Positions 1 through 37,182 of a stretch of DNA of 37,182 nt are shown here, one piece after another. Source of the DNA: Gammaproteobacteria bacterium (GTDB lineage: Bacteria > Pseudomonadota > Gammaproteobacteria > SZUA-152); the NCBI GenBank assembly GCA_013151575.1, contig JAADHZ010000044.1, positions 1 through 37,182 of the forward strand. The letters run 5' to 3'. The notes under the pieces are model-generated. The model did not search any database. It was not told the origin of the DNA and saw nothing but the letters and a program-made list of their open reading frames with translations. Position 1 is the stretch's first letter; each line of letters starts with the position of its first letter. Made by a program: the position numbers and the translations under genes.

Positions 1-99
1 GGCCGCTCTGGCGGTTGGCAGTTCCACTGCCACATTCTTGAGCATGCAGACGCCGGTATGATGTCCTATGTGGAGGTCTTTCCAGCAAGCATCAACTGA
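1..99 (+). CDS. Multicopper oxidase, C-terminal fragment
   Basis: The reading frame is open from the first base and ends at TGA 97-99, giving the last 32 residues of a longer protein. The fragment carries HCHILEH followed by AGMM, which is the C-terminal copper motif of multicopper oxidases (HCHxxxH...GM). The histidines and cysteine bridge the type 1 and type 3 copper sites, and the methionine is a usual axial type 1 ligand. Such enzymes (CopA, CueO and laccase-like) oxidise a substrate in the periplasm and reduce oxygen to water. The rest of the gene lies outside the window, so the subfamily cannot be decided. A strong terminator follows 31 bases after the stop, so this gene ends its transcription unit. 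Confidence 0.85.
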   Translation, partial: GRSGGWQFHCHILEHADAGMMSYVEVFPASIN

Positions 100-130
100 C
101 GGCAACATTCCACTGTCGTGATTTAAAGAA

Positions 131-155
131 CCCCGGTATCGCCGGGGTTTTTTTT
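131..155 (+). terminator. Rho-independent terminator of the multicopper oxidase gene
   Basis: A perfect GC stem, CCCCGG (131-136) and CCGGGG (142-147), encloses a 5-base loop and is followed at once by eight T residues (148-155). It lies 31 bases past the stop of the multicopper oxidase fragment and has the classical intrinsic terminator form. Confidence 0.9.
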
Positions 156-169
156 GGCGCGAAAAACAA

Positions 170-189
170 CCTCACAACACGTTGTGAGG
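170..189. repeat. 20-bp near-perfect palindrome
   Basis: CCTCACAAC (170-178) and GTTGTGAGG (181-189) are exact inverted repeats separated by two bases. There is no T-run, so it does not look like a terminator. A compact dyad of this kind is typical of a dimeric regulator site, but no gene start lies just downstream and its role is unknown. Confidence 0.5.
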
Positions 190-207
190 AATGGAATCCG
201 GCCAGAT

Positions 208-235
208 AAAAAGCATCGCGAAGTGATGCTTTTTT
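208..235. terminator. Hairpin with A and T flanks, probable bidirectional terminator
   Basis: AAAAAGCATC (208-217) pairs with GATGC plus the T-run at 225-235, around the loop GCGAAGT. The A-run on the left and T-run on the right mean that either strand would end in a U-tract after a hairpin. It is the second terminator-like structure within 80 bases. Confidence 0.6.
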
Positions 236-340
236 GTTACAGAAGGACTTTTCAGCGCTCTAAAAACAACCTATGGACTTTCTGCCCATCGCCATCGAAT
301 TTAATTCTCAAAGCCAAAAATATTTATACTTCATGCTACC

Positions 341-417
341 TACTAAGGGGTACATTGGTTGGGGGACATAGGCCAATAGGTGCCGGTTATGTCGTCTAAC
401 CAATGTACTCCTTAGTA
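341..417. repeat. MITE-like 77-bp inverted-repeat element
   Basis: The left arm 341-360 (TACTAAGGGGTACATTGGTT) and the right arm 398-417 are inverted copies with one mismatch in 20. A second inner pair, GACATA (365-370) and TATGTC (388-393), extends the fold. Both outer ends are TA, as expected if a Tc1/mariner or IS630-type element had duplicated a TA target. There is no coding capacity. A third copy of the arm end (15 identical bases, same orientation as the right arm) occurs at 958-972 next to the mutM stop. It could be a small non-autonomous transposable element or a repeated intergenic palindrome. Confidence 0.6.
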
Positions 418-465
418 TTATGTTGGGGGCGTGCCTCAGCTCCATGCCTTGATTCAGAACAAAAG

Positions 466-494
466 GTATCTGAAGGAGACAGAGATTCAGATAC
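466..494. repeat. 9-bp perfect inverted repeat with 11-base loop
   Basis: GTATCTGAA (466-474) and TTCAGATAC (486-494) are exact inverted repeats around a purine-rich loop, GGAGACAGAGA. It lies upstream of the cold-shock gene. In RNA it would form a stem-loop showing a GGAG-type loop. No function is known to me. Confidence 0.4.
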
Positions 495-709
495 GGCTAT
501 TTCTGTAGCATAAATACTACTTTGATCTATACTGTGCCGGACACAGTCAGTCGCAGCTGTTGGATGATGTTGGTGGACATTTTTAATACGCACACCAGTG
601 GACACCAGGGCATTTCCCCCGCCATCGAAAAATTTTCTGTGACGCTGTCAGCATGGAAGTCATTTTACAAAAGCGTTCACCTGAGCGCATAAACAGAGGA
701 TGTAAGAAA

Positions 710-913
710 ATGTCTGTTGGTATCGTCAAGTGGTTTAATGATGCAAAAGGTTTTGGATTCATCGTTCCACAGGAAGGGGGAGAGGATGTTTTTGTCCACC
801 ACAGCAATATTGAAGGTTCAGGATTCAAAACGCTAGCTGAGGGTCAAGAAGTTAATTTCAGCATGGAAAAAGGTCAAAAGGGCTGGTCTGCGACCAACGT
901 CCACTCCAATTAA
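710..913 (+). CDS. CspA-family cold-shock protein
   Basis: This 67-residue protein is a single cold-shock domain, the usual length of the CspA family. It shows RNP1-like KGFGFI and RNP2-like DVFVHH, the aromatic patches that bind single-stranded RNA and DNA. Such proteins act in the cytoplasm as RNA chaperones or anti-terminators, induced by cold or growth phase. I chose ATG 710 because MSVGIVKWF is the typical N-terminus and AGAGGA lies 9 bases upstream. An in-frame ATG at 653 would add 19 residues unlike the family. The gene sits between inverted repeat-like sequences at 341-355 and 958-972, which is unusual. A long leader would be typical of cold-regulated csp genes, but I cannot confirm one. 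Confidence 0.93.
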
Positions 914-957
914 CAAGCGGCAGCTAATCGCCCATTTCTAGTTGGATATTTTTGACG

Positions 958-972
958 ATGTACTCCTTAGTA
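958..972. repeat. Third copy of the MITE-like terminal sequence
   Basis: ATGTACTCCTTAGTA is identical to the right end of the inverted-repeat element at 403-417 and inverted (one mismatch) relative to 341-355. It ends 5 bases before the mutM stop codon. With the copy at 341 it brackets the cold-shock gene as terminal inverted repeats. Confidence 0.6.
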
Positions 973-977
973 AATGC

Positions 978-1796
978 TCAGCGCGCTTGGCATTGCGGGC
1001 AATAGTAGGTTGCACGCTGCATTTGCTGCACCAGTCTGATGGGTGTCTGGCATTGTGGACAGGGGTCACCGGCGCGCCCGTACACGCGGAGCTGCTGCTG
1101 AAAATAACCGGGCTGACCCGCACCGTTGGTAAAATCGCGTAACGTGGTCCCACCGGCGGCAATGGCCTGCTCCAGCACCTGCTTGATGACGGTCGCCAGC
1201 GTTTCAAAACGCGCCCGGCTGATGCGTCCTGCGGCAGTGGTAGGTCGAATGCCCGCCAGGAACAGCGACTCGTTGGCGTAGATGTTGCCGACCCCCACCA
1301 CGATTTTGCTATCCATAATGAAAGATTTTACCGCGAGCTTGCGCTGCCTTGAGCGCTGGTGAAGATGTGCGCCGGTAAATACATCCTGTAGCGGCTCCGG
1401 TCCTAACGAAACCAGCAGACGGTGTTCCTGTGGTGGCCGCCGTGTCCACAACACCGCGCCAAAACGCCTTGGGTCGCGTAACCGCAAAATATGCCCTTTT
1501 TCAAAGACTAAATCGACATGATCATGTTTTTCGGCGGGCTGGGCAGCGTCCACTAACCGCAAACTGCCGGACATCCCCAGGTGCAAAATGACGGTGCCTC
1601 CTGCGGTGTGAAGTAGCAAATATTTTCCTCGTCGGGTGATGTCGGAAACCGTTTCGCCCACCAGTTGCTGTTTTAGGCGTGGCGGCACCGGCCAGCGCAG
1701 CCGGGCATTGCGAATCACGACTTCGGTCACGCGCTGCCCGCACAAGTGGGGTTTGATGCCACGGCATGTGGTTTCAACTTCGGGAAGTTCGGGCAT
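978..1796 (-). CDS. mutM: Formamidopyrimidine-DNA glycosylase (Fpg/MutM)
   Basis: This 272-residue protein excises oxidised purines such as 8-oxoguanine and formamidopyrimidines and nicks the abasic site by beta/delta elimination, the first step of base-excision repair. It begins MPELPEVE, with Pro2 as Schiff-base nucleophile and Glu3 as general acid. The beta-hairpin lysine lies in RRGKYLL (K58). The C-terminus carries the zinc finger CPQC-x16-CPQC. Length is normal for the family. The start ATG lies 1 base past the stop of the GldG-like gene, so the two are almost certainly co-transcribed. The stop is followed 5 bases later by a repeat end. Confidence 0.97.
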   Translation of the reverse strand: MPELPEVETTCRGIKPHLCGQRVTEVVIRNARLRWPVPPRLKQQLVGETVSDITRRGKYLLLHTAGGTVILHLGMSGSLRLVDAAQPAEKHDHVDLVFEKGHILRLRDPRRFGAVLWTRRPPQEHRLLVSLGPEPLQDVFTGAHLHQRSRQRKLAVKSFIMDSKIVVGVGNIYANESLFLAGIRPTTAAGRISRARFETLATVIKQVLEQAIAAGGTTLRDFTNGAGQPGYFQQQLRVYGRAGDPCPQCQTPIRLVQQMQRATYYCPQCQAR

Positions 1797-1797
1797 G

Positions 1798-3168
1798 TCA
1801 GCGCCTGCGACGACGTAGCCAGATGAACAGACCCGCGCCCGCCAGCGCCAGCGGAATCACGAATAAAAAGCCGAAGCCGATGATCCCCTGCGCCAGCGGC
1901 GTCAGATTCAACTCCCGGTCCCGGGTGATTTTTGCGGGCACGTCAATCAGGCTGTCATCGTAGGCGAGCCAGTTGATGATGTTCTGGCCGAGGCGCAGAT
2001 TTCCACCGTTGCCGAGGTAGGCGTTGGACAGGAAATCACCATCACCGATCACCACCACCCGTTGTTGGCGCGCATCGCCGGTTTTGTCAGAGATGGCATT
2101 TGGCAGCTGGCGGGTGAGCGCAACGCCGACAGTCAGCGGGCCCGGCACATCGGTACCCACATCCAGCCGAAGGGTGCCGCTCATGGGGCTGGTTTCCGCC
2201 CAACTGTCGGCGGCGGTGCGCAAAAATGCCACGGCTTGCCATGGTGTTACTGCATTAATTTGCAAGCCGACGCTTTGGGGGAACAGGGTGACGCTATCCA
2301 GCCCACGGGTTATGTCATGCGCCGGGTATTCGCTCACCAACGCAAAGCGGGGATCGCTGATGCCCATGATCTGGGCGCGGGGGTCGACAATTGTGCCGGG
2401 CAGAAACCCCAGTCCCAGCTGTTGCGCCAAAGCCTGCATACCACGATCTTCACCGGGGTCCGCCAGCCACAGCAGATTACCGCCTTCACGAAGAAAATCG
2501 CCGATCAGTGTGACTTCCCCCGGCAACAGGTCCAGTTGTGGCCCGGCAATTACCAGCACCCGGGTGTTGGCAGGTAGCCGGGAGCGCTGGGCGAGATTCT
2601 GGCTCAAAACCTGAAACCCCTTGCTGCGCAGTTGCTCGCCCCAGGAGCCTAAATCATGGTTGGCCTGCCCGAAGGGGCGGCGCTCACCGTGGCCTTCGAG
2701 AAACACCAGCCAGCGTTCGCCACTGCGGGCGAGCCTGTGCAATACGTTCGTCAGCGCTGACTCGGACAAGGTTTTAAGGTTTTCGCTACGCCCCTGATAT
2801 TGAATGAGCAGTTCGCCATCGACGCTAAGCCCCAGGGTGCGAACTTGGTCGGGATTAAGATTGGGGTCAACAAAACTCAGGCTGAGGTTTTTTTTATGGC
2901 GCTGAAAACGCGCTACCAGCTCGCTGACGGCCTGGCGGGTGCTCGAGGTTTTGGTGGCATAACTGGTAATGATAACGGGATCCGGCAATGTTTCCAGCAA
3001 CGCCACACTGACCCCGGACAAGGAATGACGTCCAGCGGCAGACCAGTCGGCAACAATATGGTGACGAATACTAAGCCAGGCTATCGCACCAGCCATTCCC
3101 AGCAGTAAAATCAAAAACAGGCCGTTTTTAAAGCGCGATATGTGTCGCATGTTCGAGGTTGTCAGCAT
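1798..3168 (-). CDS. GldG-like ABC transporter auxiliary membrane protein
   Basis: This 456-residue protein resembles the GldG/ABC-type auxiliary family. One N-terminal membrane segment (about residues 14-33) is followed by a large extracytoplasmic domain and a C-terminal membrane segment (about 428-450) ending in an arginine run. LEGHGERRPFG and LLWLADPGED are characteristic of this domain, which in known systems works with an ABC-2 permease and ATPase. Here neither partner is adjacent: nhaD lies upstream and mutM downstream. The role is therefore unknown; it may act with an ABC transporter encoded elsewhere. Start codons ATG 3168 and ATG 3150 both lack a strong ribosome-binding site. It is 68 bases from nhaD and 1 base from mutM. 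Confidence 0.8.
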   Translation of the reverse strand: MLTTSNMRHISRFKNGLFLILLLGMAGAIAWLSIRHHIVADWSAAGRHSLSGVSVALLETLPDPVIITSYATKTSSTRQAVSELVARFQRHKKNLSLSFVDPNLNPDQVRTLGLSVDGELLIQYQGRSENLKTLSESALTNVLHRLARSGERWLVFLEGHGERRPFGQANHDLGSWGEQLRSKGFQVLSQNLAQRSRLPANTRVLVIAGPQLDLLPGEVTLIGDFLREGGNLLWLADPGEDRGMQALAQQLGLGFLPGTIVDPRAQIMGISDPRFALVSEYPAHDITRGLDSVTLFPQSVGLQINAVTPWQAVAFLRTAADSWAETSPMSGTLRLDVGTDVPGPLTVGVALTRQLPNAISDKTGDARQQRVVVIGDGDFLSNAYLGNGGNLRLGQNIINWLAYDDSLIDVPAKITRDRELNLTPLAQGIIGFGFLFVIPLALAGAGLFIWLRRRRR

Positions 3169-3236
3169 GTTTAAGGTCTTTTGATTTCCATTCTAGGGGA
3201 CCCGCTGATAAGCCTTTACGGTTTCAATCCGGAAGA

Positions 3237-4631
3237 TTAAAACAAATTTGCATTGATCCACATGTGGACGCCGATACTTGCCACATAACCCAACGCAATC
3301 ACCGGTGCCCATTTGAGATGGCCAAAAAAAGTGTACTGGCCACGAGCCTGGCCCATCAGTGCCACACCGGCGGCCGAGCCAATGGAAAGCAGGCTGCCGC
3401 CGACGCCGGCGGTCAGGGTCACCAGCAACCACTGGCCTTGGGACATGTCCGGGTTCATCGTGAGCACAGCAAACATCACCGGAATGTTATCGACAATGGC
3501 CGATAACAGGCCCACGGCGATATTGGCATTAGTGGCGCCCCATTGGGTGTACATCACCTCCGAGGTGAGCGACAGGTAACCGATGAAACCCAGGCCGCCC
3601 ACGCACAGCACCACGCCGTAAAAAAACAACAAGGTGTCCCATTCAGAGCGTGCGATTTTGCTGAACACATCAAAGGGCACAACATCCCCCAATTTACCGT
3701 TTAACATGGCCTCATCACGATGCATGGTTTTTTTCAGGTAAAAGCCGAAAAATTGCAGGTAAGCCAAGCCGGTCATCATGCCAAGCACCGGCGGCAGATA
3801 CAGGAAGTTGTGGAAACTGACGGCGGTAGCGATAGTGAGTAAAAACAGCGCGACAATACGTTTTGCGCCGCGTTTCATGGGGATATCCTCACCATCAGCA
3901 ACGGGCTGTTCGTTGGGCACGGCAAAATGCATGATGGCTGCCGGCACCAGAAAATTCACGACCGATGGCACAAACAGAGCAAAAAAACCGCTGAATTGCA
4001 CAACACCCTTTTGCCACACCATCAGCGTGGTAATGTCCCCAAAGGGGCTGAAAGCCCCACCGGCATTGGCGGCCACCACGATGTTAATGCAGGAAATGGA
4101 GACGAATTTTGTGTTCGTGCCGCCCACAGCCATTACCACGGCGCTCATCAACAGGGCGGTGGTGAGGTTGTCCGCCACCGGTGAAATAAGAAAGGCCAGG
4201 ATGCCGGTGAACCAAAACAGCTTACGGAAGCCGAAACCTTTTCGGATCAGCCAGGAGCGTAGCGCGTCGAACACTTGGCGTTCGTCCATGGCGTTGATGT
4301 AGGTCATGGCCACCAATAGAAATAACATCAGCTCGGCGTATTCGAGCAAATTGTGACGCACGGCTTCTTCGACTTGGGTGGTCAGGCCGTTGTTGGCGTA
4401 CACCGCTGCGATCATCGCCCAAATGACACCGGCGGCGAGCACCACCGGTTTGGATTTGCGCAGGTGGGTGAATTCCTCCGCCATGACAAAAACGTAGGCC
4501 AACACAAATATGGCGATGGCGGCGTAGCCCACCATGTGATTGGTGAGATCGAGAAGCTCGCCTTCTGCGGCTGAGGCGACCGCCAACCCGGGCAGCATAA
4601 CGGCAAAAAACACCATTAACAGTTTGATCAC
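3237..4631 (-). CDS. nhaD: NhaD-type Na+/H+ antiporter
   Basis: This 464-residue polytopic inner-membrane protein has about a dozen hydrophobic segments. It matches the NhaD branch of the ion transporter superfamily, which exchanges cytoplasmic sodium or lithium for protons at alkaline pH and is common in marine and haloalkaliphilic proteobacteria. Diagnostic stretches are SPVADNLTTALL (about residues 150-162) and AANAGGAFSPFGDITTL. The N-terminus looks like a cleavable signal or first membrane helix ending near VASAAEG. The start is GTG 4631 with AAAGGAAAA upstream. It is the first gene of a minus-strand run leading to the GldG-like gene and mutM, but the 68-base gap leaves co-transcription open. 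Confidence 0.93.
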   Translation of the reverse strand: MIKLLMVFFAVMLPGLAVASAAEGELLDLTNHMVGYAAIAIFVLAYVFVMAEEFTHLRKSKPVVLAAGVIWAMIAAVYANNGLTTQVEEAVRHNLLEYAELMLFLLVAMTYINAMDERQVFDALRSWLIRKGFGFRKLFWFTGILAFLISPVADNLTTALLMSAVVMAVGGTNTKFVSISCINIVVAANAGGAFSPFGDITTLMVWQKGVVQFSGFFALFVPSVVNFLVPAAIMHFAVPNEQPVADGEDIPMKRGAKRIVALFLLTIATAVSFHNFLYLPPVLGMMTGLAYLQFFGFYLKKTMHRDEAMLNGKLGDVVPFDVFSKIARSEWDTLLFFYGVVLCVGGLGFIGYLSLTSEVMYTQWGATNANIAVGLLSAIVDNIPVMFAVLTMNPDMSQGQWLLVTLTAGVGGSLLSIGSAAGVALMGQARGQYTFFGHLKWAPVIALGYVASIGVHMWINANLF

Positions 4632-4883
4632 GCAATTTTCCTTTTTTTAGATTTCTGAAATAGGAGGCATGTTTTTGTCGTTCGCCAAATCAAAATACCC
4701 TATTCATCATCGATTGCATGACGATACAGAGCAGGGCCGTCATGATACCACTGGCTCTCACGAAATCCGTCGGGGCTGCTACGCAGATCATCGGTATCTT
4801 GTTGTGATGCAACCACGCGAGCTTAGTCAGCATGAAGTTACGTCATCGGCCGACGCCCCAAATGTAATATTTGAGACACTGCA

Positions 4884-6986
4884 CTAGCTGCGCCACATGG
4901 CGTCAAAGGCTGCGCCCATGGCGCGGGCAAAACCCGGCGCATCACACAATGCCGAGCCTTGCAGTTGGCCACGAAGATTGTCCCGTAGTGCAGAAAGAGC
5001 GGGCAGGTCCGAGGCCAATTCCCGCGCAATTCGCAGGTAATCCGCTTCATCGTGAGCAATTAGCCGGGGCAGCCCGGCGTGGTTGAGTAGGCTGGCACCC
5101 ACGCGCCCGGCGTGCCGGTCTCCGCAAAGGCTTACCACCGGCACTCCCATCCATAGGGCTTCGCAGGTGGTGGTGGTGCCGTTGTATGGGAACGGGTCCA
5201 GGGCGATGTCTATGTGATGATATTGGGCGAAGTGGTCGGCCCGCGAGGGCAGCTGGGCCAACAGTGTCAGGCGTTGCGCCTCTATTCCCTGTGTTTGAAA
5301 ATGGCGAAGCACGCCAGCATGCACATCGACATCGGCCAGCTGTTTTGCCTTCAGCAGCAGGCGGCTACCCGGCAGTTCACATAACAGTTTCGCCCACAGG
5401 TCCAATACCTCGCCGGTCACCTTGGAAAAGTTGTTCATGCAGCCGAAGGTGATATGTCCAGCCTGCGGGGCTGGTAATGGCGCGACGTCGGGCATGGGGG
5501 TGAGGGGCTGAAAACACAGAAAACCGTTGTCCAACTGTTGCAGTTTTTCGGTGTGAAAAGCCTCGCTGCCGTGTGGGTCGGCCGTATCATCGGTGATCCG
5601 GTAATCCATATTCAGCAGGCCGGAGGTGTTGGGGTAGCCTAACCAAGTGGCCTGCACGGGTGCAGGTTTGAGGCCCATCATGGTAAGCCGGTTGCCGTTG
5701 GTGTGGCCACTTAGGTCCACCAGGATGTCGATGCTGTCGGCACTGATGGTGTCGGCTAGTGCCCGGTCGGTGCGGCCCAGGGTGTCGTGCCAATGGTCGC
5801 TAAGTTCCTGGAAACGCGCGGTCACCTCGTCTGGATGTTCGGTTCCCGAATAGCAAAATAGCTCGAAGCGGTCGCGGTCAATGTGTTCAAACAGCGGCAA
5901 CAGAAAGTAGGCGCAGGAGTGGGTACGAAAATCCGCTGACACGAAGCCGATGCGCAGCTGCGCTTTTTCGGGATCGCGGTGTGGATGTTGGCATGGTTGC
6001 ACGCCGTGTCTGGCCCGCTCCGTTTGCAGGGCTTCACCAAATTGTCGGCTCAGCTCCAGACTCTGCTGTCGCGAAATAGACAAATTGTAGTTGAGCGTAA
6101 ACAGCAGGCAGTCCCATATTTTGCCGTCAAAGGCGGCCGTTTTCACACTGCGGCGTAACCGTTCGAGCGATCGGTCGATATCCCCGGATTCCCGCAAGGC
6201 ATTGCCCATGGCCGACAGTGCGGTGCTGTTTTGCGGGTCCAGCTCCAGCGCCCGCTGGTAACATTCGCTGCCTTCGCGTAGCTGCCATCCTTTTACCAGT
6301 GTGGTGCCGAGATGGGTCCACAGCTCCGGGTTGTCCGGCGACAGTTCCACCGCCCGCCGACAATATTGTGCGGCCTCCTGCTGGCGTCCCTGTCCCCGCA
6401 ACAATACGCCGAGATTCGCCAGCGGTTCCGCGTAGCCGGGGTTCAAATCAAAGGCCGCGCGGTAGCAGCGCTCCGCTTGCTCGTTGTTGTTGCGCTGCCG
6501 GTACAGGGTGCCGAGGTTGTTGTGGGTGAATACATCACGAGGATTAAGCACGATGGCGTTTTGGTATTGCGCAATGGCCTCGTCATATTCACCCAGCGCC
6601 TGATGAATGCCGCCCAGATTGGCAGCCGCTTCAGCATAGCGAGGTTGCAGCGCCAGCGCCTGCTGCTGAGCTTTTTTCGCCGCTAACAGTTGTCCGCAGG
6701 ACTTTTGCACATTGCCCAGATTGTAATAAAAAAGTGGGTTGCGATTGTCGATGGCGACAGCCCGTTCGATGAGTTGTGCGCCGGACTCGGCGTCACCCTG
6801 TTGAAACCGGGCCAGCCCCAGCAGGTGCAGGGCCTCGGCCAGGTGAGGAACCTCTTTCAGCACCTTACGATAGCTGCGCTCGGCGGTGGTGAGATCACCG
6901 GCCTGATGGGCGGCCACAGCGCGGCGCATGATGCCATCTATTTTCTGCTGCTTTTTGGGGCTGAGCGGTTTGCGAGTGGCGGCCAT
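4884..6986 (-). CDS. TPR-repeat O-GlcNAc transferase-like glycosyltransferase (GT41)
   Basis: This 700-residue protein has about eight tetratricopeptide repeats (roughly residues 20-320), for example EALHLLGLARFQQGD and AEAAANLGGIHQALGEYDEA. A C-terminal GT41/SPINDLY-type catalytic region spans about residues 345-695. Catalytic-domain signatures are RIGFVSADFRTHS, QATWLGYPNTSG and ALDPFPYNGTTTTCEALWMG. The family transfers GlcNAc or other sugars from a nucleotide sugar to Ser/Thr of proteins, with the TPR superhelix binding the acceptor. No signal peptide is seen, so it is cytoplasmic. No flagellin, adhesin or sugar-nucleotide gene is nearby, so the acceptor cannot be guessed. The start ATG 6986 has no strong ribosome-binding site. 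Confidence 0.9.
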   Translation of the reverse strand: MAATRKPLSPKKQQKIDGIMRRAVAAHQAGDLTTAERSYRKVLKEVPHLAEALHLLGLARFQQGDAESGAQLIERAVAIDNRNPLFYYNLGNVQKSCGQLLAAKKAQQQALALQPRYAEAAANLGGIHQALGEYDEAIAQYQNAIVLNPRDVFTHNNLGTLYRQRNNNEQAERCYRAAFDLNPGYAEPLANLGVLLRGQGRQQEAAQYCRRAVELSPDNPELWTHLGTTLVKGWQLREGSECYQRALELDPQNSTALSAMGNALRESGDIDRSLERLRRSVKTAAFDGKIWDCLLFTLNYNLSISRQQSLELSRQFGEALQTERARHGVQPCQHPHRDPEKAQLRIGFVSADFRTHSCAYFLLPLFEHIDRDRFELFCYSGTEHPDEVTARFQELSDHWHDTLGRTDRALADTISADSIDILVDLSGHTNGNRLTMMGLKPAPVQATWLGYPNTSGLLNMDYRITDDTADPHGSEAFHTEKLQQLDNGFLCFQPLTPMPDVAPLPAPQAGHITFGCMNNFSKVTGEVLDLWAKLLCELPGSRLLLKAKQLADVDVHAGVLRHFQTQGIEAQRLTLLAQLPSRADHFAQYHHIDIALDPFPYNGTTTTCEALWMGVPVVSLCGDRHAGRVGASLLNHAGLPRLIAHDEADYLRIARELASDLPALSALRDNLRGQLQGSALCDAPGFARAMGAAFDAMWRS

Positions 6987-7050
6987 GGTGTGTGCAGTGA
7001 CGAATTTAGCGTTTCTGTTATGCGACTGGGACGATCCGTTACGTCAAGGG

Positions 7051-8064
7051 TCAGGATGAGTGTGGCAACGGGCGGGCGGAATGTTGTTCTCCGGGCGTGT
7101 TCGTTATGTCGGCCAAACCGGGGTTACCCAGCTTATTCAGTCCAGGACCGTTGATGATGATGTTGAGTTCCCGCACGTAGTCTTCGCCCCGTTGTGAATA
7201 ACGATGCAGGTGCGTCGCTAGCAACGTGGGTGAAAGAGCTTTGCGTTGTTGCCGTAGCTCGGCGCGTTGGGCACGGAATTCTTTATAAGCACTGCCGCTG
7301 TTGAGGTTGCGCATGTAAGAGCGCACCGAGGCGCGCAAATTGGGAAAGCTGGCCACCAGGTGCGTGGTACCCGGGTTGCGCTCGCGGGGGGCAAGGCCGT
7401 CGCCGGCCTGATAGGTCCACTGGCCAAACAGGCTGTTGCCTTGCAGCGCAAAGCGTGACGTCCCCCAGCCAGTTTCGATGGCGGTCTGCGCCAGTGCCAG
7501 CGCGGTGGGAATCTCGTCCAACCGATGGAGTATCTGCTGTCGAACGTCGAGTTCTGAGAGTTCGCCCCGCACCCTGAGTTCCCGTTGAACATTGTCCAGC
7601 CAGCGTCGCTGGGGGCTGTCTGCGTCCGGCAGTGGCCGGGACAGCAGCCAATCGGCAAGCTGGCGCTGCTCGTGCAAACGTCGATTTTCTAGCAGCACCA
7701 GTGGCAGCGCCGCACGCAAAAACAGCTCCCGGCGTTGCGTCGATGACGTGATGCTGGGGAAATCACTGGGCAGACGCGTTAGCGACAAAGGTGGCACACT
7801 GCGTGGCCCACGGGGGGGCCAGTGGTAGTTTCGTGCCGCAAACTGTGTTTCCAGCTCCTGCACGGTACCGGCCTGTAGCGCAATGTCGGCCGCGGGATTT
7901 GCCGCTACCGCAGCAGTGAACACGCCGGAAAACAGCAGCCCCGAAACAACCGATGCAACTCCGCGCCAGTTCACGCGTCTGTTGTAGTGAAGAAATTGTA
8001 TGTGTTGTGTGCGCATAATTGGGTGAAGTACGTGTTGTGGATGTGGTGAGTTTGTGGCCGACAT
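7051..8064 (-). CDS. Bax-like glucosaminidase-domain protein
   Basis: This 337-residue exported protein resembles E. coli Bax. A signal-like hydrophobic stretch (about residues 34-55, ending AAVAA) is followed by a linker and a C-terminal glucosaminidase domain. The catalytic region is AIETGWGTSRFALQGNSLFG, with Glu197 as the likely general acid and a typical NSLFG motif. The expected activity is cleavage of peptidoglycan glycan strands in the periplasm. I place the start at ATG 8064; the frame stays open upstream to 8397 but that extension has no signal-peptide or family character. ATG 8016 is an alternative that gives a more normal signal peptide. The gene is divergent from the YiiX-like gene. 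Confidence 0.85.
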   Translation of the reverse strand: MSATNSPHPQHVLHPIMRTQHIQFLHYNRRVNWRGVASVVSGLLFSGVFTAAVAANPAADIALQAGTVQELETQFAARNYHWPPRGPRSVPPLSLTRLPSDFPSITSSTQRRELFLRAALPLVLLENRRLHEQRQLADWLLSRPLPDADSPQRRWLDNVQRELRVRGELSELDVRQQILHRLDEIPTALALAQTAIETGWGTSRFALQGNSLFGQWTYQAGDGLAPRERNPGTTHLVASFPNLRASVRSYMRNLNSGSAYKEFRAQRAELRQQRKALSPTLLATHLHRYSQRGEDYVRELNIIINGPGLNKLGNPGLADITNTPGEQHSARPLPHSS

Positions 8065-8259
8065 ATTACCCCAGGTAAAAAAAATTACCGACGCTAAAGT
8101 TGATATTGGGGACAAAACCAGTTTTTCACACAAAGTTTCGGCCACACGATGCGTAGAAAATTTTTTAATGACCGCTAACCTTGCTGCAAGCTGAAAACAC
8201 CCGGCTGGGGCACGACCCCCGGCCCCGAAGCATGGCTGTAAATATGCTTTTAGCAAACT

Positions 8260-9204
8260 ATGATTGTAATGAGAGGCCCTGAAAGCAGACGTGTGCAGCG
8301 GCCCGTTATTGGAGACATTGTGAACCCGTTTTACTGGCTTAATTCTAAGTTTACCCACTGGCTGACCCGGGAGGAGGAGCTGACCGGGCTGCCGCAATGT
8401 GACTTTGAGCGACTGACGTTCGAACTACGACCGGGGGACGTGTTGCTGGTGGAGGGGCGGTCGCGGGTCAGCGAGGTCATCAAGACCATCACCCAAAGCC
8501 AGTGGACGCATTCGGCGCTGTACATCGGTCGTCTGCACGAGATTGAAGATGAGTCTACTCGTGAGCACGTGAGCTGGCTGTACGATGGCGAACCTAACGA
8601 TCAGTTGCTGATTGAACCCATGCTGGGCAAGGGCACCATCATCAGTAATATTCAGTGTTATGCTCATGACCATGTGCGCGTTTGCCGACCCACCAGCCTC
8701 GCACGGCATGATGCCAGCAAGGTGGTGGCGTTTGCGGTCAAGCACCTGGGGCGTGATTACGATATGCGCCACCTGCTGGATTTGGCGCGGTTTTTATTTC
8801 CCTACGGGGTGATACCCCGGCGCTGGCGCTCTTCCCTGTTTGAGCACAGGGTAGGACTGCCGACGCGCACGGTGTGTTCAACCATGATTGGGGCGGCTTT
8901 TTCATCGGTGCATTTTCCCATTTTGCCGGTGGTGCACCGACAGGAAAACGGTGAGATCAAACTCTACCGACGTAACCCCCGGCTGTATGTGCCACGGGAT
9001 TTTGATATCTCGCCGTATTTCGAAATCCTGAAGTACCCGTTGCTAGGGCTAGATGATCTTGCCGTTTATCGGCAATTGCCGTGGGACACCGACGGCGTGA
9101 TGTGTAACGATGAGAACGAATGTTTTATTCCTGCGAGTGCGGGGCCCGACGGGAAGGCCGTGGCGGTAGCGGCGCAGCCATCATCAAAAGAGACGGATGC
9201 CTAA
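8260..9204 (+). CDS. Permuted NlpC/P60 (YiiX/YaeF-like) papain-fold protein
   Basis: This 314-residue protein has the features of the circularly permuted NlpC/P60 family (YiiX/YaeF, poxvirus G6-like). RPGDVLLVEG is followed by WTHSALYIG with the likely catalytic His84, then LLIEPM with Glu119, then TVCSTMIG with Cys206. The order His before Cys marks the permuted fold. Such proteins are suspected amidases, peptidases or acyltransferases acting on lipids or peptides; the substrate is unknown. No signal peptide is seen. ATG 8260 and ATG 8269 lack a ribosome-binding site. GTG 8320 in the same frame follows GGAGA by four bases, and VNPFYWLNSKF may be the true N-terminus. Confidence 0.8.
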   Translation: MIVMRGPESRRVQRPVIGDIVNPFYWLNSKFTHWLTREEELTGLPQCDFERLTFELRPGDVLLVEGRSRVSEVIKTITQSQWTHSALYIGRLHEIEDESTREHVSWLYDGEPNDQLLIEPMLGKGTIISNIQCYAHDHVRVCRPTSLARHDASKVVAFAVKHLGRDYDMRHLLDLARFLFPYGVIPRRWRSSLFEHRVGLPTRTVCSTMIGAAFSSVHFPILPVVHRQENGEIKLYRRNPRLYVPRDFDISPYFEILKYPLLGLDDLAVYRQLPWDTDGVMCNDENECFIPASAGPDGKAVAVAAQPSSKETDA

Positions 9205-9246
9205 TCTACGATAAAAAGTTAACGGGACAACACGGGCACTAACGAA

Positions 9247-9552
9247 GTGAAAGAAACATTACTTGTCTTTTTATTGTTTGCATTATCCCACCCCGTATGG
9301 GCTAAAAAATATGACCCACCAACATTAGATGTCATGAAAGCCGTCCAGGTGGCAAAGACTTACGTCACTAATAATCATATTGAAATTAGTGATGCATCTT
9401 TCGTTTCTGAGGTCATGTATAAAAATATTTATAATGAATACGAGCCCGCGTACTGGAGTGTAAAATGGCATATTGTGCCAAGGGTGAAAGGTCGTTATTT
9501 TGAAATAAAAATATACAATAATGGAAAAATAAAACCACAATATGGCAAGTAG
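9247..9552 (+). CDS. Small exported protein of unknown function, AT-rich
   Basis: This 101-residue protein starts at GTG 9247 and has a convincing signal peptide, MKETLLVFLLFALSHPVWA, with cleavage probably before KKYDPP. The mature part is about 82 residues, rich in Tyr, Lys and Asn, with no motif I recognise. Its base composition is clearly more AT-rich than the genes on either side, which suggests recent acquisition. There is no strong ribosome-binding site. It lies between the YiiX-like gene and the fad cluster, on the same strand as both. A 7-bp inverted repeat, AGGCACA (9551-9557) and TGTGCCT (9591-9597), follows the stop. Confidence 0.65.
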   Translation: MKETLLVFLLFALSHPVWAKKYDPPTLDVMKAVQVAKTYVTNNHIEISDASFVSEVMYKNIYNEYEPAYWSVKWHIVPRVKGRYFEIKIYNNGKIKPQYGK

Positions 9553-9613
9553 GCACAAAGTAAGTAGTTAAACCAGATTGGCTCAAAAGATGTGCCTCCT
9601 CGTTAACTCAAAC

Positions 9614-9635
9614 GTTAGATAACAGTTAGACAACA
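9614..9635. promoter_or_regulatory. Tandem 11-bp repeat just upstream of fadE
   Basis: GTTAGATAACA (9614-9624) is followed directly by GTTAGACAACA (9625-9635), two copies with one difference, about one helical turn apart and ending 15 bases before the fadE start. The first copy overlaps an imperfect dyad at 9602-9623 (GTTA...TAAC). A regulator binding repeated half-sites on one DNA face is possible; no known consensus is claimed. Confidence 0.35.
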
Positions 9636-9650
9636 ACAGGTTAAATAATC

Positions 9651-12107
9651 ATGTCCAATACGGCCATTTATTTGCTGACGATGTTTTTCGCCACTGGCGC
9701 GCTTTTTTATCTGCGCGTATCTCTGCTGCCAAGCAGCCTGATTCTTGCGACCCTACTGGTGATATGGGGATTGTGGGGCGGCCTCGGCGGCGCCTTGCTG
9801 ATTTTCAGCGGATTGCTGTTTGTTGCGATCCTCGTACCGCTGAATATTCCCGCCATCCGCCGCAGCCTGGTCAGTGATCAACTGCTGATGGTGTTCCGAA
9901 AACTGATGCCCGCCATGTCGAGCACCGAGCGCGAGGCGCTGGAGGCTGGCAGCGTGTGGTGGGACGGCGAACTGTTTTCCGGGCGTCCGCGCTGGTCAAA
10001 ACTAATGGACACCCCTGCCCCCTCGCTGTCGCCGGAGGAGCAGGCCTTTCTCGATGGCCCGGTGGAAACCCTGTGCGGGATGATCGACGACTGGACCATC
10101 ACCGAGCGGGACCGGGACCTGCCCCCGGAACTCTGGGATTTTCTCAAGCAGCAGGGATTTTTCGGCATGATTATCCCCCGTCGTTACGGCGGGCTGGAGT
10201 TTTCCGCATTGGCGCACTCCGCGGTGGTCATGAAAGTTGCTGGGCGCTCCATTACCACCGCAGTGACAGTGATGGTGCCCAACTCGTTGGGCCCGGCGGA
10301 GCTACTGTTGCGCTACGGCACCGAGGCGCAAAAAGATCACTACCTACCGCGTCTCGCCACCGGTGAAGATGTGCCCTGTTTTGCGTTGACCTCCCCGGAG
10401 GCCGGTTCCGACGCAGCATCGATGGTGGACAGCGGCGTACTGTGTCGCGGTGAGTTCAACGGTGAAAAAAACGTGCTGGGCATTCGCCTGAATTGGGAAA
10501 AACGCTACATTACATTAGGCCCGGTGGCGACGGTGCTGGGTCTGGCATTCAAGCTGCACGACCCCGACCATCTGCTGGGCGAAAAAGAAGCACTGGGCAT
10601 CACCTGTGCGTTGATTCCCACCGACACCCCCGGCGTGGAAATCGGCTCCCGTCACTTCCCGCTCAACCAAGCCTTCATGAACGGGCCTAATCGCGGCAAG
10701 GACGTATTCATTCCCGCAGACTGGATCATCGGCGGCGTCGAGCACGCGGGTGACGGCTGGCGCATGCTGATGGAATGTCTGGCCGCCGGGCGTTCCATTT
10801 CCCTGCCGGCGTTGTCCACCGGGGCTGGTAAATTGGTGTCCCGCAGCACCGGCGCCTACGCGCGGGTACGCACTCAATTCAAAACCCCCATTGGCCGCTT
10901 CGAGGGCGTGGAAGAAGTGCTGGCGCGGATCGCAGGCCTGACCTACATGATGGACGCCGCCCGCACCCTGACGGCATCGGCAGTGGATCTGGGGGAAAGC
11001 CCCGCCGTGATTTCCGCCGTAGTAAAGTACCAGCTCACCGAAGCCATGCGCCAAGTGGTCAATGACGCCATGGACGTGCAGGGCGGCAGCGGTATCTGCA
11101 TGGGTCCACGCAACCTGCTGGGGCGCATGTACCAGGCCGTGCCCATTAGCATCACCGTGGAGGGTGCCAACATTCTCACCCGCAGCCTGATCATCTTTGG
11201 GCAGGGGGCCGTTCGTTGTCATCCCTATGTATTCAAGGAAATGCAGGCCGTGGCCAGTGGTGACAAAGTGGCCTTTGACCGGGCCCTGTTCGGGCATATT
11301 GGCTTTGCCGCCAGCAATGCCGTTCGCAGCCTGTGGCTGGGGCTCACTGGCGCACGATTCACCTGCGCGCCGGTGCGCGGAGGAACTCAGCGGGACTATC
11401 AGCGTTGTTTCCAGCAACTGACTCGCATGAGCGCCGCCTTCGCGCTGGTCGCCGACATGTCCCTGCTGGTATTGGGCGGCAGCCTGAAACGACGGGAAAA
11501 ACTCTCAGGCCGGTTAGCCGACGTGTTGGGCCAACTGTATCTGGCCTCCGCCTCCCTCAAGCGCTTCGAAGATCAGGGCCGCCCCCCTGAAGACCAGCCA
11601 CTGCTGCAATGGGCCTGCGAGCACGCCCTGTATGAAATGCAGGGCAGCCTCAACGGTCTGCTAAAAAACTTCCCCAACCGGCCGGTGGCCTGGCTGATGC
11701 GGCGGCTGGTGTTCCCATTAGGCAAACCTTATGCTGGCCCTTCTGACGCCCTCGGACATCGTTGCGCCGACATCCTATTGAGCCCCTCAAAAACACGTGA
11801 CCGGCTCACCCGAGGCATGTTTGTACCGAACGATGCCGAACCTGGGATCGGGCTTCTGGAACGGGCGTTGGAAGCACGAGTGGCCCTAGCGCCAGTGGAG
11901 AAAACAGTGCGGGCTGCGGTCAACCGAGGCGAGCTGGATCGCGCCGCAGAACCTGAATTGATGGCGCAGGCCGTGGAACGGCATGTCATTGATGAGCAAC
12001 AATACCAGCAGTGGCAATCCACCCAGGTCCTGTGTCGCGAGGCCATCATGGTGGATGAGTTTGAGGCCAATTCTTTTGCCTGCAGGGGTGAAAAATCGGC
12101 GAGCTGA
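9651..12107 (+). CDS. fadE: Acyl-CoA dehydrogenase, FadE type
   Basis: This 818-residue protein is the membrane-associated FadE type, which introduces the trans-2 double bond into acyl-CoA in the first step of beta-oxidation and passes electrons to the ETF/quinone pool. Two hydrophobic segments (about residues 4-65) are followed by the acyl-CoA dehydrogenase fold, with IIPRRYGGLEFS, CFALTSPEAGSDA and VQGGSGICMG as recognisable family stretches. A long C-terminal FadE-specific region (DUF1974-like) covers about residues 530-800. The length matches E. coli FadE at about 814. The start ATG 9651 is preceded by ACAGG 10 bases upstream. It heads a same-strand cluster of fatty-acid degradation genes. 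Confidence 0.95.
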   Translation: MSNTAIYLLTMFFATGALFYLRVSLLPSSLILATLLVIWGLWGGLGGALLIFSGLLFVAILVPLNIPAIRRSLVSDQLLMVFRKLMPAMSSTEREALEAGSVWWDGELFSGRPRWSKLMDTPAPSLSPEEQAFLDGPVETLCGMIDDWTITERDRDLPPELWDFLKQQGFFGMIIPRRYGGLEFSALAHSAVVMKVAGRSITTAVTVMVPNSLGPAELLLRYGTEAQKDHYLPRLATGEDVPCFALTSPEAGSDAASMVDSGVLCRGEFNGEKNVLGIRLNWEKRYITLGPVATVLGLAFKLHDPDHLLGEKEALGITCALIPTDTPGVEIGSRHFPLNQAFMNGPNRGKDVFIPADWIIGGVEHAGDGWRMLMECLAAGRSISLPALSTGAGKLVSRSTGAYARVRTQFKTPIGRFEGVEEVLARIAGLTYMMDAARTLTASAVDLGESPAVISAVVKYQLTEAMRQVVNDAMDVQGGSGICMGPRNLLGRMYQAVPISITVEGANILTRSLIIFGQGAVRCHPYVFKEMQAVASGDKVAFDRALFGHIGFAASNAVRSLWLGLTGARFTCAPVRGGTQRDYQRCFQQLTRMSAAFALVADMSLLVLGGSLKRREKLSGRLADVLGQLYLASASLKRFEDQGRPPEDQPLLQWACEHALYEMQGSLNGLLKNFPNRPVAWLMRRLVFPLGKPYAGPSDALGHRCADILLSPSKTRDRLTRGMFVPNDAEPGIGLLERALEARVALAPVEKTVRAAVNRGELDRAAEPELMAQAVERHVIDEQQYQQWQSTQVLCREAIMVDEFEANSFACRGEKSAS

Positions 12108-12175
12108 GAGTAAGTTTCAACAGTGGCAACAAACCCGAACTAAAAATACTTAGCTGAAAAACTGAGGATGGCGTG

Positions 12176-13525
12176 ATGGCAGAAAATAAAAAAAAGGTGG
12201 AGGCCGTAAGCACGGCGAAAAGCGCGACAAAAACAGTGAGAAAGGTCGTGCGCCCGGTGTTTATTGTTGATGGTGCGCGAACCCCATTTTTGAAAGCGCG
12301 GGGAAAACCCGGCGTTTTCAATGCCGCCAATTTAGCCATGGGTGCGGGCCGCCCACTGATGGCGCGCCAACCTTTTGAACCGGGTGATCTGGATGAAGTG
12401 ATTATGGGCTGCGTGATGCCCGGCCCTGATGAGGCCAACATCGCACGCATTTTAGCCCTGCGTTTAGGCTGCGACAAACGTGTACCGGCGTGGACCGTGC
12501 AGCGCAATTGCGCCTCGGGCATGCAGGCGCTGGATTGCGCCGCACACAGCATCGCCCACGGCGGCGCAAATCTGGTGCTGGCAGGTGGAGTGGAATCCAT
12601 GAGCCATGCGCCGGTTTTGCTAGCGGAAACCATGGTGGTTTGGCTGGCAGGCTGGGCCCAGGCCCGCACGTTAGGCGCGCGGGTGAAGGCGTTGCAGCAA
12701 TTGCGCCCGGCGCACTTGAAACCAGTGATCGCCCTGCTGCGCGGGCTCACCGATCCGGTAGTGGGTTTGTCCATGGGGCAGACCGCAGAGATCCTCGCCC
12801 AGCGTTTTGACATCTCCCGCGAGCAAATGGATACCTACGCGGCACGCTCCCACCTCCGTCTGGCCACGGCACAGGACGAAGGCCATCTCGCAGAAATCGA
12901 AACCTTGTACGACACTCAAGGCCATTTTTACACCGAAGACGACGGTCTGCGCCGCGACAGCACGGCAACAAAACTGGCCACCCTGAAACCGGTATTCGAC
13001 CGGCCCTTCGGCAAGGTCACCGCGGGCAACAGCGCACAGGTCACTGACGGCGCTGCCATGTTGATTCTCGCCTCCGAAGCGGCGGTGAAAAAATGGGACC
13101 TGCCCGTGCTCGGGCGTATCGCCGACAGTGAATGGGCAGGGCTGGAGCCCGCGCAAATGGGGCTGGGACCGGTGCATGCCACGACCCCCATCCTTCAGCG
13201 TCACAAATTTGGGCTGGAAGATATCGACTACTGGGAAATCAACGAAGCCTTCGCCACCCAGGTGCTGGCCTGCCTCGAAGCCTGGAAAGACAATCAATAC
13301 TGTCGTGATGAATTGCACCTTCCCGATGCCATGGGCGAGCTGGACCCATCCCGTCTCAACGTGGACGGCGGCGGCGTGAGCCTCGGCCACCCGGTGGGGG
13401 CGAGCGGTGCGCGCATTGTGTTGCATTTGCTGCACGTAATGGAGCGCAATGCCGCGAAACGAGGGGTCGCTAGCCTGTGTATCGGCGGTGGCCAGGGTGG
13501 TGCAATGTTGGTGGAGAGGGACTGA
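12176..13525 (+). CDS. fadI: Acetyl-CoA C-acyltransferase, FadI type (3-ketoacyl-CoA thiolase)
   Basis: This 449-residue protein cleaves 3-ketoacyl-CoA with free CoA, the last step of beta-oxidation. The nucleophile lies in RNCASGMQ (Cys112). The other thiolase signatures are NEAFATQ, GHPVGASGAR with the catalytic His, and CIGGGQGGA with the second Cys, all in the usual order. Length and the lysine-rich N-terminus fit the long FadI type rather than the shorter FadA. I chose ATG 12176 because GAGGA lies 7 bases upstream; an in-frame GTG at 12173 is also possible. The stop overlaps the next start in TGATG, so translation of the FadJ-type gene is probably coupled. Confidence 0.93.
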   Translation: MAENKKKVEAVSTAKSATKTVRKVVRPVFIVDGARTPFLKARGKPGVFNAANLAMGAGRPLMARQPFEPGDLDEVIMGCVMPGPDEANIARILALRLGCDKRVPAWTVQRNCASGMQALDCAAHSIAHGGANLVLAGGVESMSHAPVLLAETMVVWLAGWAQARTLGARVKALQQLRPAHLKPVIALLRGLTDPVVGLSMGQTAEILAQRFDISREQMDTYAARSHLRLATAQDEGHLAEIETLYDTQGHFYTEDDGLRRDSTATKLATLKPVFDRPFGKVTAGNSAQVTDGAAMLILASEAAVKKWDLPVLGRIADSEWAGLEPAQMGLGPVHATTPILQRHKFGLEDIDYWEINEAFATQVLACLEAWKDNQYCRDELHLPDAMGELDPSRLNVDGGGVSLGHPVGASGARIVLHLLHVMERNAAKRGVASLCIGGGQGGAMLVERD

Positions 13526-15606
13526 TGACTGATCAAATGACGGAAAAAGAAATGGAAAGTGAGACAACCGAAGAAGTCACGAGTGAAAACAGCTACCAGC
13601 ACTGGCGGCTGGTGGTCGACGAACAGAACATCGCCTGGGCGCATCTGGACCGTGCCGACGCAGCAGCGAATACACTGAACCGTGAGGTCGTGACGGAGCT
13701 GGACACCATCCTCGACCAACTGGAAACCGATAGACCTCGGGGGCTGGTGATTCTGTCGGATAAGCCCAACGGATTTATCGCCGGTGCTGACATCACCGAA
13801 TTCACCGCCATTGAAAATGAACAGCAGGCCCGCGAATTAATTCGCCGGGTCCAGGGGATCATCAACCGCATCGAAGACGCGCATTATCCCAGCGTAGCGC
13901 TGATTCACGGTTTTTGCCTCGGTGGCGGGCTGGAGCTGGCTCTGGGTTGCCACTACCGCATCGCGGACGACGATGCTGCCACTCGCCTCGGCCTGCCGGA
14001 AGTTCAGCTAGGCATTCATCCCGGTTTTGGCGGCGCGGCACGTTTACCCCTGCTGATCGGCGCACCGGCCGCCATGGACTTGATGTTAACCGGCCGAACG
14101 GTGAGCGCCCGAGCAGCAAAAAAACTGGGCATCGTGGACTACGCCGTGCCCAACCGGCATCTGCTGGCTGCCGCAACCAGCGTCATTTTGAAGCCCCCCC
14201 CAAAGGCCCACGCTACTGGCTGGCGTGGCCTCAGCAATCACTCCCTGGTGCGGCCGCTGCTGGCACGCGTCATGCGCAAAAAACTGGCGGCAAAAGCATC
14301 GCCTCAGCACTATCCCGCACCCTTTGCATTACTGGACCTGTGGTCCAAACACGGCGCAGACAAACAAGCCATGCTGCGCGGTGAGGAGCACTCGGTAGCC
14401 CAGCTGGTGCTGGGCGATACCGCGCAAAATTTGATTCGGGTATTTTTCCTGCAAGAACAGCTCAAATCACAAGGCGACAAAAAACTCATTTCCCCCAAAC
14501 GCGTGCACATTGTTGGTGGTGGCGTCATGGGTGGGGATATCGCCGCTTGGTGTGCCCTACGCGGTATGAAGGTCACCGTGCAGGATCGTAGCGAGGAAAC
14601 CCTGGCACGGATGTTTCAGCGTGCCGCCAAACTGTACAAGAAGAAACTCAAGCAGCCGCGCCTGGTACAGGAGGTACTGGACCGATTGTCTCCGGATATT
14701 GACGGCTTGGGCGTGGCACAGGCCGATGTGGTGATCGAAGCCATCTTCGAAAATGCAGAGGCCAAGCAGGCCCTGTATCGGGAGCTTGAACCCCGCATGA
14801 AACCCGACGCCGTGTTGGCCACCAATACCTCCAGCATCCCACTGCAGGTACTGAGTGAAGGGCTGGAAAGGCCGGAACGGTTGGTAGGCATTCACTTCTT
14901 CAATCCGGTCGCAAAGATGCAACTGGTGGAAATTGTCACCGCGCCCAACACGGACCCGGCCGTTGCCGCTAAGGCTGCCGCATTCACCCGGCACATCGAC
15001 CGACTCCCCCTGTTCGTGACATCCAGCCCCGGATTTCTGGTGAACCGGGTGTTGATGCCCTATTTGCTGGAAGCGGTGGTGCTGGAGTCCGAGGGCATCA
15101 GCCCACAGGTGATCGACCAAGCGGCCCGAGACTTCGGCATGCCCATGGGGCCCATGGCATTAGCTGACTCGGTGGGGCTGGATATTTGTTTGTCGGTGGC
15201 AGAAATATTGTCGCAGAAACTCGGCGTAGAGGTGCCGCCGCGCTTGCGCAGCCTGGTGGAGGCTGGGCATCTGGGATGCAAATCCGGGCAGGGGTTTTAT
15301 CGCTACAAAAATGGCCAACCAGAGCGGGCCAAAGCAGGCTGGGCGGATTTCCGCCCCCCGAATTTGGAAGACCGATTGATGCTGCGCATGCTGAACGAAT
15401 CCCGTGCCTGCCTGCGCGAAGGCGTTGTTAAAAATGCGGACCTGCTGGATGCCGGGGTGATTTTTGGCACCGGTTTCGCACCGTTTCGTGGCGGCCCCAT
15501 GCACCACATCGAACAGAGCAGCGCCGATGCCTTGCTGGAAAAAATGCAGGCTTTACGCGAAAGCGAAGGCGAGCGCTTTCAAGCCGATCCCAGTTGGTCA
15601 ACATGA
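13525..15606 (+). CDS. fadJ: Multifunctional enoyl-CoA hydratase / 3-hydroxyacyl-CoA dehydrogenase, FadJ type
   Basis: This 693-residue fusion catalyses hydration of trans-2-enoyl-CoA and NAD-dependent oxidation of the 3-hydroxyacyl-CoA. The hydratase domain covers about residues 25-220, with oxyanion region FIAGADI and catalytic glutamates Glu137 (GGGLELAL) and Glu159 (LGLPEVQLG). The NAD-binding domain begins near residue 327 with VHIVGGGVMGGDIA. The dehydrogenase signature is LVGIHFFNP, which contains the catalytic His, and GFLVNRVLMPYL starts the C-terminal helical domain. The start ATG 13525 overlaps the thiolase stop and follows GGAGAGGG. A frame extension to 13477 lies inside the thiolase gene and is rejected. 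Together with the FadI-type partner it would form the trifunctional complex. Confidence 0.93.
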   Translation: MTDQMTEKEMESETTEEVTSENSYQHWRLVVDEQNIAWAHLDRADAAANTLNREVVTELDTILDQLETDRPRGLVILSDKPNGFIAGADITEFTAIENEQQARELIRRVQGIINRIEDAHYPSVALIHGFCLGGGLELALGCHYRIADDDAATRLGLPEVQLGIHPGFGGAARLPLLIGAPAAMDLMLTGRTVSARAAKKLGIVDYAVPNRHLLAAATSVILKPPPKAHATGWRGLSNHSLVRPLLARVMRKKLAAKASPQHYPAPFALLDLWSKHGADKQAMLRGEEHSVAQLVLGDTAQNLIRVFFLQEQLKSQGDKKLISPKRVHIVGGGVMGGDIAAWCALRGMKVTVQDRSEETLARMFQRAAKLYKKKLKQPRLVQEVLDRLSPDIDGLGVAQADVVIEAIFENAEAKQALYRELEPRMKPDAVLATNTSSIPLQVLSEGLERPERLVGIHFFNPVAKMQLVEIVTAPNTDPAVAAKAAAFTRHIDRLPLFVTSSPGFLVNRVLMPYLLEAVVLESEGISPQVIDQAARDFGMPMGPMALADSVGLDICLSVAEILSQKLGVEVPPRLRSLVEAGHLGCKSGQGFYRYKNGQPERAKAGWADFRPPNLEDRLMLRMLNESRACLREGVVKNADLLDAGVIFGTGFAPFRGGPMHHIEQSSADALLEKMQALRESEGERFQADPSWST

Positions 15607-15683
15607 TAGAGCCCCAGTGTTTCCAACGATCAAAAAGACTGGTGCCAAACTGTCAATAATCGCTTCACGGAAGGGTGCTCACC

Positions 15684-17471
15684 ATGAATAACGTATCGCT
15701 AGATGTCATTCCCATGGACGAGGTGGGCAGCCTTTTCGGCCTGTTTCAGGAGCGTGTGCGCCGCACTCCGGAAAGTGCGGCATACCGGAGCTTCGATGCC
15801 CACACTTCCCGTTGGCGCGAGTACACCTGGACCCAAGCGGCCGCTGAGGTCGCGGCGATACAAACCGCCCTCGCAAAGGAGGGTTTACAGCGGGGGGATC
15901 GCGTTGGTTTGATGTTGCGCAACTGTCCGCAATGGGTTTTCTTTGAACAAGCAGCATTGGGGCTGGGGCTGGTGGTCGTGCCGCTGTACACCAATGATCG
16001 CGCGGAAAATTTGGCCTACGTATTACAGGATGCCGGGGTGAAGTTATTGATGCTGGAGGGCCAGTCCACCCTGGATGACCTGGTGCCCATCGGCGCCCAG
16101 CTCGGTGGGCTGACACGGCTGGTGTCGTTACAGAAAATTGAAGGCGAGTCAGCTTACCCCCGCTTATTGTCCTTGTCCGAATGGACCGAAGGCAACACCG
16201 GCGCACTGCAAAACGTCGGCCTTGATATGGATGATTTGGCGACGCTAGTGTACACCTCCGGCACCACCGGCCGCCCCAAGGGCGTGATGCTGAGCCATCG
16301 GAATATTCTGTTCAATGTTGATGCCGCCTTGCAGGCGTTTGATATTTACACGGATGATGTTTTTCTTTCCTTTTTACCTCTGTCGCACATGCTGGAACGC
16401 TCCCTGGGGGAATACATTCCCATTATGGCGGGCAGCACGGTGGCTTTTGCACGTTCGGTGCAGGATCTGGCGGAGGATTTGTTAAGTCAGCATCCCACTG
16501 TGCTGGTGTCCGTGCCGCGCATTTACGAACGGGTGTACAACAAAATTCACAGCCAGCTCGAAAGCAAATCACCGCTGGCGCAGCGTCTGTTTCATGCTGC
16601 CGTGGAAACCGGTTGGCGGCGTTTCGAAAACGGAGGCGGTGGTGGGCTTGCTTGGCCAGTGTTGAAAAAACTGGTGGCCAGCAAAATCATGGACAAACTG
16701 GGCGGGCGTCTGCGACTGGCTATTTGCGGTGGAGCGGCGCTGTCGCCGGAAGTGGCGAAAACCTTTATTGGCCTGGGCCTGAATTTATTGCAGGGTTATG
16801 GGCTGACTGAAACCAGCCCCATCATCAGCGGCAATCGTATGGACAATAACAAACCGGAAACAGTGGGCGAGGCTCTGCCAGGTGTCGAGGCGAAACTGGG
16901 CGCCGATGACGAATTGCTGACCCGTAGCCCGTCGGTGATGATGGGGTACTGGAATAATCCCGATGCGACAAAGGAAATAATTGATGACGACGGCTGGCTG
17001 CACACCGGCGATAAAGTCCGCTTCGATGGCAAGCACATCCGCATCACCGGTCGCCTGAAAGAAATCATCGTGTTATCCAACGGGGAAAAGGTGCCACCCG
17101 CGGACATGGAAGGTGCCATCACCCTGAATCCCATGATTGAGCAGGCTCTGGTGGTCGGAGAAGGCCGCCCTTTTTTGGTGGCATTGCTGGTACTGGATAA
17201 ACAAGCCTGGGCACGGAAAGCCGAGCAGCTGGGGCTGGATATCTCCTCTCCGGAAAGCCTGCGCGACCCGGAGGCAAAAAAATGGCTGCTGTCGAATGTT
17301 GCCGGACAAATCAAGGACTTTCCGGGTTACGCCAAGGTGCGCGCCGTGGATTTGCAGCTGGAGCCTTGGGCCATCAAAAACGCGACCCTGACGCCGACCA
17401 TGAAATTACGCCGTTCCGTCATTATCAAAAACAACGAGGAACGCATTGCCCAAATGTATGACGGACACTAA
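15684..17471 (+). CDS. Long-chain acyl-CoA synthetase (AMP-forming)
   Basis: This 595-residue adenylate-forming enzyme activates fatty acids with ATP and CoA. The P-loop-like motif is YTSGTTGRPKGVMLSHRN (about residues 190-208). LQGYGLTETSP and GWLHTGDKVRFDGKH are the later adenylation motifs, and GRLKEIIVLSNGEKVPP is the hinge region. It belongs to the long-chain (FadD15/ACSL-like) group with the longer linker rather than to acetate or aromatic ligases. ATG 15684 is preferred because GGAAGGG lies 8 bases upstream; GTG 15675 is in frame but overlaps that site. It is 77 bases downstream of the FadJ-type gene on the same strand, and overlaps the thioesterase gene by 14 bases. Confidence 0.9.
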   Translation: MNNVSLDVIPMDEVGSLFGLFQERVRRTPESAAYRSFDAHTSRWREYTWTQAAAEVAAIQTALAKEGLQRGDRVGLMLRNCPQWVFFEQAALGLGLVVVPLYTNDRAENLAYVLQDAGVKLLMLEGQSTLDDLVPIGAQLGGLTRLVSLQKIEGESAYPRLLSLSEWTEGNTGALQNVGLDMDDLATLVYTSGTTGRPKGVMLSHRNILFNVDAALQAFDIYTDDVFLSFLPLSHMLERSLGEYIPIMAGSTVAFARSVQDLAEDLLSQHPTVLVSVPRIYERVYNKIHSQLESKSPLAQRLFHAAVETGWRRFENGGGGGLAWPVLKKLVASKIMDKLGGRLRLAICGGAALSPEVAKTFIGLGLNLLQGYGLTETSPIISGNRMDNNKPETVGEALPGVEAKLGADDELLTRSPSVMMGYWNNPDATKEIIDDDGWLHTGDKVRFDGKHIRITGRLKEIIVLSNGEKVPPADMEGAITLNPMIEQALVVGEGRPFLVALLVLDKQAWARKAEQLGLDISSPESLRDPEAKKWLLSNVAGQIKDFPGYAKVRAVDLQLEPWAIKNATLTPTMKLRRSVIIKNNEERIAQMYDGH

Positions 17472-17868
17472 CTCCCAACTTGATCAGTTACCCACTCGCC
17501 AGCCCACCACCCGTGTATTGGCCCGGCCCATGGACACCAACGTCGCCGGTGATATTTTCGGAGGCTGGATCATGTCCCAGGTGGATATTGCAGGTTCCAT
17601 TGCCGCAGTACGGCACGCGGGAGTGCGGGTGGTGACGGTGGCGGTCAATTCCTTTCTGTTCAAAAAGCCGGTATTTGTCGGCGACCTCATCAGCTGTTAC
17701 GCCCATGTGGAAAAAGTTGGCACTACGTCATTGACGGTGGCGGTGGAGGTTTTTGCAGAGCGCAACCGTAGCGAGACGCAGGCGGTGAAAGTCACCGAAG
17801 CCACCCTCACGTTTGTAGCGGTGGATGACGAAGGCAAGCCGCAACCCATTCCGAAACAAGCGGATTGA
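17458..17868 (+). CDS. Acyl-CoA thioesterase, YciA-like hot-dog fold
   Basis: This 136-residue protein hydrolyses acyl-CoA to free acid and CoA. The hot-dog signature MDTNVAGDIFGGWIMSQVD contains the conserved Asn/Asp region of the YciA/BACH group, and length is normal for YciA. It likely acts in the cytoplasm to recover CoA or clear stalled acyl-CoA intermediates, which fits its place at the end of the fad cluster. ATG 17458 lies inside the end of the ligase gene. TTG 17446 is an alternative start, supported by GAGGA five bases upstream, and would add four residues. Translation coupled to the ligase is likely. Confidence 0.9.
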   Translation: MTDTNSQLDQLPTRQPTTRVLARPMDTNVAGDIFGGWIMSQVDIAGSIAAVRHAGVRVVTVAVNSFLFKKPVFVGDLISCYAHVEKVGTTSLTVAVEVFAERNRSETQAVKVTEATLTFVAVDDEGKPQPIPKQAD

Positions 17869-17976
17869 AACCATCCCCGCACCACAGCGGCGCAACCAGC
17901 GGACAAGGGCTGGAAATTCGTCGTATGATCCGCTCTGCATCGAATTGCGGCAAGCCTCGAACGGACATTTGAAGCC

Positions 17977-19017
17977 ATGAAAAAACGAACACTGGGCCGG
18001 ACCGATCTTGAGGTCAGCGCCATCTGCCTGGGCACCATGACCTGGGGTCAACAAAACACCGAAGCCGAGGCCCACGCGCAACTGGACATGGCGCTGGCCG
18101 CCGGGGTGAATTTCATCGACACCGCCGAGATGTACCCGGTGCCGCCCGTGGCTGAAACCTGCACCCTCACTGAACAATACATCGGCAACTGGCTGCATAA
18201 ACGTGGTCGGCGTGACGACATCGTACTCGCCAGCAAGGTTGCCAGTCGCGCCGACTGGCTGCCCCATATTCGAGATGGCCACGCCTGCCTGGACCGGGCC
18301 AATATCGAGCAAGCCCTGCACGGAAGCCTGAAACGGCTGCGCACTGACTATCTGGATTTGTACCAGTTACATTGGCCGGATCGGGCCACTAACTATTTTG
18401 GCGCGCTGGGTTTCGAGGCTGCGGAAGAAACGGCTACCGTGCCCATTGAGGACACCCTGCGGGTGCTAGCCGATTTAGTGGCCGCAGGAAAAATTCGTCA
18501 CGTGGGCCTGTCCAATGAAACCCCCTGGGGCGTCATGGAGTTTTTGCGCCTGGCCCGTCTTTGCGACTTACCTCGGATGGTGAGCGTGCAAAACCCCTAC
18601 AGCCTGCTCAATCGCAGTTTTGAAATCGGTCTGGCGGAGGTGGCTCACCAGGAGGATTGCGGTCTGTTGGCCTACTCACCACTGGGTTGTGGTGTCCTCA
18701 GCGGAAAATATCTGCACGGTGCCCAGCCGGCGGGTGCGCGGATCACCCTGTTCGAACGTTTCTCGCGTTATTCCAATCCGCAGGCCGACACGGCCACCGA
18801 GGCCTACGTTGCACTGGCCCGTGAGCATGGTCTGGATCCGGCGCAAATGGCCCTGGCTTTCGTTACCAGCCGCCCCTTTTTGACCAGCAATATTATCGGT
18901 GCGACGACTCAGCAACAGTTGCAAAACAATCTCGATAGCGCCAACCTTGAGTTGAGCAATGAGGTGCTGGCGGGCATTGAGACTATCCATGTGCAGCAAC
19001 CGAACCCAGCACCATAG
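17977..19017 (+). CDS. tas: Aldo/keto reductase, Tas-like
   Basis: This 346-residue protein is an NADP(H)-dependent aldo/keto reductase of the Tas group. The catalytic tetrad is visible: Asp48 (FIDTAEMY), Tyr53, Lys87 (LASKV) and His132 (YQLHWPD). The C-terminal cofactor-binding region includes SNIIGATT. The (beta/alpha)8 barrel length is normal. The natural substrate of Tas proteins is not firmly known; they reduce assorted aldehydes and ketones. It lies 108 bases after the thioesterase on the same strand. It could be read from the fad cluster or its own promoter, and a link to fatty-acid metabolism is only positional. Confidence 0.92.
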   Translation: MKKRTLGRTDLEVSAICLGTMTWGQQNTEAEAHAQLDMALAAGVNFIDTAEMYPVPPVAETCTLTEQYIGNWLHKRGRRDDIVLASKVASRADWLPHIRDGHACLDRANIEQALHGSLKRLRTDYLDLYQLHWPDRATNYFGALGFEAAEETATVPIEDTLRVLADLVAAGKIRHVGLSNETPWGVMEFLRLARLCDLPRMVSVQNPYSLLNRSFEIGLAEVAHQEDCGLLAYSPLGCGVLSGKYLHGAQPAGARITLFERFSRYSNPQADTATEAYVALAREHGLDPAQMALAFVTSRPFLTSNIIGATTQQQLQNNLDSANLELSNEVLAGIETIHVQQPNPAP

Positions 19018-19118
19018 GCAGAATGGTACAAATCATACCGATGTGCCTATAGTGTAAAAACAGTAAACGCGTTCAGGGTGAGAATATGCCGGTACCGACA
19101 GTTGTTTAGGGGAAGTGA

Positions 19119-19784
19119 ATGAGCGACGCAACAGATAACCGCTTGAATCGCGGGCCAGCCAATGGCGCAAGGGCGGGAAGGCGTTGCGTCAATACCATGC
19201 TGGGGCTTGTGATGGTAATCGGTGTTTTGATAGCCTCCGGCTGTGCCAGCGTTAATTTTAATCATCCCCAGGTACTCGGTGACGGGGCCAGCGCCGAGCA
19301 ATTGGCTCAGACCGCGCAGGTGTACTTTATTCGTCCACGCCTGCTCCAGTCCAAAGGGGTGGCGGACGGGGCAGTGCGAATTACGTTCAAGGGCAAACTG
19401 TTGCTGGAAATGAGTGAGGGCAGCTATGCCCTTTTGCACATCAAGCCCAGCAAAGGATTGGTGAAGCTGTTCAACAAAACCAAGTTCGCCAATGAGCCTG
19501 GGGTAATTGAGGTATGGCGCGCCCGCAAATATAAGTTCATTGTCGGCAAGACCTATTTCATCTACGTGCGGCAGCTGAATGAGGAATTTCGGGGGGTATT
19601 TTACGAACCCGAGCCGGTAAAGCTGAAACGCGCCCAGCAGCTTATTGAGGACGCCGGTCCTTCAGGCAGTGCTGCGCGCCGTGCGCGTATCGACAAGCTC
19701 ACCAAGGTGTCCGTGCCGCCAGCCAGCGCGACTCAGGGCATTCGCCCCGTCCTGCCGGAAGACGTTTACCGGCAGGTTAAATAG
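19119..19784 (+). CDS. DUF2846-like lipoprotein
   Basis: This 221-residue predicted lipoprotein has a long basic n-region, a hydrophobic stretch and a lipobox ending IASGC, with lipidated Cys42. The mature part begins with VYFIRP and later GSYALLHIKPSKG, a pattern like DUF2846 proteins (small beta-rich envelope proteins of unknown function). The C-terminal third is rich in Ala and basic residues. The start ATG 19119 follows AGGGGAAG at good spacing. It lies 14 bases upstream of a second, very large lipoprotein gene, so the two are probably one operon and may sit in the same envelope layer. Confidence 0.75.
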   Translation: MSDATDNRLNRGPANGARAGRRCVNTMLGLVMVIGVLIASGCASVNFNHPQVLGDGASAEQLAQTAQVYFIRPRLLQSKGVADGAVRITFKGKLLLEMSEGSYALLHIKPSKGLVKLFNKTKFANEPGVIEVWRARKYKFIVGKTYFIYVRQLNEEFRGVFYEPEPVKLKRAQQLIEDAGPSGSAARRARIDKLTKVSVPPASATQGIRPVLPEDVYRQVK

Positions 19785-19798
19785 CCGCGCGATAACGA

Positions 19799-22700
19799 GT
19801 GATGCCTGTACCGATATTTTTCACCTCGTTGATGGGGTTAGTGTTCGCTACCCTGCTGAGCGCGTGCGCCAGTGGCCGCCAAACGCTTCCTCCCCCGGCG
19901 CCTGCCGATGTCAGCCCCTCCGTTTTACAGCAAAACCAACCCGCCATGGTGAGGGTGCGACTGGCCTCCAGCCCCGCCGGGACCGAAATGACCTTGGTGC
20001 CTGCCGGTCCCTACGTCTCCCACCAATTGTCGCTTTCACGGCCGCCGCAAGGCATGGTCAGCGATGGGTTACGGGCCTTTATCGTTAGCGACGAGGGCTT
20101 GCTGGTGGTGGGTTTCCCCGAGTCACAACCTGCCCGGGTGCTGGGAAAATTGTCCGGGCTCGCTGCGCCGGTAACGCAGTTAGCCGTGGGTTCGCAGCGA
20201 CTGCTCATGGCGCTGGACGATGGGCAGCTGTTGTTAGTGGATGTCACGCAGCCGACGAACCCGGTGATCCGCGCGCGCTACCGGACAGAGGCCCCGGTGA
20301 TGGATGTGCAATTCAACGATGGTCTGTTTTACCTGCTGTTGAACAACAACGCCCTGCTGGCCATGAAGGCGGATACTGGCAGCTCATCCGTCCAGCCCGC
20401 GGGTCGTTGGCAATTACCAGTGCAAGCCTCAGCGCTGGCAGTGCGTGGCAATCACATTTGGCTGGCCGGGCCACAGGGCGTGAGTGTGCTGGCGCTGGGC
20501 CCGGAGCAACCTCGCGTGCTGGATCGTTTTACCCAACTCGGCGCGTCCAACGGAGAGGCATGGGACATTCAGTTGCACGAAAATCTGGCGTTGGTGGATG
20601 CCGGCCGGGGCGGCCTGGTGGTGTTCGACATCAGCGACCCGGACCGGCTGCGCTGGACGGGCAGCTTCAGCAAGCGCGGTCCCATCCACGGCCTGAGCCA
20701 GCACCCCGAAACCGATGCCGCATGGGTGAGCCTGGACGGCGGGGTCGTGTTGTCACTGGGTTTGGGCAATCCTGAACTTCCCAACAGCGGGGCGGCCTTT
20801 CTCGCGCCCGGCCCAGTGCGAGCCATGGCAGCGGCGGGCCCGGCGCTGCTGGTGGCCACTGCGCAACGTGTGCAGCGGGTGATCATGGGTGAAGAACACG
20901 AGGCGGCCATATCGCCCGAGGGAGTGAATCAGGGGGGCAGTCGCCGGGGCGTGATTCGTGATGGCATCCTCTACGTGGCGGACTGGTTTTCCGGTCTGCA
21001 TCTCTACGACATCAGTATCCCGAGGCAACCGCGCCACCTGGGTAATTACCATACCCCCGGCTCCAGCAAAGGCGTGACGTTACTGGACCACTTCGTGTTG
21101 GTGGGTGACGACGATCAGGGCCTGCAAATCATCGACATCGCCGACCCCCGTCACCCCAGCTGGGTGTCGGAACTGCCCCCACAGGCAATGGCCCGAATGG
21201 GGTTGGCTTACACGATGAAACTCGTGGGTACACGTTTGTACCTGGCCGACCATCGCGGCGGTTTTCACATCATCGACCTGAGCGATATTCGTCATCCCCG
21301 GCGCCTCGGCGGTGTGGACACCCCCGGTAAATCCTGGGCCATCGACGTGAGGGAGGACGGTGACCGGCGCGTCGCTTTCGTGGCCGATGACAGCAGTGGC
21401 CTGCTGGTCTTCGACGTCACCAAGCCCGAGCACATTCGGCAAATCGGCCGCTTCGACCCCGGCGGCCAAGCGGAGGACATCGTGTTACGGGACGACCTCG
21501 CCTACGTGGCCTTCTTCGACAAAGGTTTTTACGTGCTGGACGTGAGTGACCCCACCCACCCTCGACAACGGGGTCATGTGGCCATTCCTGGCAATGCTCG
21601 AGGCATCGCGTTGGCGGGTGACCGCGCCTATATGGCCGGTTGGGAATCGGGCCTGCAAGTGCTGGATATCAGCGACCCCTCGACCCCGCACATCATCGGC
21701 GCGTTCGACACCGACGGCGCTGCCTGGGGCGTCACCATCGACGGTGACACCGCCTATGTTCTGGACTGGTGGGGAGGCATCAAGGTGCTCGATATCAGCC
21801 AGCCAGCACAACCCTCCCTGCTCGCCCGCTACCATGCCCGAGGCACGCTGCGGAAAATGAGCACTAAGGGCAACTATCTGTACGCCGCCAGCGGCGCGGG
21901 CGGTGTACAGGTGTTCGATATTCGCAACCCGCTGAATCCTATCTGGGTACGAGGGCTGAATCTGGCAGGCGACAGCCAGGATCTGTGGCTGGAAGACGAC
22001 CGCGCCTACGTAGCCAGCGGTGGCGGCGGGGTGGCGATACTGGACACGTTGGACCCGTTTTACGCCCAGCAGATTGGTGCAATTGACACCCCAGGCGAGG
22101 CCTATCGTGTGTGTGCATACAACGAATATCTGTACGTGGCCGACCGCCAGGCTGGGCTGCTGGTATTGGACGTGCGTGACCCCCGGCGACCCCGGCAAGT
22201 GGCGCAATACGACTTGTGGCCGAAGGACCTGTGGATCGACGAGCAGGGCCTGTGGGTGGCCACCGCCACCGGCATCACGCGCTGGACACTCGGCAATAAC
22301 GGCCGTTTGGGGCAAGCGCAGAGTCGGACTGTGCCCGACGTGACCCTGGTTCGCGCGCAGGAACAGCAACTGGCTACGGCCCGCGCTGGCGGGCTGGTGG
22401 AATTATGGCGGGTGGGCGCCGACGGCATTCAGCCGCTGGCTCGTTACCCGATGCACGAACCCGTCGTGGATCTGCAACTCGCGGGTAACAGCCTATACGT
22501 GCTGACCCGCAGCGGCCTGACCGTGCTGGAACGGGACAATGCCGACAGACTGCGGCCCAATACCCACTATCCCGCCACTGGCGTGGCGACCGGAATGGTG
22601 TTGGCAAACGACGCGGCGTTTTTCAGCGGAGGTGTGTCAATGGCCTCAGTGTCGTTACTGCCGCCGGTGTCGATTACCCCCACTACCAGCGGTGCTTTCG

Positions 22701-22888
22701 CGATGGTTCTGCCGAAGGGCCTGCCCCGCGGCGACTACCATCTGCAATTTACCGCGCCCGGCGGACAACGCTGGATCCAGCCCTGGGCTTTGTCCGTGCA
22801 ATTCCAGGCACCCAACCAGCGTCGTTTCGGGCTGGCGGCCTTCCGTCGCTTGTTGAAAACACCGCTAAAACCACCGCCGGAACCCTAA
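19799..22888 (+). CDS. Large LVIVD-repeat beta-propeller lipoprotein
   Basis: This 1029-residue predicted lipoprotein has a signal peptide ending LLSAC, with lipidated Cys22 or Cys23. At least eleven repeats of about 42 residues follow, clearest at about residues 400-820. Their core pattern is LxVLDISDPxxP and a later YVAD/YVLD strand, the LVIVD repeat, which is expected to form one or more beta-propellers. Earlier diverged copies occur near residues 135 and 270. The last 120 residues do not show the repeat. LVIVD proteins are surface or periplasmic and their partners are unknown. GTG 19799 or ATG 19802 could be the start; the ribosome-binding site is weak. Sequence between repeats is diverged at DNA level, so the repeats are old. 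Confidence 0.9.
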   Translation: MMPVPIFFTSLMGLVFATLLSACASGRQTLPPPAPADVSPSVLQQNQPAMVRVRLASSPAGTEMTLVPAGPYVSHQLSLSRPPQGMVSDGLRAFIVSDEGLLVVGFPESQPARVLGKLSGLAAPVTQLAVGSQRLLMALDDGQLLLVDVTQPTNPVIRARYRTEAPVMDVQFNDGLFYLLLNNNALLAMKADTGSSSVQPAGRWQLPVQASALAVRGNHIWLAGPQGVSVLALGPEQPRVLDRFTQLGASNGEAWDIQLHENLALVDAGRGGLVVFDISDPDRLRWTGSFSKRGPIHGLSQHPETDAAWVSLDGGVVLSLGLGNPELPNSGAAFLAPGPVRAMAAAGPALLVATAQRVQRVIMGEEHEAAISPEGVNQGGSRRGVIRDGILYVADWFSGLHLYDISIPRQPRHLGNYHTPGSSKGVTLLDHFVLVGDDDQGLQIIDIADPRHPSWVSELPPQAMARMGLAYTMKLVGTRLYLADHRGGFHIIDLSDIRHPRRLGGVDTPGKSWAIDVREDGDRRVAFVADDSSGLLVFDVTKPEHIRQIGRFDPGGQAEDIVLRDDLAYVAFFDKGFYVLDVSDPTHPRQRGHVAIPGNARGIALAGDRAYMAGWESGLQVLDISDPSTPHIIGAFDTDGAAWGVTIDGDTAYVLDWWGGIKVLDISQPAQPSLLARYHARGTLRKMSTKGNYLYAASGAGGVQVFDIRNPLNPIWVRGLNLAGDSQDLWLEDDRAYVASGGGGVAILDTLDPFYAQQIGAIDTPGEAYRVCAYNEYLYVADRQAGLLVLDVRDPRRPRQVAQYDLWPKDLWIDEQGLWVATATGITRWTLGNNGRLGQAQSRTVPDVTLVRAQEQQLATARAGGLVELWRVGADGIQPLARYPMHEPVVDLQLAGNSLYVLTRSGLTVLERDNADRLRPNTHYPATGVATGMVLANDAAFFSGGVSMASVSLLPPVSITPTTSGAFAMVLPKGLPRGDYHLQFTAPGGQRWIQPWALSVQFQAPNQRRFGLAAFRRLLKTPLKPPPEP

Positions 22889-23195
22889 ACCCAGCATTCA
22901 AAAGTGCCAACTGCCTCACAAATCTCTCCTACTCCCCTTGAGCGGGCGGTGTGATGAGCTACCTTTTACCGTCTAATCGTCTTTTTATTCAAACCTGTTA
23001 GGGAAGCCTGATGCGCTGGGTGACAAATCGCCATGGCCATCGTGGGGCTTTACCTTTACTTCCGCCGCTGTGTGCCGCTAACGAGGGCATCCTCGGCAAA
23101 TTTGCCGCGCATCGGATGCCCTTTTGCTTGGCAATTTAGAATTTTCTGGCCGATACGGGCTGCGGCCAACATGCAGAATTTGACGGACTAAAATA
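22889..23195. other. Intergenic interval with one hairpin
   Basis: There is no gene in this 307-base gap. The notable structure is the nested inverted repeat at 23085-23125; otherwise I see only unremarkable mixed sequence. A promoter for the downstream YbaK-HDOD gene must lie here unless transcription comes from the lipoprotein operon, but no good -35/-10 pair is evident. Confidence 0.5.
23085..23125 (+). terminator. Nested inverted repeat, possible terminator
   Basis: GGGCATCC (23085-23092) pairs exactly with GGATGCCC (23114-23121). A second perfect palindrome, GGCAAATTTGCC (23095-23106), lies between the arms, and TTTT follows at 23122-23125. The nested form would give a branched hairpin. 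The T-run is short and the structure is 200 bases from the preceding stop, so a terminator call is tentative. Confidence 0.4.
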
Positions 23196-24587
23196 ATGTC
23201 GACTTCGATCACCGTTCGCCGCTATCTCGATACTCAGGATGTACGTTATTCCATTATGCAAAGTCCTGTGGATGCTGAGGGGCGCTGGCAAGGCAAAATC
23301 GGGGACATTGCCCCGGTGTCCGTGGCCTGCGCAAAAATCCTCAAAGATGTGAGCGGCCTGGTCATGGCGGTGTTGCCTATTACCCACCGCCTGCGCATTG
23401 ACGCGCTCAACCGCCAGCTGCACCGCCGTCTCACGCTAGCGGAAGAACAGGATTACCGGGGGGTATTTGCCGATTGTGCCCAAGGCATCCTGCCCGCGCT
23501 GGGTGAAGCCTACGGTTTTGAGACGGTGATCGACGATGCACTTTTGGATCAGGATTTCGTGTTCGTGGCGTCGGGCAACGAAGGCGAATTGATCCGCATG
23601 ACGGGCGAAGACTTTCAGTTGCTGCACAGCAATGCGTGGTACGGCAATACCTTTTCACAGATATCGGAACGCAGGCCAGGGGCGGATGTATCGCCTCCCG
23701 TCGTAAACAAAGCGGCACGCGTGCCTTCTGCTGCACAGCTCAAGCAACGCATTGAACGCGTCACAGAACTGCCGACTCTGCCATCGTTGGCGCAAAAAAT
23801 TATTCAGCTCAACGCCAACCCCTATGCCCATGCCGAGGACCTCGCCAAGCTGGTGGAGAAAGACCCCAGCCTCAGTGCGCAAATCGTGCGGTATTCCCAA
23901 TCTTCTTTTTATGGGTATCAGGGCAAGGTTGCCTCCGTGCGGCAAGCCATTTCCCGGGTGCTGGGATATGACATGGTGATGAATATTGCCCTGGGCGTGG
24001 CGGCAGCGCGCCCCTTCAAGGGGCCGACCGAAGGGCCTTTGGGACTGAATGCTTTCTGGCGTCACGCCACGTACAGTGCGGCGCTGGCACAGGCCCTGTG
24101 CAAACAGGTGCCCCGTGATCTGCGCCCCCGTCCGGGCACGGTGTACCTCTCTGGCTTGTTGCACAATTTCGGATTTTTATTGCTGGGGCATTTGTTCCCC
24201 AAGGAATTTGGCATATTACACGATGCGGTACGCCGCCAGCCCGAAGCATCGGTGGTGACGCTGGAACAACAGCTGCTGGGTGTAACCCACATGGAAATCG
24301 GCGCCTGGCTGATGGAGGCCTGGAATATGCCGCAGGAAATCGTGGTGGTACAGCAAGAGCATCACAACCCGGAATACGCAGGACCACACGCCAACTACGT
24401 GCATCTGATCACTCTGGTAGACACGCTGCTGAAGGGGCATGAGCTGGGGGATGCCGTCAGCGAGGAGATTCCTCCCAACTTATTGGTAACACTAGGCCTC
24501 AGCGAAGAAGCGGTGGCCGAGGCGCTGGATAAAACCATTGAAAACCACGACGACCTCGACACCATGGCCCGCCAGCTGGTGGCGTAA
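23196..24587 (+). CDS. YbaK/ProX-like deacylase domain fused to HDOD domain
   Basis: This 463-residue fusion has an N-terminal YbaK/aminoacyl-tRNA editing-like domain (about residues 1-150). It shows CAKILK, with Lys47 at the position of the catalytic lysine of YbaK, and a typical FVASGNEGELIRM strand. A C-terminal HDOD domain spans about residues 185-390, with ELPTLPSLAQKI and EKDPSLSAQIVRYSQS. The usual His-Asp pair of HD domains appears as LLHNFG, so metal hydrolase activity is unlikely; HDOD domains generally act as signalling or scaffold modules. The YbaK part may clear mischarged tRNA or bind aminoacyl-tRNA. Coupling the two suggests a signalling output linked to tRNA charging, but this is inference. 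The gene is convergent with rhlB. Confidence 0.85.
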   Translation: MSTSITVRRYLDTQDVRYSIMQSPVDAEGRWQGKIGDIAPVSVACAKILKDVSGLVMAVLPITHRLRIDALNRQLHRRLTLAEEQDYRGVFADCAQGILPALGEAYGFETVIDDALLDQDFVFVASGNEGELIRMTGEDFQLLHSNAWYGNTFSQISERRPGADVSPPVVNKAARVPSAAQLKQRIERVTELPTLPSLAQKIIQLNANPYAHAEDLAKLVEKDPSLSAQIVRYSQSSFYGYQGKVASVRQAISRVLGYDMVMNIALGVAAARPFKGPTEGPLGLNAFWRHATYSAALAQALCKQVPRDLRPRPGTVYLSGLLHNFGFLLLGHLFPKEFGILHDAVRRQPEASVVTLEQQLLGVTHMEIGAWLMEAWNMPQEIVVVQQEHHNPEYAGPHANYVHLITLVDTLLKGHELGDAVSEEIPPNLLVTLGLSEEAVAEALDKTIENHDDLDTMARQLVA

Positions 24588-24605
24588 AGACGAAGGCCGT
24601 AGCCC

Positions 24606-24624
24606 AAAAAAGGGCGACGCCCTT
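24606..24624 (-). terminator. Rho-independent terminator of rhlB
   Basis: Read on the minus strand, AAGGGC and GCCCTT form a 6-bp stem with a 3-base loop (24610-24624) followed by a T-run that is the A-run 24606-24611 of the plus strand. It lies about 45 bases past the rhlB stop, in the convergent gap with the YbaK-HDOD gene. Confidence 0.65.
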
Positions 24625-24667
24625 GTCTGTGGGCGCGTTCTGCTTGCTGAACCCACCCGCGTGGCGA

Positions 24668-25966
24668 TTACCGACTCCGACCTGCCCCTGGGCGGCCCCG
24701 CCGATTGTCGCTTCTACCATTGCCCTGAGGTTTGCCGCCCGGCTTTCGGGGTTTGCGCGGGACGTGCACTGGGGGCTTGGGATCGACGATTAGCTCGGCG
24801 GACATTTTGCCGCGCGGTATCTCGTAACCGATGAAATCCTGAATTTCCGCCAGAGAAAAGGCGTAATCCTCACAGGCAAAACTGATGGCGTCACCACTAG
24901 CACCGGCACGAGCGGTACGACCGATACGGTGCACGTAATCTTCGGCATCCTGCGGCAGGTCGTAGTTGATGACGTGGCTAACGTCGGAGATGTGCAAACC
25001 GCGCGCCGCCACGTCGGTGGCCACCATGATGGACAGCTCCCCTTGCTGAAAGGCAGTGAGCAGGCTCAGCCGTTTCTTTTGCGGCACATCGCCGGAGAGC
25101 AATGCGGCCTTGAATCCGTTGCCCTCCAGGTAACCCCACACGGTTTCCGCCGCACGTTTGGTGTTCACAAACACGATGGTGCGGGTAGCGCCTATGTGCT
25201 TCAGCAGGCCCAGCAGCAGCGGTATTTTTTCGTCATTGGCGGGGGCGTACACCACTTCCTCGACCTTGTCGGCGGTGATTTTGTCGGATTCCACACTCAC
25301 CGTCACGGCGTTGTTCATGTGTTCATAGGCTAGCTCGGTGACCTTCAGCGGCAAGGTAGCGGAAAACAGCATGTTGAGTCGTTCAGTGGGGTGAGGCATG
25401 CGCCGCAGCAAATAACGGATATCCTTGATGAAACCGAGGTCGAACATACGGTCCGCCTCATCCAACACCATGGCGTCGATGGCCTTGAGATCGTAGACAT
25501 GCTGCTTAAAGTAATCGATCAGCCGCCCCGGTGTGCCGATGAGAACGTCCACGCCTTCCTGGATATCGTTACGCTGCTGTTCATAACCGGTCCCCCCGTA
25601 CACGACCCGAATCTGCATGTCGCATTCCCGGGCCAGCGGAAGCGCATCCTTGTGTATCTGCACGGCCAGCTCGCGGGTGGGTGCGATGATCAAGGCCCGG
25701 GGCTGGTTAGGTCGTCGCCCCTCGGCCGGGGCCAACGTAAGCAGCCTGTGCAGGGTGGCGAGCAAAAAAGCGGCCGTCTTGCCGGTGCCGGTTTGCGCCT
25801 GGCCCAGCACATCCTGCCCACCCAAAGCCAGCGGCAAGGTGTCCGCCTGGATGGGTGTGCAGTGAGTAAAACCTGCGATGTCCGTGCCCCGTATGAGTTC
25901 GGGCGAAAGCTTGAGATCGCAAAAACGGGTGTTTGTGAGGTGGGTATCTGGTGTAGTTTCTGACAT
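24668..25966 (-). CDS. rhlB: DEAD-box ATP-dependent RNA helicase RhlB
   Basis: This 432-residue helicase unwinds RNA duplexes with ATP; in gammaproteobacteria RhlB works in the RNA degradosome with RNase E. Visible motifs are the Q motif region CTPIQ, motif I AQTGTGKT (57-64), PTREL, TPGRL, motif II DEAD (169-172), motif III SAT (202-204), and VATDVAARGLHI with HRIGRT in domain 2. The C-terminal tail (about 400-432) is Arg/Gly/Pro rich, a nonspecific RNA-binding extension. RLNMLFSATL and GLHISDVSHVINYDLP match RhlB more than RhlE or SrmB. It is divergent from trxA, and rho follows, the classic rhlB/trxA/rho neighbourhood. Confidence 0.93.
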   Translation of the reverse strand: MSETTPDTHLTNTRFCDLKLSPELIRGTDIAGFTHCTPIQADTLPLALGGQDVLGQAQTGTGKTAAFLLATLHRLLTLAPAEGRRPNQPRALIIAPTRELAVQIHKDALPLARECDMQIRVVYGGTGYEQQRNDIQEGVDVLIGTPGRLIDYFKQHVYDLKAIDAMVLDEADRMFDLGFIKDIRYLLRRMPHPTERLNMLFSATLPLKVTELAYEHMNNAVTVSVESDKITADKVEEVVYAPANDEKIPLLLGLLKHIGATRTIVFVNTKRAAETVWGYLEGNGFKAALLSGDVPQKKRLSLLTAFQQGELSIMVATDVAARGLHISDVSHVINYDLPQDAEDYVHRIGRTARAGASGDAISFACEDYAFSLAEIQDFIGYEIPRGKMSAELIVDPKPPVHVPRKPRKPGGKPQGNGRSDNRRGRPGAGRSR

Positions 25967-26083
25967 AGTGTGTAAAGAATACCAAATAGCAGCATGTTTG
26001 GGGTTGAAATCAATCGACGATTAAGCTGAAATGTTGACTAAGCCCTGTTAAGTGATCCCGCTGCGGTTTTTGCTGCATGACAA

Positions 26084-26118
26084 ATCTGTGTAACAACGCA
26101 GAACGCAGCAACACAGAT
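26084..26118. promoter_or_regulatory. Stem-loop in the trxA leader with tandem 7-bp repeats in its loop
   Basis: ATCTGTGT (26084-26091) and ACACAGAT (26111-26118) are perfect inverted repeats. The 19-base loop contains AACGCAG twice in tandem (26095-26108). It lies about 40 bases upstream of the trxA start, and so would probably be in the trxA leader RNA or at the rhlB-trxA divergent promoters. It may be a regulator dyad or RNA hairpin. Confidence 0.4.
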
Positions 26119-26159
26119 AACGATACAGACAACCTAAATTCCCAAATGGAGGTTCCCGC

Positions 26160-26486
26160 GTGAGTGGAAACATTGTCTACCTCACTGACGATTCTTTTGA
26201 AGACGAAGTGGTAAAGGCCGAAGGCCCCGTGCTTGTGGACTACTGGGCGGACTGGTGCGGTCCCTGCAAAATGATTGCCCCCATCCTTGATGAGATTGCC
26301 GAAGAATACAAAGGCAAGGTCAAAGTGGCCAAACTCAACATTGATGAGAACCCCGCCACCCCGCCCAAATACGGGATTCGCGGCATTCCCACCCTGATGT
26401 TATTCAAAGGCGGCAATGTGGAGGCCACCAAGGTGGGTGCGGTGTCAAAATCCCAGCTGACCGCCTTTCTCGACAGCAACACCTGA
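26160..26486 (+). CDS. trxA: Thioredoxin 1
   Basis: This 108-residue cytoplasmic thioredoxin reduces protein disulfides, using electrons from thioredoxin reductase. The active site is WCGPCK, with Cys33 and Cys36, followed by the cis-Pro loop [10 protein letters not shown]. Length is normal and there is no signal peptide, so it is the cytoplasmic TrxA rather than a DsbA or TlpA type. The start is GTG 26160 with GGAGG seven bases upstream. Family members usually have NPGTAPKY where this has NPATPPKY, a minor change. It lies between rhlB (divergent) and rho (same strand), the common gammaproteobacterial order. Confidence 0.97.
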
Positions 26487-26565
26487 ATAGCGTGGAAAAG
26501 CCGTGCCCGCCCCAATGCTGTCGATAACGGGGTGGTGCATCGGCAACATCCAACCTCCGTTAGGC

Positions 26566-26582
26566 TGGACGGCGTCCATTTT
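26566..26582 (+). terminator. Hairpin after trxA, possible terminator
   Basis: TGGAC (26566-26570) and GTCCA (26574-26578) enclose a 3-base loop and are followed by TTTT (26579-26582). The short T-run makes it a weak intrinsic terminator for trxA. An imperfect dyad (AACGGGGTGG, CCAACCTCCGTT) lies just before it. Confidence 0.4.
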
Positions 26583-26805
26583 ACATGCTAGCTTTGCCTG
26601 AGTTGATCGCGGCTCTTGGCCGATTTCCTATGTCGTTCTCCTTTCTCCAGATTTCGATAAGCTCGGTTTTTTTAATCTTGCAACATTCAAGTTTGTCCAA
26701 GGTGGAATTCAGATCAGTCAATGGGTGCCGATAGGCTTTACCGATGGCCAAATAACAGCACCAATAAAATATAGCCATTACCAACCGTATCCAATACAGC
26801 CACAT
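26581..26805 (-). CDS. Possible small membrane-anchored protein
   Basis: A 74-residue frame on the minus strand in the trxA-rho gap. The first 22 residues are hydrophobic (IRLVMAIFYWCCYLAIG) and the rest is charged with a likely amphipathic helix (KLECCKIKKTELIEIW). There is no recognisable family, no clear ribosome-binding site, and it would run antisense to the rho leader. Local composition is AT-richer than the flanking genes. It may be real and newly acquired, or chance. Confidence 0.25.
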   Translation of the reverse strand: MWLYWIRLVMAIFYWCCYLAIGKAYRHPLTDLNSTLDKLECCKIKKTELIEIWRKENDIGNRPRAAINSGKASM

Positions 26806-26820
26806 TCGTTATGGCCAGTG

Positions 26821-26960
26821 ACTACCGACAGCTACTACCAAGACTACCAACAACCATAAAAACCAGTTTCCGGTAAAACCAGCCTGCGCATTGTCGCATC
26901 GCCAAACACAGCCGTTTGGTCCATCCACATTAAATTCCTGTCAACGCCATAACCCAATCG
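26821..26960 (+). promoter_or_regulatory. C-rich, G-poor rho leader, candidate rut region
   Basis: In 26821-26870 I count 17 C and 4 G in 50 bases, with repeated ACTACC and ACAACC units and little potential for structure. This composition is what Rho binds (rut sites). Rho in E. coli limits its own expression by terminating in its leader, so an autoregulatory role is plausible here. This is inference from composition. Confidence 0.45.
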
Positions 26961-26970
26961 AACGAGAACT

Positions 26971-28227
26971 ATGAACCTCACTGAACTCAAACAAAAAACC
27001 GCCTCCGATCTTATTGAACTTGCCCGCGAGAGCGGCGTGGAAGGCATGTCACGAGCACGCAAGCAGGACATTATTTTTGCCCTGCTCAAGGCTCACGCCA
27101 AAAATGGCGAGGATATTTACGGCGATGGGGTGCTTGAAATTCTTCAAGACGGTTTCGGCTTTTTGCGTTCGGCAGACAGCTCTTACCTGGCCGGACCGGA
27201 TGATATTTACGTATCGCCCAGCCAGATTCGCCGTTTCAGCCTGCGCACGGGTGACACCGTATCGGGCAAGATTCGGCCACCGAAGGACGGCGAACGCTAT
27301 TTCGCGTTACTCAAGGTGTCCGAAATTAACTTTGACCGGCCGGAGAACACCAAAAACAAAGTGCCGTTTGAAAACCTAACACCACTGTTTGCCAACAGCC
27401 GCTTACAGTTGGAAATGGGCAATGGCAGCACCGAGGATCTCACGGCTCGCGTGATCGACATGGCCGCCCCAGTAGGTAAGGGACAGCGCGGGTTAATCGT
27501 GTCGCCACCTAAATCCGGCAAAACCATGATGATGCAGTACATCGCCCAGAGCATTGCGGCGAATCATCCCGAGGTGTACCTCATCGTGTTGCTGATCGAC
27601 GAGCGCCCGGAAGAAGTGACCGAAATGCAACGCTCGGTGCGTGCTGAAGTGGTGTCCAGCACCTTTGACGAACCGGCCAGTCGCCATGTGCAGGTGGCCG
27701 AGATGGTGATTGAAAAGGCCAAACGTCTGGTGGAGCACAAGAAGGATGTGGTGATCCTGCTGGACTCCATTACCCGCTTGGCGCGTGCCTACAATACGGT
27801 GATCCCGTCTTCGGGCAAGGTGCTCACCGGTGGCGTGGACGCCAATGCCCTGCACCGACCCAAACGTTTCTTTGGCGCAGCGCGCAACATCGAGGAAGGC
27901 GGCAGCTTAACCATTCTGGCCACCGCCCTGGTGGACACCGGCTCGCGCATGGATGACGTGATTTACGAGGAATTCAAGGGCACCGGCAATATGGAAGTGC
28001 ATCTGGATCGCCGCATCGCGGAAAAACGTATTTACCCCGCGATCGACATTAACCGTTCCGGCACCCGCCGCGAAGAGCGCCTGACCGATAAGGATGAGCT
28101 GAAAAAAATCTGGATCCTGCGCAAGTTGCTACACCCCATGGACGAGCTAGCGGCCATTGAGTTTCTGCTGGACCGCCTCAAGGACACCAAAACCAACGAC
28201 GAATTTTACGCCTCGATGAGGCGATAA
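26971..28227 (+). CDS. rho: Transcription termination factor Rho
   Basis: This 418-residue hexameric RNA-dependent ATPase ends transcription at untranslated C-rich RNA. The N-terminal domain (MNLTELKQK, then the cold-shock-like RNA-binding region with GFGFLRS) covers about residues 1-125. The Walker A segment is SPPKSGKT (178-185), and later [13 protein letters not shown] and [15 protein letters not shown] carry the Q-loop and Walker B region. [20 protein letters not shown] is the secondary RNA-binding/R-loop region. Length matches E. coli Rho (419). The start ATG 26971 follows GAGAA. It is downstream of trxA and preceded by a rut-like leader. No insertion domain is present. Confidence 0.98.
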
Positions 28228-28315
28228 CCGGAGCGTGCGGACCTACCTCCACGAATGTGCGCATAGCCACGCTGGCATGGGCGCTCCTTTCTGTTAGAAC
28301 CATAGGTTTGAATCA

Positions 28316-29071
28316 ATGAATCAACGACTACTGGTGACTGTGGCGGTGCTTGTTGCCGTCCTGCTTCTGGGCGCGTGTTCGCGCGAGCGCAATACCGAGC
28401 TGATGGATGCATCCAAAAATGGCGATTTGGACGCGGTGAAATCAATATTGAATCGCGGGGCGAACATCAACCAGCCGAGCAACAAAGGCAAAACAGCACT
28501 GATGTTTTCCGTGTCCGAGGGCCACACGGACGTAACGCGCTTTCTGATCGAACAGGGCGCGGACGTCAATATGGCGGACGAATACGGCACCAGCGCGCTG
28601 ATCGTGGCCGCCACCGCCGGGCATGACAAGGATGTCGTCGCCCTGCTGGAAAGCAACGCCAAGACAGACGTTCGCGACGAAAGTGGTGGCGCACCTTTGG
28701 TGAACGCCATTTATTTTGGCCATGTCGAGGCGGTCAAAGCCCTGCTGGATGACTCTTCCCGCCAGGCCCGTGCGCTGGAGAAACAGGAAGGGGAAGAACT
28801 GCTGTTGCTGGCCGCAGGCCTTGGTCACAGCAAAATAGTGCAGGCGCTGGTGGAATTCGGTGTGGACGCCAACGGGCGAGGACTGAAACAGCGCACGGCG
28901 ATGATGGCTGCCGCCTATTTTGATAAACCTGATATTGTACGAGCGTTGTTACAGTTGGGCGCAGACCCGGCATTACGCAACGTCGACGGAAGCACCGCGT
29001 TGGACGTGGCCACCGACCGTGGCAGTGATGACATCGTTATCCTGCTGCGCAACGTGCCGTCAGCGCCATAA
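28316..29071 (+). CDS. Ankyrin-repeat lipoprotein
   Basis: This 251-residue predicted lipoprotein has a signal peptide ending LLLGAC, with lipidated Cys21 and Ser at +2, compatible with outer-membrane sorting in the E. coli rule. The mature part holds about six ankyrin repeats, for example LMDASKNGDLDAVKSILNRG and GKTALMFSVSEGHTDVTRFL. Ankyrin repeats mediate protein-protein contacts, so it is expected to bind a partner at the periplasmic face. It follows rho by 88 bases on the same strand and converges on the triheme cytochrome genes, beyond which lies a second ankyrin lipoprotein. Its partner is unknown. Confidence 0.85.
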   Translation: MNQRLLVTVAVLVAVLLLGACSRERNTELMDASKNGDLDAVKSILNRGANINQPSNKGKTALMFSVSEGHTDVTRFLIEQGADVNMADEYGTSALIVAATAGHDKDVVALLESNAKTDVRDESGGAPLVNAIYFGHVEAVKALLDDSSRQARALEKQEGEELLLLAAGLGHSKIVQALVEFGVDANGRGLKQRTAMMAAAYFDKPDIVRALLQLGADPALRNVDGSTALDVATDRGSDDIVILLRNVPSAP

Positions 29072-29112
29072 TTTCTCTTAGTTCCACGATTTTCCCGTCA
29101 CTGGTTCGACGT

Positions 29113-29895
29113 TCACCACCATTTTGGCCCGGAGCCCTCGTGCGGCACGCTATGGCAGCGTTCACAAGTGAACAGCGCAAAAGCCACCTTGTCATGGCAG
29201 ACACCGCAGTATTCGCCGCGTAACACCTTGTTCATAGTAATAGGGTTGGCGTTTTCTTTCGCTTCAAAAATGGCCGGGTGACAATTGGAGCAGGCCAGCC
29301 ACCGAGTATGCCGCAGATGAGGGAATTTAACCCACGGCATGAACTGGGTGTTTTTCATCATGATATCCAAATCCAGCAGGGTCATCTCACTGTTACCCAA
29401 CAGATCCGCGCGGGGGGCGATGTGGCCCTGGTCCAACGCTTTCACCCAATCGACTTGCTGGCGACGATCGCGGGGGAAATCCTTCATGGCGACATTGGGA
29501 TCCTGCAATACGGTCAAGGCGTCATTGTCGAGATCGTGGATGCCGTCATCGCGTGGCGATTCGCTGGCTCCAGGCTTCACCACACTGAGTAACTTGTTGG
29601 TGGTGAGCCTTATTTGGCCCGCCGAGGCGGCGGTTTCAAGGCTGTTCACCGCCGACTGCCGGGGTGTATCCAGGCTGGCGATGGCGGCGGCCACAAACGG
29701 GGTAATCTCTGGAGTGTCGGCGTTAGCAGCTGGCTGGCTGGCGGTTTTTTGCGTGGGGAGGGTTGCAGGCGTACCCGGCTCCGGCGGACGCGGGGCGATG
29801 CAGGACGCGAGCAATATACCCCCAAGGGCGATGGCGATGGTGATGCCGACGTGGTTGAGCGTTTTTCGTCTTGTCCGGCTCATCGTCCCGCACAT
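29113..29895 (-). CDS. Triheme c-type cytochrome lipoprotein (c7-type), copy 1
   Basis: This 260-residue predicted lipoprotein has the lipobox LLASC (Cys32). The C-terminal 90 residues carry three heme-binding motifs, CSNCH, CGVCH and CERCH, and extra histidines in FPHLRH that could serve as distal ligands. The arrangement fits the c(7)-type triheme family. It is expected at the periplasmic side of a membrane, carrying electrons. Between lipobox and hemes is a conserved block (DGIHDLDNDA, RRQQVDWVKAL, MPWVKFPH) shared with copy 2. I chose ATG 29895, which overlaps the copy 2 stop as TGATG and has AAGG upstream; ATG 29883 is an alternative. No cytochrome maturation genes are nearby. Confidence 0.85.
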   Translation of the reverse strand: MCGTMSRTRRKTLNHVGITIAIALGGILLASCIAPRPPEPGTPATLPTQKTASQPAANADTPEITPFVAAAIASLDTPRQSAVNSLETAASAGQIRLTTNKLLSVVKPGASESPRDDGIHDLDNDALTVLQDPNVAMKDFPRDRRQQVDWVKALDQGHIAPRADLLGNSEMTLLDLDIMMKNTQFMPWVKFPHLRHTRWLACSNCHPAIFEAKENANPITMNKVLRGEYCGVCHDKVAFALFTCERCHSVPHEGSGPKWW

Positions 29896-30542
29896 CAGCC
29901 CTTGGGGCGCACGCCCATGAATTTTTTCCAGTTTTCCGGGGTGCCCGCGTGGGGTACGTTGTGGCAGCGTTCGCAGGTCCAGAGCGCGAAGGCGACTTTG
30001 TCGTGACAACGCCCACAGTGCTCACCAGCGAGGATGCCATCCATGGAGGGCTGGTTGGCCCCTTTTTTCATGATGAAAATGTTGGGGTGACAGTTGGAAC
30101 AGGCCAGCCATTGGGTATGGGCCTGATGGGGGAATTTAACCCACGGCATCTGCCCCGTGTCCTTGAACAGAATATCCAGATTCAGCACTTGCATTTTGGC
30201 GTCACCCAGCAGGTTAGCCCGAGGCTCAATAATGCCCAGCGCCAGGGCTTTCACCCAGTCAACGCCGCCCCGACGGTCGAGCGGGAAGGCGCTGAGGGCC
30301 TCGGCGGGTTCCTGTAGGGTGCTGATGGCGTCATTGTCGGGATCGTGGATGCCGTCGGTGGACAGCTCTTCGGTTTTGACTTCGGTGGCGAATTCGCGAT
30401 TGTCTCGCCAGCGCCTGCCTTCGGCCACGCCCCCCTCCACCACATAGGGAGCGACGTGGGTTGCTGTGCTAGGCGAGCAAGCGGCAAGAAACATCGGCGC
30501 TCCCAGCGAAATGAGCAGTGCCATGGCTAATCCGCGCAGCAT
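29895..30542 (-). CDS. Triheme c-type cytochrome lipoprotein (c7-type), copy 2
   Basis: This 215-residue predicted lipoprotein has the lipobox FLAAC (Cys22) with Ser at +2. The three heme motifs CSNCH, CGRCH and CERCH lie in the same positions as in copy 1. The two share long blocks: DGIHDPDNDA, VDWVKALALG, MPWVKFPHQAH, ACSNCHP and CERCHNVPH. They therefore arose by duplication, with copy 1 carrying a longer low-complexity linker after the lipid anchor. The genes overlap and must be translated together. Role: periplasmic or membrane-tethered electron transfer, partner unknown. A hairpin (30568-30586) separates it from the upstream ankyrin gene, 48 bases away, so the three may form one operon with graded expression. 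Confidence 0.85.
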   Translation of the reverse strand: MLRGLAMALLISLGAPMFLAACSPSTATHVAPYVVEGGVAEGRRWRDNREFATEVKTEELSTDGIHDPDNDAISTLQEPAEALSAFPLDRRGGVDWVKALALGIIEPRANLLGDAKMQVLNLDILFKDTGQMPWVKFPHQAHTQWLACSNCHPNIFIMKKGANQPSMDGILAGEHCGRCHDKVAFALWTCERCHNVPHAGTPENWKKFMGVRPKG

Positions 30543-30567
30543 GAAAATCTCCCAGATTGTGGTGTGT

Positions 30568-30586
30568 CCCGGTTCGTTGCACCGGG
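30568..30586. repeat. Hairpin between ankyrin and cytochrome genes
   Basis: CCCGGT (30568-30573) and ACCGGG (30581-30586) form a 6-bp GC stem around a 7-base loop. There is no T-run. In the minus-strand transcript it lies between the ankyrin gene stop and the copy 2 start, where it could stabilise mRNA or give partial termination. Confidence 0.4.
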
Positions 30587-30590
30587 GTGG

Positions 30591-31163
30591 TTATAATTCT
30601 GCGCCGGACTTTTTCAGCAGCTCCAATATTTCATTGTCGCCTTCATTTTTAGCCATGCGGGCGGCGGTTCTGCCGTCTTTGGCCTTGACGTTAACGTCCG
30701 CGCCGCTTGCGAGCAATGTTTTTACCATGCCCACATGCCCGCGATTGACCGCCCATAACAACGCAGTCCACCCATCTTTGCTGGCAGCGTTGACGTTAGC
30801 ACCGCGTGATAGCAGTAACTGTGTGGCTTCCAGCTGGTTTTTGCTGGCGGCCCGCATCAGGGCAGTCCAGCCTTTTTCATCGAGGGATTCAATGTTGGCC
30901 CCGGCATCCAGCAGCGCCGTGATACTGGCGGTTTTATTTTGGCGCGCGGCCAGCATCAAAGCGGTCCAGCCATAATTATTACGCTCGTCCACCGATGCGC
31001 CGTTTTCCAGGGACTGGCGCAGTTCAGCCGGATCATCGGATAAAGCCAGCTTCATCATCTCAGTGTTACCGTCGCAGGCGCTCAGCAGGCCCAGTAAGGC
31101 CAGGCCGACAAAAAATCCTGGCGTGCGGTGGGAAAACACGTGACGAAATAATACGTTAATCAT
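30591..31163 (-). CDS. Ankyrin-repeat lipoprotein with Asp at +2
   Basis: This 190-residue predicted lipoprotein has the lipobox LLSAC (Cys30) followed by Asp31. In E. coli an Asp at +2 keeps lipoproteins in the inner membrane. Four ankyrin repeats follow, such as YGWTALMLAARQNKTASITALL and KGWTALMRAASKNQLEATQLLL, ending near the C-terminus. It is therefore a candidate inner-membrane tether that could dock the downstream cytochromes. The start is ATG 31163; the frame continues to a TTG at 31202 but this adds no useful signal. It is first in the minus-strand run ahead of the two triheme cytochromes. Confidence 0.85.
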   Translation of the reverse strand: MINVLFRHVFSHRTPGFFVGLALLGLLSACDGNTEMMKLALSDDPAELRQSLENGASVDERNNYGWTALMLAARQNKTASITALLDAGANIESLDEKGWTALMRAASKNQLEATQLLLSRGANVNAASKDGWTALLWAVNRGHVGMVKTLLASGADVNVKAKDGRTAARMAKNEGDNEILELLKKSGAEL

Positions 31164-31333
31164 GTGGTGATTGGTTCCTGTTTTGGCGCGCCTGGGGGGC
31201 AAGCAAGGTTGAAGCCCTGATGCGGATAAAACGGAAAGTGTAACAATTCAACCCCCATCGGCATAGGCAGCACCGGGCAGCTCAGTTAAGATGCTTAACC
31301 TTGCTCATCGTCTGTAATTCTCAGGTTCCGTTT

Positions 31334-31633
31334 ATGGCTGCCATCTCTTGCCCCCACTGTAAGCAAAATACGTTCTCCTGGTGGGATAAATACCGTGCCA
31401 GCAAGTGGTTCCTACTCACCTGCGATGGCTGTAAAAGGCGTTCCTGCGCGCAGCCGGTTGTGTTGGCCGCGATATATTTTTTGTATGTGTGGGACGTTAT
31501 GCTGTTTGGTTATCTGGCATACCTCGATTCACTTTGGTTCCTACTGGTGATGGTGGTGGGTTGGCTGATCCTCGATTATTTCACCATTTACGTTCCGCTT
31601 TCGCCGCTACGCGATAAACCACAACCCAAATAG
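31334..31633 (+). CDS. Small zinc-ribbon membrane protein of unknown function
   Basis: This 99-residue protein has an N-terminal zinc-ribbon-like pair, CPHC (residues 6-9) and CDGC (about 30-33), followed by two hydrophobic segments (AIYFLYVWDVMLFGYLAYL and FLLVMVVGWLILDYF). The cysteines would face the cytoplasm with the tail after the second segment. I know no function. ATG 31334 is used because the zinc-ribbon begins directly after it; ATG 31301 in frame would add 11 residues and no visible feature. The gene is 48 bases upstream of the PfkB kinase on the same strand. Confidence 0.65.
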   Translation: MAAISCPHCKQNTFSWWDKYRASKWFLLTCDGCKRRSCAQPVVLAAIYFLYVWDVMLFGYLAYLDSLWFLLVMVVGWLILDYFTIYVPLSPLRDKPQPK

Positions 31634-31681
31634 CTGACGGCTGTCAGCCATCCTTTTCACCGATACCCACCCTTACTTCCT

Positions 31682-32599
31682 ATGACCAGCGTGCTTGGGG
31701 TCGGCATTGCCACCCTCGACATTGTTAATGTTGTAGACGGCTTTCCCGCAGAAGATGCGGAGCTGCGCGCACTGGCCCAGTCGCAACGACGTGGCGGTAA
31801 CGTCACCAACACCTTGGTGGTGCTCAGCCAGCTGGGGCATCAATGTAGCTGGGCCGGTACGTTGGCAGACGACAGCAGCAGCGAGCATATTCGTGCGGAT
31901 TTGGCAGGTTTTGATGTAAACCTCGACGCGGTGAACACATTGTCCGGCGGGCGAACGCCGACCTCGTACATCATCCTGAATCAACGCAACGGCTCGCGGA
32001 CCATCGTCCACCACCGCGATTTGGCCGAATACGCCTTCGCCGATTTCCGGCGCATCAATGTCGAACACTTTCACTGGGTACATTTCGAGGGCCGCAACGT
32101 GGCGGCTACCCGGCGCATGCTGGAACATCTGCGCAAGGTTGCGCCGCAGTTACCCGTATCGCTGGAAATCGAAAAACCAAGGCCGGCCATTGAGTCGCTG
32201 TGTGGCCTGGCGGACCTGTTGCTATACTCCCGCTGCTACGCCCGCGAGCAAGGGTTTGATGGAATTGACGATCATAGGGGCCCAGCCGCATTTCTCCACC
32301 ACATGCGCCGACAGGCACCACAGGCCGATCACGTCGTCAGCTGGGGAGAAACTGGCGCCTATGCCCTGGCCAGGGATGCTGACACCGCAGTCTTCAGCGC
32401 GGCACGGCATCTGCCAGATGTGGCCGACACTCTCGGGGCTGGCGACACCTTTAATGCCGGTATCATCGACGCCCGACTGCGGGGGCTGTCACTGAGTGCG
32501 GCACTGGACAAGGCCTGTACCCTGGCCACAGAAAAATGTACTCGCCATGGTTTGGGCGGGATTCAAGCTACTTATAGCTACTTACAGCCACTTCGGTAA
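31682..32599 (+). CDS. PfkB-family sugar kinase (ketohexokinase-like)
   Basis: This 305-residue protein belongs to the ribokinase/PfkB family, which phosphorylates sugars or nucleosides with ATP. The N-terminal glycine region RRGGNVTNTLVVLSQLG contacts substrate, and the C-terminal signature DTLGAGDTFNAGIID contains the catalytic Asp and anion hole. The sequence resembles fructokinase or ketohexokinase-type members more than adenosine kinase, but the substrate cannot be fixed. There is no ribosome-binding site visible before ATG 31682. It lies 26 bases upstream of thiO on the same strand; the link may be only positional, although thiazole or sugar-phosphate metabolism is conceivable. Confidence 0.85.
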   Translation: MTSVLGVGIATLDIVNVVDGFPAEDAELRALAQSQRRGGNVTNTLVVLSQLGHQCSWAGTLADDSSSEHIRADLAGFDVNLDAVNTLSGGRTPTSYIILNQRNGSRTIVHHRDLAEYAFADFRRINVEHFHWVHFEGRNVAATRRMLEHLRKVAPQLPVSLEIEKPRPAIESLCGLADLLLYSRCYAREQGFDGIDDHRGPAAFLHHMRRQAPQADHVVSWGETGAYALARDADTAVFSAARHLPDVADTLGAGDTFNAGIIDARLRGLSLSAALDKACTLATEKCTRHGLGGIQATYSYLQPLR

Positions 32600-32625
32600 C
32601 AGCCGACTATTTTGAGGGAGCTTAC

Positions 32626-33723
32626 ATGACAGACTATCTCATCGTTGGCGGCGGCCTTATTGGCCTGCTGACCGCCCGCTGCCTAAACCACGAGGGGGCG
32701 CAGGTCACTGTCGTGGAGCGAGGCAAGCTGGGCCGGGAATCCTCCTGGGCTGGCGGCGGCATCCTCTCGCCCCTGTACCCCTGGAAATACCCCGACCCTG
32801 TCAACGCCCTAGCCAGCTGGAGCCAGCCGCGGCACCAACAGCTGGCGGAAGAACTGGAGCGAGATACCGGCATTGACGTTGAATGGGTCCAGAGCGGGCT
32901 GGTGATTTTGGACGAAGACCAACACGCCGCCGCCAACGCGTGGACCAAGCAGTTTTCCTCCAACCTGCTGTCCCTTGATGAACACTCGTTGCACGACATC
33001 GAACCCGCCCTGGGTGCAGGCCGTCATAGCGGACTGTGGATGCCCGACGTCGCACAAATACGCAACCCTCGGCTAATGCAGGCCCTGCACCAGGATCTGC
33101 TAGCCCGAGGGGTGCGCATCGCCGAAGACACTGAAGTCACCCATCTGCTCACACGCAAAGGCCGCATCCAGGGCGTGCGCACCGAGTACAGCGAAATCAA
33201 CGCGCAGCGCGTGGTGATAGCCAGCGGGGCCTGGAGCGCGACCCTGCTCAAGGATTTGGGCCATCAGCTGCCGGTAACGCCGGTGCGTGGGCAAATGGTG
33301 CTGTTTCGCGGCCAGCCGGACCAATTACAACGTATCGTACTGAGTCGTGGGCACTACGCCATTCCTCGCCGCGACGGCCGGGTGCTGGTGGGCAGCACCA
33401 TGGAAGAAGTGGGCTTCGATAAAACCATCACCGATGATGCACGCAAGGCACTGGTAGATGCCGCCGTGGAGTTGGTGCCATTTCTGGCAGATGTGCCTGT
33501 GGAGCGCCACTGGGCGGGGCTTCGCCCCGGCTCACCCACCGGAGTCCCTTTCATTGGCGCCTATCCTGGGCTGGAAGGTCTGTTCATCAACGCCGGGCAT
33601 TTCCGTAATGGGGTGGTGATGGCCCCGGCCTCCGCACAATTGCTGGTGGACATTATGCTAGAGCGACCCGCTCAGGTAGACGAAAGCCCCTACGCGTTGC
33701 TCGGCCGCTCCGACGCGGCCTGA
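32626..33723 (+). CDS. thiO: Glycine oxidase ThiO
   Basis: This 365-residue FAD enzyme of the DAO family oxidises glycine to the imine/glyoxylate that feeds thiazole synthesis in thiamine biosynthesis. FAD binding is shown by GGGLIG (8-13) and VVER at the end of the second strand. The region ESSWAGGGILSPLYPW is typical of ThiO, and the C-terminal GLRPGSPTGVPFIG and INAGHFRNGVVMAPA complete the FAD site. ATG 32626 has GAGGGAG five bases upstream. No thiS, thiG or other thi gene is nearby. D-amino acid oxidase activity on other substrates cannot be excluded. Confidence 0.88.
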   Translation: MTDYLIVGGGLIGLLTARCLNHEGAQVTVVERGKLGRESSWAGGGILSPLYPWKYPDPVNALASWSQPRHQQLAEELERDTGIDVEWVQSGLVILDEDQHAAANAWTKQFSSNLLSLDEHSLHDIEPALGAGRHSGLWMPDVAQIRNPRLMQALHQDLLARGVRIAEDTEVTHLLTRKGRIQGVRTEYSEINAQRVVIASGAWSATLLKDLGHQLPVTPVRGQMVLFRGQPDQLQRIVLSRGHYAIPRRDGRVLVGSTMEEVGFDKTITDDARKALVDAAVELVPFLADVPVERHWAGLRPGSPTGVPFIGAYPGLEGLFINAGHFRNGVVMAPASAQLLVDIMLERPAQVDESPYALLGRSDAA

Positions 33724-33781
33724 ACCCCTTTTGGCCGGGTCGCGTTGCAGCCGCGCACAGCCCAACGATATACTCAGCCTT

Positions 33782-34222
33782 ATGGCGGAAAATACTCAAC
33801 ATTCCCACCGGCCCCCGTCCGTGAGCGACATCACCGACATGCTTGCCCAGCATGGCATTGCGCACACCCAGCAGCGGAACAAAATTGCTCAAATTCTGTT
33901 CGCGCGGCCACAGCATTTGTCTGCGGATCAAGTGCTGGAGCGCGTCAACTCGGAAGGCAACATCGCCTCCAAAGCGACCGTGTACAACACCCTGGGGTTG
34001 TTTGCTCGCAAAGGTCTGATTCGTGAACTCATCGTCGATTCCAGCAAGGTGTTTTATGATTCCAGCACCCACGCCCACCACCACTTCTACCACGTGGATA
34101 CCGGCGAGCTACAGGACATCAATGCGCAAGACCTCGTCGTGCAACACCTGCCCGACCTGCCGGAGGGAAGCGAGTTGGAGCGCATCGATATCATCGTGAG
34201 ACTGCGAGCCAAGGCCGAATAA
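33782..34222 (+). CDS. Fur-family transcriptional regulator, Irr-like
   Basis: This 146-residue winged-helix regulator contains no cysteine at all, so it lacks the CxxC zinc sites of Fur and Zur. HAHHHFYH (residues 97-104) and the C-terminal DLPEGSELERIDIIVRLR resemble Irr, the heme-responsive iron regulator of rhizobia, though the N-terminal GCPWHD heme motif is absent. The DNA-binding helix region is IASKATVYNTLGLFARKGLI. It could sense iron or heme status, or another metal. ATG 33782 is preferred over an upstream frame start at 33731, which would add 17 residues with no Fur character. It follows thiO by 58 bases. Targets are unknown. Confidence 0.8.
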   Translation: MAENTQHSHRPPSVSDITDMLAQHGIAHTQQRNKIAQILFARPQHLSADQVLERVNSEGNIASKATVYNTLGLFARKGLIRELIVDSSKVFYDSSTHAHHHFYHVDTGELQDINAQDLVVQHLPDLPEGSELERIDIIVRLRAKAE

Positions 34223-34258
34223 GTTGCACCGAAGTCCCGTAAACAATACCTGCAATAG

Positions 34259-34288
34259 TTGAACAGCCCGCCATCATTCTCTTATAAT
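34259..34288 (+). promoter_or_regulatory. Sigma70 promoter of tRNA-Thr
   Basis: TTGAAC (34259-34264) and a perfect TATAAT (34283-34288) are 18 bases apart. The sequence after the -10 box is GC-rich (CGCGCACG), the discriminator type seen at stable-RNA promoters under stringent control. Transcription would start near 34295, about 64 bases before the mature tRNA. Confidence 0.85.
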
Positions 34289-34358
34289 CGCGCACGCCCC
34301 ATCCCCGCTGCACTCTCTGCATAACGGAAATCATTGCGCCAGACGCAACACAACACAC

Positions 34359-34434
34359 GCCGGTGTAGCTCAGTTGGTAGAGCAGCGCATTCGTAATGCG
34401 AAGGTCGGGGGTTCGACTCCTCTCACCGGCACCA
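34359..34434 (+). tRNA. tRNA-Thr, anticodon CGT
   Basis: A 76-base tRNA including encoded CCA. The acceptor stem is GCCGGTG (34359-34365) paired with CACCGGC (34424-34430), and ACCA follows. The D stem, the anticodon loop TTCGTAA with CGT at 34392-34394, and the TTCGA loop are all normal. It reads ACG threonine codons. The match to the known E. coli thrW pattern is close, including the G-A opposition at the top of the anticodon stem. It has its own promoter. No integrase or attachment-site duplication is seen beside it. Confidence 0.97.
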
Positions 34435-34490
34435 TGTTTTTCCTCGCTGATGCTCTCCTCTTCTTGATCCGCACTTGAAAACAGAAGAAT

Positions 34491-36086
34491 TCAGAGCGTC
34501 TGCGCCAAGTAACGTTGCAGATACTGCTCAAAACTTTCGTGCTCGGCGGCTTCCATGTCCCGCTGTTGCAGCCACGATTGCCGGGCTTCCTGTTCAAACT
34601 GCTCACGCCGAGCGACCTCCAGTTTCAAATCCTTGAAGTCAGCCTGGTGCTGCTGTGATTTGCGCATGGCGAAATCGAAAAACCCTTCACCCGCCACCCG
34701 CATTTTGGCCAGCATGCGCGCCGATGGGGTGCGGTCTGGGTCGCGGATTTTTTCGGCCTGAGCAGCGAGGGATTCGCTGTAGGGACGCCCCTCATGGCCG
34801 GTGTCCAGTAGCTCACAAATGCCAGCCATGGCGTCGATAATGTCTCTGCCCCAGACCGTCAGAGGTGCCTTTGCATCGTTACGATAAAGACGCAATTTCG
34901 GATCACGCCCCCGATGTGCGCTCGCCAGTTCGTTGCGGTCGATGTGATCCCTTTCCGTGGCGCTGATGGGTGGGCTGTCGTGCAACAGGCAAAACACCAA
35001 AAAGGCTTCGAGAAAACGTAGCTGTTCCTCATTGATGCCCAACGGATCGAAGGCGTTGACGTCGATGGAGCGCAGCTCCACATAACGCACACCCCGGCGC
35101 TTGAGGGCGCGGGCGGGCATTTCAAAGCTGCCGACGATCTGCTTGGGGCGGATGGTGCTGTAGTATTCGTTTTCGATTTGCAGGATGTTGGCGTTGAGCT
35201 GCTGGTACTGCCCGTCCACCACCACGCCCAATTGTTGATACTTCGCGCAGGGGGTGCTGGTGGCGGCAACCAGACTGGCGACGTAACGGTCCACGTTGTC
35301 ATAATTGGCTTTCACACCCACCGTGGCTTCCTGGTTATTCTGGTAACCAATGTCTCCCATGCGCAGGGAGGTAGCGAAGGGCTGAAAATAAGTCACCGCA
35401 TCGAAGGATTCCAGTGGTGTGGGCTTGCCGCCGAGGAAGGATTTGCACACCGCCGGCGAGGCCCCGAACAGGTACGGCACCAGCCAGCCAAAACGTTGCA
35501 GGTTGCGAATCAACCCAAAATAGCTGGCGGAAATAAAATCCTGGCGCCCCCCCTGGCGTTGCTCCAGCTCCTGATACAGGCTCCAAAAATCGTCCGAAAA
35601 CGAGTAGTTGAAATGCACACCGGCGATTACCTGCATCACCCGCCCACGATGCCCCAGCCCGCGCCGGTAAACCGTTTTCATCATGCCCGCATTGGAAGAG
35701 CCGTATTGGGCGATGGGAATACTGGTCTCCCCCGCCACCACACAGGGCATGCTGGTGGCCCATAGCAGCTCGCCCGCACCCTCGCGTTCTAGCACATCGT
35801 AGACAAAACATTGGGTATCGCGCAGGGCGGCCAAGGCCTGACTGGCATCACCCAGAGGCGGGGTAATGAGTTCAGCCAGCGCCTCGGAATAGTCGGTGGT
35901 AATGTGAGGATGGGTGAGCGGCGAACCCAGCGCCTCCGGATGCGGTCGCTGCGACAACTGGCCCTCAGGGGTCACGCGCAGGCTTTCTTTTTCCAGCCCG
36001 ATCCGCCCGTCAGCCAGCAGGCCTGCCTGTCCACTGTTGATCAACCGTGAGAGCCGCTGTTCTGCTATTCGGTACAATCTGGTCAC
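34491..36086 (-). CDS. gshA: Glutamate-cysteine ligase, gammaproteobacterial type
   Basis: This 531-residue enzyme makes gamma-glutamylcysteine from Glu, Cys and ATP, the first and limiting step of glutathione synthesis. Family stretches are GLEKESLRV (residues 30-38), HPEALGSPLTHPHITTDYSE, SMPCVVAG, AQYGSSNAG and RGVRYVELRSIDVNAFDPLG. Length is close to E. coli GshA (518). The annotated GTG 36086 has AGGG directly against it, so TTG 36077 (AGGG eight bases upstream) is a good alternative start, giving MYRIAEQ. A GAGGGGC hairpin lies nine bases before the start. It is convergent with tRNA-Thr and divergent from the kinase gene. Confidence 0.95.
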   Translation of the reverse strand: MTRLYRIAEQRLSRLINSGQAGLLADGRIGLEKESLRVTPEGQLSQRPHPEALGSPLTHPHITTDYSEALAELITPPLGDASQALAALRDTQCFVYDVLEREGAGELLWATSMPCVVAGETSIPIAQYGSSNAGMMKTVYRRGLGHRGRVMQVIAGVHFNYSFSDDFWSLYQELEQRQGGRQDFISASYFGLIRNLQRFGWLVPYLFGASPAVCKSFLGGKPTPLESFDAVTYFQPFATSLRMGDIGYQNNQEATVGVKANYDNVDRYVASLVAATSTPCAKYQQLGVVVDGQYQQLNANILQIENEYYSTIRPKQIVGSFEMPARALKRRGVRYVELRSIDVNAFDPLGINEEQLRFLEAFLVFCLLHDSPPISATERDHIDRNELASAHRGRDPKLRLYRNDAKAPLTVWGRDIIDAMAGICELLDTGHEGRPYSESLAAQAEKIRDPDRTPSARMLAKMRVAGEGFFDFAMRKSQQHQADFKDLKLEVARREQFEQEARQSWLQQRDMEAAEHESFEQYLQRYLAQTL

Positions 36087-36094
36087 CCTAAATG

Positions 36095-36112
36095 GAGGGG
36101 CTACCGCCCCTC
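36095..36112. promoter_or_regulatory. GC hairpin immediately before the gshA start
   Basis: GAGGGGC (36095-36101) and GCCCCTC (36106-36112) form a 7-bp stem with a 4-base loop, ending 9 bases from the gshA GTG. In the gshA transcript it sits at the ribosome landing site, so it could limit translation or protect the RNA. There is no T-run for termination. Confidence 0.45.
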
Positions 36113-36418
36113 GAAATTTATCAGCCGCCGATTGTGCCCCAAAAGAGCACCCGTTCCCAACCCGGCCCCATCACGGAGCGTCACTCGTGTCCCCAGCTTG
36201 GACGATGCGGCAGCACGCGCATTACATTTTTCCACCAATGGGCGGACAGCTATAAATAAAACTCAGATTAAGGGTCGCCATTACCCAGAACAACTAATTA
36301 TGTTTTCTTGAAGCCTACAACTCCCACCATTGATGATTTACTGAGAAAAATTAGAAGGAAATACCCACCCCACGTCAAATAGCTGTGTTTTGTTAAGCAA
36401 ATAACCATAGTTCATGGG

Positions 36419-36484
36419 TGTCGGCAGCCACATTTCACCACGCCCCCATCCATGTCAGTCAAGCATTAGCCACCGCTGCCGACA
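36419..36484. repeat. 10-bp perfect inverted repeat, 46-base loop
   Basis: TGTCGGCAGC (36419-36428) and GCTGCCGACA (36475-36484) are exact inverted copies. They lie 20-85 bases before the possible GTG start of the receiver/kinase gene. They could be paired operator sites or an RNA stem. Confidence 0.45.
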
Positions 36485-36536
36485 GTTAACTGGACATTCT
36501 TTCGTGAACAAAACCGAACACACAAACGACCGCCTT

Positions 36537-37182
36537 ATGAACCTCCCCGCCCGCGACCCCACCGATGACCCCGCAAAACTGCTGGTGGTGGACGACATTG
36601 AAATGAACCGCGCACTGATGACATTGCAGTTACAGCGCCACGGTTACCACGTCTCGGTCGCCGATGGCGGCGCCAGAGCACTGGAACGAGTGGAGGCAGA
36701 GCACTTTGACCTGATTTTGCTGGACATCCGTATGCCCGAAATGGACGGCTTGGACGTGCTCAGGCATCTGCGTGAGCGCCATTCCGCTCTCACCTTGCCG
36801 GTGATCATGGTAACCGCCGAGGATATGGAAGAAAGCGTGGTGGAGGCACTGCAAATCGGAGCCAACGACTATCTGGTCAAACCCCTGAGCATGCCCGTGG
36901 CGGTAGCTCGCATCGAAACTCAGCTGACCCTCCAGCGCATGGCCACCATCAAGGACGACATCGTGCGCTTCGCCAGCCACGACCTCAAAAAACCCCTGCT
37001 GGTGATAATGGATATCGCCCAAACCCTGAAGCAGGACCTGCAACCGGGCGAGCCCGTAAGCCAGGACAACATCGATATCCTCCAAATGTTATTAGACAGC
37101 GGCCACAACATGCAGCGGGTCATTAGCGGCTTTCTGGACCTGGAAGCCTTGCGCCAGGGGCAGATCGAACCGATGCACCATG
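36537..37182 (+). CDS. Receiver-domain/histidine kinase hybrid protein, C-terminus cut off
   Basis: This open frame runs past the window end and encodes at least 215 residues. The receiver domain is at about residues 14-130, with Asp19-Asp20 in LLVVDDIEMN, phosphoacceptor Asp63 (LILLDIRMPEMDG), Thr93 (MVTAED) and Lys115 (YLVKPL). A HisKA-type dimerisation region follows with H-box FASHDLKKPL, His148. The ATPase part is missing because the sequence ends. It is thus a response-regulator-first sensor kinase that acts in a phosphorelay; no sensor domain or membrane segment is seen in what is visible. ATG 36537 and in-frame GTG 36504 both lack a strong ribosome-binding site. Input signal and partner are unknown. 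Confidence 0.88.
   Translation, partial: MNLPARDPTDDPAKLLVVDDIEMNRALMTLQLQRHGYHVSVADGGARALERVEAEHFDLILLDIRMPEMDGLDVLRHLRERHSALTLPVIMVTAEDMEESVVEALQIGANDYLVKPLSMPVAVARIETQLTLQRMATIKDDIVRFASHDLKKPLLVIMDIAQTLKQDLQPGEPVSQDNIDILQMLLDSGHNMQRVISGFLDLEALRQGQIEPMHH

Follow-up and report, generated by a model that had tools for sequence, protein, structure and literature searches.

One of the described systems closest to the locus analyzed here is the Uet complex, which was described for Tenderiales (PMC5371394) and was also found in Gallionellaceae (PMC10734462). In Candidatus Tenderia electrophaga its UetD, UetE and UetG proteins are periplasmic trihemes with a c7-type domain, and a TPR protein has been suggested to align the cytochromes of the Tenderia triheme cluster (PMC5371394). 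Cytochrome c7 and the Geobacter nanowire triheme domain contain three CxxCH motifs. Ankyrin proteins have been described beside catalases: according to passages in two citing papers, Pseudomonas aeruginosa encodes the periplasmic ankyrin AnkB beside the catalase KatB (katB-ankB; cited in PMC2830190), and the ankyrin Cj1386 of Campylobacter jejuni is a partner of the catalase KatA (cited in PMC4518328). A search of the open-access literature found no published description of ankyrin proteins together with triheme or multiheme cytochromes.

The window (the whole stretch of 37,182 nucleotides that was analyzed) comes from a gammaproteobacterial genome whose assembly is fragmented into 173 contigs and is 86% complete. 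Reading of its open reading frames (ORFs) revealed four lipoprotein genes located between rho and a gene of a PfkB-family kinase: ANK_B on the plus strand, and CYT2, CYT1 and ANK_A on the minus strand (Table 1). All four ORFs, their positions and strands, and the convergence of ANK_B from the rho side had been put forward in an earlier note on this DNA and were confirmed. The TGATG overlap of the two cytochrome genes that it reported is also real. ANK_B begins 88 bases downstream of rho and is convergent with the cytochrome genes, its stop and that of CYT2 being 41 bases apart. ANK_A is the first gene of the minus-strand unit, with 48 bases between its end and CYT1. A promoter scan of the locus region found no sigma-70-like site. 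Lipoboxes were identified in all four proteins (LLSA, LAS, LAA and LGA, each directly ahead of the lipid Cys).

Table 1. Positions of the lipoprotein genes and of neighboring genes in the window
Feature	Positions	Strand	Description
thioredoxin	26160-26486		context, rho side of the locus
rho	26971..28227	+	context; locus anchored beside rho in families f1, f34 and f97
ANK_B	28316..29071	+	251 aa ankyrin lipoprotein, ~7 repeats; lipid Cys codon 28376-28378, Ser at +2
CYT2	29113..29895	-	260 aa triheme c7-type cytochrome lipoprotein; lipid Cys codon 29800-29802, Ile at +2
CYT1	29895..30542	-	215 aa triheme c7-type cytochrome lipoprotein; lipid Cys codon 30477-30479, Ser at +2
CYT1 heme motifs	29961..30101	-	CSNCH 30087-30101, CGRCH 30003-30017, CERCH 29961-29975
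ANK_A	30591..31163	-	190 aa ankyrin lipoprotein, 5 repeats; lipid Cys codon 31074-31076, Asp at +2
small protein	31337-31633	+	two CxxC pairs, hydrophobic segments, no Pfam match
PfkB-family kinase	31682-32599	+	context; with the small protein, divergent from ANK_A

Each cytochrome contains three CxxCH motifs, six in total, within a single c7-type triheme domain. The scores of CYT1 (59.8 bits) and CYT2 (62.1 bits) exceed the curated PF14522/TIGR04257 cut-off of 40. The four lipoboxes, six heme motifs and c7-type family of the earlier note are confirmed. Among solved structures, the closest matches are c7-type cytochromes with triheme repeats (3ov0, 3oue and 1rwj; PDB matches with E down to 7.5e-25). 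Heme-motif Cys and His residues are invariant in the CYT1 alignment, and CYT1 has a conserved N-terminal part, DGIHDP...VDWVKAL. An AlphaFold single-chain model of CYT1 (pLDDT 54) was too poor for use. The spacing of the three motifs matches that of cytochrome c7 and the Geobacter domain, but CYT1 and CYT2 each have a single domain, preceded by a lipid anchor and an additional N-terminal part, rather than a string of four.

In the first search, relatives of CYT1 were found in 24 of 24 genomes of f1, the family of the window's genome, and in 3 of 33 other genomes. In a class-wide sample, triheme relatives were present in 53 of 369 genomes, in many cases within Uet-like clusters that also hold tetraheme and undecaheme genes; one such cluster is located in the window's own genome on contig C120, away from the locus, and paralogues of the two cytochromes are found there. 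A tree of 147 triheme proteins, its bootstrap not fully settled, contained clades of UetE-type, UetG-type and soluble solo trihemes and separate clades of CYT2 (99/88) and CYT1 (99/98), both lying outside the UetE and UetG clades. With CYT1 and CYT2, the UetE- and UetG-like proteins of this analysis share the c7-type domain and the N-terminal DGIHD...VDWVKAL part. Judged by sequence, both cytochromes are paralogous to the periplasmic Uet trihemes, from which they differ by their lipid anchor and their ankyrin neighbors. In the ORF list of the window no undecaheme, tetraheme or barrel gene such as marks a Uet conduit lies beside the locus, and neither an outer-membrane porin nor a large multiheme cytochrome of the Mtr/Mto/PCC type is found beside the four genes.

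The CYT1 clade comprises 32 rows of the tree. Ankyrin genes adjoin 28 of them; three come from genomes without the ankyrins (see below), and the remaining row is an additional copy from G018, a genome that has the full gene set as well. The earlier note had staked its proposal on triheme pairs not occurring nearly everywhere without an ankyrin neighbor, and on this count it was not refuted. A lipobox was present in 42 of 46 cytochrome rows that belong to the module or to descendants of it that lack ankyrins, compared to 2 of 22 other non-Uet rows; the Uet rows are mostly soluble, with a lipobox-like match in 5 of 79. Among the four non-lipidated module rows are a CYT2 that lacks a lipobox and ORFs whose start may be wrongly called. 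Lipidation of the cytochromes, as read from the predicted precursors, thus goes with the module.

A complete ANK_A–CYT1–ANK_B triad was found in 34 genomes, related to one another, of four gammaproteobacterial families: 21 of 24 genomes of f1, one of f34, two of f97 and 10 of 13 searched genomes of the order of f53. The linkage spans a contig break in the f1 genome G013. The inner gene order and the convergent orientation of ANK_B are constant across all 34 genomes. The triad adjoins rho in f1, f34 and f97; in f53 it is located elsewhere, without rho, kinase or thiO neighbors, and there the inner order and orientation are kept, though CYT1 and ANK_B are at times separated by further genes. An HDOD gene close to the triad in two f53 genomes may be a remnant of the rho neighborhood. 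Within f1 the rho-to-fur stretch as a whole is often conserved; several f1 genomes (L040, L042 and L045-L047) have exchanged the flank beyond ANK_A but kept the triad. CYT2 is optional: nine f1 genomes from the same genus as the window lack it, as do f34 and f53, and in about half of the relatives CYT1 is the only gene between both ankyrins. The core is therefore made of three genes, ANK_A–CYT1–ANK_B; the four-gene set of the window is one variant, and the tandem cytochrome pair that the earlier note treated as the unit does not hold as such. The association of ankyrins with triheme genes is far beyond chance.

Three genomes of one genus, g3 (G017, G020 and G022), keep both cytochromes nearly identical and lack both ankyrins, one on either side of the cytochromes; neither ankyrin was found elsewhere in these genomes. 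The tree suggests that the loss occurred in a single ancestor. The ankyrins are thus not essential for keeping the cytochromes, which have remained almost unchanged in g3.

Both ankyrin proteins score far above the Pfam Ank cut-offs. Five repeats are seen in the structure model of ANK_A (pLDDT 92.9) and about seven were counted by motif in ANK_B, about 12 altogether rather than the ten or so given in the earlier note. A Foldseek search with the ANK_A model matched only designed and natural ankyrins and says nothing on the partner. In both proteins the concave positions (finger and inner-helix) are more conserved than the convex ones, with p values (2.3e-4 for ANK_A and 6.9e-6 for ANK_B) that are rough, since the residues of one protein do not vary independently. 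The conserved face contains a Trp at the finger of three repeats together with His, Arg and Lys in ANK_A, and Lys, Asn, Phe and Arg in ANK_B. Such faces mean that the ankyrins have conserved partners, without naming them. Global charge complementarity between the ankyrins and CYT1 was looked for and not found, all three mature proteins being acidic on average. The ANK_A model superposes with DARPins at a TM of about 0.8 to 0.9; DARPins, however, are designed, while ANK_A is natural and lipid-anchored and its target-contact positions are conserved, not varied.

The two ankyrins differ in distribution. Orthologues of ANK_A were found in eight further families, where the 19 proteins read have no cytochrome neighbor. 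Most of these solo genes are divergent to a small membrane protein and a PfkB kinase, as in the window (families f23, f37, f70, f75, f80, f124 and f140), and in f140 no triheme match was found. By this comparison, ANK_A is older than its association with cytochromes, and the small CxxC protein and the kinase are its ancestral neighbors. In the class sample, triheme relatives occurred anywhere in the genome in 29 of 36 genomes with a strong ANK_A match, compared to 53 of 369 overall (Fisher p about 4e-22), a figure to which related families contribute. Orthologues of ANK_B, in contrast, were found only in module families, with scores of at least 227 bits, the next best matches scoring 178 bits in the class sample and 173 bits in the phylum sample. 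The class sample contained 12 ANK_B orthologues of at least 284 bits, and 398 phylum genomes contained none besides the window's own. In the order of f53, one ANK_B contig ends 0.8 kb away from the gene (G209) and another ends inside it (G395), so the cytochrome neighbors of these two cannot be judged.

Module and solo ANK_A proteins fall on two sides of one branch (support 99/97). By the criterion used, a single position separates them: all module proteins (34 of 34) have Arg at residue 136 of the mature protein, where all solo ones (19 of 19) have Trp or Leu. It is the finger, target-contact position of the last repeat. Residue 136 and the conserved face residues occupy positions that are varied in DARPins for target binding. 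The branch being single, Arg136 may be one substitution kept since; this change and the ankyrin losses may each represent a single event. The three finger tryptophans are mostly common to the solo and module forms.

The residue at +2 is Asp in ANK_A of 34 of 34 module genomes and in all lipidated solo orthologues read, and it is never Asp in ANK_B, CYT1 or CYT2. In the ANK_A of family f22 the lipid Cys is gone, and an Arg-rich start and a hydrophobic segment stand ahead of the same GDKNT stretch; this start is best read as a transmembrane anchor in the inner membrane, and is possibly a site of signal peptidase I cleavage. As expected of lipoproteins sorted by the Lol system, the precursors carry a lipobox, and LolB was found in 15 of 15 f1 genomes searched. 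By the enterobacterial +2 rule, ANK_A would be retained in the inner membrane, and ANK_B, CYT1 and CYT2 would be sent to the outer one. The restriction of Asp to ANK_A, together with the transmembrane form in f22, makes opposite membranes likely. The membrane-fusion lipoproteins of RND systems were tried as support for the rule in this lineage and failed to provide it, having Gly, Asn or Thr at +2. In Pseudomonas, Asp is not required for retention and the rule has been questioned outside enterobacteria (PMC6469965). Since both observations undercut the rule, the outer-membrane assignment is weak, and the inner side of ANK_A is better supported than the outer side of the other three.

We tentatively read the locus, at close to but below an even chance, as an envelope docking module for electron transfer built from two membrane-anchored ankyrins and one or two tethered triheme carriers. 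CYT1 and CYT2 would be held by their lipid, probably at the inner leaflet of the outer membrane, and the two ankyrins would probably sit in different membranes, ANK_A in the inner one and ANK_B in the outer one. The conserved concave faces would serve as docking sites for the tethered cytochromes or for redox partners of these, and electrons would cross the periplasm between held carriers and not by free diffusion. In favor of this reading we also count the triad kept in new surroundings in f53, the joint absence of the ankyrins from g3, cytochrome lipidation in module members, Arg136 at a contact position and the Uet-like cluster in the same genome; the lack of global charge complementarity counts against it. 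That the pair, with one ankyrin per membrane, forms a periplasm-spanning scaffold and with the cytochromes a fixed triheme bridge to outer-membrane conduits such as Uet is a further step that we consider unlikely. Docking or organizing of lipidated carriers by ankyrins had been suggested in the earlier note, and that part is strengthened by the conserved concave faces and by the confinement of ANK_B to module families; the ankyrin–cytochrome system as stated there is weakened, since ANK_A is older and occurs without a cytochrome neighbor, and since the g3 genomes keep the cytochromes alone. The main rival to docking is that the ankyrins are assembly or protection factors that help the lipidated cytochromes to mature or to remain stable, and have no part in electron flow. 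ANK_A lies closely ahead of CYT1 on the same strand, and AnkB/KatB and Cj1386/KatA, as summarized in the citing papers, provide two precedents of an ankyrin gene located beside a heme-protein gene and needed for the activity of its product. The likeness is one of description; the partner there is a catalase and AnkB is a single ankyrin, whereas here a pair flanks a cytochrome, and the neighbors are triheme cytochromes, rho and the PfkB kinase, with no catalase gene adjoining. Within the same family, Uet trihemes and soluble ones manage without ankyrins, two differently anchored ankyrins exceed the needs of a chaperone, and cytochromes have stayed nearly identical in g3 without either ankyrin. 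The last point weighs somewhat against the docking scaffold as well as against the assembly role, which we regard as rather improbable.

It is also conceivable, though doubtful in our estimate, that ANK_A retains an old envelope function, in which its two neighbors, the small membrane protein and the PfkB kinase, perhaps take part, that its partner network was later joined by ANK_B and the cytochromes, and that the ankyrins bind something other than these cytochromes. The solo genes beside the small protein and kinase in seven families and the finger tryptophans common to both forms speak for this; against it stand an ANK_B confined to module families, the joint absence of the ankyrins from g3, Arg136 found only in module ANK_A, cytochrome lipidation that tracks the module, and the abundance of trihemes in ANK_A genomes even where unlinked, to which shared ancestry contributes. 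Neighborhood by descent with no functional link between the four genes could be argued from the rho-to-fur stretch kept whole in much of f1. For the triad it was rejected on its retention in other surroundings in f53, without rho, kinase or thiO, and on the triheme tree; the f1 genomes with a replaced right flank, the ankyrins missing together in g3, and the failure to find ANK_B outside module families also go against it, and we consider it very improbable.

Research on extracellular electron transfer has yet to settle how electrons get across the periplasm from the inner membrane to outer-membrane conduits; freely diffusing cytochromes are the usual answer. A conserved pair of anchored ankyrins around a tethered triheme carrier, if the docking reading is true, would be a concrete and testable alternative to free diffusion and would add ankyrins to the TPR proteins already suggested as organizers of cytochromes.

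ANK_A, one of the two ankyrin lipoproteins of the window, and a small CxxC protein form a divergent gene pair in most loci, both those with the module (ANK_A, the triheme cytochrome CYT1 and the second ankyrin protein, ANK_B) and the solo loci, where ANK_A has no linked cytochrome. At cytochrome loci without ANK_A (genomes G017, G020 and G022, and family f76) the small protein was not seen alongside. In family f22 (L185, L210, L211 and L212) ANK_A lacks the lipid Cys and has a transmembrane-like segment at its N-terminus instead.

In f76 (L172, L174 and L175) the triheme protein is soluble and its gene adjoins rho; the two longer loci also have the PfkB kinase gene beside it. No ankyrin gene is present at these loci, and the protein carries DSGIY where CYT1 has DGIHD in its N-terminal part.

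Another contig of the genome that supplied the window (C120; L069, 1-16388) carries no undecaheme gene; it contains a cluster resembling the undecaheme electron transfer (Uet) conduit, which includes one tetraheme gene and one barrel-sized gene besides three triheme genes.

Other genes of the window and the neighbor of ANK_A
Feature	Position	Pfam
700 aa TPR protein carrying a family 41 glycosyltransferase domain of the O-GlcNAc transferase type	4884-6986	
LVIVD beta-propeller repeat protein, 1029 aa, lipobox-like start	19799-22888	PF08309, 242 bits
Aminoacyl-tRNA editing domain fused to HDOD domain	23196-24587	PF04073 (editing domain)
Small protein, two CxxC pairs and hydrophobic segments	31337-31633	no match
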